Shown here one piece after another: positions 1 to 64,000 of a stretch of DNA of 64,000 nucleotides. The number at the start of each line of letters is the position of its first letter. Position 1 is the stretch's first letter. Source of the stretch: Promethearchaeia archaeon. Lineage in GTDB: Archaea; Asgardarchaeota; Lokiarchaeia; Sigyniarchaeales; SOKP01. The position numbers and the translations under genes were made by a program. The stretch covers positions 56,728 through 120,727 of the forward strand of contig JAHQWG010000039.1 in NCBI GenBank assembly GCA_029856045.1. Direction: 5' to 3'. The notes under the pieces are model-generated. The model was not told the DNA's origin. It was given only the letters and a program-made list of their open reading frames with translations, and made no database searches.

Positions 1-1
1 T

Positions 2-439
2 TTGGAAGCACTCGAATATTATGAACATCTTATTGCCACTTTATCACATGGAAATAAACAAAAAATGCAAATTATTGCTGCGATTCTACATGACCCAGAT
101 TTACTTATTATGGATGAACCTCTTGCAGGTCTCGACGCAAAATCTGTTAGAGTAGTCAAGGAAATATTGGAATTACATACTCAACAAGGTGGTTCAGTTC
201 TTTTTTCTACCCACATTATGGAAGTTGCACAAGAATTATGTGATAGGATTGGAATATTAAATAAAGGTAAATTGGTAGGAATCGGTACAATTGAGGAGTT
301 AAGACATCAAGCTAATAAATTAGGTGAAAATTTAGAAGATGTGTTTTTACGCCTTACTGAACAAGATACATCAGTTGAGGAGATTGTAAAAAAATTACAT
401 AAATCATATAAAAAGAGAATAAAGGAAGAAATGATTTAA
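2..439 (+). CDS. ABC transporter ATP-binding protein, C-terminal part (5' truncated by window edge)
   Basis: Signature-like LSHGNKQKMQI, Walker B LLIMDEPLAGLD, H-loop FSTHIMEVAQELCDRIGIL. Confidence 0.9.
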   Translation: MEALEYYEHLIATLSHGNKQKMQIIAAILHDPDLLIMDEPLAGLDAKSVRVVKEILELHTQQGGSVLFSTHIMEVAQELCDRIGILNKGKLVGIGTIEELRHQANKLGENLEDVFLRLTEQDTSVEEIVKKLHKSYKKRIKEEMI

Positions 440-440
440 T

Positions 441-2192
441 ATGGAAGAGCAAAAATTCAAATCTTACTCACTTTCAAAATACACTAACTACGAGATATTT
501 CTTGAATCTCAGATTCAATCTGCCGGAGCTCATCAAGCTCGATTTTTAGAAAAACTCGAAAAAAATGCAAATTACATTAGAAATGTATCAATGATGATGA
601 AAGTTATTTACTCATTCCTCTTTGTTTTTTTACCCGTCTTACCATTAGTTACTTATTTGCAACTTGTGGATTACCTTTATAGCAGAACATACACGATAGG
701 AACCATATTATTTGTTGCTAGTTTTCTTTTTGGGATCTTTTTTGCGATGGTAATCATGTATCTTATTGTCTTAGGTATGTTGCCAATCAGCTCTTTAATG
801 ACAGGTAATGCTTTCAAATGGTTGCAAACTTTACCTATCCCAAAAAAAAATTTAAAAAAGTTAGGTTTTATGACCATTTTTCGTTCTTTGAACATCCCAC
901 TTATTGTTTTGGGTGCTGCTTTTCCTATTATTATGCTTATTGGAACACAGAATATTTTGCTCTTCTTTATCTGCATTGCCACATCGATTCTCAATTTGAT
1001 TTTTAGCTTTAGCGTGCTTGTTATTATTTCGGAACGCTTAAGTCGTATTTTGAATAATCCTAACCGCCAATCTAAAAAAGCAAGTTTAGCCAGAATTTTA
1101 AGTATGACTGGTTATATGATTATCGCTATGGGATCTGGATTCATTCTGTCATGGGGTATCAGCGCTATTGATGACCTTCTTATCATTTTTGCCACATTTG
1201 AGCATTCTAATATATTAAATTTTATTTTAAGCTTAATCCCTTATCCATTTGCCCCAGGTTACTTAATATCATTGATTACCGCTCCAGATCAAATACCTAT
1301 AGGACTATTATTTACTACTATTATTGGTGTCGTGATATTTATCTTTATAACATGGGGAGCTTATAAGGTTGCCATTCGAAATCTAATAAGCGCAACATCT
1401 GCAGAACCTGAAGGAATTAAAGCTGGAGAACTTTTTATTCTCCCTGAAGAAGAAATCCAAGTTGAGATTAAAACAAAATCTCCTCTTAAGTCATATATCC
1501 AAAAAGATCTGATTTCAGCATCTCGTGATTTTCAGACATTAATTTTTTTAATTATGCCAATTATAATTCCACTTATAATGATTTTTTCGATTGTTGGCCC
1601 ATTTGGGAGTGATTTATCATCACCAACGGGTATAATGATAACTTGGTCGATAGTATTGATTTTCTCTATAATTGTACCTGCGATGTTAATATCGGGTCTT
1701 CTCAATATGGAAGAGTCTGGTGCAACCACACTAGCATCATTACCAGTTATTCCTCGAGATCAAGCGAAAGCTAAATTGATATTAATGTCAGTAATTCAAT
1801 TAATATCATTTACTATACTTACAGTAGTGCTTACAATAATTACAAATTCGATATTATTATTGGTATTGTTTTTAGCTACAATTCCGATTGTTTGGGTTTT
1901 CTTATTTTTGATGTTCGAGATGAAGATACGATTATTTGGTAAAATGAAATACAAATATGTCATTGAAGAATTAAACAAAGAACATAAAGTAGGAAAGTGG
2001 TTTTTAATGCTTCTCATCCAAATCGTTCTGTATTTTGTGTTTTCAATTTTGAGTTTTACTTTATTTAATATATTTGGAATAGAAGGTACGACACTTGGAT
2101 TATTTATTATTGGAATCATGGGATTTATGAGTTTGGTTTTTTTGTTCACCAAAATGTTTCCAAAAATCGGGAAAATAGATTTAAAAAAATAA
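441..2192 (+). CDS. ABC-2 type exporter permease
   Basis: 583 aa, many hydrophobic segments, starts 1 nt after the ABC ATPase stop. Confidence 0.8.
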   Translation: MEEQKFKSYSLSKYTNYEIFLESQIQSAGAHQARFLEKLEKNANYIRNVSMMMKVIYSFLFVFLPVLPLVTYLQLVDYLYSRTYTIGTILFVASFLFGIFFAMVIMYLIVLGMLPISSLMTGNAFKWLQTLPIPKKNLKKLGFMTIFRSLNIPLIVLGAAFPIIMLIGTQNILLFFICIATSILNLIFSFSVLVIISERLSRILNNPNRQSKKASLARILSMTGYMIIAMGSGFILSWGISAIDDLLIIFATFEHSNILNFILSLIPYPFAPGYLISLITAPDQIPIGLLFTTIIGVVIFIFITWGAYKVAIRNLISATSAEPEGIKAGELFILPEEEIQVEIKTKSPLKSYIQKDLISASRDFQTLIFLIMPIIIPLIMIFSIVGPFGSDLSSPTGIMITWSIVLIFSIIVPAMLISGLLNMEESGATTLASLPVIPRDQAKAKLILMSVIQLISFTILTVVLTIITNSILLLVLFLATIPIVWVFLFLMFEMKIRLFGKMKYKYVIEELNKEHKVGKWFLMLLIQIVLYFVFSILSFTLFNIFGIEGTTLGLFIIGIMGFMSLVFLFTKMFPKIGKIDLKK

Positions 2193-2488
2193 TAATATAA
2201 TTAATTCTTGTATTTCTTTTTTTATATATTTAATCTGCTAGATTCTTTTAATAGTGATGGAAACATCCACTATTATTGCAAATTGAATTGGTTTTAAGTA
2301 TATTTTATAAAATTAAGCTTTTAATTGAATAATCTTTTCAATTTTCGAAATTATTCCATTAATTCCAATATCTTTACTAAATACATCCATTAAATCTAAA
2401 TCAATATCATAATTAGAAAGATAGTCAATTTCTAAGCCGGTTATTAATATATCTTGAATTTTTACACTTTTTTTATATAAATATTGCC

Positions 2489-3712
2489 TTAAATCCTTTC
2501 AATGATTGTAGCAACCCCTTGTCCTCCACCCACACATGCCGTAGCGAGACCAAGGTTCCCTTCTTCAAATTGTAGAATCCTTGCAAGAGTTCCGATTAAT
2601 CGCACACCCGTCATTCCCAATGGGTGTCCAAGAGCAATAGCTCCACCTTTCACGTTTATTTTTTCATGTGGAATACCCAGCATTTTCTTTGCATATAATG
2701 GAACAATTGCAAATGCTTCGTTGATTTCCCAAAAATCGATATCCTCAACCCGTAATCCAGCGCGAGTAAGAGCTTTTTTACTTGCAGGAACAGGACCTTG
2801 TCCCATAACACTGGGATTAACACCTGCCCATGCCATCGCCTTAATTTTTGCTAGGGGTTTGATTTCGAGCTCGTCAGCACGAGACAATGATATAAGGACA
2901 CAACATCCTGCCCCTGTATTCAATGGAGATGAATTTCCTGGGGTAATTTGAGCATTCCTTTCAATTCCTTCTGAAACAAGACGGAGTTTTTTCATAGTTT
3001 CCATATTGGATCCTTCTCGCATTGATTGGTCATATTTGATTATTTTTTTAGTACCATCTGGGAGAGTTATTTCGATAGGAAGGATTTCTCCGTCAAAAAA
3101 TCCATCTTTTCGCGCCTTGACAGCTCTATTATGGGAAGTAAGACTCCAATAATCCATATCCTCCCGAGTTATATCAAGATTCTGTTCCCATAATTTTTGT
3201 GCCGTCTGAACCATTGAGTATCCGGTTTTTAAATCGTATTTTGTATGGTTTGGATAGATTTTTTCATCGGTTAATTCATAATGCCGGGCAGTTAAATCAG
3301 TTCCACGGGGAATTCTTGTCATATGTTCCATGCCACTTGCAATAACTATTTCTGAGTTACCTGTTGCGATCTCCATTGCCCCGATATGAATACTTGTCAT
3401 ACTTGATGCGCATTGTCTATCAATACCCATAGCAGCGACCGTTTCAGGTAATTCTGCTAAAAAAACAGTATGGCGTCCTCCATAAAGAAAGTTTTCTTTT
3501 ACTTGATTAGCACAACCTGTGATAACTTCATCAATTTCGGCTGGATCGAATTTTGCTCTTGCGATTATTTCTTTAATTACTAAGGATAGTAATTTATCAG
3601 CTGGAATTTTATAAAAAACATCTCGCTCTGGTTGGTTGGGACGACTTCTAGACATTGGGGTACGTAAATAATCCACAATAACAACTTCTCTTAATTCTGG
3701 CATTTTTATCAT
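2489..3712 (-). CDS. Thiolase (acetyl-CoA C-acyltransferase family)
   Basis: DRQCASSM catalytic Cys region, NVKGGAIALGHPLGMTG and CVGGGQG motifs. Confidence 0.93.
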   Translation of the reverse strand: MIKMPELREVVIVDYLRTPMSRSRPNQPERDVFYKIPADKLLSLVIKEIIARAKFDPAEIDEVITGCANQVKENFLYGGRHTVFLAELPETVAAMGIDRQCASSMTSIHIGAMEIATGNSEIVIASGMEHMTRIPRGTDLTARHYELTDEKIYPNHTKYDLKTGYSMVQTAQKLWEQNLDITREDMDYWSLTSHNRAVKARKDGFFDGEILPIEITLPDGTKKIIKYDQSMREGSNMETMKKLRLVSEGIERNAQITPGNSSPLNTGAGCCVLISLSRADELEIKPLAKIKAMAWAGVNPSVMGQGPVPASKKALTRAGLRVEDIDFWEINEAFAIVPLYAKKMLGIPHEKINVKGGAIALGHPLGMTGVRLIGTLARILQFEEGNLGLATACVGGGQGVATIIERI

Positions 3713-3722
3713 TTAAACGATA

Positions 3723-4520
3723 TTATTTTCCAATAAAAAAGGGTTCCTTTTTTTCGTTTAATGCAAATACACCAATTTTATAATCTTCTGATTCAGCTGA
3801 TTTTATTTGCATTTGTCTTTCATTTTCAAGATGTTCTTCAAGTGGTGTGCTAAGTGCTTCAAAAAATAATTTTTTAGTTCTTGCATAGGTTAAGGTTGGT
3901 CCTTTAGCAAATCTTTGAGCCCAATTTAGTGAAGCCTCTTCTAATTTTTCTGCAGGGACAATTTCATTAATAAATCCAAGTTTTTTCATTTGTTCTGCAG
4001 AATAAGTATCTCCAAAAAAAGACACTTGTACAGCTTGTTGCCAAGGGATTTGGCGACTTAATAAGATTGTTCCAGCAAATCCAGGAATTAAAGCAAGTTT
4101 ACAAAAGGATTGTCTAAATTTTGCATATTCTGAAGCAATTATAATATCACATGAAAGCGCAAGGTTCATCCCTGCTCCAACAGCCCATCCATTTACGGCT
4201 GCTATAACTGGTTTTGGATAAAGGCGCAAAATTAATGCAATTTTGTAAAGATCTCTTGTTAAATCATCCATTAATTGACCTGGTGTTCCATTTTCAATAC
4301 TTAACTTAAATTGTTTTATATCTCCGCCTGCTGAAAAAGCCTTTCCTGAGCCAGTAATTATTACACATCTTATATCACTATTGTCTCGAAGAGATTCTAA
4401 AACATCTAATAATTTTTTTCCCGTATCTTTATTTAATGGATTGGAATTCTCTGGATCAATGAATTTTATCGTTGCGATATTATCTTTGATTACTAATTTA
4501 ATTTTTTCTTTCATCATCAA
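3723..4520 (-). CDS. Enoyl-CoA hydratase/isomerase (crotonase) family
   Basis: ITGSGKAFSAGGDIKQF and NGWAVGAGMNLALSCDIIIASE crotonase motifs. Confidence 0.93.
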   Translation of the reverse strand: MMMKEKIKLVIKDNIATIKFIDPENSNPLNKDTGKKLLDVLESLRDNSDIRCVIITGSGKAFSAGGDIKQFKLSIENGTPGQLMDDLTRDLYKIALILRLYPKPVIAAVNGWAVGAGMNLALSCDIIIASEYAKFRQSFCKLALIPGFAGTILLSRQIPWQQAVQVSFFGDTYSAEQMKKLGFINEIVPAEKLEEASLNWAQRFAKGPTLTYARTKKLFFEALSTPLEEHLENERQMQIKSAESEDYKIGVFALNEKKEPFFIGK

Positions 4521-4535
4521 TCTCCTTTTTTTTAT

Positions 4536-5756
4536 TTATTTGCCCCACATTCTAACCATTTCTCTTGAAATAAGGTATCTCATAATTTCTACAGTACCAG
4601 CTGATATTTGTCCAACTTTTGCATCTCGATAATAGCGTTCTAATGGATATTCTTCAGTGTATCCAAGTCCACCAACAACCTGTATGGCTTCTTGAGTAAT
4701 TTTAACTGCATCATCTGCAGTTCGGGCCTTAATTGCAGCTACTGAAGCTCTACAATAATGACCATCATCAAGCATTCTGGCAATTTGAATTACAGCCATT
4801 CTATTTATCTCTATAGACATAAACATTTCACTAAGTTTAAATGAAATCCCCTCAAATGAATAAAGAGGTTTTCTAAATTGCACACGTCTATGTGCGTATT
4901 TGTATGCCACTTCAAATGCACTTCTTGAGATGCCGATATATTGAGACGCAGTAAAAGTTCGTTCCCCATCAAGACCAAAAAGCAATACATCTAATCCCGC
5001 ATTTTCTTTATGAAGCACATTTTCAACTGACACCTTACAATTATTAAATCGCAGATGTGAATTAGGCATTCCTCTGCGTCCCAGATGTTTATAATCTTTG
5101 ATAACTTCAAAACCAGGAGTATCAGTTTCAAATATAAATGCTGTAATACCTTGATGAGGTCTTACTTTATCATTTGTTATTGCATATAAGCAAATATAAT
5201 CAGCCACACTGCCATTTGTTATGAAACACTTCTCTCCATTGAGGATATAATGATCCCCTTCTCTTTTAGCTTTTAATTTCATTCCACCAATTGCATCAGA
5301 TCCCCCTGTAGGTTCTGTTACACCTATCGCACCAATTTTTGTGCCATCAGCAATTCCTGAAAGAAATTTCTTCTTTTGCTCTGGAGTTCCAAATTCTATA
5401 ACAGGACCAGCAAATAAACATGAAGATGCTCCAAATGTACTTGCTAAAGCATAATTGAAAGCAGTTAATTCTTCACCAAAAATAGTACGATATAAAACCC
5501 CTTTACCAAGACCTCCAGCCTCTTCTGGGATAATTATATTTAAATAAGGCTTCATTTTTCGTAAAGTTTCAACTACAAGCTCATAATTTCTCTCCCTATC
5601 AATTTTTTCTACAACAGGTTCAACATTTTCTTTACACCACTTGCGTACTTCCATCCGGAAATTATTTTCTTCATTGGAATAATAGTGCAGAGTTTTAGGC
5701 ATACAAGAATATCCATATTCCAAATTCAAATCTTCAAAATGAACATGTCCTTCCAT
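4536..5756 (-). CDS. Acyl-CoA dehydrogenase (start may lie downstream at MPKTLHYYS)
   Basis: IGVTEPTGGSDA, NGEKCFITNGSVADY, QVVGGLGYTEEYPLERYYRDAKV. Confidence 0.93.
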   Translation of the reverse strand: MEGHVHFEDLNLEYGYSCMPKTLHYYSNEENNFRMEVRKWCKENVEPVVEKIDRERNYELVVETLRKMKPYLNIIIPEEAGGLGKGVLYRTIFGEELTAFNYALASTFGASSCLFAGPVIEFGTPEQKKKFLSGIADGTKIGAIGVTEPTGGSDAIGGMKLKAKREGDHYILNGEKCFITNGSVADYICLYAITNDKVRPHQGITAFIFETDTPGFEVIKDYKHLGRRGMPNSHLRFNNCKVSVENVLHKENAGLDVLLFGLDGERTFTASQYIGISRSAFEVAYKYAHRRVQFRKPLYSFEGISFKLSEMFMSIEINRMAVIQIARMLDDGHYCRASVAAIKARTADDAVKITQEAIQVVGGLGYTEEYPLERYYRDAKVGQISAGTVEIMRYLISREMVRMWGK

Positions 5757-5907
5757 TTACATCACAATTAAAATAGTACGATTTATTGAATTAGTAAATT
5801 ATTAATTCGTTTAAAGGATATTTAAATTGTAATTCTTTAACATTTTTCTTACTTTTAAAAATATCTATAGAAAGGATTTAAAGTGTGAAAAAGTTTTTAT
5901 AAAATTT

Positions 5908-7566
5908 TTAAAAGATAGTTGTCATTTTATAAGTGCCATAAACTTCTTTTAATATATCACAAATTTCCCCAGTAGTAGCATATACTTTTACGGCATTTAT
6001 CAAATAAGGCATTAAATTCTCATCAGTTTTAGCAACTTCTTTGATTTTAATAAGTTTCTCATGCACAAGATTGTTATCTCTTGACTCTTTAATTTTCTTT
6101 AATTTATCAATCTGTTGTTGCTCAATTTCCGGATCTGATTTTAAAATCTCCAACTTTAAATCTTCTTTATCAATTTGAAATTTATTTACTCCAATTACAA
6201 TTTGTTCTCCCTTCTCAATGGATTGTTGTATTTTATATGCATTTTCTTGGATTTCTTTTTGAATATAACCGTTTTCTATCGCATTAATTGCGCCTCCTTG
6301 TTGTTCAATTTTTTTAATTATTTTAAACGCTTCCTCCTCCATTTGATTTGTTAGTGATTCCAAATAGTATGATCCGCCAATTGGATCTATTACATTTCCA
6401 GCACCAGTTTCATATGCGATTATTTGTTGAGTTCGTAATGATAAACGTACAGAATCTTTACTTGGAAGACTTAGAGCTTCATCTCTACTACTCGAATGAA
6501 TTGATTGAGCTCCTCCCAATACAGAAGCAAGAGTTTGAATGGCAACTCTTATTAAATTTACATCGGGTTGCTGAGCGGTTAATGAGGAACCGATAGTTTG
6601 AGCATGAAATCTTAATTGCATTGATTTTAAATTTTTTGCTTTAAATCTGTTTTTTATTATTTTAGCCCATATTCTTCTTGCAGCTCTAAATTTAGCAATT
6701 TCTTCAAAAAAGTCATTATAAGTACAAAAGAAGAAAGCTAATCGACTTGCAAATTGATCAATATCTAAACCCCGTTTTAATACTTCTTCCACATACGCTA
6801 TTGCATTTGTTAAAGTAAAGGCAATCTCCTGAACTGCTGTTGCTCCAGCTTCTCGAATATGATACCCTGAGATGCTTATTGTATTAAAATGAGGGAGTTT
6901 TTTTGAACAATACTCGATTACATCGGCGACTAACTTCATAGATGGGATGGGTGGGAAAATATAGGTATTTCTAGCAATATATTCTTTTAAAATATCATTT
7001 TGCACAGTTCCACGTAATTTATCTATAGATACACCTTGTTTTTCAGCCAATGCGATATACATCGCAAGAATTATAGCAGTAGGAGCATTGATGGTCATAG
7101 AGGTGCTAACTTGGTCTAACGGAATACCTTCAAAAAGATCTTCCATATCCTTTAATGAGGAAATTGGTACTCCCGTCTTTCCAACCTCTCCTTGAGCTAA
7201 AATATGGTCACTATCAAAACCCATCTGGGTACATAAATCAAAAGCGACGCTTAGGCCAGTCTGACCATGTTCAAGTAAATATTTATAACGTTGATTCGTT
7301 AATTTAGCGTTCTGAAAGCCACTATACTGACGCATCGTCCACAATCTCCCTCTGTACATTGTTGAATATGGTCCTCTTGTGAAAGGAAACTCCCCCGGTA
7401 AATTGATATCACCATAAGTAGTATCTTTCAGATCTAAAGGTGTATATATGGGTTTTAATTGAAAATACGAACTATTTTCAATTTTTTCCAAGTCAAATTT
7501 CTTAATTTTTCCTTTCCATCTTTTTAAATCTTCGGAAAGTCTTTTTTCTTCTTCCTTATCAATCAT
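5908..7566 (-). CDS. Methylmalonyl-CoA mutase large (alpha) chain, no B12-binding domain
   Basis: FPFTRGPYSTMYRGRLWTMRQYSGF, GLSVAFDLCTQMGFDSD, ISGYHIREAGATAVQE, GGAQSIHSSSRDEALSLPS. Confidence 0.93.
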   Translation of the reverse strand: MIDKEEEKRLSEDLKRWKGKIKKFDLEKIENSSYFQLKPIYTPLDLKDTTYGDINLPGEFPFTRGPYSTMYRGRLWTMRQYSGFQNAKLTNQRYKYLLEHGQTGLSVAFDLCTQMGFDSDHILAQGEVGKTGVPISSLKDMEDLFEGIPLDQVSTSMTINAPTAIILAMYIALAEKQGVSIDKLRGTVQNDILKEYIARNTYIFPPIPSMKLVADVIEYCSKKLPHFNTISISGYHIREAGATAVQEIAFTLTNAIAYVEEVLKRGLDIDQFASRLAFFFCTYNDFFEEIAKFRAARRIWAKIIKNRFKAKNLKSMQLRFHAQTIGSSLTAQQPDVNLIRVAIQTLASVLGGAQSIHSSSRDEALSLPSKDSVRLSLRTQQIIAYETGAGNVIDPIGGSYYLESLTNQMEEEAFKIIKKIEQQGGAINAIENGYIQKEIQENAYKIQQSIEKGEQIVIGVNKFQIDKEDLKLEILKSDPEIEQQQIDKLKKIKESRDNNLVHEKLIKIKEVAKTDENLMPYLINAVKVYATTGEICDILKEVYGTYKMTTIF

Positions 7567-7800
7567 TAATTTCAGCTCAAATAAATAACCGAATAAAAAT
7601 AATTATGAAACCAAATTAAAAATTAGCATTTACATTAGGATAATTTTTTTTGATCTTGTTTAAATTATTCATAATTTGTCAGAAAAATTAAAATTAAATA
7701 AAATTAAATAAAAATTTTGTCAATTAAAATTAATTCAAATTAAATTTCAAAATAAAATATACGCAAAAAGTTGAATAAATCACATAGGAGATAAAAAAAA

Positions 7801-8994
7801 ATGGAACTTAAATTTACTGAAGAGCAAGAAATGTTCAGAGAAAGTGTAAGGGAGTATTGTCAAAGGAAAATTGCACCCGTTGCTCTTGAAATGGAAAAAA
7901 CCAGGGAGATATCAATAGAAATCAAGAAAGGAATGGCCGAACTTGGTCTTCTTGGATGTACAGCCTCACCAGAATATGGTGGTTCAGGACTTGATGCCGT
8001 GAGCGCTGGTGTTATAGGAGAAGAGCTGGCAAGAGCAGATCCTACGGGTTCAATACCCGTTTTCTATCTCGTTCAAGCAGCATGGGGTTTTGTTCTCAAT
8101 AAATATGGAACAGAAGAAGCAAAAAAAGAGATATTTCCAAAAGTTATTGCGGGAGAATATTTTCTTGGAATCGCTACAACTGAAAGTGATGCCGGGTCAG
8201 ATGTAGCAGGAACTAGAACTATGATCAAAAAGGAAGGTGATGGTTATATTGTAAATGGAGAGAAAATGTATATAAGTGGGGTACGCGAAGCTGCAGAAGG
8301 TGGTGGAGGACATCTTACGATTGCGAAGCAGAACCCAGAACTTGGCACTAGAGGTATGACAATGTTTTATTTACCTCTTACGGCTGATGGTATTACCCCA
8401 ACATACATTGATGATTTAGGCAGAGAGGGTATATCCTGTGGTGGATTTGCAATAGATAATGTAAAAATTCCGAAGTATTATATATTAGGAGAAGAAAATA
8501 AGGGGTTTTACATTGTTCACGAGGGGTACGAATTTGCAAGGGGATTAATTGCAGTAATATGCGCAGCAGCAGGTCTAAAATCATTAGAAAACGGTATGAA
8601 TTACATTAAAGAAAGAAAATGTTTTGGTACTGCTATTGGAAAATTTGAAGAAATTAACTTCAGACTAGCCGAACATTATACTAGGCTTAATATGTTAAGA
8701 GATTTGGCATATAAGTCATTATGGACTATTGACAAAGAACAACAAGGAAAGGGATCCAGATTTGAAACAAGTAAAGCAATCGCTATGGCAAAAATGTTTG
8801 CATCTGATTGGGCTTGCAATGCTATAAATGATGTAATGCAATGGCAGGGAGCATTTGGCTATTCTAGAGAGTGTCCAGACCAAGCCGCTTGGAGAGCTAT
8901 AAGGTCTTTTGCGCTTGCAGAAGGTTCAAAAGAAATGATGAAGATGATCGTAGCTAGAGAACTACTTGGCAAGGAATTTATTGCCTACAAGTGA
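7801..8994 (+). CDS. Acyl-CoA dehydrogenase
   Basis: GIATTESDAGSDVAGTRT, NGEKMYISGV, QWQGAFGYSRECP..RAIRSF. Confidence 0.93.
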   Translation: MELKFTEEQEMFRESVREYCQRKIAPVALEMEKTREISIEIKKGMAELGLLGCTASPEYGGSGLDAVSAGVIGEELARADPTGSIPVFYLVQAAWGFVLNKYGTEEAKKEIFPKVIAGEYFLGIATTESDAGSDVAGTRTMIKKEGDGYIVNGEKMYISGVREAAEGGGGHLTIAKQNPELGTRGMTMFYLPLTADGITPTYIDDLGREGISCGGFAIDNVKIPKYYILGEENKGFYIVHEGYEFARGLIAVICAAAGLKSLENGMNYIKERKCFGTAIGKFEEINFRLAEHYTRLNMLRDLAYKSLWTIDKEQQGKGSRFETSKAIAMAKMFASDWACNAINDVMQWQGAFGYSRECPDQAAWRAIRSFALAEGSKEMMKMIVARELLGKEFIAYK

Positions 8995-9081
8995 AAAGAA
9001 TAATTTTTTAAAATTTTTTTTATTATTTTATATTATTATTTTAAGGAAATAAAGATTAAAAAAATTTTAGTGGATATTATT

Positions 9082-9867
9082 GTGAGATTTATAGTTTGTG
9101 TGAAAGAGGTTCCAGAATCAATAGATGTAAAAATTGATCTTAAAACTAATAAACTTCAGGAAGAAGGCATTTCAACCACTTTAAATCCCTTTGATCAATT
9201 CATATTAGAGGAGGCTTTAAAGTTGAAGAAAAATGAGGATGAAATCATTGCAATATCAATAGGAACACCTCAAACAAAAAAGGTTTTAATGAAATGTCTT
9301 GCACTTGGTGCTGATAAAGCTATTTTGCTCAGTGACAATGTCTTTATAGGATCTGATTCTTTTGCCACAGCCTACACTCTTTCTAAAGTAATTAATAAGA
9401 TTGGAGATTTTGATATAATTTTTTGTGGACAACAAACAGTTGATGGTAATACAGCTCAAGTTGGTCCCGAATTAGCCGCTCAACTCAAAATACCGCAAGT
9501 CACTTATGTAGAAAGTGTAGAAAAATTTGAAGGAAAGAAATTATTGGTAAAATCACAAACAGATGATGGATTTAAAATAGTAGAATCACAAATCCCGGTA
9601 CTTTTAGCGGGGATTCCTCCATCATCATTTACACCAAGCCTCCCACCTTTGCGAAATATAATAGCAGCTCAAGATAAACCATGTATCATATGGAATTTTG
9701 AAAATTTAGATGGTCCCAAAGATAAATATGGCTCGGTAGGATCGTTAATACAGATTACTAAAGTTTATTATCCTCCTCCAAGAGAAAAAGGTATTATGAT
9801 TGTTGAAGAACCTATAACTGCAGTTGAAAAGCTTATTGAATTATTAACTAAGGATAAGGTGATTTAA
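9082..9867 (+). CDS. etfB: Electron transfer flavoprotein beta subunit
   Basis: FIVCVKEVPES N-terminus (GTG at 9082 fits better than the upstream 9070 start), LNPFDQFILEEALKLK, GQQTVDGNTAQVGPELAAQL. Confidence 0.9.
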   Translation: MRFIVCVKEVPESIDVKIDLKTNKLQEEGISTTLNPFDQFILEEALKLKKNEDEIIAISIGTPQTKKVLMKCLALGADKAILLSDNVFIGSDSFATAYTLSKVINKIGDFDIIFCGQQTVDGNTAQVGPELAAQLKIPQVTYVESVEKFEGKKLLVKSQTDDGFKIVESQIPVLLAGIPPSSFTPSLPPLRNIIAAQDKPCIIWNFENLDGPKDKYGSVGSLIQITKVYYPPPREKGIMIVEEPITAVEKLIELLTKDKVI

Positions 9868-9868
9868 A

Positions 9869-10885
9869 ATAGAGTCCACAAAAGATAATTTTTCTAGTTA
9901 TCAAGATGTATGGGTATTTGCCGAGATTAAGAATAATGAAATAAGAGAAATTACTTTAGAATTGCTTGGTAAAGCAAAAGAACTTGCAAATGAGTTAAGC
10001 CAAGATATTTGTGCTGTAATTATTGGAAGCGAAATAAGAAAATTCTGTAATGTACTCTCTACTTTTGGTGCAAATAAAATATATATTGCTGAAGATGGTG
10101 CCCTTAAAGAATATAACACAGAAATATATACTTCCATTCTTACTAAAATAATTCTAAAGCATAAACCAAATATTTTGCTATTCCCTGCCACAAAAATTGG
10201 AAGGGATTTAGCCCCAAGAGTCGCCTCCACACTAAAATTGGGGCTCGCAGCTGATTGTATAAAATTGACTATACAAAATGGTAAATTATTAATGACTCGC
10301 CCGGTGTATGGCGATAATATCTTAGCCGATATTATTTGTCCAAATACTCGACCACAAATGGCAACAATCAGAGCTAAAATGATGGAAAAGGCAGAACCAA
10401 AACAAAATGAAAGTGCTGAAGTTATTAAAGAACCTGTTAATATTAATGTTGATTCTTTTAAGACAATTGTAAAAGAAAAGAAAAAGACATCAATACCGGG
10501 TGTAAAATCAATTGATGAAGCTGATATTATTATATCTGGAGGCAGAGGTGTTGGAAGTAAAGAGACATTTAAAATTATCGAGGAATTAGCTGATGTATTG
10601 AATGCTGCTGTAGGAGCAAGTAGGACTGCGGTTGAAGCTGGCTGGAAACCAAAATCATGTCAAGTAGGACAGAGTGGTACAACAGTTTCACCAAAAATAT
10701 ACATTGCCTGTGGAATATCAGGGACAACCCAGCATCTAGTAGGAATGAAAGGGAGTGATGTTATAATAGCAATAAATAAAGACCCCGAGGCACCGATATT
10801 TGAGGTTGCAAATTATGGTATTGTCGGAGATTTGAAAGAAGTTGTACCGCTATTAACAAAAGCATTAAAGGAAAAAAAGATTTAA
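9869..10885 (+). CDS. etfA: Electron transfer flavoprotein alpha subunit; N-terminus extended upstream of the 9962 ORF-track start
   Basis: FAD-binding region GGRGVGS..VGASRTAVEAGW..QVGQSGTTVSPKIYIACGISGTTQHLVGM; conserved DVWVFAE N-terminus lies in frame upstream of 9962. Confidence 0.9.
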   Translation: MESTKDNFSSYQDVWVFAEIKNNEIREITLELLGKAKELANELSQDICAVIIGSEIRKFCNVLSTFGANKIYIAEDGALKEYNTEIYTSILTKIILKHKPNILLFPATKIGRDLAPRVASTLKLGLAADCIKLTIQNGKLLMTRPVYGDNILADIICPNTRPQMATIRAKMMEKAEPKQNESAEVIKEPVNINVDSFKTIVKEKKKTSIPGVKSIDEADIIISGGRGVGSKETFKIIEELADVLNAAVGASRTAVEAGWKPKSCQVGQSGTTVSPKIYIACGISGTTQHLVGMKGSDVIIAINKDPEAPIFEVANYGIVGDLKEVVPLLTKALKEKKI

Positions 10886-10941
10886 AAAAACAGACATTTT
10901 TTTTCCTTGTCATTGGGGAAGATAAGAAGCTGTGAAATTAG

Positions 10942-11610
10942 ATGATGGAATTTAACTATTTATTTATTGAACAAAAATTAGCAAATTTTCCGCCATTGGA
11001 GTTAAATTCTTCTTTTTTAAAAAAATCTGCTGTAATAATTCCAATTAAACCAACGAAATCGAGCTATAATATAATTTTTACTTCTCGTTCTCCAAAATTA
11101 AAACATCATACAGGCGAAATGAGTTTTCCTGGAGGCACTTTTGATTCAAATCTTGATAATCAACTCCAAGATACTGCTTTAAGAGAGATATATGAAGAAA
11201 TTGGTATCCCTCGTGAAAATTTAAAAATTATTGGAAGACTTGATGATTTGCCTACACTTACAGGTTTTATAATTCGCCCTTTTGTAAGTTTAATTAAAAA
11301 TACAAATGAAATAAAATTCAAAATTAATCATAATGAAGTAGCAGAATTAGTTGAAATACCAATTGAATATATTGCTCAAAAAAATCTTTTTTATGAAATT
11401 CCATTTCCAAAAGATCCTAAAAATTGGAAAATGTTATGTTTTAAATATAGAGATCCTAATATAAATAATATATTTAATATTTGGGGCGCTACAGCACATA
11501 TGCTCCAAGAATTTATGAAAAAGTTATATGATATAAAAGTCATTAATCCTGAATATGAAAGACCTACTCTTCCAGAATGCGTAGAATTTTTGCAAAAAAA
11601 GAAATCATAA
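10942..11610 (+). CDS. NUDIX hydrolase, CoA-pyrophosphatase (NudL)-like
   Basis: LKHHTGEMSFPGGTFD..ALREIYEEIGI, NUDIX box with the NudL-type upstream pattern. Confidence 0.85.
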   Translation: MMEFNYLFIEQKLANFPPLELNSSFLKKSAVIIPIKPTKSSYNIIFTSRSPKLKHHTGEMSFPGGTFDSNLDNQLQDTALREIYEEIGIPRENLKIIGRLDDLPTLTGFIIRPFVSLIKNTNEIKFKINHNEVAELVEIPIEYIAQKNLFYEIPFPKDPKNWKMLCFKYRDPNINNIFNIWGATAHMLQEFMKKLYDIKVINPEYERPTLPECVEFLQKKKS

Positions 11611-11713
11611 AAATTACAAAAAGAAAAATTGAAAAAAAATATAAAATTAGAAATTTCAAACAATTTTTTTTAATTAATTAACGAATTCAATATTGCAGAG
11701 TGAAGTATAGAAA

Positions 11714-12304
11714 ATGTTTGAGAATTCTGAAATTTCAGAAGAATTTAAATTGAAAGATGGTAGAGTTGTTTTGATTAAACGACTGTTAATTGAGGATTAT
11801 GAAAAAAATAACAATTATGAATTTGTCCACGATTGGCTTAATAAAGTAAATAAGTATCTATTAGGAGAATTTGAGAAAGAAGATTTACAGCAAAACAGAG
11901 AATATTTTTACAACAAATTATCTAATAAAGCGGAGGACTTAATGATAGGGGCAATTTATAATCAGAGAATTATTGCTTCAGCAGGTATTAGCGTAAATCT
12001 GAAATTAAAAAAAATAAAGCATATTGGTAATTGGGGTATATCTATACATCCAGATTTTCAAAATCAAGGATTGGCTACGAGAATAATGAAGATCCTTGAA
12101 TATATTGCAACAGATGGAGGGTTAAAGAAACTTGAAGCAGATTTTTTTGAGGGAAATGATATTGCAGAGCACCTCTATGTTAGAAAATTAGGGTATGAGA
12201 TTGAAGGTAGACGAAAATATGCAGCTCTTTTAAAAGATGGAACCTATGTTGATAAATTCATAATGGGTAAAATAATAGATAAATCTATAAAAAAAAATAA
12301 ATAA
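11714..12304 (+). CDS. GNAT family N-acetyltransferase
   Basis: WGISIHPDFQNQGLATRIMKILEYIA..KLEADFFEGNDIAEHLYVRKLGYEIEGRRK. Confidence 0.88.
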   Translation: MFENSEISEEFKLKDGRVVLIKRLLIEDYEKNNNYEFVHDWLNKVNKYLLGEFEKEDLQQNREYFYNKLSNKAEDLMIGAIYNQRIIASAGISVNLKLKKIKHIGNWGISIHPDFQNQGLATRIMKILEYIATDGGLKKLEADFFEGNDIAEHLYVRKLGYEIEGRRKYAALLKDGTYVDKFIMGKIIDKSIKKNK

Positions 12305-12337
12305 AATTTCTATCTTTCGATAGCATAAATTATATGT

Positions 12338-14860
12338 TTATCCTGATTCTTGTTTCAATTTTTTAATTTCTGAAAGATAATTTTCTGCTTTTTCAATCCA
12401 ACATGTTTTTGTTTCAAGTTCACATATCATCCTATTTGAAATCATTTTTCCTTTTTCAATATATTCAGTTGCTAAATCATATTTACCAAGCTCTTTATAA
12501 CAATTACCCATTTTGATACATGTCTCATAAGAAAAGAAACCATATGGCTCAAGTTTTAATGCTTTTTGAAATTCTTTTATGGCTTCTTTATATTCATTAA
12601 ACATCATTAATATTTCACCATAAGAATCATGGTAATTTCCATTATCTGGAACTAGTGTAACTAATTTTTTAGCAGCTTCTATAGCTTCTTCTTTTTTCTC
12701 TAAGTATGCTAACCCATAAACTTTACTATTCAAAAGTACGTAATCTTCAGGGTATAACTCAATTAAACTGTCAAGTATTTTTATTCCTTCATCAAATTCT
12801 TTCATTTTAAAAAATATGTGTGTTTTTTTCCATAAAAGATCCTTCCTTTTCTCTGGAAATTCCTTAATACCTTCTTCTAATAAGGCTAATATATTATCAA
12901 ATTTATTAACTGAAATTAAAATGTGTATTTTGGTGAAATAGAGATGTATATTTTTTGGATTTAGATCAATAGCAATATCGATTGCACTAAATGCTTCTTC
13001 ATATCTTTTCAATTCTCGCAAAATAGAACTTTTTAATTGATAAAATAGGGATTTATTGGATTTATTAGGCTCTAATGAAATAGTTTTATCAATCATATCT
13101 AGGGCAATATCCTCATGTGCTTTTAGTATATCAAATCTATAAATAATATTATAACCAAGCACTATTGCTTTTGTGGCATAGGAAATAGGAATGTTAGAAT
13201 AAAGTTCAAGTAATTCATTAGCAACATTTAAAGCCTTCTCAAATTTTCCAAGAGTCATATAACAAAAGGCTATTATGAAAGAAGAGGAAGCGTAAATCTC
13301 TTTTTGAGCAAGATTAATATCTATTTCTTTATTCAACAATTCAATGGCATCATTATGTCTATTGGATACACATAAAATTATTGCTTTCAGAAGATAAAGT
13401 TCAAAGTTTTTTGGATTCAATTTAATATCAGAATCTACAATCTTTAAATCTTCATTAACTTCTTTCTTCTTTTCAAATTTGTCTTGTTTTATTAAGTAAT
13501 CTAATTTAAATGAAAAATAAGGTTCTAATGTTTTAAATATCTGCAGGTCTAAATAATACTTAAATTCACTTTGTTCAATAAAATCATATTGGGAATCAGT
13601 AGAATCATATGTTTGAAATACATCAGGAATATTTTGCCAAACAATACCTTCTAATTTATCTAGTGGATCAATTAAACTTTTTTCAGTTTCGATTTTATAA
13701 GCCAAATATTTAATATATTCTGGTAAAAATTCTCTTAATGGTTTTTTCAGATTATTATTAAATACACTATTACAGATATCATCTAAGATATTATCTAGTA
13801 AATGTGTTAAATCTAAAGACGGATTATTGTAAAAAGTTTTTTCATAAAGCTTATTCAAATAAGTAAATTTTATGATAAAATCTTTTACCATAGCTCTTAA
13901 TACTTTCTCTATTCTCTCATTTACATGAAAAAAATAAATTTTATCTTGTTTAGTTTCTAATTTGAAAAATTTTATTGGATAAAAATTCTCTTCTATAATT
14001 TTATAAACGTAATAATCAAGAATTGTTTTTTTAATATCATATTTGCCAGAGAATTCCTCAGGTGAAATATATTCAGGATATTGATTCGGATGATTTAGGG
14101 AAAGAAAAAGTAAAATTTTGTCAAAATCTTCCTCATTACTTAAAGTATTTTTAACTTTAGCATAATCTAATTTTAACTTGTTATTTAGAAATCGAAACTT
14201 TAATTCGTCTTCTTCTATTTCATATTTTTCGAAAAATTTTATGGTTTTTTGTGTAATATCTTCAATTCTCTTACTTTCTTCTTCCAAAATTGATTGTCGG
14301 TCTAGATCATATAATTTCAACATTTTAGAGTATTCCGTCTTACCCTCTGGAGTAATCTTATATTGCTTATTTTCGTTTATTACAAATCCTTTGGTCATTA
14401 ATAAATTAAGATTTTTTGATAAAGAAGATTGATTAATTGAAAGAGGTTCTTCACGAAAATCTGACCATTTGCAATAATCATTGTTATTTACCATCCAAAG
14501 TGCAACATGATCATAATTCCTTTTACTTATAATTGCTTTTGGGGGATAATTTAATTTTCTTCTACCAGATTCTTTTAAATAGACCAATTCACTTAGTCTT
14601 TCTTTGCCTGCTGGTGTAATTTGATAGTAATCTCGCTCAGGTTTTTCAACAAGACCTTTACTAATAAGATTATTTAATTTACCTGATAATGTTGACTCAC
14701 TTATTTCAACTTTAAAATCTGACCATCTACAAAACTTATTGTTAGAAAGCATCCATAATATGATTTGTTCATTATCTCGGTTACCATAGGGAGGACTTAA
14801 AATATCTTCAGGTGGATACATTATATTTATTTTTTCTGAGCGACTCATTAAAAAACACAA
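12338..14860 (-). CDS. Tandem winged-helix + helical middle domain + TPR protein
   Basis: Two N-terminal wHTH repeats (IILWMLSNNKFCRWSDF / VALWMVNNNDYCKWSDF) and C-terminal TPR units (AFSAIDIAIDLNPKN, AIKEFQKALKLEPYG). Confidence 0.8.
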   Translation of the reverse strand: MCFLMSRSEKINIMYPPEDILSPPYGNRDNEQIILWMLSNNKFCRWSDFKVEISESTLSGKLNNLISKGLVEKPERDYYQITPAGKERLSELVYLKESGRRKLNYPPKAIISKRNYDHVALWMVNNNDYCKWSDFREEPLSINQSSLSKNLNLLMTKGFVINENKQYKITPEGKTEYSKMLKLYDLDRQSILEEESKRIEDITQKTIKFFEKYEIEEDELKFRFLNNKLKLDYAKVKNTLSNEEDFDKILLFLSLNHPNQYPEYISPEEFSGKYDIKKTILDYYVYKIIEENFYPIKFFKLETKQDKIYFFHVNERIEKVLRAMVKDFIIKFTYLNKLYEKTFYNNPSLDLTHLLDNILDDICNSVFNNNLKKPLREFLPEYIKYLAYKIETEKSLIDPLDKLEGIVWQNIPDVFQTYDSTDSQYDFIEQSEFKYYLDLQIFKTLEPYFSFKLDYLIKQDKFEKKKEVNEDLKIVDSDIKLNPKNFELYLLKAIILCVSNRHNDAIELLNKEIDINLAQKEIYASSSFIIAFCYMTLGKFEKALNVANELLELYSNIPISYATKAIVLGYNIIYRFDILKAHEDIALDMIDKTISLEPNKSNKSLFYQLKSSILRELKRYEEAFSAIDIAIDLNPKNIHLYFTKIHILISVNKFDNILALLEEGIKEFPEKRKDLLWKKTHIFFKMKEFDEGIKILDSLIELYPEDYVLLNSKVYGLAYLEKKEEAIEAAKKLVTLVPDNGNYHDSYGEILMMFNEYKEAIKEFQKALKLEPYGFFSYETCIKMGNCYKELGKYDLATEYIEKGKMISNRMICELETKTCWIEKAENYLSEIKKLKQESG

Positions 14861-14872
14861 AAAAAATATTAT

Positions 14873-14909
14873 TTCAATTACATTTAAAAATAGTTCAATT
14901 ACATTTAAA
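14873..14909. repeat. Direct repeat TTCAATTACATTTAAA x2, 21-bp period
   Basis: Copies at 14873-14888 and 14894-14909, just upstream of the 12338-14860 gene. Confidence 0.7.
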
Positions 14910-15035
14910 TACTTTGCACTTCACATCGGCTCTTGAACTTCGTATGGAGTTCGGCTTCAAAACTTATATATGAATTATTTTCTTAATTTAAATTAATAAT
15001 AAAAAATTGAAAAAAATTAGAAGGGATAAAAAAAA

Positions 15036-15278
15036 ATGGCCCAAGTATGTGCAAAAGATGAAGCACTTCTCGATTGTGCTGAAATAGAAATTGCTTTAGA
15101 AAAACTCCCTAAATCAAGAAAGCAAATCGAGATAAAAAAAGTTGAAGATAAACAAGATAAATCACGATTATTGAAATTATATGAGGAAGCAAAGTATAAC
15201 GTAAAATGTTATAAAGAGTTAATTCAAATAAAGAAAGTTAAAAGCAAGATTCATTTTAGAAACTATGGAGTTTTTTAA
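15036..15278 (+). CDS. Small hypothetical protein (80 aa)
   Basis: ATG preceded by an AGAAGGGATAAAAAAAA leader; open frame, no family recognised. Confidence 0.5.
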   Translation: MAQVCAKDEALLDCAEIEIALEKLPKSRKQIEIKKVEDKQDKSRLLKLYEEAKYNVKCYKELIQIKKVKSKIHFRNYGVF

Positions 15279-15343
15279 GAAATCTAATTTTTTGTATTAA
15301 ATATTAAAAAAAAAATAAAAAATCACAAAAGAGGGAAAAAAAA

Positions 15344-15430
15344 ATGAATAAAAAAAGAAATAAAGAAAAACAAGTAAAAAATATAAAAAATTATCCTACA
15401 GGATATAATCCTCAGTATTTTCGATATTAA
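15344..15430 (+). CDS. Micro-ORF, 28 aa (MNKKRNKEKQVKNIKNYPTGYNPQYFRY)
   Basis: Read directly; GAGGG-like leader upstream; Lys-rich head and Tyr/Pro-rich tail. Confidence 0.35.
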   Translation: MNKKRNKEKQVKNIKNYPTGYNPQYFRY

Positions 15431-15538
15431 ATAATCTGTTTTTTTATTTTTAGTATATTTAATTTTTGGTAAGAATTGCTTCTACTTAAGATTATCATTT
15501 TCGTGTTAATTTTTTGCATTATTTAAAATAATTTAGTA

Positions 15539-15937
15539 TTAATGGTCATGCAAAAAACCATTGGGAAGTATTTCTCCACATAAACATTGGTTTGGATGGC
15601 TATAAGCTTCGCAAATTCTTTCTATCAAATCACAAGAAATAACATTTGCAATTTTTCTGGCTTCTTCATGAGCAAATTCTTCGGGAAGATTTAACACATC
15701 CATTAAGAAATGGGCAACCAGATGTTCATGCAATTTAAAATGCTGAGCTTCTTTCTTTCCGGCAGCAACTAACTCAACACTTCTATAAGGTTCCCATCTT
15801 ACAAATTTTTTTCCAACTAAACGTTTCACTGCACTATTCACAGTGCTATGTTTGAAATTTAAGGCTTTAGCGAGAGCACCTACACTTATTGGTTTGTTAA
15901 TTTTCTCTAAATAATTCAAAATTTTATCTTCAAGCAT
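15539..15937 (-). CDS. DtxR/MntR-like metal-dependent transcriptional regulator
   Basis: N-terminal wHTH; HEHLVAHFLMDVLNLPEEFAHEEARKI and HPNQCLCGEILP, typical of the DtxR dimerisation/metal domain. Confidence 0.8.
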   Translation of the reverse strand: MLEDKILNYLEKINKPISVGALAKALNFKHSTVNSAVKRLVGKKFVRWEPYRSVELVAAGKKEAQHFKLHEHLVAHFLMDVLNLPEEFAHEEARKIANVISCDLIERICEAYSHPNQCLCGEILPNGFLHDH

Positions 15938-15985
15938 AGTAAATCATATTTTATTTTATTTTATTTTCCTTTAAAATAATTAAAA

Positions 15986-16765
15986 TTACATATGCAGTTG
16001 AAAGACTAATATCATGGTTCCTATCCCTGCCATCATAAAAATAAATTGCCTAAGCGTATGTTTTAATTCTATGTTTCGATGTTGTAATTCAGGATATAAA
16101 TCAGATAAAGCAATGTAAATAAAACTAGCAGCTGAAAATGCCAAGATATAAGGAATCGATGTTTTAACAATATCTAAAATAAAATAACTTATAATCGCTG
16201 CAGGAATGGTCGATGAGCTAGATAAAGTATTGTAAAATAATGCTTTCTTTTTTGAATAACCCTGATCAAGTAAGATCCCGAAGTCCCCTACTTCTTGGGG
16301 CACTTCGTGAGCAATAACAGAAAGGCTTACAGCTATACCCATTGCAAAATTAATTAAGAAACTAGATGCAATAATAACACCATCAATAAGATTGTGGAAA
16401 GAATCTCCAATGAGAATAATTGGACCAGGAGCACCATGCACTTCACAATTTGTTACATGACAATGGCGCCAAATTATTAATTTTTCAAGAACAAAAAAAA
16501 CAATAACTCCCATTAAAATAGTTGCTAATATCAATGATATATTTTGATTAATCTGTTCTATTATGGTAATATTTTCGTTAGCATACCCGATAGCATGCGG
16601 TATCATTCCTAAAAAAGCTGCTGAAAGTAATGTTCCAGTAGCGTATGAAATTAAAACGGGAATAAGTGTATTTTGTACTTTATCATTAAATAGCAATAAT
16701 GCACCTGCTGATAATATTGCTCCAACACTGCCTAAAATACTGAATAGAATAACCCATATTAACAT
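15986..16765 (-). CDS. ZIP family metal transporter
   Basis: GDSFHNLIDGVIIASSF and VIAHEVPQEVGDFGILLDQGYS ZIP motifs. Confidence 0.93.
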   Translation of the reverse strand: MLIWVILFSILGSVGAILSAGALLLFNDKVQNTLIPVLISYATGTLLSAAFLGMIPHAIGYANENITIIEQINQNISLILATILMGVIVFFVLEKLIIWRHCHVTNCEVHGAPGPIILIGDSFHNLIDGVIIASSFLINFAMGIAVSLSVIAHEVPQEVGDFGILLDQGYSKKKALFYNTLSSSSTIPAAIISYFILDIVKTSIPYILAFSAASFIYIALSDLYPELQHRNIELKHTLRQFIFMMAGIGTMILVFQLHM

Positions 16766-16811
16766 TTTTTCATTATCTTCTATAATTTATTTTAAATATT
16801 TATAATAAAAA

Positions 16812-16879
16812 TTACGATATATCGTAAACTAATATAATTAGAAGATAAGAAGATATTTAAACTTTACGATATGTCGTAA
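16812..16879. promoter_or_regulatory. Paired inverted-repeat operators TTACGATATATCGTAA (16812-16827) and TTACGATATGTCGTAA (16864-16879)
   Basis: First is a perfect 16-bp palindrome, second differs at one position; upstream of the ZIP gene. Confidence 0.8.
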
Positions 16880-16915
16880 TTATACAATTTCGTTAATTCC
16901 AATCTTAATTTAAGA

Positions 16916-18616
16916 TTAAACAAATGAAGATGCCAAATATATTGATGTACCGATTATAGTTGCAACAACCATTATTACAATAATCAATAATCTTAAAAGA
17001 AATGTTCTTTTAAGCGGTTTTGATAATATTGCTTTAAAATTAAACCTTTTTCGAGATTTTAAAGTCACTGGTAGGAAATAAGTTATTGTAGAAGTCTTAA
17101 ATTTTACTTGATCCAAAGGAACACAGAGATACATAAAAATTAGAACGCAAACAACGACCATAAAAATCGTGCTGATGATTGAATTAAGAATTAAAACAAG
17201 TGATGTTGCAAAAGCCCAACTTTGTGTTAATTGTAAAGAAATAAAAAATAACAATCCCGGGATGGCAGCTACATCAAAAAAATCTAATTTTCTAAACTGT
17301 TTAACAAGTTCTAGTTCAGTAGGTTTATATGTGCAAATTTTGAAGAATTTATAACGAAATTTTCTTTGAAATCTTAAAATTTTATCAGATTGATTATAAT
17401 CAATTGAATCTCCATTAACATCACTGAAATCCTGAGAAATTGCTCTTATGACTAAAATTGAACCGAAAATGATTGCAAACCACCAATAGAGAGTGCCAAA
17501 TAAAACAAAAAAATTCCACATTATAACGGATGTAGCAATAAAGAAAATACCCAAAATGAGATTAGTATAATGACGATGAGTCGCATTAATTTGATTGCTT
17601 TTCATAAATTCTGAGGATTCATTGCTACTTATTGCGCAATTAAGAACATTTGATATTTCATCACATACTATTGGGATTTCTTTCAATTCTATTTTTAATG
17701 GTTCTGGCGTGAACCACATTTCATATAAATCATCCTTTGTTGCAATTTCAAAATAATGTTGAGGAGTTAAAACCAAAAAGAACAAAGCAAAACATTCCAT
17801 AATAGCAGAAAAAATTAATAAAATTCCCTGAACTGGGATTTCTAATCTCGGAATTGCGATCATGTTTATAAGATAAAAACCTTCAATAAATGACAAAATG
17901 ATAAAAGGCATTAATAGAACCACCCAAATAAGTTTAGGTCCTAATTGATTGTTTTGATACCGTAATGCTTCAATATCATTTTTCAGAATTTTTGTAGTCC
18001 ATGGAGAGGTGGGTCTGAATTCGTGGAGATACAAATTATTTTTTGAATTTGAGAAGGCACCTCGGAAAGAACTGATAACTACATATAAAAATAAACCGAT
18101 CCCAAAAAGACTGGGAAAAAGACCAACAGTATAGAAATAAGAAGGACCACCTAAAACTATTGCTTGACCGAATGGAGCTGAGTGGTGAGAAAGACCTCCA
18201 GTTAAAATGAATAGATCTACGAAACCCAAAATAAGGAATAATAATGAAGCAATTAATCTACTGAGGGCAAATGAATAAAATCTTATGGACTTTTCTGGTT
18301 TCTCATTAACTTCGAAAAACTTATCCAAATAATAAGAAACTATATGTGGTTTTGGAATTTTCATTATTGTAATCTTTATACACATAAATAAACCTACTCC
18401 AAATAAAATCCACCCAAGAATGAAAGCAACCTCAAAATCAATACCTACATCTATAAATTCTACAGCATAACTTAGAACAAGAATAAAGAAACCAAGAATT
18501 AAAAAAAATGCTCCTAAGATAAGAATTATTAAAATTAAACGTCTTGGCTTTTCATATAATTCCTTAATTATATCAATTTCAACGGCTTGGTTTCTTTCTT
18601 CCATTTTAACCATCAA
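16916..18616 (-). CDS. Multi-pass membrane protein of unknown function
   Basis: Multiple hydrophobic segments in 566 aa. Confidence 0.7.
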   Translation of the reverse strand: MMVKMEERNQAVEIDIIKELYEKPRRLILIILILGAFFLILGFFILVLSYAVEFIDVGIDFEVAFILGWILFGVGLFMCIKITIMKIPKPHIVSYYLDKFFEVNEKPEKSIRFYSFALSRLIASLLFLILGFVDLFILTGGLSHHSAPFGQAIVLGGPSYFYTVGLFPSLFGIGLFLYVVISSFRGAFSNSKNNLYLHEFRPTSPWTTKILKNDIEALRYQNNQLGPKLIWVVLLMPFIILSFIEGFYLINMIAIPRLEIPVQGILLIFSAIMECFALFFLVLTPQHYFEIATKDDLYEMWFTPEPLKIELKEIPIVCDEISNVLNCAISSNESSEFMKSNQINATHRHYTNLILGIFFIATSVIMWNFFVLFGTLYWWFAIIFGSILVIRAISQDFSDVNGDSIDYNQSDKILRFQRKFRYKFFKICTYKPTELELVKQFRKLDFFDVAAIPGLLFFISLQLTQSWAFATSLVLILNSIISTIFMVVVCVLIFMYLCVPLDQVKFKTSTITYFLPVTLKSRKRFNFKAILSKPLKRTFLLRLLIIVIMVVATIIGTSIYLASSFV

Positions 18617-18651
18617 ATATTTTTACTTAACTCTTTTATTTTTATTTTTAT

Positions 18652-20190
18652 TTAACTTGAAGGTGGTGGAATAATTCCATAAGCGCGACCCATCCAATAA
18701 ATGCAATTATATGTTCGACCATCTCCTTCGGTTAAGCCATTTCCCTGACGTCCACCATCTTCTTCAAATGGATTATCACCCCAGAAGTTCCCAGGGTCAT
18801 AATACATCATATCAACTGTGGCAGGTTGCAACCAAAGTTCATCATCAAAATCAATTTCTAGTGAAATAGGTGCATACAGAATCCCTAATGGTCCATTTAG
18901 AATTTCACTCCACTTTTCTGGTGCTGGATTCCTTGTATGCCATGAGGGACGTTCTGTTGCATTAAAGTTTATATATGCTCCCTGTCCCCATTCTATATTA
19001 TTTTGAAACCGCATTAACTGGTCATAGATATCATTTCGAATAGTTAGATTTTCATCTCCCGTCCAAACAAGATAAATCATATTAAAAAAAGCATTACGAT
19101 GATATCTTATGAGCGGATAAGTGCCTTGAATATATTCATTAATAAAATATTGCTTTAAGTTAGGATCTTGTGTAGTCATAATTAAATTGAAGAGGTCCAT
19201 GTGTCCAAAATTCCATCCGTAGTACTCTTCAATTATGTTGAAAGCAGAACCCTCTCCAATACCATTCATATACATGTTTTTAGTTGCATAATAGTGCCAT
19301 AAATCATCATATAATCCAGGATATGCTATTCTACCCAAATTTAATAGAGATAAAATCCATTCTCCTGAGCCTAAGGTTGCTTTCAAGTCAGTTCCGCAAG
19401 GATTCCCATCTCCTCCAATAACCAGCCAGTTGGTTTCTCGAAAACCCTCAATTAATTGAGCGATTAATAGTTTTACACGTTCTTGAACCCATGGGTCATC
19501 ACATAACTGAAGTGCGCGCCCTAAACCAAACAAATAACCGCCCATTTCATCCTTTGAGGTATATAACCTACAGCGCCAGTTTTTATAATCTCCAGAACCA
19601 TTAAAATGCCTTACATGGGGGCTTAGCATCCAGTTGCTGACATGTTCATATCCTGGGATATTTTTATGCTCAGGAGCCCAATAAAATCTTGCCGGTATTC
19701 CCGGATAATCAGGACCAATTCCACCATTGGGAACAGCGAGCATATAAGAGAATCCGGTTAGTAATCCCTTTATTATTTTCAATGCATCTTCCATCATTGT
19801 TTGGTTTCCTTCATCTTTCGTTGCTTTGTATTTAAAGCAATAAGTAGCTAGTGAAGTTCCAGTTGATAACCCAGCATTATCGGTAGAATGGTAATATGCA
19901 GGTATCGTGTAGTTATAATCTGTGAATGTAATTGTTAAGGATAAATTTGAAGCCATATGGTATTGTTCAAATCGATCATCTATTTTTGCAGACCACTGAG
20001 CCATTTTGTTGAAATCGGGCTCAATAAAATCAGTCGTATTTAATCCGATAGTATAAGTAAAGGAGGCTATATCATCCAAAATATAAAATACACCGCCAGC
20101 GTATCCCAAAAATGAACCAAATGGGAGAAAAAATAACAATACTACAAGTAAATTATGTCGTTTTAAATGTTTTCTTGATCGAATTCTCAT
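18652..20190 (-). CDS. Predicted secreted or membrane-anchored protein, possibly an alpha/alpha-barrel hydrolase-like fold
   Basis: N-terminal basic + hydrophobic segment, multiple NxS/T sequons, Trp/Tyr-rich body. Confidence 0.6.
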   Translation of the reverse strand: MRIRSRKHLKRHNLLVVLLFFLPFGSFLGYAGGVFYILDDIASFTYTIGLNTTDFIEPDFNKMAQWSAKIDDRFEQYHMASNLSLTITFTDYNYTIPAYYHSTDNAGLSTGTSLATYCFKYKATKDEGNQTMMEDALKIIKGLLTGFSYMLAVPNGGIGPDYPGIPARFYWAPEHKNIPGYEHVSNWMLSPHVRHFNGSGDYKNWRCRLYTSKDEMGGYLFGLGRALQLCDDPWVQERVKLLIAQLIEGFRETNWLVIGGDGNPCGTDLKATLGSGEWILSLLNLGRIAYPGLYDDLWHYYATKNMYMNGIGEGSAFNIIEEYYGWNFGHMDLFNLIMTTQDPNLKQYFINEYIQGTYPLIRYHRNAFFNMIYLVWTGDENLTIRNDIYDQLMRFQNNIEWGQGAYINFNATERPSWHTRNPAPEKWSEILNGPLGILYAPISLEIDFDDELWLQPATVDMMYYDPGNFWGDNPFEEDGGRQGNGLTEGDGRTYNCIYWMGRAYGIIPPPSS

Positions 20191-20402
20191 TTTTTATACA
20201 CAAGATTACATTAAATAAAAGATTGGATTTATAATTATATAAATTTTAAATTTTAGATTTGTTAATTTAGAATAATTATTAAAGAGATTTTTTACAATAT
20301 TTTTAAAAATGTAAGTTAAAAATTAAAAATAATTCATAAAAAAAGAAATTATTTTAAAAAAGAGGATTTTCAGAATTATAAATCTTATTTAAAACAGCCT
20401 CT

Positions 20403-21074
20403 TTAAGTATTTAGTAAATATTTTATTGAAAAACCAGCTATATTTGAAAGATATTTAATTAATTTATCATCTGTATCAAATAATTTCATTAAAGATAAAT
20501 GATGAAATATAATCGCATTAAGAAGATTAAAAAGAAATATAAATACTTCAATCAATTTTTCTTCAGGTATTACACTAAAGTCTTTATTTATCATTCTTAA
20601 TTTTTGCGCTAGATCTTTAAAAATTTTAAAAATACCTTTTTTATGTGCTTCGAGTAATGTTTTATCAGATTGAATAGCAGATCTAAATGCTATATTATAT
20701 CCCTTATTTTCCTCATGATTTTTAAATAAATCAAAAATGAAATTATTAAGAAATTCTATGGTATTTTTATTACTAAGCTCAATTAAATCTTCTCTATCTA
20801 ACATAGTTTCCATTGATTTTTCGAAATATTTTCTTACAATATCTTCTTTACCTTTTGGAAAATATTTATAAATGGTTCCTATACTAAATTTAGCTGCATT
20901 TGCCACATGATTTGTGCTTGTTTTATGATAACCATTTTTTAATACAAGATCAAAAAAGATTTTATAAATTTGATTTATTTTTTTTTGTTTATTTCGAGAA
21001 AATTTTTTTCTTGTCATCATAATAATATAAAATGAGCAATGGCTCATAAATTTTATAAGTAAGCAAATACTCAT
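20403..21074 (-). CDS. TetR-family regulator (true start probably at MMTRKKFSR)
   Basis: HTH GYHKTSTNHVANAAKFSIGTIYKYFPKGKEDI. Confidence 0.85.
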   Translation of the reverse strand: MSICLLIKFMSHCSFYIIMMTRKKFSRNKQKKINQIYKIFFDLVLKNGYHKTSTNHVANAAKFSIGTIYKYFPKGKEDIVRKYFEKSMETMLDREDLIELSNKNTIEFLNNFIFDLFKNHEENKGYNIAFRSAIQSDKTLLEAHKKGIFKIFKDLAQKLRMINKDFSVIPEEKLIEVFIFLFNLLNAIIFHHLSLMKLFDTDDKLIKYLSNIAGFSIKYLLNT

Positions 21075-21107
21075 TTATTTAAATATTAATTAAAACAGTT
21101 TAAAAAA

Positions 21108-21983
21108 ATGCCCCAAGGAGATTTAATAAAATTTCATAGATCAAATCATCAGAATGATCTTGATGTTCTCGAAGGTCTAATTTATCCTATATTTTCTAAG
21201 AAAAACAAAAAAAATAAGCAACATTGGAAGGAAATCCGCTCATTATTATTATCTTCCATGAAATGTGCTAAGGTTAATAAATTTAAAAGAACTATATTTT
21301 GGTTTTATGTAAATAGAACAATAACTAAAGGCTTGAAAAAAGGAAAACGATTTATTGAGGTTGAACATATACTACGAAAATTTATTAGAAAATACGTGGA
21401 TCATGAAAAAGATCGAAAGATCAATGCAATCAAACGCGCAAAAAGGAGTTTTGAAAAAGTTAAAGACTACATCGTAGGAGATAGGATACTAGATCTTGGT
21501 GCAGGAGATGGATTTTTGTCTTTAGAAATAAAAGAACAACTTGGAAAAGAAGTTGTGCTTATTGATATTGTAGATTACAATTATACAGACCTTCCATTAA
21601 TTTTGTACAATCCAGATGGAGAGATACCGTTAGCAGATGAGGGAGTAGATACTACCATTCTTTATACTGTTTTACATCATGCGGATAATCCAGAATATTT
21701 ATTAAAGGAAGCAGTGAGAGTAACGAAACATCGCTTAGTAATTTTAGAAGCATATGCTGAGGATGACGATATAAGAGTGACCAATAGCTTTTTCGATTGG
21801 TTTTACAATCGAGTAATTGGGGATGAAGATATCAATGTTCCTCTTAATTTTCGCAATCTGGACGGATGGGAAAAAATTTTGAAAAAATATGGATTTGAAG
21901 TGATTGAAAGTAAATATATTGGACTTGATGAACCTATTGTACCAGAATATAAAGTAATTATTATAGCTAAACATGCCAATTAA
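21108..21983 (+). CDS. Class I SAM-dependent methyltransferase
   Basis: DRILDLGAGDGFLSLEI, VDTTILYTVLHHADNPEYLLKEAVRV. Confidence 0.88.
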   Translation: MPQGDLIKFHRSNHQNDLDVLEGLIYPIFSKKNKKNKQHWKEIRSLLLSSMKCAKVNKFKRTIFWFYVNRTITKGLKKGKRFIEVEHILRKFIRKYVDHEKDRKINAIKRAKRSFEKVKDYIVGDRILDLGAGDGFLSLEIKEQLGKEVVLIDIVDYNYTDLPLILYNPDGEIPLADEGVDTTILYTVLHHADNPEYLLKEAVRVTKHRLVILEAYAEDDDIRVTNSFFDWFYNRVIGDEDINVPLNFRNLDGWEKILKKYGFEVIESKYIGLDEPIVPEYKVIIIAKHAN

Positions 21984-22190
21984 TAAATCTAATATTAAAT
22001 TAGACGAGAATTATCGAAAAAAAAAGAGACCTATGAATTTAGATTTATCAGGGTTAATATTATTCTTTCTTCAATAATGCTTGTAGGATTAATTAATACT
22101 CTAGGTTTTGAAGAAATAAATAAATTTTTTTTTCCGTTATCTTCAATATTATTTTTAGCAATAGGGATAATTATTAAAAAGATGAGATAG
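21973..22190 (+). pseudogene. Small membrane-protein gene with an apparent frameshift at an A9 run
   Basis: MPINKSNIKLDENYRKKK in one frame, then ETYEFRFIRVNIILSSIMLVGLINTLGFEEINKFFFPLSSILFLAIGIIIKKMR* in another. Confidence 0.45.
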
Positions 22191-22275
22191 AAAGTAAATA
22201 TTAAAAATGTGAAAATTCAAATAATAATTGTTCTAAGAATAATATTTAGTTAAAAATATTTAAAAGGTTTTTAGA

Positions 22276-23052
22276 GTGTTTTTTCAAGTTAGTCAGTTGG
22301 CTCACGTTTCCGGGATAACTGCACTTATATCTAACTTTGCGGCTTTACTTTTAGCGGGAATTATATTTATTAAAGCATATAATGAGAAATCTCGAATTTT
22401 GTTTGAATTTGCTTTATGTGTAATGTTCACGTCTTCACCATGGTATCCAAGTGGATTCGGATATCTTAATCTTTTAATTACTGGTTCTCCACTTCCATAT
22501 GATATTTATATTATAATTGGAAATCTTTTACTTCCTCTCGCAATAATCTTCTGGCTTGATATATATCTTACGACAGTTAAACCAAGAAAGAGAAAGTTAA
22601 TATTAAGTATATATGTTATATTTTCGCTAATTTTCTGGATATATTCTTTTTATTTCTTATATTTTTCTCCAAATTCTCCTGTTGAAGAGATGTTAGGAAT
22701 AATAGATGACCCAACAAATCCATTTGATATTGATTATAAAGGATTTGTTTTAGTGTATTTAGCAGTTAGTATATTTACATCATGTGCAACCGGCTTTCAT
22801 TTTGCTGCAAAATCTTTAAAAATAGAAGAAAAAGAAATCCAATGGAAGGGGAGATTTTTATTAATCGCATTTTTATGCTTCGGTATAGGTGCTATCGCAG
22901 ATTCAGTTATTCCAATGAATGAGATCTCATTGGTGATTTTCAGAATAATATTAATTTTAGCAAATTTGTTTTTCTATATCGGTTTTATTCTGCCTAAGTG
23001 GATAAAAAAGATTATCTTTCGTGAAAATAAAACCCTGACAGTCGGAATATAA
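22276..23052 (+). CDS. Integral membrane protein, about 7 TM segments
   Basis: Regularly spaced hydrophobic segments in 258 aa. Confidence 0.7.
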   Translation: MFFQVSQLAHVSGITALISNFAALLLAGIIFIKAYNEKSRILFEFALCVMFTSSPWYPSGFGYLNLLITGSPLPYDIYIIIGNLLLPLAIIFWLDIYLTTVKPRKRKLILSIYVIFSLIFWIYSFYFLYFSPNSPVEEMLGIIDDPTNPFDIDYKGFVLVYLAVSIFTSCATGFHFAAKSLKIEEKEIQWKGRFLLIAFLCFGIGAIADSVIPMNEISLVIFRIILILANLFFYIGFILPKWIKKIIFRENKTLTVGI

Positions 23053-23151
23053 ATTTTTATTGAATTTGAGATTTTTTTTTATTATATATTAAATTTCATT
23101 AATGAATTTTACATTTTAAAATGAAAGAGAATTTTTTGGGCATAAAATGAA

Positions 23152-23526
23152 ATGCGACTAAATAAAAAATTTTTAAAAGAATTTCAGGATTACGATTTTT
23201 CCCTAATAAAAGAAAAGGATATATTTTTAGTGGGATCAGCAAGGTTTCATGATTATTTCGTTAAAATTGAGTCGATCTTACAAATAAAATATAAAAAATT
23301 AGTTTCTATTGCCTCGGTGGATGGACTCTTGAATAAAGATATGTTTTCAGAAGATGAATGGGAAATTTTACAAGACATTGCATTTTCTAAATTAAAAGAT
23401 CAGAAAGCAATTTTAGTTTTAGATATAAATGGTTATATTGGAGATCATACAAAACAAGAGATAAAATTCTTTCAGAATGAAATACATAGACCTATATATT
23501 ATTTATCACGATTAAGAATTTCTTAA
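23152..23526 (+). CDS. Nucleoside 2-deoxyribosyltransferase-like small protein
   Basis: IFLVGSARFHDYF ... AILVLDINGYIGDHTKQEIKFFQNEIHRPIYYLS, similar to NDT-like GYIGxxTxxEIxxA..xxxPIxYL. Confidence 0.5.
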   Translation: MRLNKKFLKEFQDYDFSLIKEKDIFLVGSARFHDYFVKIESILQIKYKKLVSIASVDGLLNKDMFSEDEWEILQDIAFSKLKDQKAILVLDINGYIGDHTKQEIKFFQNEIHRPIYYLSRLRIS

Positions 23527-23636
23527 TTTTTAAGAGGAAGTTTTAGTAATATCTGGATATTCCTTTTTTTTTTTTAGTAATTTAAATATTTAGAATTAGA
23601 ACTAGACTAATTCATACATAATAGATTTTTGGATAT

Positions 23637-24392
23637 TTGATGATTAAGGATATTTTTATTATAAAGGATGGAGTTCCCCTATTAACTGAGCAATGTCCAA
23701 AAGTAAATGGGATCCTAAGTAAAAATGATAATGCACTTATGATTTCTGGGTTTTTCTCAGCCTTGGATTCTCTATCGGACCAATTTCAAGATTTTGGAAA
23801 TATTAGTGAATTAAAATTATCTAATGATATGAAATTATCTTTTATGAGGGACCCCAAAATCGATAATTTAATCTATATAGCATCAACAGATACAAAAAGT
23901 GATGAGAAATCAGTTAAAAAAATATTAAAAAAAATATCTTCTTCATTTTCAAATAAATATAATGCTGATATGTTAGAAAAATGGAGTGGTAAGCGAGCTG
24001 ATTTTAAAGAATTTAAAGAAGAATTAGAAAAAATTTATTCTTATGATGATAATTTAGAAGAGTCTAATAATAATCAAGATATGGAAGAAAAACTGGATGT
24101 TCAGAAAAATCACGAAGAAAATGTTAATGAAGATAAAAATGAACAAGTTATTGAAGTAAAAACTCCCCCTAAAAAAAACTCATTTTCAAATGCCAAACCA
24201 ATATTAAGAATTAAATCAAATTTAAATCCAGAAAGGTTTTTAACTGGAGAAAAGGCTATTAATATCATTAAAGAGATAAATGGAAACAGAACTGTTGCTG
24301 ATATCTCCAGTAAATTACAATACGATGAAAAGGAAGTTTTTAATATATGTAAAAATCTCATGAAAATGGGATTAATGTCATTTTGTATGTAA
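23637..24392 (+). CDS. Longin/roadblock-like N-terminal domain with C-terminal wHTH-like domain
   Basis: FIIKDGVPLL..ALMISGFFSALDSLSDQF resembles the 29492-31489 C-terminus; tail INIIKEINGNRTVADISSKLQYDEKEVFNICKNLMKMGLM. Confidence 0.5.
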   Translation: MMIKDIFIIKDGVPLLTEQCPKVNGILSKNDNALMISGFFSALDSLSDQFQDFGNISELKLSNDMKLSFMRDPKIDNLIYIASTDTKSDEKSVKKILKKISSSFSNKYNADMLEKWSGKRADFKEFKEELEKIYSYDDNLEESNNNQDMEEKLDVQKNHEENVNEDKNEQVIEVKTPPKKNSFSNAKPILRIKSNLNPERFLTGEKAINIIKEINGNRTVADISSKLQYDEKEVFNICKNLMKMGLMSFCM

Positions 24393-24451
24393 TTTATTGA
24401 TTTTTTTAAATTTGAAAGCTTTATAAAATAAAAACTGCCTGAATATGTTCT

Positions 24452-24735
24452 TTATTTGCTGAATTTTTTTTTAAATTGAAATTTCTCTGGCTTTTTAGAT
24501 AAAGTTTCATAAAGATCTTCGAATTTAAGGTTAAAATATTGTTCTTATTGAAATATTTTATCAAATTCCCAATTTAAATCAATATTTGTTGATTTTTGTT
24601 CAAAAATTTCTACTTCATCTTGATAAATTTTGAAAGATCTTTCAGATTTTAAGAGATAATAAGTGATAATTAAATCACTAATTTTATAACCTGCTCCTCA
24701 AAATGAAACGTTATTTACTGAATCTTTATTTGAAA
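24452..24735 (-). pseudogene. Degraded ORF with in-frame TGA and TAA
   Basis: One minus frame reads SNKDSVNNVSF*GAGYKISDLIITYYLLKSERSFKIYQDEVEIFEQKSTNIDLNWEFDKIFQ*EQYFNLKFEDLYETLSKKPEKFQFKKKFSK*. Confidence 0.5.
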
Positions 24736-24775
24736 AAAAAAAAAATTATTAAAATTAAAATATTTTAATTGAAAG

Positions 24776-27700
24776 TTAGTTTCTAAATTTTATTCTCTTA
24801 GATTTATTAGAAATCACAATTAATCCTATTCCTGCAAGCAGTGAAATAATTATCCAGCCAGCAGGATATCCAGGAATCTCTGGAACACCATCACCATTGC
24901 CATCTCCATCACCATTGCCATCTCCATCACCATTGCCATCTTCTGTTATTAAAAAAAGAATATCATCACTAACTGGGGAAGTCTCTCCTATTGCATTTCG
25001 AAATTTCACATAAATTGAATATTCCGTATTGTTTATAGAGTCCTCTAAATACAACTGTTTTGTTGTAGCATATGACTCCCAACTAGTCCAAGCACCGGTT
25101 GTCCCGTTTCTGAAGCACATTTCTATTGCTCCATCAGCTGAGAGCGTGAGATTTACCAAAGTAGAATTAGTACTCCCATCTCCATTATTTATGATAATGG
25201 ATGGATTCAATGGTGGTGTTAATACCAAATATAAAATGCTATCACTAACTGGGGTGGTATCTCCTATTGCATTTCGAAATTTCACATAAATTGAATATTC
25301 TGTATTATTTGTAGGTCCTTCTAAATATAATTGTTTTGTTGTAGCATATGACTCCCAACTAGTCCAAGCACCGGTTGTCCCGTTTCTGAAGCACATTTCT
25401 ATTGCTCCATCAGCCGAGAGCGTGAGATTTACCAAAGTAGAATTAGTACTCGCATCTCCATTATTTATGATAATGGATGGATTCAATGGTGGTGTTAATA
25501 CCAAATATAAAATGCTATCACTAACTGGGGAAGTCTCTACTATTGCATTTCGAAATTTCACATAGATTGAATATTCCGTATTGTTTATAGAGTCCTTTAA
25601 ATACAACTGTTTTGTTGTAGCATAAGGTTCCCAACTAGTCCAAGCGCCGATTGTTTCGTTTCTAAAGCACATTTCTATTGCTTCATCAGCCGAGAGTGTG
25701 AGATTCACCAAGGTGGAATTAGTACTTGCATCTCCATTATTTATAATTATGGATGGATTCAATGGAGGTGACACTAATTTTTTATAAAATATATCGTTAT
25801 CCGTTCCCGAACCGCCATAATTCGTAGAATCATGCCACGCAATGTGTACGCTTCCAGAACCACTCGCTGCTATTGTCGGATAATGAGAATTACCAGTACT
25901 TTCCATGGTGACCACTTCAGTTATGGTCCAGGCTGAAGTAGTCGCATTCCAGCGCTTATAGAATATATCATGATCAGTTCCCGAATTGCCATAATTCGTA
26001 TAATCCTCCCATGCAATGTGCACGTTTCCAAAATTATCTGCTGTTATTGTCAAATAACCAGAATAATCAGTACTTTCTGTGGAGACCACCTCGGTTGTGG
26101 TCCAAGCTGCCATAGTCGCATTCCAGCGCTTATAAAATATATCCTCATCCGTTCCTGAATCATCATAATTCGTCCCATCATACCACGCAATGTGCACGTT
26201 TCCGATACCGTCCTCTGCGATTGTTGGACGCGAAGAATCATCGGTACTTTCCGTGGAGACCACCTCGGTTGTAGTCCAAACTGCCGTGGTCGCATTCCAG
26301 CGCTTATAAAATATATCATGATCAGTTCCCGAACCGCCATAATTCGTATAATCTTCCCATGTAATGTGCACATTTCCAGAACCGTCCGCTGCTATTGTTG
26401 GATAAAAAGAATCACCAGTGCTTTGCGTGGAGACCACCTCGGTCGTAGTCCAAGCTGCCGTAGTCACATTCCAGCGCTTATAAAATATATCCCAATCCGC
26501 TCCCGAACCGCCATAATTCGTCTCATCCTGCCACACAATGTGCAGGTTTCCAGAACCATCTGCTGTTATTGTTGGATCCCGACAATCACTAGTACTTTCC
26601 GTCGAAATCAATTCAGCTGTGGTCCAAGCTGCCGTAGTTGCATTCCAACATTTATAAAATATATCTAAATTCTTTCCAGAACCACTATAATCATACCATG
26701 CAATGTGCACGTTTCCAGAACCATCCACTGTCATTGTCGGATCCCGACAATTATAAGTGCTTTCCGTGGAGACCACTTCAGTCGTGGTCCAGGTCGCCGT
26801 TGTCGCATTCCAGTGCTTATAAAAGATATCCCAATCCGTTCCCGAACTACCATAATTCGTTTCATCATACCACGCAATGTGCACGTTTCCAGAACCGTCC
26901 ACTGCGATTGTTGGACGCCAAGAGTCATCGGTGCTTTCTGTGGAGACTACTTCGGTTATGGTCCAGGAGAATATAAAATATAGAATGCTATCACCGATTG
27001 GGGAAGTCTCTCCTATTGTATTTCGAAATTTCACATAAATTGAATATTCTGTATTGTCTGCATAGCCTTCTAAATACAATTTTTTTGTTGTAGCATATGG
27101 TTCCCAACTGGTCCAAGCACCAATCGTTCCGTTTCTAAAGCACATTTCTTCGGTTAAATCCGCCGAGAGCGTTAAATTCACTAAAGTAGAATTAGTACTC
27201 ACATCGCCATTATTTATAATTATTGATGGATTCAATGGGATGAATACCAAATATAAAATGCTATCCCCAACTGGAGAAGTCTCTCCTATTGCATTTCGAA
27301 ATTTGACATATATTGAATATTCCGTATTATTTATAGAACCCTCTAAGGACAATTGTTTTTCTGTAGCATAAGATTCCCAACTAGTCCATGCTCCTATCGT
27401 TCCGTTTCTAAAGCACATTTCTTCGGCTAATTCTGCTGAGAGTGTGAGAGTCACTAAGGTGGAATTAGTACTGGCAACTCCGTTATTGATAATTATGGAT
27501 GGATTCAATGGAGTTGATGCTAATTTTTTATAAAATATATCCCTATCTGTTCCTGAACCGTCATAGTTCGTCAGATCATTCCATGCAACGTGTACGTTCC
27601 CGGAACCATCCGTTGCTATTGTTTGATACCAAGAAGCACCTGTACTTTCAGTAGAGACCACCTCGGTTATGGTCCAAGTCTCCGTACCACTGTCCCATCG

Positions 27701-28894
27701 TTTATAAAATATATCCCCATCCGTTCCCGAACCATCATAGTTCGTCAGATCATTCCATGCAACGTGTGCGTTCCCGGAACCATCCGTTGCTATTGTTGGA
27801 TCAATAGAACCACTAGTACTTTCCGTGGAGACAACTTCGGTCGTGGTCCAAAGCTCAGCACCACTGTCCCATCGTTTATAAAATATATCCCCATCCGTTC
27901 CCGAACCACCATAATTCGTCCCATCATCCCATGCGATGTGTACATATCCAAAATCCGCTGCTATTGTTGGATTTTGAGAATAATCAGTGCTTCCCGCGGA
28001 GACCACTTCGGTTGTGGTCCAGGCAACCATGGAAACATCCCAGCGCTTATAAAATATATCTATATCGGTTCCCGAACCGCCATAATTTGTATAATCCCTC
28101 CATGTAATGTGTATATTTCCAGGATCGTCCACTGCTATTGTTGGATCATAAGAACTGCTAGTGCTTTCCGTGGAGACTACCTCGGTCGTGGTCCAGGCTT
28201 TCGTGGTTGCGTCCCATCGTTTATAAAAGATATCTCCATCCCCTCCAGAACCACCATAATTCGTATAATCCTCCCACACAACGTGCAAATTTCCGGAATT
28301 GTCCGCTGTTATTGTTGGAACTCGAGAATCACCGGTGCTTTCCGTGGAGACCACCTCGGTTGTAGTCCAGGTCGCCGTGGTCGCATTCCATCGTTTATAA
28401 AATATATCCATATCTGTTCCCGAACCACCATAATTCGTCTCATCCTGCCATGCAATGTGCACATTTCCGGAACCGTCCACTGCTATTGTTGGATAATAAG
28501 AATCACCAGTGCTTTCCGTGGAGACTACCTCAGTCGTAGTCCAGGTCGCCGTGGTCGCATTCCAGCGCTTATAAAATATATCATTATCCACCCATGAACC
28601 GCCATAATCTGTCGCATCATACCATGCAATGTGCACATTTCCGGAACCGTCCACAACTATTGTTGGATGACCAGAATAATCAGTGCTTTCCGTGGAGACC
28701 ACTTCGGTCGTGGTCCAAACCAAAGCAGAATTTTTTAATTCCTTTGAAAAGCTCTCTAAATTTTCAACTACACTATCTTTCAATAAATTGTTGTTATTAT
28801 AGAGATAAATCGGAATGAAGCCATTAAAATAAATAATCAAAGAGAGCAATAAAGCTAATTTAAATTTATTTCGTGTCATAGATTTTACCCCCAT
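24776..28894 (-). CDS. Giant repetitive surface protein: two 7-repeat propeller-like domains, five Fn3-like modules, Gly-Asp linker, C-terminal TM anchor
   Basis: 14 copies of about 58 aa WTTTEVVSTEST..PTIAVDGSGNVHIAWxDxTNYGGSGTDxDIFYKRW; five copies of LNPSIIINNGDASTNSTLVNLTLSADGAIEMCFRNG..; tail VPEIPGYPAGWIIISLLAGIGLIVISNKSKRIK. Confidence 0.9.
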   Translation of the reverse strand: MGVKSMTRNKFKLALLLSLIIYFNGFIPIYLYNNNNLLKDSVVENLESFSKELKNSALVWTTTEVVSTESTDYSGHPTIVVDGSGNVHIAWYDATDYGGSWVDNDIFYKRWNATTATWTTTEVVSTESTGDSYYPTIAVDGSGNVHIAWQDETNYGGSGTDMDIFYKRWNATTATWTTTEVVSTESTGDSRVPTITADNSGNLHVVWEDYTNYGGSGGDGDIFYKRWDATTKAWTTTEVVSTESTSSSYDPTIAVDDPGNIHITWRDYTNYGGSGTDIDIFYKRWDVSMVAWTTTEVVSAGSTDYSQNPTIAADFGYVHIAWDDGTNYGGSGTDGDIFYKRWDSGAELWTTTEVVSTESTSGSIDPTIATDGSGNAHVAWNDLTNYDGSGTDGDIFYKRWDSGTETWTITEVVSTESTGASWYQTIATDGSGNVHVAWNDLTNYDGSGTDRDIFYKKLASTPLNPSIIINNGVASTNSTLVTLTLSAELAEEMCFRNGTIGAWTSWESYATEKQLSLEGSINNTEYSIYVKFRNAIGETSPVGDSILYLVFIPLNPSIIINNGDVSTNSTLVNLTLSADLTEEMCFRNGTIGAWTSWEPYATTKKLYLEGYADNTEYSIYVKFRNTIGETSPIGDSILYFIFSWTITEVVSTESTDDSWRPTIAVDGSGNVHIAWYDETNYGSSGTDWDIFYKHWNATTATWTTTEVVSTESTYNCRDPTMTVDGSGNVHIAWYDYSGSGKNLDIFYKCWNATTAAWTTAELISTESTSDCRDPTITADGSGNLHIVWQDETNYGGSGADWDIFYKRWNVTTAAWTTTEVVSTQSTGDSFYPTIAADGSGNVHITWEDYTNYGGSGTDHDIFYKRWNATTAVWTTTEVVSTESTDDSSRPTIAEDGIGNVHIAWYDGTNYDDSGTDEDIFYKRWNATMAAWTTTEVVSTESTDYSGYLTITADNFGNVHIAWEDYTNYGNSGTDHDIFYKRWNATTSAWTITEVVTMESTGNSHYPTIAASGSGSVHIAWHDSTNYGGSGTDNDIFYKKLVSPPLNPSIIINNGDASTNSTLVNLTLSADEAIEMCFRNETIGAWTSWEPYATTKQLYLKDSINNTEYSIYVKFRNAIVETSPVSDSILYLVLTPPLNPSIIINNGDASTNSTLVNLTLSADGAIEMCFRNGTTGAWTSWESYATTKQLYLEGPTNNTEYSIYVKFRNAIGDTTPVSDSILYLVLTPPLNPSIIINNGDGSTNSTLVNLTLSADGAIEMCFRNGTTGAWTSWESYATTKQLYLEDSINNTEYSIYVKFRNAIGETSPVSDDILFLITEDGNGDGDGNGDGDGNGDGVPEIPGYPAGWIIISLLAGIGLIVISNKSKRIKFRN
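24888..24941. repeat. 18-bp tandem repeat (CCATCACCATTGCCATCT x3) encoding the Gly/Asp/Asn linker
   Basis: Three exact 18-bp units. Confidence 0.9.
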
Positions 28895-29491
28895 AAAAAA
28901 TTTTCATTATTAACTTCTAATAATGATATTCCTAGAAGGTTCAAGAGAAGAATAGCCATTTGTAAAATTTTTTTAAAATTTTTTTTAGATATCAAATTTT
29001 TCACTTTTTTAATAGATTCAATAAAAATGTGTATTTATGGTTCCATTTATAGTTGAGATTTCGATAATTCAATGGAAGTTTGAAAACTTTCTGGAAGTCT
29101 CCAAATAAATATAAAAAAAATAAATATGCAATAATTTTTTATAATTAAGATCCAGATTCAAGAAAAATAACTTAAATAAATTATTAAGATGTTCTTAATT
29201 TCTCAGATCCAGATAAGATTATTCATAAAGTTGATACGAGAGGAATGTGCCTTAAGATAATGTTAATATCATACTATTTTTCGATTTAGTTTTTTGAAAA
29301 AAATTAAATAGTCCGAAACAAATTTTAATTCGCTCAGAGTTTTATTTTTTTCCTCATTTATTATTTAACATTTTAGTAAGTCCAGAGGAGAACTATTTCT
29401 ACTGACGATATAAAATTAAACATAACCTATTTATTTAGATAAATATAATTATAAAATAAGCGAATTATAAGAACCCAAGCTAAGTTTCAAT

Positions 29492-31489
29492 ATGAATAAA
29501 AAAGATATTGTTAAAAACAATAAAAAAAATCTTCCAAAGAGTAACGAAAAAAAGAGACCCAGTGTAAAATCTAAAGAATTAAAGCTGTCAAAACAACTAA
29601 TGACCGAAGGTAAATATCAAGAAGCCCTTTTGCTTTTAAACGATTTTGAAGGAAAGCAAGAACTAACAGATTTTGACTCTCTTTCACTTTATCTCCTTAA
29701 AAGCTCCGCTTTGAACAGAACGGGTAATCATCAAGAAGCTTTTAAGTTTGCTGAAAATGCTTATCAAATTTGTCAGAAGCTTAATAATATCCCCAAGATG
29801 TTTGATATACTGGTAAATTTGGCATGGTCATTAAGTTGGCTAGGCGATTTGGACAAAAGTGCTAACTTTATTGTTCAAGCTGAGGAGTTATTAAAAAAAC
29901 TCTCATATATTTCACCCTCGGAATATGATAAAAAGGAAGCAGAGATTTCTTTTTGTAAAGGATGTGCTTACTTTTTTCAAGGAAATGCAGATCAAGGTTT
30001 AGAATGTGCCCGAAAAAGCTTAGAATTACGAGAAAAGAGAGGTGATAAGTTTGGAATAGCTCTTTCTTTATATCAAATGGGAAACTATTATACTTTTTTA
30101 AAATGGGATTTTGATCAAGCTCTCAAGAACGCTGAACGCTGTCAGTCTCTTGCCGAAGAATTAAATATTGGATATATAATCACACTTAATTTTATTACTC
30201 TTGGGGTTATTTATATTATGAAAGGTGAATTAGAGAAGGCTCTCATGTATCATAAAAGGGCATTAGATAAAGCTAATGAAAAATACATGATCATGACAAT
30301 TCTTAATAATATTGGCAATATATATATTCAAAAAGGAGATTTAGATCAAGCTTCAAAATATCTCGAAGATTGTTTAGAGCTAGCAGAACAAGTTAAACAT
30401 ATGTATATTTTAGCTAATAGCATCGGGAGCATAATAGAAATATTAGCTTTGAAAAATGAGGTCGAGCAAGCTCAGAAATATTTGAAAAAATTGGAACATT
30501 TAAATAATCAAGAGGATAACAAGATTACTAAAATAATCTATCTCTTTAGTAAAGCATTAATACTTAAGACAAGTCCGCGGATTCAAAATCGGGCAAAAGC
30601 CCAAGAAATTTTTAAGAAAATTTCTCAAGGTGAGACTATATCGGGTGAAGTTACGATAAAAGCTTTAATAAACCTTTGTGCCCTATTGCTAGATGAATTA
30701 CAGATGACGCAAGAATTAGAGATATTAAAAGAGTTAGAGCCTATTATTACACAACTATTAAGCATGGCAGAAAATACAAATTCATTTTGGATTTTAGCCG
30801 AAACTTACATATTACAAGCTAAATTGGCGTTACTAACATTAGATCTCAAGGGAGCTAGACGTCTATTAACACAAGCCCAAAAAATAGCCGAAAAGCATGG
30901 GATTCATCAATTAGCAGCTAAAATTTCCATTGAACATGATGAATTACTTCAGAAATCAAGTATATGGGAGAAATTAAAAGACTCAGAATCTTCATTATCT
31001 GAACGTTTTAAGTTAACTAACGTGAATGAACAGATGAAAAATATGATTCAAAAACGTATAAGTGGAGTTCCCGAGATACTAGAGGAAAAACCTGTTATAA
31101 TTTTAGTAATTTCAAAAGGAGGGGTTCCCATATTCTCCAAATTATTTACAAAAATATTGATTAACGAAGAAGATATCATTAGCAGTTTTTTAGCTACTTT
31201 TAACACATTTAGTAGTGAACTCTTTTCTGAGGGGCTCGATCGCGCAATTTTTGGTCAATATACCTTACTTATGAAGTCAATTTCAACATTTTTAGTTTGT
31301 TATTTATTCAAAGGACAATCTTTTTCTGCTCAAAAAAAAATACAAAATTTTGTAGAAAATATAAAAAATAATGAAGATTTATTGGAAAAGTTTAATAAGT
31401 ATTATCAAACCAACCGAATAATCAAACTTGAAGATGTTCCAATACTCAAATCATTGATAACAGAAATATTTATTGAAAAAAATATTTAA
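29492..31489 (+). CDS. TPR protein with C-terminal longin-like domain
   Basis: TPR repeats (ALMYHKRALDKANE, ASKYLEDCLELAEQ) followed by PVIILVISKGGVPIFSKLF..EDIISSFLATFNTFSSELFSEGLDRAIFGQYTLLMKSISTFLVCYLFKGQSFSAQKKIQNFVE. Confidence 0.75.
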   Translation: MNKKDIVKNNKKNLPKSNEKKRPSVKSKELKLSKQLMTEGKYQEALLLLNDFEGKQELTDFDSLSLYLLKSSALNRTGNHQEAFKFAENAYQICQKLNNIPKMFDILVNLAWSLSWLGDLDKSANFIVQAEELLKKLSYISPSEYDKKEAEISFCKGCAYFFQGNADQGLECARKSLELREKRGDKFGIALSLYQMGNYYTFLKWDFDQALKNAERCQSLAEELNIGYIITLNFITLGVIYIMKGELEKALMYHKRALDKANEKYMIMTILNNIGNIYIQKGDLDQASKYLEDCLELAEQVKHMYILANSIGSIIEILALKNEVEQAQKYLKKLEHLNNQEDNKITKIIYLFSKALILKTSPRIQNRAKAQEIFKKISQGETISGEVTIKALINLCALLLDELQMTQELEILKELEPIITQLLSMAENTNSFWILAETYILQAKLALLTLDLKGARRLLTQAQKIAEKHGIHQLAAKISIEHDELLQKSSIWEKLKDSESSLSERFKLTNVNEQMKNMIQKRISGVPEILEEKPVIILVISKGGVPIFSKLFTKILINEEDIISSFLATFNTFSSELFSEGLDRAIFGQYTLLMKSISTFLVCYLFKGQSFSAQKKIQNFVENIKNNEDLLEKFNKYYQTNRIIKLEDVPILKSLITEIFIEKNI

Positions 31490-31582
31490 TAATGTAAGCA
31501 TTAAATAAATTAAATTTTATATTGAAGAACATTTATCCTTAAATTATAATAGATAAATAATCTGGCGATTATAAAGATTTTA

Positions 31583-32134
31583 ATGAACAATAATCAAATA
31601 TTTATATTTAAAATTGTAGTTATTGGGGATGAAGGAGTAGGAAAAACATCATTAATTAAGAAATATACACAAGGATCTTTTGAGAAGGACTATATTAAAA
31701 CAATTGGTGCACAATTTACCAGATACGAAAAAGAAATTAATGGAGATACAATTAAATTAATATTTTGGGATATTGCTGGTCAAAGCGACTTTAATTTTCT
31801 TAATCCTTTATTTTATAAAGAGAGTAGGGCTTGTATAATTGTTTATAGCCTTGAAAAAAATGATTTAGGCAATGAAAGTTTTAAACATATAGAAAATTGG
31901 CACAATGAATTAAATAAGTATTGTAGGAATATTCCTGTAATTTTATTTGCAAATAAAGTTGATCTAGTGGAGGAAAATGAATTGGATACTACTAAAATTC
32001 AAAAAATTTTAAAAAAACAGAATTTTCTTGGCTATTATATAACTTCCGCAAAAACAGGACAGGATGTTATTGCTGCATTTAATACCATCATTAATGAATT
32101 ATATTATAAATTTAAGGCTTTATCTTCGGTATGA
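31583..32134 (+). CDS. Ras/Rab-like small GTPase
   Basis: G1 GDEGVGKTS, G3 WDIAGQ, G4 NKVD, G5 SAK. Confidence 0.93.
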   Translation: MNNNQIFIFKIVVIGDEGVGKTSLIKKYTQGSFEKDYIKTIGAQFTRYEKEINGDTIKLIFWDIAGQSDFNFLNPLFYKESRACIIVYSLEKNDLGNESFKHIENWHNELNKYCRNIPVILFANKVDLVEENELDTTKIQKILKKQNFLGYYITSAKTGQDVIAAFNTIINELYYKFKALSSV

Positions 32135-32180
32135 TAAACTAATCTATTAATAATATTTCTATCTAATCTTATTAGAAGTT

Positions 32181-32559
32181 TTGAAAATTTACTCAGATTA
32201 CACATATAAAAAGGTTAAAAAAACAACAGAATATATTGATGTATGTAAGGTACATAATGTATTTACTGTTCTTGAAGCGATCCAAAGTGAAGACATAGGC
32301 GTTTTCAAGAAAGATGAGGGTGCTAAAGCCGCACACGAGGGCTTAACAGAAATATATAGATAAATATCAATCCTTCAGGTGGATTGAAAGCAAGTGGATA
32401 TCCTTTAGATTTTATTGGCGTTGCACAGGGTGTAGAGTTGGTTTGTCAATTAAGAAATGAAGCGGGAAAAAGACAAGTCGATAGTGCTGAAACGAGAATT
32501 CTTATAATTATGGAGGATTTGAAAATAATATTATATCAATTTTAATAGAGGGAAAATAA
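32181..32559 (+). pseudogene. Thiolase (SCPx-like) C-terminal relic with two frameshifts
   Basis: YIDVCKVHNVFTVLEAIQSEDIGVFKKDEGAKAAHEGLTEIY / [42 protein letters not shown] / [18 protein letters not shown] in three successive frames. Confidence 0.85.
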
Positions 32560-32622
32560 TTTTAAACAAAAGAAAGGCTATGAAAATAATTAAATATTTT
32601 ACTTAATAAACTAAATCTCTAT

Positions 32623-34515
32623 TTACAGTTGCTCAATTTCGGTTAAGAAAAGATCTGCAATAGCACCCCATTTTTGTTTTGTATCGGGATCAATTGAGCT
32701 TTCATTTATAAGATCTTTTCCTTTTTTAAGATTTTTAACTGCTAAATTATAATTTCCAACCGCTTTATAACAAATTCCCAATTTAATATAAGTTTGGTAA
32801 ATATACCAATCATCACTACCCATTACAAGCGCTTTTAAAAATCTTTTTATGGCTTCTTCATATTCTTCAAAATACATTAAAATTTCTCCATAATTATCAT
32901 AATAAATTCCTTTACCCTGTTCACTATCTATAAGTTTTTGAATAATTTCTAAAGATTCATTTTTTCTATCTAAATATTGGAACCAATAAGCCTTATAACT
33001 AAGAAGTGCCTTATTTTTTGGATACTTTTTAAGTAAATCTTCTATAATGTCTAATCCTGCTCTTAAATTCCTCTTTCTTTTAAGAATAGATGCTTTTTTC
33101 ATCATAATATCTATTTCCTCTTCAGGATATGTTTTTAACATATTATCTAATACCCGTAATACATCATTGTATTGATTAAAGTAAATTAAAATTTTAATTT
33201 TTAATTTATATAAATCGATATTATTTGGATTTAATTCAATTTTCCTATCAATTTCTTTAACTTCTTCTTCATATTGACTTTTTAAATCTTCAGAAATTTG
33301 CAAATCAAAAATTTCTGACAAATCCTGCCAAATTAATACATCTAATTTGTCATAAGAATCTTTTAACTCTCTTTTAATTTCAAACTTGTACGCTAAGTAT
33401 TTAATATATTTTGGTAAAAACACTCTTAATGATTCCATTAAACCTTTATTAAATAAGGTGTTACAAATTTCTTCTAAGATATTGTTTATTAAAGATTCCA
33501 ACCTCTCAGATCCTCCAAATTTTTGCATATATTTGTTTTTTTTTATATATTCTTCAGTAATCGCCTGAAGCATCTTCTCTAATTTTTCATCTGATTGAAA
33601 AAAATAATGCTTATCAGGGGGAACATCTAATCTAAAAAACTTTGTTTCATATAAATCTCCTTCTACAATCTCATCTACCCAGAAATCAAGATTTTTTTTT
33701 TTAATTTGATAAAGCACCGAAAATTCTTCAAAAGATATATAGTTAGGGTAATTATTTGGATGATTAATCGAAATAAAAAGTAAGATTTTATCAAAATCTT
33801 CTTTATTTGTTAATACTATACTAACTTTTGAATAATCTAATTTTAGAACTTTATTAAGATATCTAAATTTAATATTCTCATCAATAATATTGTATTTCTT
33901 GAAAAACCGTGTTGTTTCTTTAGTAATTTCATCAATTCGTTTACTTTCTTCTTCTAAAATTGTTTGTCTATCTATATCATAATGTTGCAGTATCTTCGAA
34001 TATTCTACTTTACCTGATTGCGTTATAATGTATTTGCTATCCTTTTTTAGTATAAAACCATTTTCAATAAGAAGAGTAAGATTTTTTGATAACGAAGATT
34101 GATTAATAGATAAAGGTTCTTCAAAAAAATCAGACTTTTTACAAAAATTATTATTGTATACCATCCAGAGTATCCAATGGTTGTAATTCCTTTCACTTTT
34201 TAAGATTATTTCAGGAGGATAACTTAACTTTCGTTCTTTTCCTTTATATCTAGATAATTCGTAATATCTGTTTTTCCCCTCTGGAGTTATTCTATAATGA
34301 CCTCTAGAAATTTTATTTACAAACCCTTTTCTCTTTAATGTAGTTAAATGCCTTGATAGTGTGGCTATAGGAATCTCAATGGGTTTTTCGATAAAATGAG
34401 ACCATTCACAACCATCGTTGTTATATAATATCCAAAGTATAATTTGCTCATAATTCTTCCCAATTAATTTTTGGGAGTTTAGAATCTCTTGAGAGGGATA
34501 ATTTATTTTTTCCAT
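32623..34515 (-). CDS. Tandem winged-helix + TPR protein, paralog of 12338-14860
   Basis: SINQSSLSKNL, YDIDRQTILEEESKRIDEITKETTRFFKKY, LKLDYSKV and ISINHPNNYPNYISFEEF are closely matched in the 12338-14860 product. Confidence 0.85.
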   Translation of the reverse strand: MEKINYPSQEILNSQKLIGKNYEQIILWILYNNDGCEWSHFIEKPIEIPIATLSRHLTTLKRKGFVNKISRGHYRITPEGKNRYYELSRYKGKERKLSYPPEIILKSERNYNHWILWMVYNNNFCKKSDFFEEPLSINQSSLSKNLTLLIENGFILKKDSKYIITQSGKVEYSKILQHYDIDRQTILEEESKRIDEITKETTRFFKKYNIIDENIKFRYLNKVLKLDYSKVSIVLTNKEDFDKILLFISINHPNNYPNYISFEEFSVLYQIKKKNLDFWVDEIVEGDLYETKFFRLDVPPDKHYFFQSDEKLEKMLQAITEEYIKKNKYMQKFGGSERLESLINNILEEICNTLFNKGLMESLRVFLPKYIKYLAYKFEIKRELKDSYDKLDVLIWQDLSEIFDLQISEDLKSQYEEEVKEIDRKIELNPNNIDLYKLKIKILIYFNQYNDVLRVLDNMLKTYPEEEIDIMMKKASILKRKRNLRAGLDIIEDLLKKYPKNKALLSYKAYWFQYLDRKNESLEIIQKLIDSEQGKGIYYDNYGEILMYFEEYEEAIKRFLKALVMGSDDWYIYQTYIKLGICYKAVGNYNLAVKNLKKGKDLINESSIDPDTKQKWGAIADLFLTEIEQL

Positions 34516-34822
34516 AATTTATAGAAACAAAAACTTATGTTTTATATAGAAGAATAGAAATTTTTTTATATATATATTTTTAGGAAACTTCTATATAAAT
34601 TTGGAACCTCCATAAATTTTTGAAATCATTAATATAAATGGAACGGAAGATAAATATTTTTTTAATCATCCTTGTTGTGATATATTTTAAGAGAGAGAAA
34701 AGAAGAGTTGACTCTACATTTTTTATATATAATTTAATAAAAATAAAATAAAAAGAGATAATTTCTCGTACTTGTCTCGCATTGCTAAATTCTACCACAA
34801 GTTTGAATTGATAGAGAATCCT

Positions 34823-35119
34823 TCATTTTTTTTTCTTTTTCGCTTTTATATCTTTTTCTTTTGCAAGAATAACCTCTTCCATAGACTCATTAAGTTCTTT
34901 TGATTTTCCTTCTAATCTAAATTTTCCAAAAACCTTACTTTCCTCTTTCTGCCCAGCTGTTGATATTTTTTCAAATGTTAAAGTAACATCTCTCTCGTTC
35001 TTAAGAGCATAATTAATAAAGTTTATGAATCCTATATGTTTACTTGGAGCAATATTAAACTTTATTGAAGAATCTTTTCCCTTCTGATTTTTTACTTTTA
35101 AAACTAACTTTAACTTCAA
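34823..35119 (-). CDS. Small basic protein with Lys-rich tail
   Basis: 98 aa, begins MKLKLVLKVKNQKGKDSS, ends KDIKAKKKKK; no family recognised. Confidence 0.5.
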   Translation of the reverse strand: MKLKLVLKVKNQKGKDSSIKFNIAPSKHIGFINFINYALKNERDVTLTFEKISTAGQKEESKVFGKFRLEGKSKELNESMEEVILAKEKDIKAKKKKK

Positions 35120-35372
35120 GATTTATCAACTTATTTAAGAGGAAATTTATATTTAATTATATTTCTACAATTAATAATTATATTAAAAATTAATAGATAT
35201 TAAAAAATACCGATATTAAAAATTTAAGCAAATAAAAATAGAGAAAAGGAGATTTTAAAAAAAAAAGAACCATAAAAGCTTTATTTCTAAATATATTTTA
35301 AGTACTTATAGATAATCTAAAAGTTTATTCTTATTTATAGTTAAAGATCGTTATATTTAGAGTATAAGAACT

Positions 35373-36029
35373 ATGAAAAAAAATTCTGGAAATAAAAAAT
35401 TAAAAGTAGAAGATGAGTGGGAAGCCTATGATTATAATGCTAATTTGACATATAAAGTAGAAAATGTTGTTGGGACAGTAATTACAGATATTATTGAACC
35501 AATTGATTTGAATCTAATTGCACACTACGATGAAAATGTTCAATACAATCCTGAAAAATTTCCGGGGTTAGTTATGAGAATTGAAAAGCCACGTGGCACC
35601 GCATTAATATTTTCTACAGGAAAAATGGTTATTACTGGTCTTAGAGCAGCATCTGAAGCAGATAAAGTTGTTCAAAAAATTATCAAGAATATAAAAAAAG
35701 TGGGAATAGAAATAAAAAATCCGGTAATAACCGTTCAAAATATTGTAGCGAGTGGGGATCTCCATACAAACATAGATTTAAATATGGCTACTGTCGTTAT
35801 GGACGATGCAATGTATGAACCTGAAGTTTTCCCTGGATTAATTTATAGAATGCAAGATCCAAAAACTGTATTTCTTGTTTTTTCAACTGGAAGAATTGTC
35901 TGTACTGGGGCTAAAACCAAATCAGCAGTTCGAGAAGCAGTTCTCAAATTAAACAAGTATGTTCGAGAGATAGGAATTGCCAAGAAGAATTTAGCTCCAT
36001 TTGATAATGATGGATTTGATTTTTTCTAA
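35373..36029 (+). CDS. tbp: TATA-box binding protein (TBP)
   Basis: Two imperfect repeats: VENVVGTV..FPGLVMRIEKPRGTALIFSTGKMVITGLR and VQNIVASG..FPGLIYRMQDPKTVFLVFSTGRIVCTGAK. Confidence 0.95.
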   Translation: MKKNSGNKKLKVEDEWEAYDYNANLTYKVENVVGTVITDIIEPIDLNLIAHYDENVQYNPEKFPGLVMRIEKPRGTALIFSTGKMVITGLRAASEADKVVQKIIKNIKKVGIEIKNPVITVQNIVASGDLHTNIDLNMATVVMDDAMYEPEVFPGLIYRMQDPKTVFLVFSTGRIVCTGAKTKSAVREAVLKLNKYVREIGIAKKNLAPFDNDGFDFF

Positions 36030-36310
36030 CTATGTCTATTTTTTTTTTTAAGACATTTATTATGTTTTCTTTCATCGTGGTAGAGCTCTGATTATAATTT
36101 CTACTTTGTTTGTATCTTTCTAATTTATTCCAATTAGGATTATTTTAATCAGATAGGTCTATTTAGATAAATAAAATTTTAGAGTTTATTTTTGGGAGTT
36201 TAATATTTATTATAAAATAATTTTATTAATATAATTAATAGAGTAAAATATTTAATAGAGATCAACAATAATATAAGTTGAAATTATTATTTTAAAACTG
36301 ATTAGAAACA

Positions 36311-37102
36311 ATGTCTTCAAAACTTTTCCCGTATTTATTAAAAAACAATCAATGGATAAAGTTAGATGAAATTTCCAGTGATGATGTAGCAGTTTTAGTA
36401 GATACTTCGAGAGATATCATTTGGTATCTAGAAGGAGAGAAAGCTACAGCAAGAATAAAATTTGATGCAAGGGGGCTTTTAGGAGAATTGAAAAAAAAGT
36501 ATGTACCATATAAATTTAAAAAAATAGATAGTAGAGCCCCCATTGATGTTTTAGACAAAATAGAGGAATTAAAGAAAAGTAGTTCAACTCTAAGTATGAA
36601 ATTTAGAGGTAAAGAAATTCAAGAATTTTCAAAATACCTGTATTCTTTAAATATTATTGCTGGGATATTACAAGTAATTGGCATGATAATCATTACAGGC
36701 GCCCTTTTTTGGCCTCAGGTTTATGATTCCCAATCATATTTGAATTATATTATAGATTCTAATCACTTTGACTTTTATATAGAATTAGATTCACTATTAC
36801 TCTTTTTATCCTTGATAATTTTTATCTTTACATCATTTTTTGGAATAATTGTGAGAAGAAAAATGTTCGCTACGAGTTCAATTTTTTTAGCGGTAATAAT
36901 ATTTTTTTCATTGTTATATATTAGAATTGGACCTGCATTATTATATTTTCAGGCTACCACACCTTTTCCTAATATTTTAATAAGAGTAGATGCTTTCTTA
37001 TTTTTCATTATTGGATTAGAGATTACATTAATTATATCAATTATGGGCTCAATTATCCCAGGAACATATTGCTTAATAAAGAAAAATATTAAAAAAAATT
37101 AA
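36311..37102 (+). CDS. Membrane protein of unknown function
   Basis: About 120 aa soluble N-terminus then about 4 TM segments. Confidence 0.65.
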   Translation: MSSKLFPYLLKNNQWIKLDEISSDDVAVLVDTSRDIIWYLEGEKATARIKFDARGLLGELKKKYVPYKFKKIDSRAPIDVLDKIEELKKSSSTLSMKFRGKEIQEFSKYLYSLNIIAGILQVIGMIIITGALFWPQVYDSQSYLNYIIDSNHFDFYIELDSLLLFLSLIIFIFTSFFGIIVRRKMFATSSIFLAVIIFFSLLYIRIGPALLYFQATTPFPNILIRVDAFLFFIIGLEITLIISIMGSIIPGTYCLIKKNIKKN

Positions 37103-37135
37103 GATTCCATTTAAGTTATTTTTAAATATAAAATA

Positions 37136-37768
37136 ATGCCATCAAAATTTCGTTTACGCTATATTTTTAGACCGTTAATTAATAGATTAGCAAAAATATT
37201 GGCAAAAATTGGTCTTACTCCAAATTATGCTACGGGAATTATGCTCATTTTATCTTTTTTTTGCTTTATATTTCTTACAGTTTTGAAAATTGAATGGTTA
37301 TTTGGTATTTTTGTTTTTTTAGTAGGTATATTCGATGGAGTAGATGGCGCAATTGCAAGATGTTTGGATAGAGAATCAAGATTTGGAGGATTTTTGGATT
37401 CAATTGCTGATAGATTCTCCGAATTTATAATCTTCTTAGCAATTTTACTTCATTTTTGGTACCAAAAATATTGGAATTTGATTGAAATTAATTTTATTAT
37501 TTACATTTCATTGGGAGCTTCTCTTCTTATTAGCTATGCTCGAACACGAGCACAAAATATTTCTCCGGGAGATTATGATATTGGATTAATGGGAAGATCT
37601 GAAAGATTATTTTTTATCTCAATATCTTCTATTTTAGGGTGGCTTTGGGAGTGCCTTCCCATATTTATGATATTAACGGTTAGCACGACCATTTTTAGAT
37701 TAGTTAAAGCCTGTTCAATCATCAAAAAAGAAGAATTTTTAAAATCTAACTCGAATAGTAAATTCTGA
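37136..37768 (+). CDS. CDP-alcohol phosphatidyltransferase (archaetidylinositol-phosphate-synthase-like)
   Basis: DGAIARCLDRESRFGGFLDSIAD matches DGxxAR(x8)GxxxDxxxD. Confidence 0.9.
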   Translation: MPSKFRLRYIFRPLINRLAKILAKIGLTPNYATGIMLILSFFCFIFLTVLKIEWLFGIFVFLVGIFDGVDGAIARCLDRESRFGGFLDSIADRFSEFIIFLAILLHFWYQKYWNLIEINFIIYISLGASLLISYARTRAQNISPGDYDIGLMGRSERLFFISISSILGWLWECLPIFMILTVSTTIFRLVKACSIIKKEEFLKSNSNSKF

Positions 37769-37954
37769 AATAGAATGATAATTTTGAGATAGAATAAAAT
37801 ATTAAAATATTACCCAAATAATAATAATTTTTAATAACAATTATGTAAATCTATATAATAACCTATAAGACTAGAGAAGTTTATTTAAATATCACGATTA
37901 GTATATAATATATTAAGTCCAATGAAAGGTTTTTTTAAGATAGTCTAATTTAAG

Positions 37955-38494
37955 GTGAGAAAGATGAGAGATGTCGTTTTTAAGATGTTTATTTGTGGGG
38001 AGGGCGGTGTAGGGAAGACTACATTAACTAATCGATATGTTAAAGGGATTTTTAAAGACCAAACGATGACTATTGGACTTGACTTTTACCTCAAAGATGT
38101 TGAAATTGAAGGTAGAAAGGTTTCTCTACAAATATGGGATTTTGCCGGTGAATCACGTTTCAGAGCCTTAATTGGTGGTTATGTGAGAGGAGCTACGGGA
38201 GGAATTTTCATGTATGACATCACAAGATATTCTACTTTAATAAATGTAGATGAGTGGTTAGACATAATTCGTCGCAATATAAAAGATAGTTATTATAATA
38301 TACCTATTATTTTAGTCGGGGGAAAAGCAGATTTAGAGGAAATAAGATCTGTAACTAAAGAAGATGCAATAGAGGTTGGAAAGTCACGACATTTATACGG
38401 ATTTATTGAATGTTCCGCAAAATCGGGTCAAAATGTAGAAACCGTATTCACTAGCTTAGCACGTGCAATGATGGAAAATGCTAAATTAATCTAG
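37955..38494 (+). CDS. Ras/Rab-like small GTPase with atypical G4
   Basis: G1 GEGGVGKTT, G3 WDFAGE, G4 position VGGKADL, G5 CSAKSGQN. Confidence 0.92.
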   Translation: MRKMRDVVFKMFICGEGGVGKTTLTNRYVKGIFKDQTMTIGLDFYLKDVEIEGRKVSLQIWDFAGESRFRALIGGYVRGATGGIFMYDITRYSTLINVDEWLDIIRRNIKDSYYNIPIILVGGKADLEEIRSVTKEDAIEVGKSRHLYGFIECSAKSGQNVETVFTSLARAMMENAKLI

Positions 38495-38604
38495 GAAATT
38501 TTATTCTTTTTCAAATTTTATAGAAGCAACTCATAATACCGTAACAATAAAAAGATTAAATTAATTTTAGAAAATATCATAAAACTTCAAGGAATAGATG
38601 AAAA

Positions 38605-39279
38605 ATGCTCCATAAATCTAAGAAAAATTCAAATAAAAAAGAAAAAAAAAATCATAAAGTAAAAATGCAAGATCTTTTCATCGAAGCAGCTGAAAAGATT
38701 GAAATTGCAATTAATTATATGTGTGAAACGATAGTGGCACTCTGCAATGAAAATTTATCAGAAGTAAAAAAGTATTCGAATCTTACTATAAAAACAGAAA
38801 AAGAAGCAGATCGTCTTTATGAACAAATTATAGAAAGAATGTATTCACGAGAAACATTAGTATTTTCTCGACCTGATCGTTTATATCTTTCCAACCAAAT
38901 AGAAAAGGTTATAGATAAAGCCGAATTAGTTGTACGGCGAATTGGGAGCTATAAACCAAGCCATATTCCCGAATTAGCAGATTTACTAATAGAAACAACA
39001 AATATTTCAAAACAGATTGGAACTCTACTTAAAGAAACTATCATTAAAGTGTTTACTGATTTTGACGCGGCAGATAACCTTGCTAATAAAATTGAGGATA
39101 TCCGCCGAGAGATAAGAAAATTAGAATGGGATTTTCTTAAGAAATTATATAAAATAAAACCCGATTTTCCAGATCTGCTATTTTATGATAATTTAATTCA
39201 AATAATTGCGATTACTATTGATAAGGCAGAGGAATTTGCAGATGGAATCAACGGATTGATCTGTAAATATCGTCTCTAA
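38605..39279 (+). CDS. PhoU-like DUF47 protein
   Basis: Helical 224 aa protein with PhoU/DUF47-like pattern, directly upstream of a PiT transporter. Confidence 0.8.
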   Translation: MLHKSKKNSNKKEKKNHKVKMQDLFIEAAEKIEIAINYMCETIVALCNENLSEVKKYSNLTIKTEKEADRLYEQIIERMYSRETLVFSRPDRLYLSNQIEKVIDKAELVVRRIGSYKPSHIPELADLLIETTNISKQIGTLLKETIIKVFTDFDAADNLANKIEDIRREIRKLEWDFLKKLYKIKPDFPDLLFYDNLIQIIAITIDKAEEFADGINGLICKYRL

Positions 39280-39325
39280 TATTATAATACTTAATTTTTA
39301 AGAGAGAAGGAGTATAAAACATAAA

Positions 39326-40333
39326 ATGGATTTAGTTGTTTTAATTTTAATTATTTTAGCAGTAGTTCTTGCATTTGGAATAGGTGCCAACGATGAGACA
39401 ATGGCAAATGTTGTTAGTAGTGGGTCTTTAAAGCTTAAATATGCTGTATTGTTTGGAGGGGTATTAGCATTTCTTGGTTGTTTATTCTTATCTGCAAATG
39501 TAGGTAAGACTATTGGAAAAAGCTTATTGGGCTCAGAGGTAAGCTATAATTCATTTATGATGATGGCTATTTTACTGAGTACATCATTTTGGTTAATAAT
39601 ATCCTCGAAAACTAGCGTTCCTATCTCGACTACCCACAGCGTAGTAGGAAGTGTTTTTGGAATTAGCTTCGTTTGGGCAATTGCTACAGGGCAAAATTAT
39701 TTTCTTAGTATTAATTGGATTAAAATGGGTGAAGTAGCAATTGGTTGGGTCCTTTCACCAATTTTAGGTTTTTGTGGAGCAATTATTGCTCAATTAATTA
39801 TTACACGATTTATGAAATATCGAAGTTCAGGATTAATTCAAGTTGAAAAAACAGAAAAGTTCTTTCAATATATCATTCTGGCATTTGTTTGTATAAATCA
39901 GATAAGTCGAGGTGGAAATGATTCAGCTAATGCACTTGGTATCATATATGGATTGATCAAATCGGGTGATATCGCGCAAGATATAGAAGTAATATTAATT
40001 ATCATAGTAGGATTCATGCTCATGGCAGGTTTAATCATTATTGGAAAAAATGTTATCGAAAACATTGGAACAACTGCTGGGAAAATGCGACCAAGTGATT
40101 CTTTAGCCGCTGAAATATCTGCGAGTCTTATAATATTTGGAGCAACTGTATTTGGATTTCCAGTATCAGGTAGTCACATTTTAATATTTGCTTTAATTGG
40201 CAGTGCTCGCATGAAGGGAATAACTCCCGATAAAAAATCATTCCGTAGAATGGTATCATCATGGTTTTTAACTTTTCCTGTTGCGGCGATTCTTTCAGCT
40301 GTCATATACACTTCACTCCTATTTCTTGTCTGA
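39326..40333 (+). CDS. PiT family inorganic phosphate transporter
   Basis: FGIGANDETMANVVSSG..SKTSVPISTTHSVVGSVFG..GGNDSANALG..FGFPVSGSHI. Confidence 0.95.
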   Translation: MDLVVLILIILAVVLAFGIGANDETMANVVSSGSLKLKYAVLFGGVLAFLGCLFLSANVGKTIGKSLLGSEVSYNSFMMMAILLSTSFWLIISSKTSVPISTTHSVVGSVFGISFVWAIATGQNYFLSINWIKMGEVAIGWVLSPILGFCGAIIAQLIITRFMKYRSSGLIQVEKTEKFFQYIILAFVCINQISRGGNDSANALGIIYGLIKSGDIAQDIEVILIIIVGFMLMAGLIIIGKNVIENIGTTAGKMRPSDSLAAEISASLIIFGATVFGFPVSGSHILIFALIGSARMKGITPDKKSFRRMVSSWFLTFPVAAILSAVIYTSLLFLV

Positions 40334-40450
40334 TCTTTAAACCCATTTTAAATTTTATTAATGAAAATATTAAAAAAGTTTAAAAAAAAAATGCATAATA
40401 TAAAAACTTATAGGAGTTGATACTAATTACAAAAAGAATCTATTATAAAA

Positions 40451-40681
40451 TTCATTATTAACTATGGAAGTAAGATATCTTATTGCTTTTTAGGTGCAAC
40501 TTTAATTATACTTATCCTATTAACCATAAACATTCCTCTATAATTTTGGGATGATTCACTTTCAGATTTCATGGATTAAATTGTTAATAGACCTTTAACG
40601 CTAGTAGGAATTTTTATTACATTTTTTTCAGCAATGATTAAAGCAATAGTTGCTAATAAAGAAAAAGCAGAGCAAAAGTGA
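40451..40681 (+). pseudogene. Degraded small membrane-protein ORF with two in-frame TAA codons
   Basis: One frame: FIINYGSKISYCFLGATLIILILLTINIPL*FWDDSLSDFMD*IVNRPLTLVGIFITFFSAMIKAIVANKEKAEQK*. Confidence 0.5.
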
Positions 40682-40774
40682 GAAAATTAATTAAATCCAC
40701 AAATAATTAACCAATTTAATAAGTAAAAAGAAGTAAGTAAGATAAATTATTAAAAGATATAATCCCATTTTCTT

Positions 40775-41485
40775 TTAATTTGTATTATTTAGCAATATAA
40801 CTACTTTATCTCCATCCTTTATATTTAGATAATCTCTTAAGTATGGTTCTGAAATGATTTCAACTACATGCTTTTTGTGGAAAGTTCTTTCAATTTGTAG
40901 AACTGCCCCCATACTTGTAATACTTGGATTATGTAATTTATAAACAATTGCTGGAAAACATAGAACAGCACCAAACCCACGATTTTCTTCTGTAAAACCT
41001 TCAATTACCACAGGTCTAATACGATCCAATTTTTGCGTGAGGATCATAAAATGATGATCTGAGAGTTCCAAATTTAAAGTTCCTTTATAAGGATTATACC
41101 CTAATTTTTTTTTAAATTGCTCATAATATCCCTTAATGGAAACGTAATATCGTCCCTGATCAGCTCCAGAAATTAATTTTCCAATTACATGAAATCGCTC
41201 ATAAATGTCTTTAATTTTTTCATAGATCTGAAAAATTATTTGGTAACCATTATCAGTAATCTCAATTTGTTGAGCATTGAACATTTTTTTCCTAATGATC
41301 CATCCCTTTTTCTCAAGATTTTGAAGTCGTCTTGAAGCGGTTTGCTGACTTGTGCCCAAATTTTTACAAAACTCTGTGCTTTTCACTCGAATTTCCGGTT
41401 TTTCAGTTAAAATATGAGCTAAATTGATAAGTGCAAACCACTCAGCGTAGTCATGATAATTAAATTTTGGCTCTTTTTTCTTCAT
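40775..41485 (-). CDS. rbkR: CTP-dependent riboflavin kinase with N-terminal wHTH
   Basis: wHTH QTASRRLQNLEKKGWI plus RYYVSIKGYYEQFKKKLGYNPYKGTLNLEL. Confidence 0.92.
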   Translation of the reverse strand: MKKKEPKFNYHDYAEWFALINLAHILTEKPEIRVKSTEFCKNLGTSQQTASRRLQNLEKKGWIIRKKMFNAQQIEITDNGYQIIFQIYEKIKDIYERFHVIGKLISGADQGRYYVSIKGYYEQFKKKLGYNPYKGTLNLELSDHHFMILTQKLDRIRPVVIEGFTEENRGFGAVLCFPAIVYKLHNPSITSMGAVLQIERTFHKKHVVEIISEPYLRDYLNIKDGDKVVILLNNTN

Positions 41486-41499
41486 TTAAATTATGTCCT

Positions 41500-41955
41500 T
41501 TACTTCTTATATTTTAAAAAATCTTTGATAATTTTCTCTTTAATTAATGTAGATGAATGGAATTTGTGCTTATTATAAAATTTCTCTAATCTAATAATCT
41601 TAATTTTTTCAAGACCCTTTTTCTTTAAACCATCTTTGATCATTTTAATAGTTACTTTCTGATTAGGACCCAGCATAATAATATCGGGATTAATTTCTTC
41701 AATAATCTTCAAATAATCTGAATTTATTTTGCCAAATATTGCTTTTTTAACATTTTTTAAATTCTGCACCATTTCAAGTCGTTGATCTTCAGGGATTATA
41801 GGAGATTCACCCTTAAATTTTTTTACATTAATATCCCTAGCTACAATAACATAGACTTCACCCAATTTTGATGCCTCCTTTATTAAAAAAGTATGTCCCG
41901 GATGAACTAGATCAAAAGTCCCCGTAATTACAATTTTCTTTTTTATTTCTAACAC
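41500..41955 (-). CDS. ribL: FAD synthase, cytidylyltransferase fold (RibL-like)
   Basis: ITGTFDLVHPGHTFLIKEASKLGEVYVIVARD; adjacent to rbkR. Confidence 0.88.
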   Translation of the reverse strand: MLEIKKKIVITGTFDLVHPGHTFLIKEASKLGEVYVIVARDINVKKFKGESPIIPEDQRLEMVQNLKNVKKAIFGKINSDYLKIIEEINPDIIMLGPNQKVTIKMIKDGLKKKGLEKIKIIRLEKFYNKHKFHSSTLIKEKIIKDFLKYKK

Positions 41956-41980
41956 CTAATTATTCAAATTTCATTTATAT

Positions 41981-42601
41981 TTAATCTTTCAATTCCTTTT
42001 CTTTAAGAGATGAATTTAACCGGTCCATTTGAATTGATAAGGATATATTTCTTCTCAAATTTTCTAATGTTTTTCTTACACCATCGATTTTTGACCTAAG
42101 ATTTTTTAGAAGTCCTTTTGGATAATCCAAATTAAATAAATTATCATAAATCAATTCCATTATTTCAAAATAATGATTTAATTTTGAGATTTTCCCTTCT
42201 CTAATCATATTTAAACACATTCTGTTCATTTCACCAATAAGATCCGCCATACCAAGAATATAAGAAAGAGGTTCTAAATTTAAATCCCTTGAAGAGGGAA
42301 AATCTTTATTTAATAAAACTGCTTCAAAAAGCACGGCTTCGGTGTATTCTTGCTCGGGGGTCCAAAGATATTTGGAAAAATAAAGGGGATTCTTATTAAT
42401 AAGTTTTTTAAGTTGAATATGCTGCTCTTTAATAATCTTAATTTTTATTTTAAAATCTTCATAATCTTTACGATGCAGAGATTTAATAATCTCACTACAG
42501 TTCCTTACCATTTCACGCGAGAGTTTTAGTATATCTTCTCTCACTGTATCTAATTCGTCAAGATCTTTAATTATTTCTGTAAAAATATTGTTTAAATTCA
42601 T
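41981..42601 (-). CDS. Translin family protein
   Basis: EYTEAVLFEAVL..LEPLSYILGMADLIGEMNRMCLNMI matches translin/TRAX helices. Confidence 0.85.
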   Translation of the reverse strand: MNLNNIFTEIIKDLDELDTVREDILKLSREMVRNCSEIIKSLHRKDYEDFKIKIKIIKEQHIQLKKLINKNPLYFSKYLWTPEQEYTEAVLFEAVLLNKDFPSSRDLNLEPLSYILGMADLIGEMNRMCLNMIREGKISKLNHYFEIMELIYDNLFNLDYPKGLLKNLRSKIDGVRKTLENLRRNISLSIQMDRLNSSLKEKELKD

Positions 42602-42671
42602 CTAAAAATAACCCAATAATAGAGATTTACTACTCAATTAATATTAAAAAAAGAATGAATAAGAATTAAAC

Positions 42672-44765
42672 TTATCTGAAATTAATTTTTGTTGAAAATT
42701 TTCGGAAGGGTACCGGTAATTTATGCTTTGGATATCCTTCAGTATCTTTTTTTAGCATTTCCAATAAAAATTTGAGTTTTACATCGTTATAACTCACAGT
42801 TGTTCTTTTATTTTCACCATATGGCTGATTTATAAGTCTTTGGCGAATAGAGATTGTATTGCTTTCTAATTCTTTCTCACCGACAATTACTGTATATGGA
42901 ATCCATTCAATTTCAGAATTTCTTATCTTCTTACCCAATTTCTCATTTCGATCATCTAAATCTGCCCTGTATCCTAAAGTATTTACCTCATTCATCAATT
43001 TTTCAGCATAATCCAAAGTTTTCTCTGAGATTGGTAAAATTCTAACTTGAATAGGAGAGAGCCAAGTCTTGAAACCAGGAATTAATTTATCTTGATTTCT
43101 TATAGCACTCTCTAATAAACCCCAAACGACTCTTTCAACGGCTCCACTTGGTGAATTATGAAGAATAATTGGACGTTTTACTACTCCATCATCATCAGTA
43201 AATTTGATATCATATTTTTCTCTTTTTATATCTCCTTGCATTATATAATCTAAACTGCTCTCAACATCAATTTGAATAGTCCCTAAAGTTGCGCTTTTGG
43301 GACTTTTTCCAGAAGAGATAACATTGCGTTCAAATTTCAAAACGAAATAATAATATCTATCCTCCCATAACTCAAGCAATGCTGGAATTCCTTCTTGTTC
43401 AACTAAATCCAAAATCCATTCTTTATTTTGTTCATAAAATTCTCGTGTTGACCTGAAAGTGATGTAAGAAGGGAGACCAAAATTATCTGAAATTTCTTTT
43501 ACTTCATCATATTGTTTTTTAAACTCATCAATCGAAGATTTCAAATCTTTACAGAGCGTGTGTAAATCTGGCATAATGAAACCTCTTAAACGTCGGAGTC
43601 CGCTTAATTCACCTTCTTGCTCTCGTCTGAAAGCGTATTGCACGTATTCATAAAGTCGTAGTGGAAAATACGTTGGTTTTAAAAACATATCACTAAACAT
43701 CTGAAATTGAAGAAAATCTCCCGCAAACCGTAATAAATAACGATTAGCCCCAGAAATAACCCAATAACTTTTTGCAGGAAAACGTGCTGTTTGAGCAATT
43801 AGTTTTTTATTGCTCGCCGAATACATAATTGGTGTATCAACAATAATCGCTCCAAAATCAATTACTTTATTCTTCACATACTCTCGAATAATTTCTTTTA
43901 AAATAACCCCTTTGGGATACCACCGAAAATTTCCACTATCTGTATTTTTATCAAAATCAACTAATTCAAATTTTTGCATATACTTAATATGAGCGGGTTC
44001 TTCACTTAAATCCTCTCTAGCCTTTCCCAGTTCAGAATCAAAAAAGAATTTAAGATCTCCATATCCTAGCTTGCTTAATTCCTCTGGAAAGATATAATTT
44101 CCATCTAAATCATACTCAATTTCAATTTCTTTTTTCTCGGGAGTTAAAATCTTAAACACTGCGTTCGCGATATGTTCCTCTGGTTCAATATATAGCTTCA
44201 CATCCCTATACATTTCTGCTAATTCATGCCCCAGACAATTAATTTTAAAAGCCTTGTACCACCCGAACGGAGAATATGATGCGTCTATACTCCTATCCTT
44301 TAAAATTTCGGCAATCTTAGGACACACATCCATAGCTTCCTTATCATTGCTCAAAAACTTGCTTAAATGAGCCCAAGGATACACTAATACTTTATCTACT
44401 TTATATTTTGATTTATCAAGAATTAACTCCTTTTTTTTTCTGAGTTTTCCTTTACTTTCACCCTTCTCAACTTTTAAATTGAATTCTTGAATTTCTTCAT
44501 TTTGTTGGCGGATTTTTTCGGGAAACCCTTCAATCTGATAAATTGCATCTTCAATTACATCTGCACCTTGATTAGCAATGACATTAATATCATATGTGTC
44601 TTGATCTTCTACAGAAACATATGCTACAAGAATTAACCCATCTAATTCTATCTTATCTTTCTCAAATTTCTGTGGTTCCGCTGTAGCTGGCTTTTTTTTA
44701 TATACTTCTAAGCCTTCTGAGTGTATTAATAACATTTTCATTTTGCATACACGCTTATCATTCAA
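42672..44765 (-). CDS. thrS: Threonyl-tRNA synthetase, archaeal type
   Basis: MKMLLIHSEGLEVYKKKPAT editing domain; class II core FLKPTYFPLRLYEYVQYAFRREQEGELSGLRRLRGF; GAVERVVWGLLE; anticodon domain. Confidence 0.95.
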   Translation of the reverse strand: MNDKRVCKMKMLLIHSEGLEVYKKKPATAEPQKFEKDKIELDGLILVAYVSVEDQDTYDINVIANQGADVIEDAIYQIEGFPEKIRQQNEEIQEFNLKVEKGESKGKLRKKKELILDKSKYKVDKVLVYPWAHLSKFLSNDKEAMDVCPKIAEILKDRSIDASYSPFGWYKAFKINCLGHELAEMYRDVKLYIEPEEHIANAVFKILTPEKKEIEIEYDLDGNYIFPEELSKLGYGDLKFFFDSELGKAREDLSEEPAHIKYMQKFELVDFDKNTDSGNFRWYPKGVILKEIIREYVKNKVIDFGAIIVDTPIMYSASNKKLIAQTARFPAKSYWVISGANRYLLRFAGDFLQFQMFSDMFLKPTYFPLRLYEYVQYAFRREQEGELSGLRRLRGFIMPDLHTLCKDLKSSIDEFKKQYDEVKEISDNFGLPSYITFRSTREFYEQNKEWILDLVEQEGIPALLELWEDRYYYFVLKFERNVISSGKSPKSATLGTIQIDVESSLDYIMQGDIKREKYDIKFTDDDGVVKRPIILHNSPSGAVERVVWGLLESAIRNQDKLIPGFKTWLSPIQVRILPISEKTLDYAEKLMNEVNTLGYRADLDDRNEKLGKKIRNSEIEWIPYTVIVGEKELESNTISIRQRLINQPYGENKRTTVSYNDVKLKFLLEMLKKDTEGYPKHKLPVPFRKFSTKINFR

Positions 44766-44957
44766 ATAAATATAATTTACTTTATCGAGGCTTTCAATAA
44801 AAAATTTGTTAAATTTTTCAGATTTTTTCTCTTCTTGATTAGATTGAAACTATATGTTAAATTAAGGATTCAGTTATGAAGAGTGTTCAAAATAAAAATG
44901 TTTTAAAGAACGTAATTAGTTAGAAAATAAGGGTAAATTCTATTTTTATTAAAAAAA

Positions 44958-45500
44958 TTACATTTGAGAATCCTCAAGACACCTTCTCGCGATAAATTGA
45001 AAAGCTTTCTCTACGTTCTCGCCTGTCTTCGCTGAAGTTTCCAAATATTCACACTTCAAACGCGTTGCCAACTCTTCACCTTCTTCATTACTAACTTTAC
45101 GCTCAAGATCAATTTTATTCCCAACCAATATCATTGGGATTTCCTTGTTTACTGACTTATTAATTGAACTAACCCAGCCTGGTATTTTCATAAGAGAGTC
45201 AGAGCTAGTGACGTCATAAACTCCTAAAGCGCCATTTGAACCCTTAAAGTAAATCCGTCTTAGCTTTTGAAATTGAGCTTGACCTCCTATATCCCATAAG
45301 AGGAGTCTTACTTTTTTATTATCGATATTGACATCTTTGATAAGGAAATTACTACCGATGGTCTTTTTGAGATCTTCATTAAAAGTCTTTTTTATATAAC
45401 GCAACAGAAGGCTAGTTTTACCAACTCCTCCCGCTCCAAAAAGAGTGATCTTATATTTAAAAACTTCATCAGATTGTTCTAAAATTTTAAATCCCTCCAA
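44958..45500 (-). CDS. Ras/Rab-like small GTPase
   Basis: G1 GAGGVGKTS, G3 WDIGGQ, G4 NKID, G5 SAKTGEN. Confidence 0.93.
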   Translation of the reverse strand: MEGFKILEQSDEVFKYKITLFGAGGVGKTSLLLRYIKKTFNEDLKKTIGSNFLIKDVNIDNKKVRLLLWDIGGQAQFQKLRRIYFKGSNGALGVYDVTSSDSLMKIPGWVSSINKSVNKEIPMILVGNKIDLERKVSNEEGEELATRLKCEYLETSAKTGENVEKAFQFIARRCLEDSQM

Positions 45501-45675
45501 TCATTCAAAACTTGGATTTTTTATTATTTAGAATTGTTTTTTAAATGTTAATTATTTTATAATGATTTTCTTATTTAATAATTTACATTAAAATACTGAT
45601 AAAACCAATTTTAAAAAAAAAGATAGATTATTATAAAGAAAAGATTATTATAAAGAAAAGAGAAAGTGGTTTAAA

Positions 45676-46143
45676 TTGTTAACATCATTTCTTTCAAAGG
45701 CTAAAGAGGTAAATTATTTCTCTTATATAGGTGTAATTGGTGGGATATTTGTCATTTTATCTGAATTTTTACCATGGTTTAGTGATAATAATCTAATTTT
45801 GATATTTATTTTATCCGCATTTGACCCTGATGCATTTGTGTATTTTTTTCCTCTTATGTCAGGTATAATATGCCTTTCCGGAAGCTTTTTATATATCTTT
45901 CGTCAAGATTTAAAGATTAATTCAATAATAATCCAGTTAATTGGCTTGGGGTTTAACACAATATTCATTTTAGATTTTATTGTAAATCAAATAGTGTTTA
46001 TTTTAACAATTCAGCTTGGATTTTATTTTTTTATAGTTGGATTTTCATTAATTTTTATTGAGATTATTACTAAATTAACTTGGAAAGAAGAGATACCGGT
46101 AAACCAAATAGAAGAAAAAGAAAATACCCAAATCGAAGAATAA
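45676..46143 (+). CDS. Small membrane protein, about 4 TM
   Basis: Hydrophobic segments, TTG start. Confidence 0.6.
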   Translation: MLTSFLSKAKEVNYFSYIGVIGGIFVILSEFLPWFSDNNLILIFILSAFDPDAFVYFFPLMSGIICLSGSFLYIFRQDLKINSIIIQLIGLGFNTIFILDFIVNQIVFILTIQLGFYFFIVGFSLIFIEIITKLTWKEEIPVNQIEEKENTQIEE

Positions 46144-46178
46144 TTAAAATTATTCTTAAATTTTATGTGAAATGGATT

Positions 46179-47048
46179 ATGGATTCAGAAAGAAAAGAAC
46201 CCAATCATAAAGAAGAAGATTTCTACTCAGCTTTGAGCCATGAGATTCGACGCAAAATGCTTAAAATTATTGGTGAGCAAGGATATTCATCATTTACAAA
46301 CTTTAAAAAAATATTAGGGGCGAGTACTGGGACAATATATCATCATTTAGAGGCATTAAAAGATTTAATTTTTCAGGAAAAAAATAAAAAGTATTATCTG
46401 ACTACTCTCGGAAGCCATGCTTATAAATTCCTTGATTCAAATATAGATTCAATTGAATCCACGAAAATTTCTGAAAAAGAAATAAAGTCACCTTTTTTAA
46501 GAGGTATTTTGTCATTTACGCCGAAAAAAATGTTACTCGAGAATCCAAGAGAAAATATCTTAACTATAGTTATATCAATAAGTGTAATGATAACAGGAGC
46601 AATTTTAGCGGGTTTATCCGGGTTAAATACATGTATTTTATTTTTTCAAGATTCTGTTGAATTTCCATTACTTTTAGATCCCTATTCTAAATTTATTTTG
46701 GGTCTAATTTTTGTTCTAAATTATTTAATATTCTATTCTTTAATAGAATTATTCAGTTGGCTCTTTTATAAAAAAAGTGAGAATTCTTTTAAAATTTTTC
46801 TTAACTTTGGGTTGGTTTATTTTCCAATTTTAATATATCTAATAATTCATACTATCTTGTTAATTTTAGATCTGAGTTATTTGACAATTTTGGATAATTC
46901 TCTTTTGATATTTTTTCAAGTATGGTCACTTTGGTTAGTAACATATAATCTCAGTGTAAATAAATATATAAAAATTGAGAGAGCCTTAATTATTAGTTTA
47001 GTTATTCACTACGGAGCGTTTATTGCATTATTTCTTATTTCATTATGA
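46179..47048 (+). CDS. Membrane-anchored ArsR-like wHTH protein
   Basis: ALSHEIRRKMLKIIGEQGYSSFTNFKKILGASTGTIYHHLEALKDL then about 5 TM segments; ATG at 46179 preferred over the 46080 ORF-track start. Confidence 0.75.
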   Translation: MDSERKEPNHKEEDFYSALSHEIRRKMLKIIGEQGYSSFTNFKKILGASTGTIYHHLEALKDLIFQEKNKKYYLTTLGSHAYKFLDSNIDSIESTKISEKEIKSPFLRGILSFTPKKMLLENPRENILTIVISISVMITGAILAGLSGLNTCILFFQDSVEFPLLLDPYSKFILGLIFVLNYLIFYSLIELFSWLFYKKSENSFKIFLNFGLVYFPILIYLIIHTILLILDLSYLTILDNSLLIFFQVWSLWLVTYNLSVNKYIKIERALIISLVIHYGAFIALFLISL

Positions 47049-48347
47049 AATTATAAGAAATTGTTTAATTTTATTTTTAATTTTTTGCAGTTTATTTTCC
47101 GAATCCATTAAAGTCTTCTCGTTTGTTGCAACGAATGACGAAAAATCAAACCCGTTTATAGATATTGGAGGTGTGATAATTTCTGGAATATTTTTTAGAA
47201 AGAGAAATTCAACTAAATTCGAATCCGGGTGTTTTTTTGAGTTAGTTTTTTCTTTTAAGGAAAAATCCAACCTGCGATAATGTGAGAAGCCAATTGGATG
47301 AAAGTCTAAATCTTTTATATTTCCAAGTTTGGAGTTATAAATAATATCGAAAAGATTTTCTTTGAACACATTTCGGATACCTAAATAACTTGTTGTCAAT
47401 CTGGGATTAATTTCAATGAAGTATAAGGGATTTGGATTTGAAGTATATTTAATGAAGTCAACGCCAAAATACCCTTCTACTTTGAATTTTGATAATGCTG
47501 AAACTAATTGGTTTAAATAATTCATTGGAACACTTACTATAGGTGAATATCCACCAAAATATTGGCTTGGTTCAGTTGATTTTGAAATATTTAGGATTTG
47601 GGCATTAATACAGATGGGTAAAGGTTTATAAGAATTTTCAGTTAAATTTAATTTCCTCCCAATAAAAGAAACACTAAGATCTTGTCCGGAAACATATTCT
47701 TGAATTATAAAAGGTCTCTCGATAAAACTTTCCTTATTGGAATTCATTTGTTTTATAAATTCATTTAGTTTTTCAACATTATCGATAAAAAAAATGGATT
47801 CTGCACCGACTCCATCTTCTGGTTTTAGAATAATTGGTTTTCTTAATTTTTCAAAAATGTTATTTAAAACTTTAATATTTAAACCATTGTTATTAGATGG
47901 AATTAAATATGTTTTAGGAGTGTTTAGTTTCGATGATTGAAAAAATTCATATGTTCGATATTTTGAAGAGAATTGTTGAATAAAGTCTGAACCGACACTT
48001 AAGAGATTTTTTTCATTGTCTTCGACCAACTTCGTGAGATTATATAAAATATTTTGAAATTCTGGCGCAATTATAAATACATAATCATTATTTATGAGAA
48101 TTTTTTTAAATATTTTAATAAAATCATCATTTTTTTTTACAAATGAAATAGTATTTGCCACAAGAATTCCATTTAATTTTGAGATTCGATCATCTAGAAG
48201 GGTTTCAATTTCAAAATCAATTGACTTAAAATCTTCTATACATGCTCGAAGCATAGCAAATCCTTCACAAAATAAAGAGATTGGTAAAGTTGATTTATTA
48301 AAACCACCTCCCGAGACAAACTCAAAAATAAAAATCTTGTTAGACAT
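47043..48347 (-). CDS. ATP-grasp enzyme (COG1821/MfnD-like)
   Basis: FEFVSGGG..LFCEGFAMLRA; KPIILKPEDGVGAESIF; GYFGVDFIKY..LYFIEINPRLTTSYLG. Confidence 0.8.
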   Translation of the reverse strand: MSNKIFIFEFVSGGGFNKSTLPISLFCEGFAMLRACIEDFKSIDFEIETLLDDRISKLNGILVANTISFVKKNDDFIKIFKKILINNDYVFIIAPEFQNILYNLTKLVEDNEKNLLSVGSDFIQQFSSKYRTYEFFQSSKLNTPKTYLIPSNNNGLNIKVLNNIFEKLRKPIILKPEDGVGAESIFFIDNVEKLNEFIKQMNSNKESFIERPFIIQEYVSGQDLSVSFIGRKLNLTENSYKPLPICINAQILNISKSTEPSQYFGGYSPIVSVPMNYLNQLVSALSKFKVEGYFGVDFIKYTSNPNPLYFIEINPRLTTSYLGIRNVFKENLFDIIYNSKLGNIKDLDFHPIGFSHYRRLDFSLKEKTNSKKHPDSNLVEFLFLKNIPEIITPPISINGFDFSSFVATNEKTLMDSENKLQKIKNKIKQFLIIS

Positions 48348-48454
48348 TATCTATTATTGAAAAGATCATATATTAAAATGGATAAGGATATATTTTATAA
48401 ATAATAATATAAAAAAAATTTAACAAAAAAAAATCTAACAAAAAACTAAGGATA

Positions 48455-49681
48455 TTGATTGGAATGCCTTTTTTTGAACAAGAAGAAGTGCAGAAAATTA
48501 GATTTCTGCATTTTACTATTAAAAAATTAGAAGATAAGTTTAAAAATGACGAAGTTTTTACCGTTGATGAACTAAACAATATTTTAGATTATACTATGCT
48601 ATTAAACAAGAATTATGGAAATATTAATCACTTGAGAATCTTAAATGAAATGGATATTACGAAAGAGTATATTGATCCATTGGAAAGTAAGCCAATCCAA
48701 ATAAGAGACCTATATTATGAATGTGCTCGTGTATTAGAGGTTTTAGGCCAAGGTTATGAGAGATTATCACAAAAAAGAGAAGAGGAAGATTACCCCGAAG
48801 ATGCGATAATTGCAATGTTAGAGAGTAGTAAAATTTATAAGGCATCTGCATACTTTTCAGCTGCAGCCATGCATCAAAATTACAAGGGAAAATCATTACT
48901 TCCATTAAATTTAGAGATAAAATCTGAAGAAGCACGCTTGTTTGCACAAAGTATTTCTGCTCTTAATGAAGAAATGAAGGGAAATTTAATATTTGCTTCC
49001 AAATTATATGCTGGATTAAGTGCTTTATCAAAAAGAATCTTTTATTTGAAGGAACATGATGAAATTAAGAAACATCAATTAAGAGCACAAATGCATTTTG
49101 ATATGGGAAAAGCATGTACATTAATTGTTGAAGTTGCCTTGGATTACCATATAGATGAAAATCGAGTAGATAACCTCAAACAAAAAGCATGCTTCTATTT
49201 TAATAAAGCAAAGGAGATTTGGGAAGAAATGATAAATACAATCCCAAATTTGAAAGAAGAAGAAATACATAGTATTAAAGATAATATTACTGTATCGGAT
49301 GATATTTTTAAAGAAATAAAAATCGAAGATCTCCCTTATGAGAAAATTAAAAAGATCCAAGATCCAGAACCTGTTATTATTATTCCGGAAAATCTTGCAC
49401 CTTTTGTACCTAAAGCAACTATTTATTTATCTAAAATAGTCCCCAAAGATCTAAATATTACAAGGTTCAAAAAATTTAAAAATAAGAGAATCGAGAAGAA
49501 AACATCATATTCAGAACAGGAAAAACTAGAGAGTCAAAAATTCGGAATTTCCAGAACGATATTGGAACTAAAAAAAATGAAGAAAGAAGGAGAGATTGGT
49601 TTAGAAAATTACACCGAACTATATGAAAAATATAAAAATAAACTTAATGAAATTGAAATAAAGATAAAAAATTTGAAATAA
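48455..49681 (+). CDS. All-helical protein, possible BRO1/TPR-like fold
   Basis: IYKASAYFSAAAMHQNYKG; SEEARLFAQSISALNEEMKGNLIFASKLYAGLSALSKRIFYL; HQLRAQMHFDMGKACTLIVEVALDYH; C-terminal coiled coil. Confidence 0.5.
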   Translation: MIGMPFFEQEEVQKIRFLHFTIKKLEDKFKNDEVFTVDELNNILDYTMLLNKNYGNINHLRILNEMDITKEYIDPLESKPIQIRDLYYECARVLEVLGQGYERLSQKREEEDYPEDAIIAMLESSKIYKASAYFSAAAMHQNYKGKSLLPLNLEIKSEEARLFAQSISALNEEMKGNLIFASKLYAGLSALSKRIFYLKEHDEIKKHQLRAQMHFDMGKACTLIVEVALDYHIDENRVDNLKQKACFYFNKAKEIWEEMINTIPNLKEEEIHSIKDNITVSDDIFKEIKIEDLPYEKIKKIQDPEPVIIIPENLAPFVPKATIYLSKIVPKDLNITRFKKFKNKRIEKKTSYSEQEKLESQKFGISRTILELKKMKKEGEIGLENYTELYEKYKNKLNEIEIKIKNLK

Positions 49682-49697
49682 AAAATATTAGAAAATC

Positions 49698-51308
49698 TTA
49701 TTCAATTTTACCTAATTTTTTAATGCCAAAGAATAGTAAGGGAATAGCAGCCCCACCTCCTATAAGGAATAAAGGAAATGGTAAAATGAATTTTATTAAT
49801 TCAAGAGGTGGATCTATTATTACAATTATTGCTATATAGAAAAATATAGTAACGAACATTGCAGCCATATTAATTACAACTATTAGAAGTATATTTAATT
49901 GCATATCAGCACCTTTCTCTTCGAACGCAGGATTAATACATTGTAATCCTATCGCCTGAGAAAGCGTTAACATGCAGTAAATTACAAAGAGGAAAAAGAA
50001 ATATATTGAGGTAAAGAGGTCGTATTGAAAGAAAATAGTTAAAAAGATCGTAAGTCCTAAACTAATAAAGATTACTAAAATTAGCATCATTCGCAAATAG
50101 GAATAAACAAGAGCATACACATTTCTAGGAGATCTTTTATACACCCATAATAAATCCTTGGAACCAACGAAAATATAATTACCAATCATTACGCCAAACA
50201 TCATACCTCCTATCATGATAATCATTATCATATACAAATCTATTTCACCTAAATCCATTTCGCCACCACTTATAAAAGAAAAAATCACCCCTTCTGCTGC
50301 AGCAAGTCCTACTACATAAACAAGTTTCATAATACTTTCTTTCCTTCTAAAGAATTCCTTAAATTGAGTAATAACCAATCCCTCCCATTTAGATCCTGTA
50401 ATTTTTCTTATGAAGCCATATAGTTTATTTTCTTGTTCAATAATTGCCGAAATTCTTTCTATTCCACCCTCTAAGGTAAAAAACGCATCCGCTCTTTTAA
50501 ACGATATATATAAAACTAATAATGGCACAAAAACAGCTACCAATAAACTATACCATATATCTAGAAAATAAGAACTAATTAATACTGGATCTATAATGTA
50601 TAAAATAATATTAGAGAACCATAAAGAAGGATAAAACATTAACCAATTTTTTAATTCAGGATTGTTCATAAGTTGGTTGAATAGAAACATTAATGAATAC
50701 ATGACAATCATCATAGCAATAGAAAGTACAAACATTAAAGCTTTCCCTAAATCCCTTGCCCTCTCACTTTTAGCAATTTTATGCTCGAGCCAAGCGGTAA
50801 TAATTGATCCAAGTAAAGCGGCAAAAAATACAAGCCCAATTACACTCAAATAAATTAAAATATACTGAATAATATTCAAATCAATTATTGGATTGATAAG
50901 ACCCATAAGTATTGGTGTAAAAATTAAGATAAAGGCTAAGAAAATTGGCAGTTTGCCTATGTATTCTCCTAAAAAAATATCACCTGCTGTGGCTGGAGAA
51001 GCTAATAATATCTCTTTATAACCTATCTCTGTCTTACGATAAATATTTTGTAGGGGATACGTTATGAGCATTAAAAAAAACATCATCAACAAGAATTCAA
51101 TAATTAAAGCGATGGCGGGTATAATTATTTCTGCAGGAAAGGCACCTACTATATTTGGTATAAATAGATCGAATAGGAAAGGAGCTAAAAGAAATGCCCA
51201 TATTAAAAGGAGGGAATATATTATTATAAAAAATCTTATTCGATGATTTCGCTGGCCGCTTGTCCTGCGCCTAAGTTCATTTTTCGCAATCACTTTCCAT
51301 AGAGTCAT
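49698..51308 (-). CDS. ABC-2 exporter permease
   Basis: Multi-TM; downstream of an ABC ATPase, 4-nt overlap. Confidence 0.85.
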   Translation of the reverse strand: MTLWKVIAKNELRRRTSGQRNHRIRFFIIIYSLLLIWAFLLAPFLFDLFIPNIVGAFPAEIIIPAIALIIEFLLMMFFLMLITYPLQNIYRKTEIGYKEILLASPATAGDIFLGEYIGKLPIFLAFILIFTPILMGLINPIIDLNIIQYILIYLSVIGLVFFAALLGSIITAWLEHKIAKSERARDLGKALMFVLSIAMMIVMYSLMFLFNQLMNNPELKNWLMFYPSLWFSNIILYIIDPVLISSYFLDIWYSLLVAVFVPLLVLYISFKRADAFFTLEGGIERISAIIEQENKLYGFIRKITGSKWEGLVITQFKEFFRRKESIMKLVYVVGLAAAEGVIFSFISGGEMDLGEIDLYMIMIIMIGGMMFGVMIGNYIFVGSKDLLWVYKRSPRNVYALVYSYLRMMLILVIFISLGLTIFLTIFFQYDLFTSIYFFFLFVIYCMLTLSQAIGLQCINPAFEEKGADMQLNILLIVVINMAAMFVTIFFYIAIIVIIDPPLELIKFILPFPLFLIGGGAAIPLLFFGIKKLGKIE

Positions 51309-52132
51309 TTTTTATCTTTCCTTTTCTTCTTCTTTTTTTTACTTATTTCATTATTATTGGGCGTTTCTTCCCTCCAAGCCAATAAATCTTCAATTTTAGT
51401 CGTACCCATAATTTTTAAATATGCATCTTCTAAATCCTCAGCATTTACAGAATTTATTATGTCTCTTGGTGTTCCTTCCACCTTTAGTACTCCTTTATCA
51501 ATAATTCCAATCATATCACATAAATCTTCAGCAGCATCAAGAAGATGTGTGCAAATAAAAATAGTCTTATCCGCTTTTTTTGCAAGATCGGAGATTAGAT
51601 CTTTTACCATTTTTGCTGCAACAGGGTCTAAATTTGATGTAGGCTCATCTAAAAAAATAATCTTCGGATCTTGTATCAATGCGGCACATAAACATACTTT
51701 TTGTTTCATACCTCGAGAATAACCCTCTAAAAGATCATTCTCTCTATCCTCTAAGTCAAATAACTCTAATAATTCATCAATACGTGATGATATTACTTCT
51801 TTAGGCAAGTAATATAACTCACCTATAAATTCTAAAAATTCAACCGCTGTTAATTTCTGATATAACCCAGGAGATTCTGGTAAAAAACCACAATTCATTT
51901 TAACCTCTTTACTTTGGGTAATTATGTCATAACCAGCAACTTGTGCGGTACCCGAAGTAGGAGATATAATTGAATTAAGCATTCTAACAGTTGTGGTCTT
52001 ACCAGCTCCATTAGGTCCTAAAATTCCGTAGGTTTTACCATATAATATTTTTAAATTAAGATTTTTAACAGCGATTACATTTCCAAAATCTTTAGTTAGA
52101 TTTTGAGTAATTATCGCATAATCCATAGTCAT
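51305..52132 (-). CDS. ABC exporter ATP-binding protein (start at MTMDYAII or MDYAII rather than 52240)
   Basis: GILGPNGAGKTTTVRML, YSRGMKQKV, IIFLDEPTSNLDP. Confidence 0.93.
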   Translation of the reverse strand: MTMDYAIITQNLTKDFGNVIAVKNLNLKILYGKTYGILGPNGAGKTTTVRMLNSIISPTSGTAQVAGYDIITQSKEVKMNCGFLPESPGLYQKLTAVEFLEFIGELYYLPKEVISSRIDELLELFDLEDRENDLLEGYSRGMKQKVCLCAALIQDPKIIFLDEPTSNLDPVAAKMVKDLISDLAKKADKTIFICTHLLDAAEDLCDMIGIIDKGVLKVEGTPRDIINSVNAEDLEDAYLKIMGTTKIEDLLAWREETPNNNEISKKKKKKRKDKK

Positions 52133-52226
52133 CTTTATCATATCCAAATTTTTTTTAATCGTATATTTCTTTAAATATTTTAAGTATTTATACAATTTTT
52201 TTATACATATTGATTTATTTTTATAA

Positions 52227-52637
52227 TTATTTTTTATCAAATTCGATAAGGTCTTCTAATTTATACTTTAATTGTTTTGCAATTTTTTCTATAAAATCTG
52301 GTGGCTTATCTTCTTCTTTAAATTCTTCATTTTCTATTTTCTTTATTTGTTCTACTGTTACTCCAATTAAAGTTGCTAACTGTTCTTGGGTAAGATTAAA
52401 CTCTGCTCGTCTTATTTTCATTACTGACTCATATTCAAATATATCATCAATTGATTTTCCAAAATGCTTCGCTATATCATGCGCTATTTTCAGTGATGGA
52501 TTGTAATCTCCCTTTTCTAAATATGAGATGGTTTGTCTCGAAACCCCTATGGCATCCGCTAATTCTTGTTGTGTCATAAAATTATTTGCTTCTCTTAATT
52601 CCTTTATTTTGGATACTAATTTTTTCGCTAATCTCAC
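52227..52637 (-). CDS. Double XRE-family HTH protein
   Basis: MTQQELADAIGVSRQTISYLEKGDYNPSL and LTQEQLATLIGVTVEQIKKIEN, two HTH units in one chain. Confidence 0.9.
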   Translation of the reverse strand: MRLAKKLVSKIKELREANNFMTQQELADAIGVSRQTISYLEKGDYNPSLKIAHDIAKHFGKSIDDIFEYESVMKIRRAEFNLTQEQLATLIGVTVEQIKKIENEEFKEEDKPPDFIEKIAKQLKYKLEDLIEFDKK

Positions 52638-52691
52638 AGAATCACCTTACTATAGGCAAATAATTATAAAAATTTAAAAAAAAATTAATTA

Positions 52692-53540
52692 TTAAAATTT
52701 AAATAAATCTTCGATTCTAACCTTTAACTCTTTCGCAATTTTATAGGCTAATGACAAAGATGGTGTATATTTACCTGACTCTAATTGTTCTATAGTTACT
52801 TTCTTAACACCGACTTTCTCTGCTAAATCTAACATGGATAGATTTTGATTTTCTCTCAATTCTTTAATACTATTCTTTAGTAAATCATCCTTATCTCTCA
52901 ATTTCGTTAAAACATATGATATAAAGTTATCAAACGCCAATTCTTGTGGCTTAAAGATTTTATCTTCCAGTCCAGATGGCAAGACGTTATATTTATCCAA
53001 CATTTGTTTTAACTCTTTCTCAAATGTGAAGGGATCTTTTATACCTGGTATGTATCCCTCCGGTTTTCCATAACCTTTTGCTGCTTGGGTATAAGCGCTT
53101 CCTCCAGCAGTTTCAATTTTCACCGTATAAAGACCAAAAATTCTATCGAAAAGACCATTTACAATATTAATATTTTGAATCCGAGAAAAAGGTATTGTTG
53201 CTCTGTTCTTAGTCCAAATTCCATGTTTAATCTCCAAATGAGAACTCATCATTCTATACGAGAAATTTTTGAGATAATATTGTATATATATATCATTCAC
53301 CACCAAGATAATTACACTCGGAATTATTACAATATACAGTAATAATTGGATAAAGAGAGATTGCAGAAACGCTGGATTCACATATCCAATTTCAGGATCT
53401 AATTGCACCAACGATAATATTAAAACAACTAGTAGCCATGAAAGGGCCAGAATTACAACGCAACCAAATATCGCCTTTACATCTGATTTTTTTCTTAAGG
53501 AATTATCGATTCTTTGCTCATCAGCTTCTTTTGTTTCCAT
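52692..53540 (-). CDS. Membrane-anchored bacterial-PH-like domain fused to C-terminal XRE HTH
   Basis: Two TM segments, then HLEIKHGIWTKNRATIPFSRIQNINIVNGLFDRIFGLYTVKIETAGG (YdbS/bPH2-like), C-terminal LSMLDLAEKVGVKKVTIEQLESGKYTPSLSLAYKIA. Confidence 0.85.
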   Translation of the reverse strand: METKEADEQRIDNSLRKKSDVKAIFGCVVILALSWLLVVLILSLVQLDPEIGYVNPAFLQSLFIQLLLYIVIIPSVIILVVNDIYIQYYLKNFSYRMMSSHLEIKHGIWTKNRATIPFSRIQNINIVNGLFDRIFGLYTVKIETAGGSAYTQAAKGYGKPEGYIPGIKDPFTFEKELKQMLDKYNVLPSGLEDKIFKPQELAFDNFISYVLTKLRDKDDLLKNSIKELRENQNLSMLDLAEKVGVKKVTIEQLESGKYTPSLSLAYKIAKELKVRIEDLFKF

Positions 53541-53884
53541 TTTTTATTTTTCAACTCCTTTTTATTTTTTTTTTTTTATGTAAATATTTTTGGAATGCAA
53601 ATATATTTGACATTTTCTTTACTTAACTATAATAATACTTACATATTTAAAGGTTTTGATCAAAATTTTAATTGAAGAAAAGAAAGTAAGAGAAATTTAG
53701 TTTTGATTTGGAGTTGCAACCTAATGTACAATTCTTTGAGCTTTATAAAACCATCCTGGGCTATATCTTTTGATAATTTGTCCTTTTATTGCAATATGCC
53801 ACACAATTTCTCCTTTCAATTGTTAATTCCATAAAGTTTCAGAAAAAAGTAAAATATTTATTTTAAATCATAGAAATTAATTAT

Positions 53885-54709
53885 ATGAAGTCTGATTTAC
53901 TGAAAGATAAAATTGCAATTGTAACGGGCGCTTCAGGTGGAATTGGTCGAGAAATTGTTAAATTATTGGATCAAAACGGAATTCGCTTGGTTCTTACTGA
54001 TATTAATGAGGAAAGACTTAATGAAATTGGGAAAGAACTTTCTCAGGAACCTTTAACAATTCTATGTGATATAACTAAACTTGATCAAGTAAAAAACTTA
54101 ATATCTCAAACTTTAGCAAAGTATGAAACAATAGATATTCTTGTAAATACAGTAGGGATCATAATACCTGCACTTTTTGAAGATGCTACTTATGATGACA
54201 TAGAAAAACAGATTAATGTTAATTTAGTGGGTATAATTCGCTGTATCAAAGAAGTGATTCCGGTAATGAAAAAAGCTGAAAAGGGAAATATTGTAACGAT
54301 ATCATCTCTCGCTGGTATTGCTCCCGAAACCTATAGTTCTATTTATACTGCAACAAAGTTTGCTCTTAGGGGGTTATGTTTTACTCTAAACCTTGAGCTT
54401 AAAAAATACAATATAGTGGTTTCTACTATTTTTCCAGATTCAGTTGATACTCCTATGCTTGAATTCGAAGCAAAACATGGAGGCTCTCCTCTAACTTTTC
54501 GGGCTGAGCCAATAAAACCTGAAAAGGTTGCGAAATTAGTATTAAAAGCTATCATTAAAAAAAAAGTTGAGCTGTACATTCCCAGATTTGACGCATTTCT
54601 CTCTAAATTTATTATGTGCTTTCCTAAGGTAATTCAAAAACTCTGGCCGAGATTTGAAAAGAAGGGAGAGAAGAAAAAAGAGGAATTTTTAAGAAATTTA
54701 GAAAAATAA
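53885..54709 (+). CDS. Short-chain dehydrogenase/reductase
   Basis: AIVTGASGGIGREI, NTVGI, SSLAG..YTATKFALRG. Confidence 0.92.
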   Translation: MKSDLLKDKIAIVTGASGGIGREIVKLLDQNGIRLVLTDINEERLNEIGKELSQEPLTILCDITKLDQVKNLISQTLAKYETIDILVNTVGIIIPALFEDATYDDIEKQINVNLVGIIRCIKEVIPVMKKAEKGNIVTISSLAGIAPETYSSIYTATKFALRGLCFTLNLELKKYNIVVSTIFPDSVDTPMLEFEAKHGGSPLTFRAEPIKPEKVAKLVLKAIIKKKVELYIPRFDAFLSKFIMCFPKVIQKLWPRFEKKGEKKKEEFLRNLEK

Positions 54710-54727
54710 TTCCATAAAAGTTTAAAT

Positions 54728-55480
54728 TTATGGCATTTTTTTGCTTTGATCTTTTACAGCCTGAATGGCTTTCTCAATTTCTTTTGGATCGCCAAGATAA
54801 TAATGTTTGAGAGGTTTTAAATCTTTATCTAATTCATAAATTAATGGAATACCTGTTGGAATATCCAACTTTGGGATTTCTTCATCTGAAATATTATCTA
54901 AATCCTTAACTAAACCTCGTAAGCTGTTACCATGGGCAGAGATCAAAACTTTTTTCCCTGATTTGATTGTTGGTGAAATGACATTTCGCCAGTACGGAAG
55001 AACACGTGCTATAGTATCTTTGAGACACTCGGTTAAGGGAATATCCTCCTCTTTTAGATGTTTATATTTTGGATCATGCCCAGGATAACGGGAATCTGAT
55101 TTATCCAACGCTGGAGGAGGAATATCAAAACTTCGACGCCAAATATAAACTTGTTCTTCACCCTTTTCTATGGCGGTTTCAGCTTTATCCAACCCTTGTA
55201 GACTTCCGTAATGGCGTTCATTTAGCCTCCAGGAGCGAAACACCGGAATCCACATCAAATCCATCTCTTCAAGAACGATCCATAACGTTCGAATGCCTCT
55301 TTTCAAAACTGAAGTATATGCAATATCAAAAGTATAACCTCCATTTTTTAGGAGAAGTGCTGCTTTCCTAGATTCTTCAATACCTTTTTGAGATAAATCA
55401 ACATCTGTCCAACCAGTAAATTTGGATGGAATTTTATTCCATACACTCTCACCATGTCGCAATAAAACGAGTTTAAACAT
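54728..55480 (-). CDS. gpmA: 2,3-bisphosphoglycerate-dependent phosphoglycerate mutase
   Basis: [60 protein letters not shown]. Confidence 0.93.
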
Positions 55481-55608
55481 AATTTGAAATTGACACCCTC
55501 GAAATTTTAATAATTTGATAGATTAATAATCTTCAATTAATGTGAAATACTTTATGATTCTTTAAAAAAATTTTTTAAAAAAATTATCCTATAATTAGTG
55601 ATTCAAAT

Positions 55609-56658
55609 ATGAATACTATAGAAAAGTTAGAAGAAATAAGGAAAAAGTTGGAATTTAGACCAAAAATTGATGAAGCAAGTTTTTCTAAGATTAAATTGAA
55701 AGATTATACAATTCCTGAGGTGGATTATGACTCAATTGATTTATCAACAGAATTTCTCGGAAAAAAACTTAAAATACCTCTTGTAATCCTCGGATGGACA
55801 GGTGGCTCTGAATATATAAAACAAATTAATGAAATTCTAGCTGAAGCAGCAGAGAGAATGGGAATTGGGTTTGGGTGTGGCTCTCAATATGCAGCAATAG
55901 AAAACCCGGGAATTCAGAGTAGTTTTACAGTAATTAAAGATTTGGCTCCAAATGTATTAAAAATCGCTAATATATCCGCTACACATCTGAAAAAAGAGAA
56001 TTTCGGTGTAGAAGAATTAAATAAATGTATTGATATGATTGATGCAGATGCAATAGCTCTGTATTTTAATACATTACAAGAGGTTCTTAAACCAGAAGGA
56101 GAAAAAAATTTTAAAGGCTTACTCGGGAAAATAAAAGAATCAATTCCGCACGTTAAAAAGCCAATTATTGTGAAAGGATATGGAGATGGAATAACCAGAA
56201 TGGATGCAATAGCTTTACATGATATTGGTATTAAATATATTGATATTAGTGGATATGCGGGACCAAATAAATATGTAATTGAAGAATATAATTTATATAA
56301 GGATTCATATGATTTTTCCAGAAATTTAGCAAAGGTTTTTGAGAAATGGGGGACTTCTACTGTTCGTTCAATCTTAAATGTTAGTGGAATATATGACAAT
56401 TCTCAGGTGAAAATTATTGCATCTGGGGGTATCAGAACAGGGATAAATATTGCAAAGTGTATCTGCTTAGGTGCAAATATAGCAGGTGTTGCATCACCAT
56501 TTTTAAAAACTGCTGAACAGGATATAGAAAATGGAAAAGGTCCCCTTATATCAATAAGATTGATTAAAACATTTTTAGAAGAATTAAAAATTGCTATGTT
56601 TGTATCTGGCTCTGAGAAAATTTCAGATCTGACCGTAGATAAAATTGAATCTTTTTAG
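55609..56658 (+). CDS. fni: Type 2 isopentenyl-diphosphate delta-isomerase
   Basis: GIGFGCGSQYAAIENPG; LYFNTLQEVLKPEGEKNFKG; IIVKGYGDGI; KIIASGGIRTGINIAKCICLGANIAGVASPFL. Confidence 0.78.
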   Translation: MNTIEKLEEIRKKLEFRPKIDEASFSKIKLKDYTIPEVDYDSIDLSTEFLGKKLKIPLVILGWTGGSEYIKQINEILAEAAERMGIGFGCGSQYAAIENPGIQSSFTVIKDLAPNVLKIANISATHLKKENFGVEELNKCIDMIDADAIALYFNTLQEVLKPEGEKNFKGLLGKIKESIPHVKKPIIVKGYGDGITRMDAIALHDIGIKYIDISGYAGPNKYVIEEYNLYKDSYDFSRNLAKVFEKWGTSTVRSILNVSGIYDNSQVKIIASGGIRTGINIAKCICLGANIAGVASPFLKTAEQDIENGKGPLISIRLIKTFLEELKIAMFVSGSEKISDLTVDKIESF

Positions 56659-56721
56659 TTAGTATCTAATTTCCAAATTTTTTATTATTATACTATTTTT
56701 TGGGAAAAAAGAAAAAACCCG

Positions 56722-58758
56722 ATGAATCTTAAATCAAATAGTTTCCAGAAAAAGGCAGGAATATTCTATACTCCAGAGTACATTAGTGAATTCATTGTAA
56801 AAAACGCAATTTTTGAATATATATTAACATTCTTTGAAAAAAGATATCAGAATATTGATGAATTAATTTTATCAGACAATCTTGATGACTTAAAAAAATT
56901 AAATAACATTATTATACATTTGAAAATCTTAGACCCAGCATGCGGAGCTGGCATATTTTTATTAAAATCGGGACAAATATTATTTGAATTAACGAGTAAA
57001 ATTGCAAAAAGATTAAATCTTAGAGAACCGACCTCCAAGAATAAGGTTGAGATATTAGAAAATAATCTTTACGGTGTTGATATATTTGAAGAAATTGTTC
57101 AAGAATGCAAATCCCAAATGAAAAAATGGTTGATTTCAAACGATCAACTTAATTTTAATAATTATGGAAATAAAAATATAAATTTTAATATAAAGGTTGG
57201 AAATAGTTTAATTAGCAGTTTAAATGAAGAAATAAATGGGGAAGATGCATTTAGTAAAGATTTTTCAATAGATTGGAAGTTATTCCACTGGAGTAAAGAA
57301 TTTCCTGAAGTAATTAAGAGCGGAGGATTTGATATCATTTTGGAAAATCCGCCCTATATTTTTACAAGAGGAGAGAATTTTTCTCCTTTACAGAAAAAGT
57401 ACTTCAAAAATTATATTTCTAAGTTAGGGTTAATTCAATCAAAAAAAGGAAGGCAAATTCAATCCAATAAATTAAATACGTATTCTCTATTTATCTTAAG
57501 GTCTTTAGAATTATTAAAAGAGGGTGGAAAATTAGCGGCAATAATTCCAAATAATTTTTTACGCAATACTAATCTCGATATTTACAGAGATTACATACTT
57601 AGTAATTATTCAATCAATCGAATTGTTGATTTATCTAATAGTGTTTTTCGAAATGTAGTTGCATCTATTGCCTGCTTATTTATTGAAAACAAAAAGCCAG
57701 ATGAGGAATTCAAGACGCAAATTATATCAAATATTGAAAATCTTAATGAAAACATTTATACAGAAAATAAGAGAACACAATCCAGTTTTCTGAAAAATAA
57801 GAGCTATGTAATTAATATTTATCTTGATGACACAGCACATAAAATTTGTGAAGAAATTATAAATAATTCAATAAGGTTAGGAGAAATTACTGAGTATATT
57901 ATTGAAGGAATTATCTGCTCTAAAAAGAGAAATGTCTTTGAAACTCGACTGATGTCCATAGATATGCCTTTTTTAGAGGGAAAAAATATTGATCGGTATA
58001 TTACTAAATGGTCTGGAAAGTTTATTAGATATAAAAGAGAAAATTTGCATAGGGCAAGACCTAATGAAGTATTTACTAGCAATAAATTGATATTACAAAG
58101 AATTAGTGGAGGACCTAAACCATTAAAAGTGAATTATGACCCTGGGATTTTTTATACATTTTCATCGATAAATAATATAATCATTAGTGACGAATACCGA
58201 AAGAAATTTCCTTTAAAACTTGTTTTAGTAATTTTAAACTCCAATCTAATGAACTGGTATTATGCAATAAATTTCTCAAATAGGTCAGAACTTACAGTAA
58301 ATATATCAAAAACTTTTTTGGAAGAAATACCTATTGTTAGACCTAAAAATAAATCCCTTTTTGAAAATATCGCAGATTATTTGATGTTTCTATTTCAGTA
58401 TTATAATATTGAAAATGAAAATTTAATTTTCAACGATGCGATGATCCAATTTTTTTATGAATTAAGTAATGGAATAGTTTATGAACTATATATGAATGAA
58501 AAAACTCATTCAAATTTATTAATTAATTTAGAAAATAAGTTAATGCCAATAGAATTTGATGATTGGATTTATGGAAAATTTAGTAATCTCATTTTTAAAG
58601 AAGAGCTATTTCATTTTAAAAAAATTGAAAAGATTAATCTTGAAAAAATAGAGAAGGTTTATGAGATTTTAATTAAAGATAACACGATTCGGACTAATTT
58701 AACTGAAATATTTGAAAATAAGTGGATAAAGTTTATTGAGAGAGGGGTTAAAAGGTGA
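56722..58758 (+). CDS. N6-adenine DNA methyltransferase (TaqI/Eco57I-like class)
   Basis: FYTPEYISEFIVKNA; ILDPACGAGIFLLKS; IILENPPYI; GGKLAAIIPNNFLR. Confidence 0.92.
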   Translation: MNLKSNSFQKKAGIFYTPEYISEFIVKNAIFEYILTFFEKRYQNIDELILSDNLDDLKKLNNIIIHLKILDPACGAGIFLLKSGQILFELTSKIAKRLNLREPTSKNKVEILENNLYGVDIFEEIVQECKSQMKKWLISNDQLNFNNYGNKNINFNIKVGNSLISSLNEEINGEDAFSKDFSIDWKLFHWSKEFPEVIKSGGFDIILENPPYIFTRGENFSPLQKKYFKNYISKLGLIQSKKGRQIQSNKLNTYSLFILRSLELLKEGGKLAAIIPNNFLRNTNLDIYRDYILSNYSINRIVDLSNSVFRNVVASIACLFIENKKPDEEFKTQIISNIENLNENIYTENKRTQSSFLKNKSYVINIYLDDTAHKICEEIINNSIRLGEITEYIIEGIICSKKRNVFETRLMSIDMPFLEGKNIDRYITKWSGKFIRYKRENLHRARPNEVFTSNKLILQRISGGPKPLKVNYDPGIFYTFSSINNIIISDEYRKKFPLKLVLVILNSNLMNWYYAINFSNRSELTVNISKTFLEEIPIVRPKNKSLFENIADYLMFLFQYYNIENENLIFNDAMIQFFYELSNGIVYELYMNEKTHSNLLINLENKLMPIEFDDWIYGKFSNLIFKEELFHFKKIEKINLEKIEKVYEILIKDNTIRTNLTEIFENKWIKFIERGVKR

Positions 58759-59014
58759 AAAATCTTATTCCATTTACTTATTTAAAATTCTAAAAATAAT
58801 TAAAATTACAAAATCTTAGAGCACTAATCTTTGATATGAGATTTTAAAAATAATTTTTGTAGTTAAAAATTTTTAATATTTAATTTGATAATTTAAATAT
58901 TATTGTCGGAAATATATCTATCGAATAATACCTTAAAGGTAAGATTGTTAATACGCAAAATTTTAAATATTAGAATTTGTTCTTAATAAAAATAAATATC
59001 AAATATCACAATAA

Positions 59015-60331
59015 TTGCGGGGAAATATCATAAAAAATTTAAACATAAATCAGAATAATCAACTGAAATATTTAATAATAAAAAACCCATTAGATTTACA
59101 AATTGAAAGAAAAGATATATTTTATCGCGAATCTTATTCCGAAATTATTGATTATATAAAATTTTTATTGAGTTCTGAGGTTGTATCATCAGAAATTAAA
59201 ATAAAGAAGATTAAAGGTTCAATTTTGATTGATGCTCCTTATGGTTCAGATATACTACGTTATATTAAATTGATTGCAAAGACATTCACTTTAAAATTTG
59301 TAAAATTAAATTTTTCCGAGATTAGAAAATCTCCTGATGATTTTATATTAAATTTTCCAAATATTTTTGATAATTTGGCTAAAAATTATAGGGATGCTAA
59401 AAAATTAGAGCAAGAACTTAAAGAAAAAGATAAAACCATTGAAAGAGCTTTAAAATTTATATTTGTTGTTGAAAATCAACAAGAATTTTTTCAGAGAAAC
59501 TATAAAGATATTCATTTTGATATATTCGAACATTTATATTATGAATTAAAAAATAAGATGGAAAATTTCAATTTTAACGAGAATGGGATTATTTTCCTAG
59601 GAATTAATCATCTGGAGAATTCTTTATGCCGAGCAAGTTTTAAATTATTTGATTTTTATTTAAAAATTCCAACTATCGCTGAAAATGAAAGAAGGATTAT
59701 CTTAGAAAAAATTAGTGAAGAGATATCTACAAATCATACTTTTGATGTGGGCAGAATTACTTCCTTAACTGATGGTTGGGAAGTAAAAGATATAAGGGAA
59801 TTGATAAGCACTGCATATTTACGGAATGTGGCAAAATTAAATGATTCTATTAATGATATTACAGAAACAATAGAAAAAATTATTGACAAAGGGGAATTTA
59901 TTCCTTCATATTTAATTTCATTAAATTCTATTCAAAATAAATTAGGGGAATTTCAAACTCCTATAAATTCCTCAATAGTTCAATCAATAAATCAAAATAA
60001 GAAATTTAAAATAGAACTTTCAAAAGTAGATCACAAAAAAATTCCAGAACTTGAATCCAAATTAAGAGCTGAAATAGAAAAGATTAAATCACAAAGAATT
60101 TCAAATTTTATGGTACAACAATTATATGAGGATGCAGCCTCAGAAAATTATACAGAGCTCTTAGTCATATTAGATAAGATGAAAAAGAAAGAACCCCTTG
60201 AAGATTACGATCGAAAATTATTAGCAGAATATTCTTTTATTTTGAATGACCCTCCAAATATCGCTTTAATACTGTTAGAAAAGGCAAAAAAAAGAATTGA
60301 TAATATTAAAAAAGCATTTAGGAAGGAATAG
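59015..60331 (+). CDS. Degenerate AAA-type ATPase-like protein (P-loop and Walker B lost)
   Basis: GSILIDAPYGSDILRYIKLIAKTFTLKFVKLN at Walker A position, GIIFLGINHL at Walker B position, ITSLTDGWEVKDIRELISTAY typical of the AAA lid; TTG start uncertain. Confidence 0.65.
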   Translation: MRGNIIKNLNINQNNQLKYLIIKNPLDLQIERKDIFYRESYSEIIDYIKFLLSSEVVSSEIKIKKIKGSILIDAPYGSDILRYIKLIAKTFTLKFVKLNFSEIRKSPDDFILNFPNIFDNLAKNYRDAKKLEQELKEKDKTIERALKFIFVVENQQEFFQRNYKDIHFDIFEHLYYELKNKMENFNFNENGIIFLGINHLENSLCRASFKLFDFYLKIPTIAENERRIILEKISEEISTNHTFDVGRITSLTDGWEVKDIRELISTAYLRNVAKLNDSINDITETIEKIIDKGEFIPSYLISLNSIQNKLGEFQTPINSSIVQSINQNKKFKIELSKVDHKKIPELESKLRAEIEKIKSQRISNFMVQQLYEDAASENYTELLVILDKMKKKEPLEDYDRKLLAEYSFILNDPPNIALILLEKAKKRIDNIKKAFRKE

Positions 60332-60364
60332 AAAATTTCGACAAAATCAAAAAAAATCAAGCCT

Positions 60365-63300
60365 ATGAAATCATCGGATAACCTAGACCAAGATGTCTAT
60401 ATTAAGGAAATCATATTAGAGAACTTTTTAGCCTTTCAGAGAGATAAAGCAGAATTTTCTAAAGGATTGGTACTGATTGTTGGTCCTAATTGGTCCGGTA
60501 AATCTACAATTTACCAAGGGATAAAGTTTGCCTTGGGTAGCAATGAACGGGATGAGAGATATTCAAAATGGTCTGATTTTATAAGATCCGGACAAAATCA
60601 TGCTCTAATCGAACTATATATTCAGACACCTGAGAATTTAATTGGAATACGAAGGACAGTTCTTAGAGGAAAAGCTCCGTTTTTTGAAATAAAGCAAAAA
60701 AATGATAAAGAATTCAAAAAAATTAATTCCCTTGAAATAAGAGATCTCGTGAAATCATTAAATTATAATCCGGATAATCAATTTTCTTTTGTCAGTCAAG
60801 GCAAAATCGATGCGTTTAAAGATATGAAACCTGAGGAATTATGTATTTTCTTAGAGGAAGGAGTGGGTTTAAAAGGATTAAGGCAGGAAATTTTAAATCA
60901 AAAAACTCAAGTAGCCAAATTACAAGAAAAATTAAAAGCATTAAAAACAGAGCAAAATAGTTGGAATTTTGAATTAAAATTATTGGAGCCTAAGTTAAAA
61001 AGATTAGAAGATAAGCGAAATTTGCTTAAAGACAGAGAAAACCTTACAGATGAGTTATTATGGGCTAATCGAGATAAAATAGAGAAAGAGATTTATATTC
61101 TCGAAGAAAATATTAAGAAAATTACTATTATAATTAATGATTTACAAAAGCAATTAGAAGATTTTATATCACAAACAAATGAAATCATTAAAAAAATTGA
61201 TAAAATTAATAAAAATTCAGAAAAACTGTCTGAGAATATTGGTAAAATAAGGGGTAGAATTTCAGAACTAGAGAAGATAATTCAACAGTGGAAGATTGAG
61301 CAACAAAAAATAAAGGTACGTTTAGAAGAATTAGAACAAAAAAAAAATAAATTAAAAAGTAAATTAAACAACAATAAAGCTAAAGGAAATAAAATCTCAG
61401 AAGAATTAAAAATCATTCGCAATAATATTAAAATACTAGATTCTGCAATCTCTGATATTTTAAAAGAACAAAATGAATTAGTAGAAAAGGTATCTATTCA
61501 CAAAGATTTTCTTGAGAAATTTAAGGGGACAAAAGGGGAATTAAGTAAAAAACAAGATGAACTTATTCAGAATACCCAAAAAATAACAGAAATTAATGAT
61601 GAAATCGATAGTATTTTCGCCGAATTAAGAGATGTGAAACATCAACTTGAGCAAAATAAATGGTTTCTTAAAGATAAGGATGAGAATTTACAAGAAAAGC
61701 TGATTAATCAACGTAATAATTTGGATAATAAAATTCATGATTTGAGAGAACAACTAAGTGAAATAAGAAAGGATCATGATAAAAAAGTTAATGCTTATAA
61801 AAGATTAAATTATTCCATTAGAGAAAAAAGATTATTCTTACCTTCAAATATCATATCTTTAAAAGAAGAAATTTATAATAGAAATCTAAACGCAAAAGGC
61901 CCAATAATTGAATTATTACAATATAATGATAAATTGGGGTTTGCAATTGAATCAGTTTTAGGAAAGAAAGTATTATTTAGTTTTATTGCAGGCGATTGGA
62001 ATACTTTTATTCTACTAAAAAAATTAAAAGATAGCCATAATGTTTATTGCAATATATATATACCAAAGGAAGTAAGTATTCGTCAATTTTCAAAATATGA
62101 AAAAATTGATGGAGTATTGGGCTATCTCGCAGAATTAATTAAAATTAAAGGCAATGATGAAGATGTAAGGAAATTAATTTTTTCTAAAGTGAAAAATTGT
62201 CTTGTAGTAGAAGATTTTACTACAGGAACACTTATGCATAAAAACTACAAATTTAGAGGTAAATGCGTTACATTAAAAGGCGAACAAATCATATCATATG
62301 ATTATGTTGTTGAAACCCCATATTTAAAGAAATTAGAAGGATTATTAAGTCCAACTAAACAAATGGATCAATTGTATCTATTAGAAATGGAAATAAGTAA
62401 ATCGAATGATGAAAGAAAGGATTTAGAATCCTTAAAAACTAAAATAGATCAAAAATATCGAGAAATTTCTAAGAAAATTGATGCCTTACCTACTCTTGAA
62501 TTATTATTTCGGCAAGAACAAAAACTTTTAAGCAAAAAAGATAATCTCCTTGAAATAAGAAAAAAAATGAACGAATTGAATGATAATATTGAAATACAAA
62601 TCGATAATTTGTTAAAAGAAGTAGAAATTTTAAAGAGAGAACAAAAACCAGAGTTTTTTGAATGGCAGAAGCGTTTAGAAAAGATTCCAGAAGAATTTGA
62701 TTTAAAAAACAGTGAAAAGAAGCATTGGTCAGAAATTAATGATGAAAAACAGAAATCATTATCTGAAATTCAAGAAATTATAAATAAAGAAACCGCTGAA
62801 TTTACAAAAATAAACGTTAATTATAAAACAACTAAAAAAGAGTTTCAAGGTAGAGATCAGAAGGCATTTGAAGTATTTCAAGAACTAACTGGACTTGAAA
62901 ATCAAATTAAGGATTTAAAAATTCAGAAAGAAAAATATGAGTTAGATAAAAAGACTCTAAAGGAAGAAGAAAATAAAATTAGACAAGAAAATCTTGAATT
63001 TAATTTAAATTATGAAAGAAAACAAGACCAATTGAGTTCACTACAAAATGATCTCCAATCTAAAATCTTAGATCTAGAAAAAGTTAATAAAGAGATTGGT
63101 CCAAAAATATTGAGTAAAGAAATAGAAATACGTCCAATTGAAGAAATTGAAAATGATCTTCTCGAATTGAATAAAAGATTAATGAAATACGCAGATATTG
63201 ACGATACTCTAGATTTAGAAAAAGAGAGAATTATTCAAACACTCAAAAAAATTGCTCAAAATCAAGCACAAATTCAGAGAGACCTTATTGAAGCAGAAGA

Positions 63301-63796
63301 AACCGAAAAAAATTTAGAAAATACATATTATAAAAAGTTTAATAAAATTATCAAAAAACTAGAAGATTTAATTAATAAAAAATTTGAAATCTCTGAAATT
63401 AAAGCTCAGTGTTCGATAGATTTATCGGGAAAATTTGAAAATTTAGGTATTAAAATTAAAGCAGCTTTATTAAAAGAACAGCTACGAGATATAACCGCAT
63501 TAAGTGGAGGGCAACGCTCTATTATTGCAATTTGTTTAATACTATCTTTACAAGAATTTAAATCAAGTAGGATAATTGTATTAGACGAAGCAGAATTATA
63601 CTTGGATGAAAATAACGCTGAAATCGCTTATAAATTAATAAAGAGCGCAATTCAGATGAATAAAATACAAATAATAATATTTGTGCCAAAAGCATCTAAA
63701 TATATTTTTTCAATGGCAGACAAACTTATTGGAGTTGCACGAAATGGAGCAATAGGTCCATCAACGATACTCCAACCTAAGATAAAAAGAACTTAA
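60365..63796 (+). CDS. SMC-family ATPase (SMC5/6-like features)
   Basis: Walker A VGPNWSGKST; QFSFVSQGKIDAF; long coiled coils; hinge-like centre KGPIIELLQYNDKLGFAIESVLG; C-terminal LSGGQRSIIAICLILSLQ and IIVLDEAELYLDENN. Confidence 0.9.
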   Translation: MKSSDNLDQDVYIKEIILENFLAFQRDKAEFSKGLVLIVGPNWSGKSTIYQGIKFALGSNERDERYSKWSDFIRSGQNHALIELYIQTPENLIGIRRTVLRGKAPFFEIKQKNDKEFKKINSLEIRDLVKSLNYNPDNQFSFVSQGKIDAFKDMKPEELCIFLEEGVGLKGLRQEILNQKTQVAKLQEKLKALKTEQNSWNFELKLLEPKLKRLEDKRNLLKDRENLTDELLWANRDKIEKEIYILEENIKKITIIINDLQKQLEDFISQTNEIIKKIDKINKNSEKLSENIGKIRGRISELEKIIQQWKIEQQKIKVRLEELEQKKNKLKSKLNNNKAKGNKISEELKIIRNNIKILDSAISDILKEQNELVEKVSIHKDFLEKFKGTKGELSKKQDELIQNTQKITEINDEIDSIFAELRDVKHQLEQNKWFLKDKDENLQEKLINQRNNLDNKIHDLREQLSEIRKDHDKKVNAYKRLNYSIREKRLFLPSNIISLKEEIYNRNLNAKGPIIELLQYNDKLGFAIESVLGKKVLFSFIAGDWNTFILLKKLKDSHNVYCNIYIPKEVSIRQFSKYEKIDGVLGYLAELIKIKGNDEDVRKLIFSKVKNCLVVEDFTTGTLMHKNYKFRGKCVTLKGEQIISYDYVVETPYLKKLEGLLSPTKQMDQLYLLEMEISKSNDERKDLESLKTKIDQKYREISKKIDALPTLELLFRQEQKLLSKKDNLLEIRKKMNELNDNIEIQIDNLLKEVEILKREQKPEFFEWQKRLEKIPEEFDLKNSEKKHWSEINDEKQKSLSEIQEIINKETAEFTKINVNYKTTKKEFQGRDQKAFEVFQELTGLENQIKDLKIQKEKYELDKKTLKEEENKIRQENLEFNLNYERKQDQLSSLQNDLQSKILDLEKVNKEIGPKILSKEIEIRPIEEIENDLLELNKRLMKYADIDDTLDLEKERIIQTLKKIAQNQAQIQRDLIEAEETEKNLENTYYKKFNKIIKKLEDLINKKFEISEIKAQCSIDLSGKFENLGIKIKAALLKEQLRDITALSGGQRSIIAICLILSLQEFKSSRIIVLDEAELYLDENNAEIAYKLIKSAIQMNKIQIIIFVPKASKYIFSMADKLIGVARNGAIGPSTILQPKIKRT

Positions 63797-63813
63797 AAAA
63801 AATAGGGATAATT

Positions 63814-64000
63814 ATGGAAAAAAATAACTCCTCTACCCCGTCTATTATTGAAGAAATTCAAGAAATTTTTGAGATAATTCATAGAGGATCCAAACATGCT
63901 CTAAGTGTAGATTTAAATCCAATTTTTCAAAAATTTAAGCGATCCATAAATACACAAAATCTGAACGAATCTTCCTCTGCATTTAGTAAGTTATGTAATA
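63814..64000 (+). CDS. Hypothetical protein, 3' truncated by window edge
   Basis: ATG 18 nt after the SMC stop; MEKNNSSTPSIIEEIQEIFEIIHRGSKHALSVDLNPIFQKFKRSINTQNLNESSSAFSKLCN... Confidence 0.6.
   Translation, partial: MEKNNSSTPSIIEEIQEIFEIIHRGSKHALSVDLNPIFQKFKRSINTQNLNESSSAFSKLCN

Follow-up and report, generated by a model that had tools for sequence, protein, structure and literature searches.

At the 3' end of the window, the 64,000-nt stretch of DNA from a Promethearchaeia archaeon that was analysed, three open reading frames follow one another on the same strand. The question raised by this locus is whether an AAA-type protein that has lost its ATP site belongs with an SMC ATPase and, if so, what kind of SMC complex the genes encode. 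Asgard archaea are the closest relatives of eukaryotes. A sequence-only reading of the window had described the genes as a tightly packed putative operon of a catalytically dead AAA protein, a full-length SMC with a hinge and a third ORF running off the end. The three ORFs are found where it placed them (Table 1), with gaps of 33 nt between ORF1 and the SMC gene and 17 nt between the SMC gene and ORF3. No consensus terminator was found on the + strand between the three genes, such consensus scans being weak evidence in archaea. ORF3 is incomplete in the window because the contig stops at the window's end. Its remainder is found on C6, another contig of this genome, joined through an exact 127-bp overlap to give a full protein of 223 aa, and the next gene on C6, beyond the window, is ORF4. 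Pfam searches with the single ORF1, ORF3 and ORF4 proteins of the window's genus gave only chance matches, and relatives and family profiles were therefore needed.

Table 1. Features of the locus, in positions of the window
Feature	Position	Strand	Remarks
ORF1, pseudo-AAA protein, 438 aa, TTG start	59015..60331	+	AAA fold seen with AlphaFold/Foldseek; catalytic residues missing; SMC-adjacent in 80/80
ORF1 degenerate Walker A stretch DAPYGSDI, residues 73-80	59231..59254	+	Ile in place of Lys
ORF1 C-terminal domain, residues 346-435	60050..60319	+	highest conservation within ORF1
SMC protein, 1143 aa, full-length, coiled coils and hinge	60365..63796	+	
SMC Walker A GPNWSGKST, residues 40-48	60482..60508	+	
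SMC hinge region, residues 511-621	61895..62227	+	PF06470 0.0023 in the window protein; 2.8e-13 in an f17 relative
SMC ABC signature LSGGQ, residues 1046-1050	63500..63514	+	
SMC Walker B acidic pair D1074, E1075 (VLDEA)	63584..63589	+	
ORF3, kleisin, residues 1-62 of 223 aa	63814..64000	+	rest on contig C6

SMC and ORF1 were searched in 147 related genomes, referred to here by family: f1 is the window's own family, f1 to f4 are of one order, f8, f10 and f12 belong to the same phylum, and f17 is a deeper family. Both were located in 80 Asgard genomes (58 of them in f1; median distance of the matched ends, 72 nt), and in all 80 the gene immediately upstream of SMC, in the same orientation, is ORF1. 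Because of this constant adjacency the pairing is not attributed to chance. The SMC itself is matched in 64 of 65 f1 genomes. Downstream, the order SMC, ORF3, ORF4 recurs in f1-f4, f8, f10 and f12, with the ORF3 and ORF4 genes overlapping or almost touching. Since the relatives supply both the full ORF3 and ORF4, the unit is read as pseudoAAA-SMC-kleisin-KITE. The proposed trio thus holds as to its ORFs, the unit itself being a quartet, and on gene content the window locus is very probably the start of a four-gene operon in that order. The four-gene unit is real and phylum-wide in Asgard archaea. A profile spanning all the SMC5/6-like SMCs contained no stretch of sufficient conservation for scanning the genome collection. 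A narrower profile scan of this collection gave at least one operon holder among the matches listed, Lokiarchaeota archaeon CR_4 (L197).

Similar quartets are present in f17 and in f5/f7. Orthology of the whole f5/f7 set is not claimed, because the f5/f7 SMCs group with canonical SMC, with weak support. The f17 SMCs (832 aa) were considered as Rad50, a reading that was rejected: they belong to another AAA-SMC-kleisin-KITE operon. The SMC operons of f20/f22 consist of SMC and small genes with no AAA gene upstream. The genes flanking the quartet vary from family to family. A pair formed by a MoxR-like AAA_5 gene and a VWA gene adjoins the operon in f8, f10 and f12; the corresponding f1 pair is located elsewhere, beside a second SMC.

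The third ORF had been put forward, together with the dead AAA protein, as a non-canonical SMC partner. On profile and model evidence ORF3 is instead a kleisin, ScpA/Nse4-like. A profile of 33 ORF3 sequences matched, at the ORF3 C-terminus, the ScpA C-terminal domains 4i99_C (0.0048) and 5xns_C (0.028) in the PDB, and a single ORF3 (genome G004) gave an NCBIfam ScpA match of 0.0043 in the same place. Alignment of ORF3 to archaeal ScpAs by hhalign covered 178 columns with a probability of 93 and an E-value of 2.5e-7, compared with a probability of 0.2 for the negative control, ScpB; PF02616 (ScpA) gave no direct match to ORF3 in the genome scans. The AlphaFold model (mean pLDDT 80) begins with helices, one of them 43 residues long, which a linker connects to a winged helix at the C-terminus. 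In Foldseek searches, ranks 2 and 3 were Nse4 of Smc5/6 (7qcd_F and 7tve_G; E 0.075 and 0.08, not significant alone), and rank 21 was the C-terminal domain of B. subtilis ScpA (5h66_C). Because no Foldseek E-value is significant alone, the kleisin case is made by several agreeing lines, each moderate: an N-terminal helical domain and a C-terminal winged helix resembling those of ScpA and Nse4. The identity of the two Nse4 structures was confirmed. Queries for yeast Nse4 and human SMC5/SMC6 served only to fetch the matching PDB sequences.

ORF4 is, by sequence comparison, an ScpB-like KITE with the expected tandem winged helices. The ORF4 of one relative (G070) matches Pfam SMC_ScpB (PF04079) at 28.4 bits against a cut-off of 27.4, and hhalign of the family against ScpB gave a probability of 81 and an E-value of 1.3e-5, with 0.5 for the ScpA control. 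Profile comparison of ORF4 with the ORF4s of f17 and of f5/f7 gave a probability of about 98.7. The sequence-only reading had allowed for the set to be absent from related genomes or for its third member to be an unrelated housekeeping gene; the set is conserved in relatives and the third member is a kleisin.

The ATPase motifs of the SMC protein are divided between its two ends, with Walker A at one and the ABC signature and Walker B at the other, and the protein matches SMC_N at 3.9e-13. Its PF06470 hinge match is sub-threshold. A hinge between coiled coils is indicated by this match together with the end-to-end alignment of the family profile with Smc2/3/4 and the clear hinge of the f17 relative, and the earlier description of a full-length, hinge-bearing SMC is borne out. 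Two more SMC operons are present in this genome, on C27 (a 1476-aa SMC with ScpA- and ScpB-like genes, the canonical set) and on C25 (a 1195-aa SMC with an ScpB-like gene). A Rad50-rooted tree was built from 349 columns of the ATPase heads under LG+F+R4, with eukaryotic SMC2-4 represented by the N-head only; AU tests used LG+F+G4. A single clade (99.8/100) contains the operon SMCs; its partners in a wider set (88.4/97) are the SMCs of f17 and of f20/f22 together with eukaryotic SMC5/6 (97.6/100 for that group). Grouping of the operon SMCs with SMC5/6, as against canonical SMC, has 97% UFBoot, and the opposing group of canonical and bacterial SMC with SMC2-4 has 83.5/97. From this placement the operon SMC is probably related to eukaryotic Smc5/6.

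A competing reading denies the SMC any special relation to Smc5/6 and takes it as a divergent paralogue of canonical SMC, the quartet being a variant of archaeal condensin. The AU tests retained alternative placements of the operon SMCs (p 0.15-0.25), including one with canonical SMC (p 0.25) and one as an outside group (p 0.19). The SMC profile also scores best with Smc2-4, partly through the coiled coil, and the tree places the quartet SMCs of f5/f7 with canonical SMC. Against these points stand the rooted tree with its support for the SMC5/6 grouping, the Nse4 structures ranked second and third for the kleisin, and an SMC5-like head motif in the f17 SMC. We regard the canonical-paralogue reading as rather unlikely. 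Each operon contains one SMC gene and not the two different SMCs of a eukaryotic-type Smc5/6; for this reason we describe the complex as Smc5/6-like in its workings and as a probable relative, and do not identify it with Smc5/6.

We have compared the quartet with known systems. Like eukaryotic Smc5/6 (Smc5-Smc6-Nse4-Nse1-Nse3, with Nse5/6), it has an SMC, kleisin and KITE core, an SMC placed with SMC5/6 by the rooted tree, a kleisin model resembling Nse4 and an extra non-SMC protein that is a putative regulator. Unlike Smc5/6, it has one SMC gene and one KITE gene rather than two of each, has neither the Nse2 SUMO ligase nor a RING domain, and has an extra protein that is AAA-derived, which Nse5/6 is not. 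With bacterial and archaeal Smc-ScpA-ScpB it shares the order SMC, kleisin, KITE, ORF3 and ORF4 being profile-level relatives of ScpA and ScpB. It differs in its separate SMC clade, in the high divergence of these relatives and in its AAA-derived first gene, and the genome additionally has the canonical set on C27. Archaeal SMCs that group with SMC5/6 were reported by Yoshinaga and Inagaki, as described in PMC9389158, and the window SMC probably belongs to this class, compared by description only; the passage describing the class names no kleisin, KITE or AAA partners, which the window quartet has. ASRP proteins (coalescin, Sph) also have archaeal SMC-type heads, and the ASRP-like loci seen here have kleisin- and KITE-like neighbours. 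Unlike the quartet, these loci have no adjacent AAA gene; the window SMC, at 1143 aa, includes a hinge region, and it reaches 73.2 bits against the NCBIfam NF045487 cut-off of 300. On sequence grounds, we class the quartet as a variant of the SMC-kleisin-KITE complex, probably Smc5/6-like, with a degenerate AAA partner.

The partner itself is recognized through its fold. Pfam gave no AAA profile match to the window ORF1. Its AlphaFold model (mean pLDDT 79) retrieved Vps4, Msp1, FtsH, p97 and PAN in Foldseek with E-values of about 2e-7 (1.7e-7) and probability 1.00, pointing to an AAA fold, and NCBIfam matched its CdvC/Vps4 lid region at 2e-4. With homologues from f8, the AAA profile alone reaches significance (5.8e-10). 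The window protein has no Lys in its Walker A stretch, and its Walker B stretch reads FIFVVENQ. Across f1-f4, f8, f10 and f12 the Walker A Lys is absent from all 52 ORF1 sequences, its position being occupied by Ile, Leu, Val, Phe or Ala; the loop persists as PGTD, GSD or GPPGTDF in most of them, and the Walker B Glu is missing from nearly all ORF1s, with isolated exceptions. Lacking the Walker A Lys and the Walker B Asp-Glu pair, ORF1 is classed as a pseudo-ATPase and not as an active AAA ATPase, in agreement with the lost nucleotide motifs of the earlier reading. It shares the AAA fold and lid with classical AAA ATPases (Vps4/CdvC, PAN, Msp1, FtsH) and differs from them in its lost catalytic residues, in a conserved C-terminal domain and in being encoded by an SMC-linked gene.

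The protein could alternatively still bind or hydrolyse nucleotide through non-standard residues, as an active loader or unfoldase. Homologues of f17, f5 and f7 do retain Walker A GKT, in f17 as GRPGTGKT with an AAA profile match of 4.1e-25, and the fold and the PGTD/GSD loop are kept. This active role is very unlikely in view of the replacement of Lys in 52 of 52 sequences from seven families and the near-complete loss of the Walker B Glu, f17 included, where the stretch reads LFIDNFD with Asn for Glu, as likewise in f5 and f7. In AAA proteins a Walker B Glu to Asn change usually permits ATP binding and blocks hydrolysis.

What ORF1 conserves instead is its C-terminal domain, for which Pfam gave no match. 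Compared with the other members of f1, the window protein averages 58% identity in this domain and 29% in the AAA core, and between families this domain is the part that remains recognizable. Its standing as the best-conserved part suggests a non-enzymatic role, and the pattern would fit a protein retained for binding and not for catalysis. Given the obligate linkage to SMC, the loss of catalysis and the conserved C-terminal domain, a structural or regulatory subunit is the best reading of ORF1; the comparative data make it likely that ORF1 is a part or regulator of the SMC complex, and it may, as a tentative prediction, dock through the C-terminal domain. Of the non-canonical partners foreseen for the locus, the dead AAA protein has strong backing, as a conserved partner of an Asgard SMC, from synteny and from the conserved loss of its ATP site. 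A different account holds that SMC, kleisin and KITE are complete alone and that the AAA-like protein is only co-transcribed and has another job, as a remnant or partner of, for example, the nearby MoxR-like ATPase. It draws on the f20/f22 operons that have no upstream AAA gene and on the MoxR-VWA pair adjoining the operon in three families. The adjacency of ORF1 and SMC in 80 of 80 genomes over many families despite changing flanks, and the separate location of that pair in f1, make this account improbable.

A Wadjet- or Lamassu-like defence system was also considered, in which the SMC would be a sensor acting with partners that include an upstream type IIG-like methylase. The SMC is matched by the PADLOC models mad3, LmuB and JetC, at best with 5e-17, and a methylase of restriction-modification type is encoded upstream. 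These matches reflect generic SMC-type ATPase similarity and recur in f8 and f17 relatives, and ORF1, ORF3 and ORF4 match no PADLOC family, neither JetA/B/D nor LmuA/C. The set is near-universal in f1 and not patchy, the methylase does not adjoin it in most relatives, and no nuclease or JetD-like gene was seen. The defence reading, to which we give hardly any credence, was rejected on the generic nature of the SMC matches and the lack of defence-model matches for the other three proteins.

In bacterial Smc-ScpAB and eukaryotic Smc5/6, an SMC dimer is closed by a kleisin, a KITE dimer sits on the kleisin, and DNA is entrapped or extruded by means of the SMC ATPase. By homology, the quartet has each of these components. 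From the gene identities, order, conservation, motif losses and folds described above, we infer how the four products would assemble and what the AAA-like protein would do. The quartet would be the third SMC complex of this archaeon, beside the canonical SMC-ScpA-ScpB locus and the SMC-ScpB locus. The SMC would homodimerise through its hinge, and the kleisin would bridge the two ATPase heads, with its N-terminal helices on one neck and its C-terminal winged helix on the other head. A KITE dimer would sit on the middle of the kleisin, and ATP hydrolysis by the SMC heads would drive DNA entrapment or loop extrusion. The degenerate AAA body would serve as a scaffold, its C-terminal domain docking on the SMC-kleisin-KITE core and controlling loading or head engagement. 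This would be analogous in role, not in homology, to Nse5/6 on Smc5/6, where Nse5/6 is described as inhibiting the ATPase (PMC8327961). Six archaeal ScpA/ScpB pairs do not bind each other (Jeon et al. 2020, PMC7055376), and gene adjacency alone is therefore no proof of a ternary complex. Operon partners may share regulation without binding.

We consider a pseudoAAA-SMC-kleisin-KITE complex, with the AAA-like protein as a dedicated non-catalytic subunit or regulator, the likely and best overall explanation of the locus. As the f17 AAA protein keeps the ATP-binding Lys and has Asn in Walker B, the ancestor may have been a non-hydrolysing ATP-binding clamp whose nucleotide dependence would have been lost later. 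A further proposal, possible if somewhat doubtful, is that this is an Asgard Smc5/6-type complex whose integral pseudo-ATPase subunit evolved stepwise (Walker B Glu to Asn, then Walker A), and that eukaryotic Smc5/6 descended from it.

The open-access literature was searched for the operon, for Asgard SMC-kleisin partners and for AAA partners of SMC; no account was found, and the novelty is provisional because most subscription papers fall outside this coverage. The surprising element of the quartet is, with the same provision, the pseudo-AAA partner, of which no earlier description was found. Most archaeal SMC complexes have been argued to lack a KITE (Jeon et al. 2020, PMC7055376), and Smc5/6, the sole eukaryotic SMC complex that keeps KITEs, was left open as a separate branch (Wells et al. 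2017, PMC5228436). A phylum-wide Asgard operon that combines an SMC5/6-like SMC with kleisin and KITE genes is a concrete candidate for the pre-eukaryotic form, with which the question of Smc5/6 origin becomes testable with purified proteins. A catalytically dead AAA protein that partners an SMC would represent a new type of SMC regulator. Its ATP site has been lost to different degrees in different lineages, which offers a natural series for testing what that site was for.

A methylase gene lies immediately upstream of the operon, which is cut by the end of contig C41 (coordinates in the table below). G004 (L091), a close relative, has this methylase too; in more distant relatives, the operon has no adjoining methylase of this type. 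The end of contig C41 is an assembly break rather than the end of a gene, because the last bases of the window overlap exactly, over 127 bp, with the start of contig C6 of the same genome, joining the two contigs.

Coordinates of features in and around the SMC operons
Feature	Position	Relation
Eco57I/TaqI-type (type IIG-like) adenine methylase	window 56722-58758	immediately upstream of the operon
Contig overlap	window 63874-64000	identical to G000:C6:1-127
MoxR-like AAA_5/VWA-like pair, own genome	L175:286-3786	adjoins second SMC (with ScpB)
Canonical SMC, own genome	L174:5924-10354	contig C27
Ubiquitin/UFM1-like genes, including UFC1-like (UFM1 E2-like) proteins	L172:353-3763, L173:2944-4027	beside AAA-SMC-kleisin-ScpB operon, families f5 and f7

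Genes for a MoxR-like AAA_5 protein and a VWA-like protein adjoin the AAA-SMC operon in family f8 (L101, L102, L104, L106-L109), mostly divergently, and lie just upstream in the same orientation in f10 (L103) and f12 (L105). In the window genome and G004, a similar pair adjoins the second SMC instead. The canonical SMC of the window genome is unusually long, at 1476 aa.

The SMC of the f17 quartet (L181-L183, L195) is unusually short, about 832 aa, and its C-terminal head is SMC5-like (HSGGEKNVTTMAFLLALQ...DEFGIHTD). An f17-type operon is also present in a genome assigned to f4 (L195, G075:C173), with an SMC 68% identical, reflecting either a misbinned contig or a transfer. The SMCs of f20 and f22 (L184, L185, L193, L194) are 1056-1080 aa long with an SMC6-like Walker B (DEFDVFLD/DEFDVYLD). 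They have no AAA gene upstream; at the loci with visible downstream sequence, the SMC is succeeded by a single small gene or a pair, one of them kleisin-like.

Short ASRP-like SMC-related genes of 555-681 aa (L199, L202, L204, L209, L214, L219, L243) occur in Bathyarchaeota, Thermofilales, Methanodesulfokora, one Hodarchaeaceae MAG and others. Downstream of them come a kleisin-like gene (profile probability 85 to ScpA) and then a KITE-like gene, and these loci have no adjoining AAA gene.

Besides the UFC1-like proteins, the surroundings of the f5 operon encode a ThiF/E1-like protein and a protein that, judged by eye, looks like a JAB/MPN peptidase. The SMC operon of f5 and f7 is adjoined by a ubiquitin/UFM1-like system.

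Follow-up and report, generated by a model that had tools for sequence, protein, structure and literature searches.

A candidate SMC, kleisin and kite operon with an AAA+-derived gene in Asgard archaea, tentatively allied to SMC5/6

The prokaryotic roots of SMC complexes are reportedly the subject of a 2024 preprint by van Hooff et al. Smc5/6 is the only eukaryotic SMC complex that retains kite subunits, and its origin is the least clear (PMC5228436). Archaeal SMC complexes have been said to generally lack kites (PMC7055376). A subfamily of archaeal SMC proteins related to SMC5/6 is already known in the literature; in the available text of one study, an archaeal 'SMC5/6-related' clade groups with SMC5/6 at a support of 100%/0.99 (PMC9389158).

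Here we describe an SMC gene and its neighbours in a stretch of 64,000 nucleotides of Asgard DNA (hereafter the window). In this Asgard archaeon of Lokiarchaeia type, the operon probably encodes a third SMC-kleisin-kite complex, which would have a housekeeping role, a motor from the SMC5/6 side of the family and a regulatory subunit derived from an AAA protein.

The operon and its SMC, kleisin and kite genes

Four family profiles were used to survey the regions flanking about 50 homologous loci. The gene order AAA-like gene, SMC, kleisin (K1) and kite (K2) was found in every intact locus (Table 1), with intergenic gaps that were mostly <35 bp or with overlapping genes. Loci with this order include Lokiarchaeota and Thorarchaeota by name, and a one-pattern contig scan (11 loci) gave Lokiarchaeota, Prometheoarchaeum and Thorarchaeota as named relatives at homologous loci. 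In the Thorarchaeota loci L106 and L108, kleisin and kite are separated by one gene in reverse orientation. In genome G116 the four genes stand in the usual order, the AAA gene is intact and the SMC is closer to the canonical type. The operon extends beyond the coordinates of the preliminary description of this DNA, which missed both the AAA-like gene upstream and the start of the kleisin gene downstream.

The same chromosomal neighbours flank the locus in many genera, and full-length SMC orthologues are present in almost every genome of the same family. The distribution figures cover Asgard genomes, and the kite profile was found in 110 of the 214 genomes (each at least 70% complete). Judged from these sequence comparisons, the locus is vertically inherited and stable. 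No four-gene operon with a kleisin, a kite and an AAA-derived subunit was found in the literature searched; a preprint on prokaryotic SMC roots (10.1101/2024.01.07.573240) may overlap.

Table 1. Positions of the operon genes and their main features. Coordinates are those of the window, except for the kite gene, which lies on contig C6.
Feature	Position	Strand	Basis and remarks
AAA+-fold gene, putative pseudo-ATPase; first operon gene, 34 bp before SMC	59015..60331	+	Locus adjacency, Pfam in distant member, AlphaFold
Walker A remnant DAPYGSDIL, Lys and Ser/Thr lost	59231..59257	+	Alignment, 29 homologues
C-terminal helical domain, residues 364-435	60104..60319	+	Most conserved part of the alignment; model helices at pLDDT ~90
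SMC gene, hinge-type, putatively of SMC5/6-like archaeal type	60365..63796	+	1143-aa ORF with ATG start; Pfam, tree
Walker A GPNWSGKS, residues 40-47, Trp43 in usual place of Gly	60482..60505	+	Orthologue alignment
SMC hinge domain, residues ~511-640	61895..62284	+	PF06470 match at 511-621
ABC signature LSGGQRS (residues 1046-1052) and Walker B (1070-1075; DE at 1074-1075)	63500..63589	+	27-row alignment
Start of putative kleisin gene (K1), first 62 codons	63814..64000	+	Continues on contig C6 of the same genome; profile match 2.4e-16 in the window
Putative kite gene (K2), after kleisin	G000:C6:605-1117		Kite profile

The SMC open reading frame of the preliminary description is real, well beyond what chance would give, with the same bounds, and contains GPNWSGKS, DNQFSFVSQGKIDAFKDMKPEELCIFLEEGVGLKG, FIRSGQNHALIELYI and LDEAELYLDENN. 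Pfam matched SMC_N (3.9e-13) and AAA_23 (1.1e-12) in the window protein. The centre, described earlier as hinge-like, matched SMC_hinge (PF06470) at 0.0023 in the window SMC and in 27 of the 27 orthologues (best 5.2e-14), and the reported lack of a CxxC zinc hook extended to all of them, without a single CxxC in the window SMC or any of the 27 orthologues. Residues S1047, G1049, D1074 and E1075 were invariant in the 27-row alignment, the Q-loop glutamine was conserved among the orthologues, and the Walker A lysine was kept in at least 90%. Because these catalytic motifs are maintained while overall identity falls to 21-24%, ATPase activity is to be expected of the SMC heads. The tryptophan in the P-loop is a fixed change in one lineage, neither an error nor a trait of the wider family: Trp43, the conservation of which had been left for checking, occurs in 16 of the 16 same-family sequences, whereas other families have Gly at that position. 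A dN/dS of 0.18 in comparison with a relative of the same genus indicates purifying selection on the SMC gene.

Contig C6 overlaps the last 127 bp of the window exactly, and joining the two yields a kleisin candidate of 223 aa. When the K1 profile was run over all open reading frames of the loci, its only matches outside its own family were genes lying immediately 3' of an SMC gene of canonical type (E from 1.9e-4 to 2.5e-6), and the two of these genes that were tested are Pfam ScpA (3.6e-10 and 9.2e-13). Pfam produced chance matches only on the kleisin itself, and the comparison of K1 with PDB sequences gave the C-terminal winged helix of ScpA twice, weakly (4i99, E 0.023; 5xns, E 0.15). An AlphaFold model of a kleisin orthologue (7-row alignment, mean pLDDT 74.6) consists of an N-terminal helical domain that includes a long helix, a disordered linker at residues ~107-150 and a C-terminal winged helix. 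The modelled winged helix is most similar to the ScpA domain bound to an SMC head (Z 8.0, 1.9 A over 60 residues) and next to Scc1-C (Z 7.2), where it should be kept in mind that winged helices are common folds and that a Z near 8 alone is not decisive. Nse4 was also among the structural matches of the kleisin model, at full length and with a very large rmsd. Sequence, position, architecture and predicted fold agree in the identification of K1 as a kleisin.

The identification of K2 as a kite is likewise supported by sequence matches. Three members matched Pfam ScpB (best 1.2e-6), and at 8e-12 the K2 profile also picked up a kite gene belonging to another SMC operon (L157); against PDB sequences, the kite profile found generic winged-helix proteins only. 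An Asgard kite encoded in an SMC operon would run against the view of archaeal SMC complexes as kite-less (PMC7055376).

Placement of the SMC protein

The window SMC remained far below the curated cut-offs for canonical prokaryotic SMC, with 185.1 bits against 729.4 for NCBIfam SMC_prok_A and 165.9 against 567.35 for the other model of the TIGR02168/TIGR02169 pair. In the same test, a canonical-type SMC of the same genome (SMC-B) reached 835 bits. Scores for Rad50 (72 bits, cut-off 700) and for ASRP (ClsN/Sph; 73.2 bits, cut-off 300) were low as well. By these sequence measures the protein is neither a canonical SMC nor Rad50 nor ASRP: it fell outside the canonical/SMC1-4 clade in all trees, and the zinc hook that is usual in ASRP is absent. 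The earlier separation from Rad50 was supported, with a hinge of its own, no hook, and a separate Rad50 clade (100/99-100); moreover, the genome has its own Rad50, adjoining Mre11 on contig C25.

The source genome comprises 55 contigs, was scored 100% complete, and contains three SMC loci in addition to the Rad50-Mre11 pair. The preliminary description had proposed a search for a second canonical SMC, and two canonical-type loci were found: SMC-A (1476 aa, contig C27), with ScpA-like and ScpB genes, and SMC-B (1195 aa, contig C25), in which a hinge is present and an ScpB gene is adjacent. The SMC5/6-like family has one member in this genome, hence no pair of the SMC5-SMC6 type.

We calculated trees from the N- and C-terminal parts of the head, with human and yeast SMC5/6, representatives of SMC1-4, Pyrococcus SMC, Asgard canonical-type SMCs and Asgard Rad50 as the root. 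Eukaryotic rows contained only segments confirmed in PDB sequences, and SMC5/6 was sampled from human and yeast only. The window family formed one clade (98/99) outside the canonical clade that includes SMC1-4 (100/97-98), so that the trees placed it firmly inside neither canonical archaeal SMC nor Rad50, the two positions named in the preliminary description as contrary to its reading. The family grouped with SMC5 and SMC6 at a support of 93/79, which became 96/81 without long rows and 51/82 once more short-armed forms were included; whichever of the three samplings was used, the best tree showed this grouping.

It is possible, if somewhat doubtful, that the family is an archaeal SMC lineage in its own right, or a branch that left the canonical one early, and that long-branch attraction between fast-evolving sequences draws it to SMC5/6. 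The ring would then still be of the SMC-kleisin-kite kind, but would have no particular bearing on Smc5/6 origins. AU tests leave such placements standing, as they rejected neither SMC5/6 outside (p 0.23) nor the window family outside (p 0.44), nor a position as sister to the whole canonical/SMC1-4 clade. Furthermore, the SMC5/6 branches are very long and come from two species, whole-length profiles score SMC2/3/4 above SMC5/6, with SMC2/4 favoured, and pairwise similarity is higher between the family and canonical SMC (0.82) than between the family and SMC5/6 (0.62). However, SMC5/6 is closer to the window family than to canonical SMC (0.54), the SMC5/6 side was preferred in each of the three samplings, and the published tree that joins an archaeal clade, to which the window protein may belong, with SMC5/6 is richer in taxa (PMC9389158, available text). 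Compared with SMC5/6, the window family shows less divergence from all the groups examined. A count of residues shared between the heads of the family, SMC5/6 and canonical SMC (4 vs 5 vs 2 columns) was uninformative.

The SMC5/6 likeness claimed in the preliminary description thus stands as the best tree of each run, but not as a firm assignment. Given the variable support, the AU results and the profile scores, we use the label 'SMC5/6-like' with moderate confidence; a position on the SMC5/6 side is favoured by the sequence data, not proven.

The AAA+-fold gene and the proposed complex

Pfam found no match in the AAA-like protein of the window; distant members matched AAA (6.8e-11) plus the AAA lid. 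Modelled with AlphaFold, the window protein resembles Msp1, FtsH, p97 and Vps4 (best Foldseek E 7e-8), with >1000 PDB chains below 1e-3. The motif GK[ST] is absent from the window protein and from all sequences that cover the site in the 29-row alignment. At that site the alignment shows G-x-D, which is mostly G-T-D in the family of the window and in that containing Thorarchaeota; other letters occur elsewhere. The Walker A Lys and Ser/Thr are present at five loci (L066, L067, L167, L168 and L169), and short-armed relatives with an SMC of 831-841 aa have an intact AAA+ (GRPGTGKTTL in L067; Pfam AAA 6.7e-26). AAA+ is still intact in the short-armed lineages and in some other Asgard lineages. 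The dN/dS of the AAA-like gene is 0.25, compared with 0.18 for SMC, pointing to purifying selection with faster change. The lost P-loop, the intact AAA+ of relatives and the dN/dS together make the protein look like a former AAA+ ATPase that has been retained as a pseudo-ATPase.

In the literature searched, we found no description of an AAA+-derived subunit in an SMC operon. Such a subunit, intact or stripped of its P-loop depending on the lineage, would count as a novel type of SMC partner. Tentatively, and with rather low expectation, the AAA-SMC-kleisin-kite set might represent a distinct class of Asgard SMC machine that predates eukaryotes, in which AAA+ was once a working partner motor or loader and became a pseudo-ATPase in Loki- and Thorarchaeia, while eukaryotic Smc5/6 arose from the same stock after SMC was duplicated and AAA lost. 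The Asgard operon would provide a concrete, expressible relative, with which the origin of Smc5/6 becomes testable in vitro.

It is quite unlikely that the AAA-like protein is a passenger of the operon, with a separate function and no place in the SMC complex. Its proposed link with the complex comes from gene linkage, and its sequence evolves faster than that of SMC, but the gene lies immediately upstream in every intact locus of several families, even where SMC has lost arm length. Moreover, it is under purifying selection, and a C-terminal helical motif is common to the decayed and the intact forms.

The housekeeping complex that we propose builds on the observed gene set and order, the domain identities given by homology and fold, the intact motifs of SMC and the loss of the AAA P-loop. 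By homology to Smc-ScpAB and Smc5/6, its assembly and stoichiometry may be pictured as follows. The single SMC would dimerise through its hinge. Through its N-terminal helical domain and C-terminal winged helix, the kleisin would connect the two heads, spanning neck and cap, and its linker would carry the kite with its tandem winged helices. Fuelled by ATP binding and hydrolysis in the SMC heads, the ring would entrap DNA or extrude loops, and the cellular role would be chromosome maintenance. The AAA+-fold subunit, having lost its P-loop chemistry in the window's lineage, would most likely act as a structural or loading regulator, a role suggested by its strict linkage and conservation.

Because a type II/IIG methylase lies upstream within the window and because SMC, kleisin, kite and a fourth gene recall the JetABCD layout, we also considered an anti-plasmid or antiviral system, in which a Wadjet-like SMC-kleisin-kite sensor would act with an executor and the AAA-like protein would be effector or adaptor; eukaryotic Smc5/6, too, restricts extrachromosomal DNA (PMC10586767). 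As the main reading this was rejected as unlikely: the methylase is a neighbour in this genus only, neither a nuclease nor a toprim gene belongs to the operon, JetC/LmuB gave weak, partial PADLOC matches, and the near-universal, vertical distribution with fixed chromosomal neighbours, unlike that of a mobile defence island, fits housekeeping genome maintenance better.

Comparison with known SMC complexes

Wadjet (JetABCD) and MukBEF have the SMC-kleisin-kite core in common with the window operon. In contrast to them, the window SMC has a hinge-type dimerisation domain, and its matches to the JetC models are weak and partial. The operon contains no JetD-type nuclease and no fifth conserved gene, and none of the operon proteins scanned with PADLOC was identified as a Jet partner.

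Smc-ScpAB likewise consists of a single SMC, a kleisin and a kite encoded together, and the Asgard profiles match ScpA and ScpB. The window operon differs from it in an SMC that lies outside the canonical clade and far below the SMC_prok cut-off, and in the extra AAA-like gene; two canonical-type SMC loci are additionally present in the same genome. A kleisin with a kite, not a Hawk, is found in the window operon and in Smc-ScpAB alike, and hence is not diagnostic of SMC5/6.

The window SMC probably shares its side of the tree with the archaeal SMC5/6-related SMCs (PMC9389158), a set to which it may belong, and both are distinct from canonical archaeal SMC. The available text of that study describes SMC alone and does not mention kleisin, kite or AAA-like partners.

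Eukaryotic Smc5/6 comprises Smc5, Smc6, the kleisin Nse4 and the kites Nse1 and Nse3. It is built on an SMC5-SMC6 heterodimer with two kites, whereas the Asgard operon has one SMC gene, presumably for a homodimer, and one kite gene. The RING of Nse1 and the SUMO ligase Nse2 are features of the eukaryotic complex without counterpart among the Asgard operon genes; conversely, the AAA-like subunit of the Asgard operon is absent from eukaryotic Smc5/6. Common to both are SMC proteins with a hinge, a kleisin with N-terminal helical and C-terminal winged-helix domains, and a kite in place of HEAT (Hawk) subunits.

AAA+ partners with an intact Walker A

In four Asgard loci (L066, L067, L167 and L168), short-armed SMCs of 831-841 aa occur in a four-gene operon with the same order as in the window family. 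Their AAA+ partner has an intact Walker A (GRPGTGKTTL), with FIDNFD read as its Walker B. The Walker A is also intact (GLPGMGKTSL) in the AAA-SMC-kleisin-kite operons of L169 and L157. Because the SMC of these two operons lies nearer the canonical side, the AAA-SMC link may predate the window family or may have arisen twice.

Positions of the features discussed (L-numbers are loci from Asgard genomes)
Feature	Position	Remark
AAA-SMC-kleisin-kite operon, SMC nearer canonical side	L169:2890-8974	also in L157
SMC frame without usual N-terminal start	L084:8951; L085:7392	two same-genus relatives
Eco57I/TaqI-type DNA methyltransferase	window 56722-58758	directly upstream of operon
Gene between kleisin and kite, Thorarchaeota	L106:8553-9905; L108:6610-7950	reversed
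ScpA/ScpB-linked SMC	L081:4927-9354	own genome, contig C27
ScpA/ScpB-linked SMC	L159:9141-13601	second locus
Further Asgard SMC-like protein	L162:4749-7727; L165:2326-5385	

Variation around the operon

The window's contig stops within the kleisin gene (window 64000 / G000:C6:1) and overlaps contig C6 of the same genome by exactly 127 bp; its end is a break in the assembly graph and no biological end. The upstream methyltransferase was found at that position in the window's genus only, and is broken into two ORFs in L084. In L084 and L085, the SMC frame is open across the N-terminal 90 residues but contains no ATG, GTG or TTG start there (1152 aa of open frame versus 1052 aa from the first start), which reflects either an unusual start codon or an assembly error. 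In Thorarchaeota, the inserted gene separating kleisin and kite encodes about 446-450 aa.

Other Asgard SMC proteins

The SMC-like proteins of L162 and L165 are highly divergent (992-1019 aa). Three small genes follow 3', encoding proteins of a 192-319 aa class and one that is zinc-ribbon-like, and L165 has a weak kite match. No SMC hinge domain was detectable in the ScpA/ScpB-linked SMCs of the window's lineage (L081, L159; 1476-1487 aa), which combine canonical heads with only a long coiled coil whose central stretch differs.
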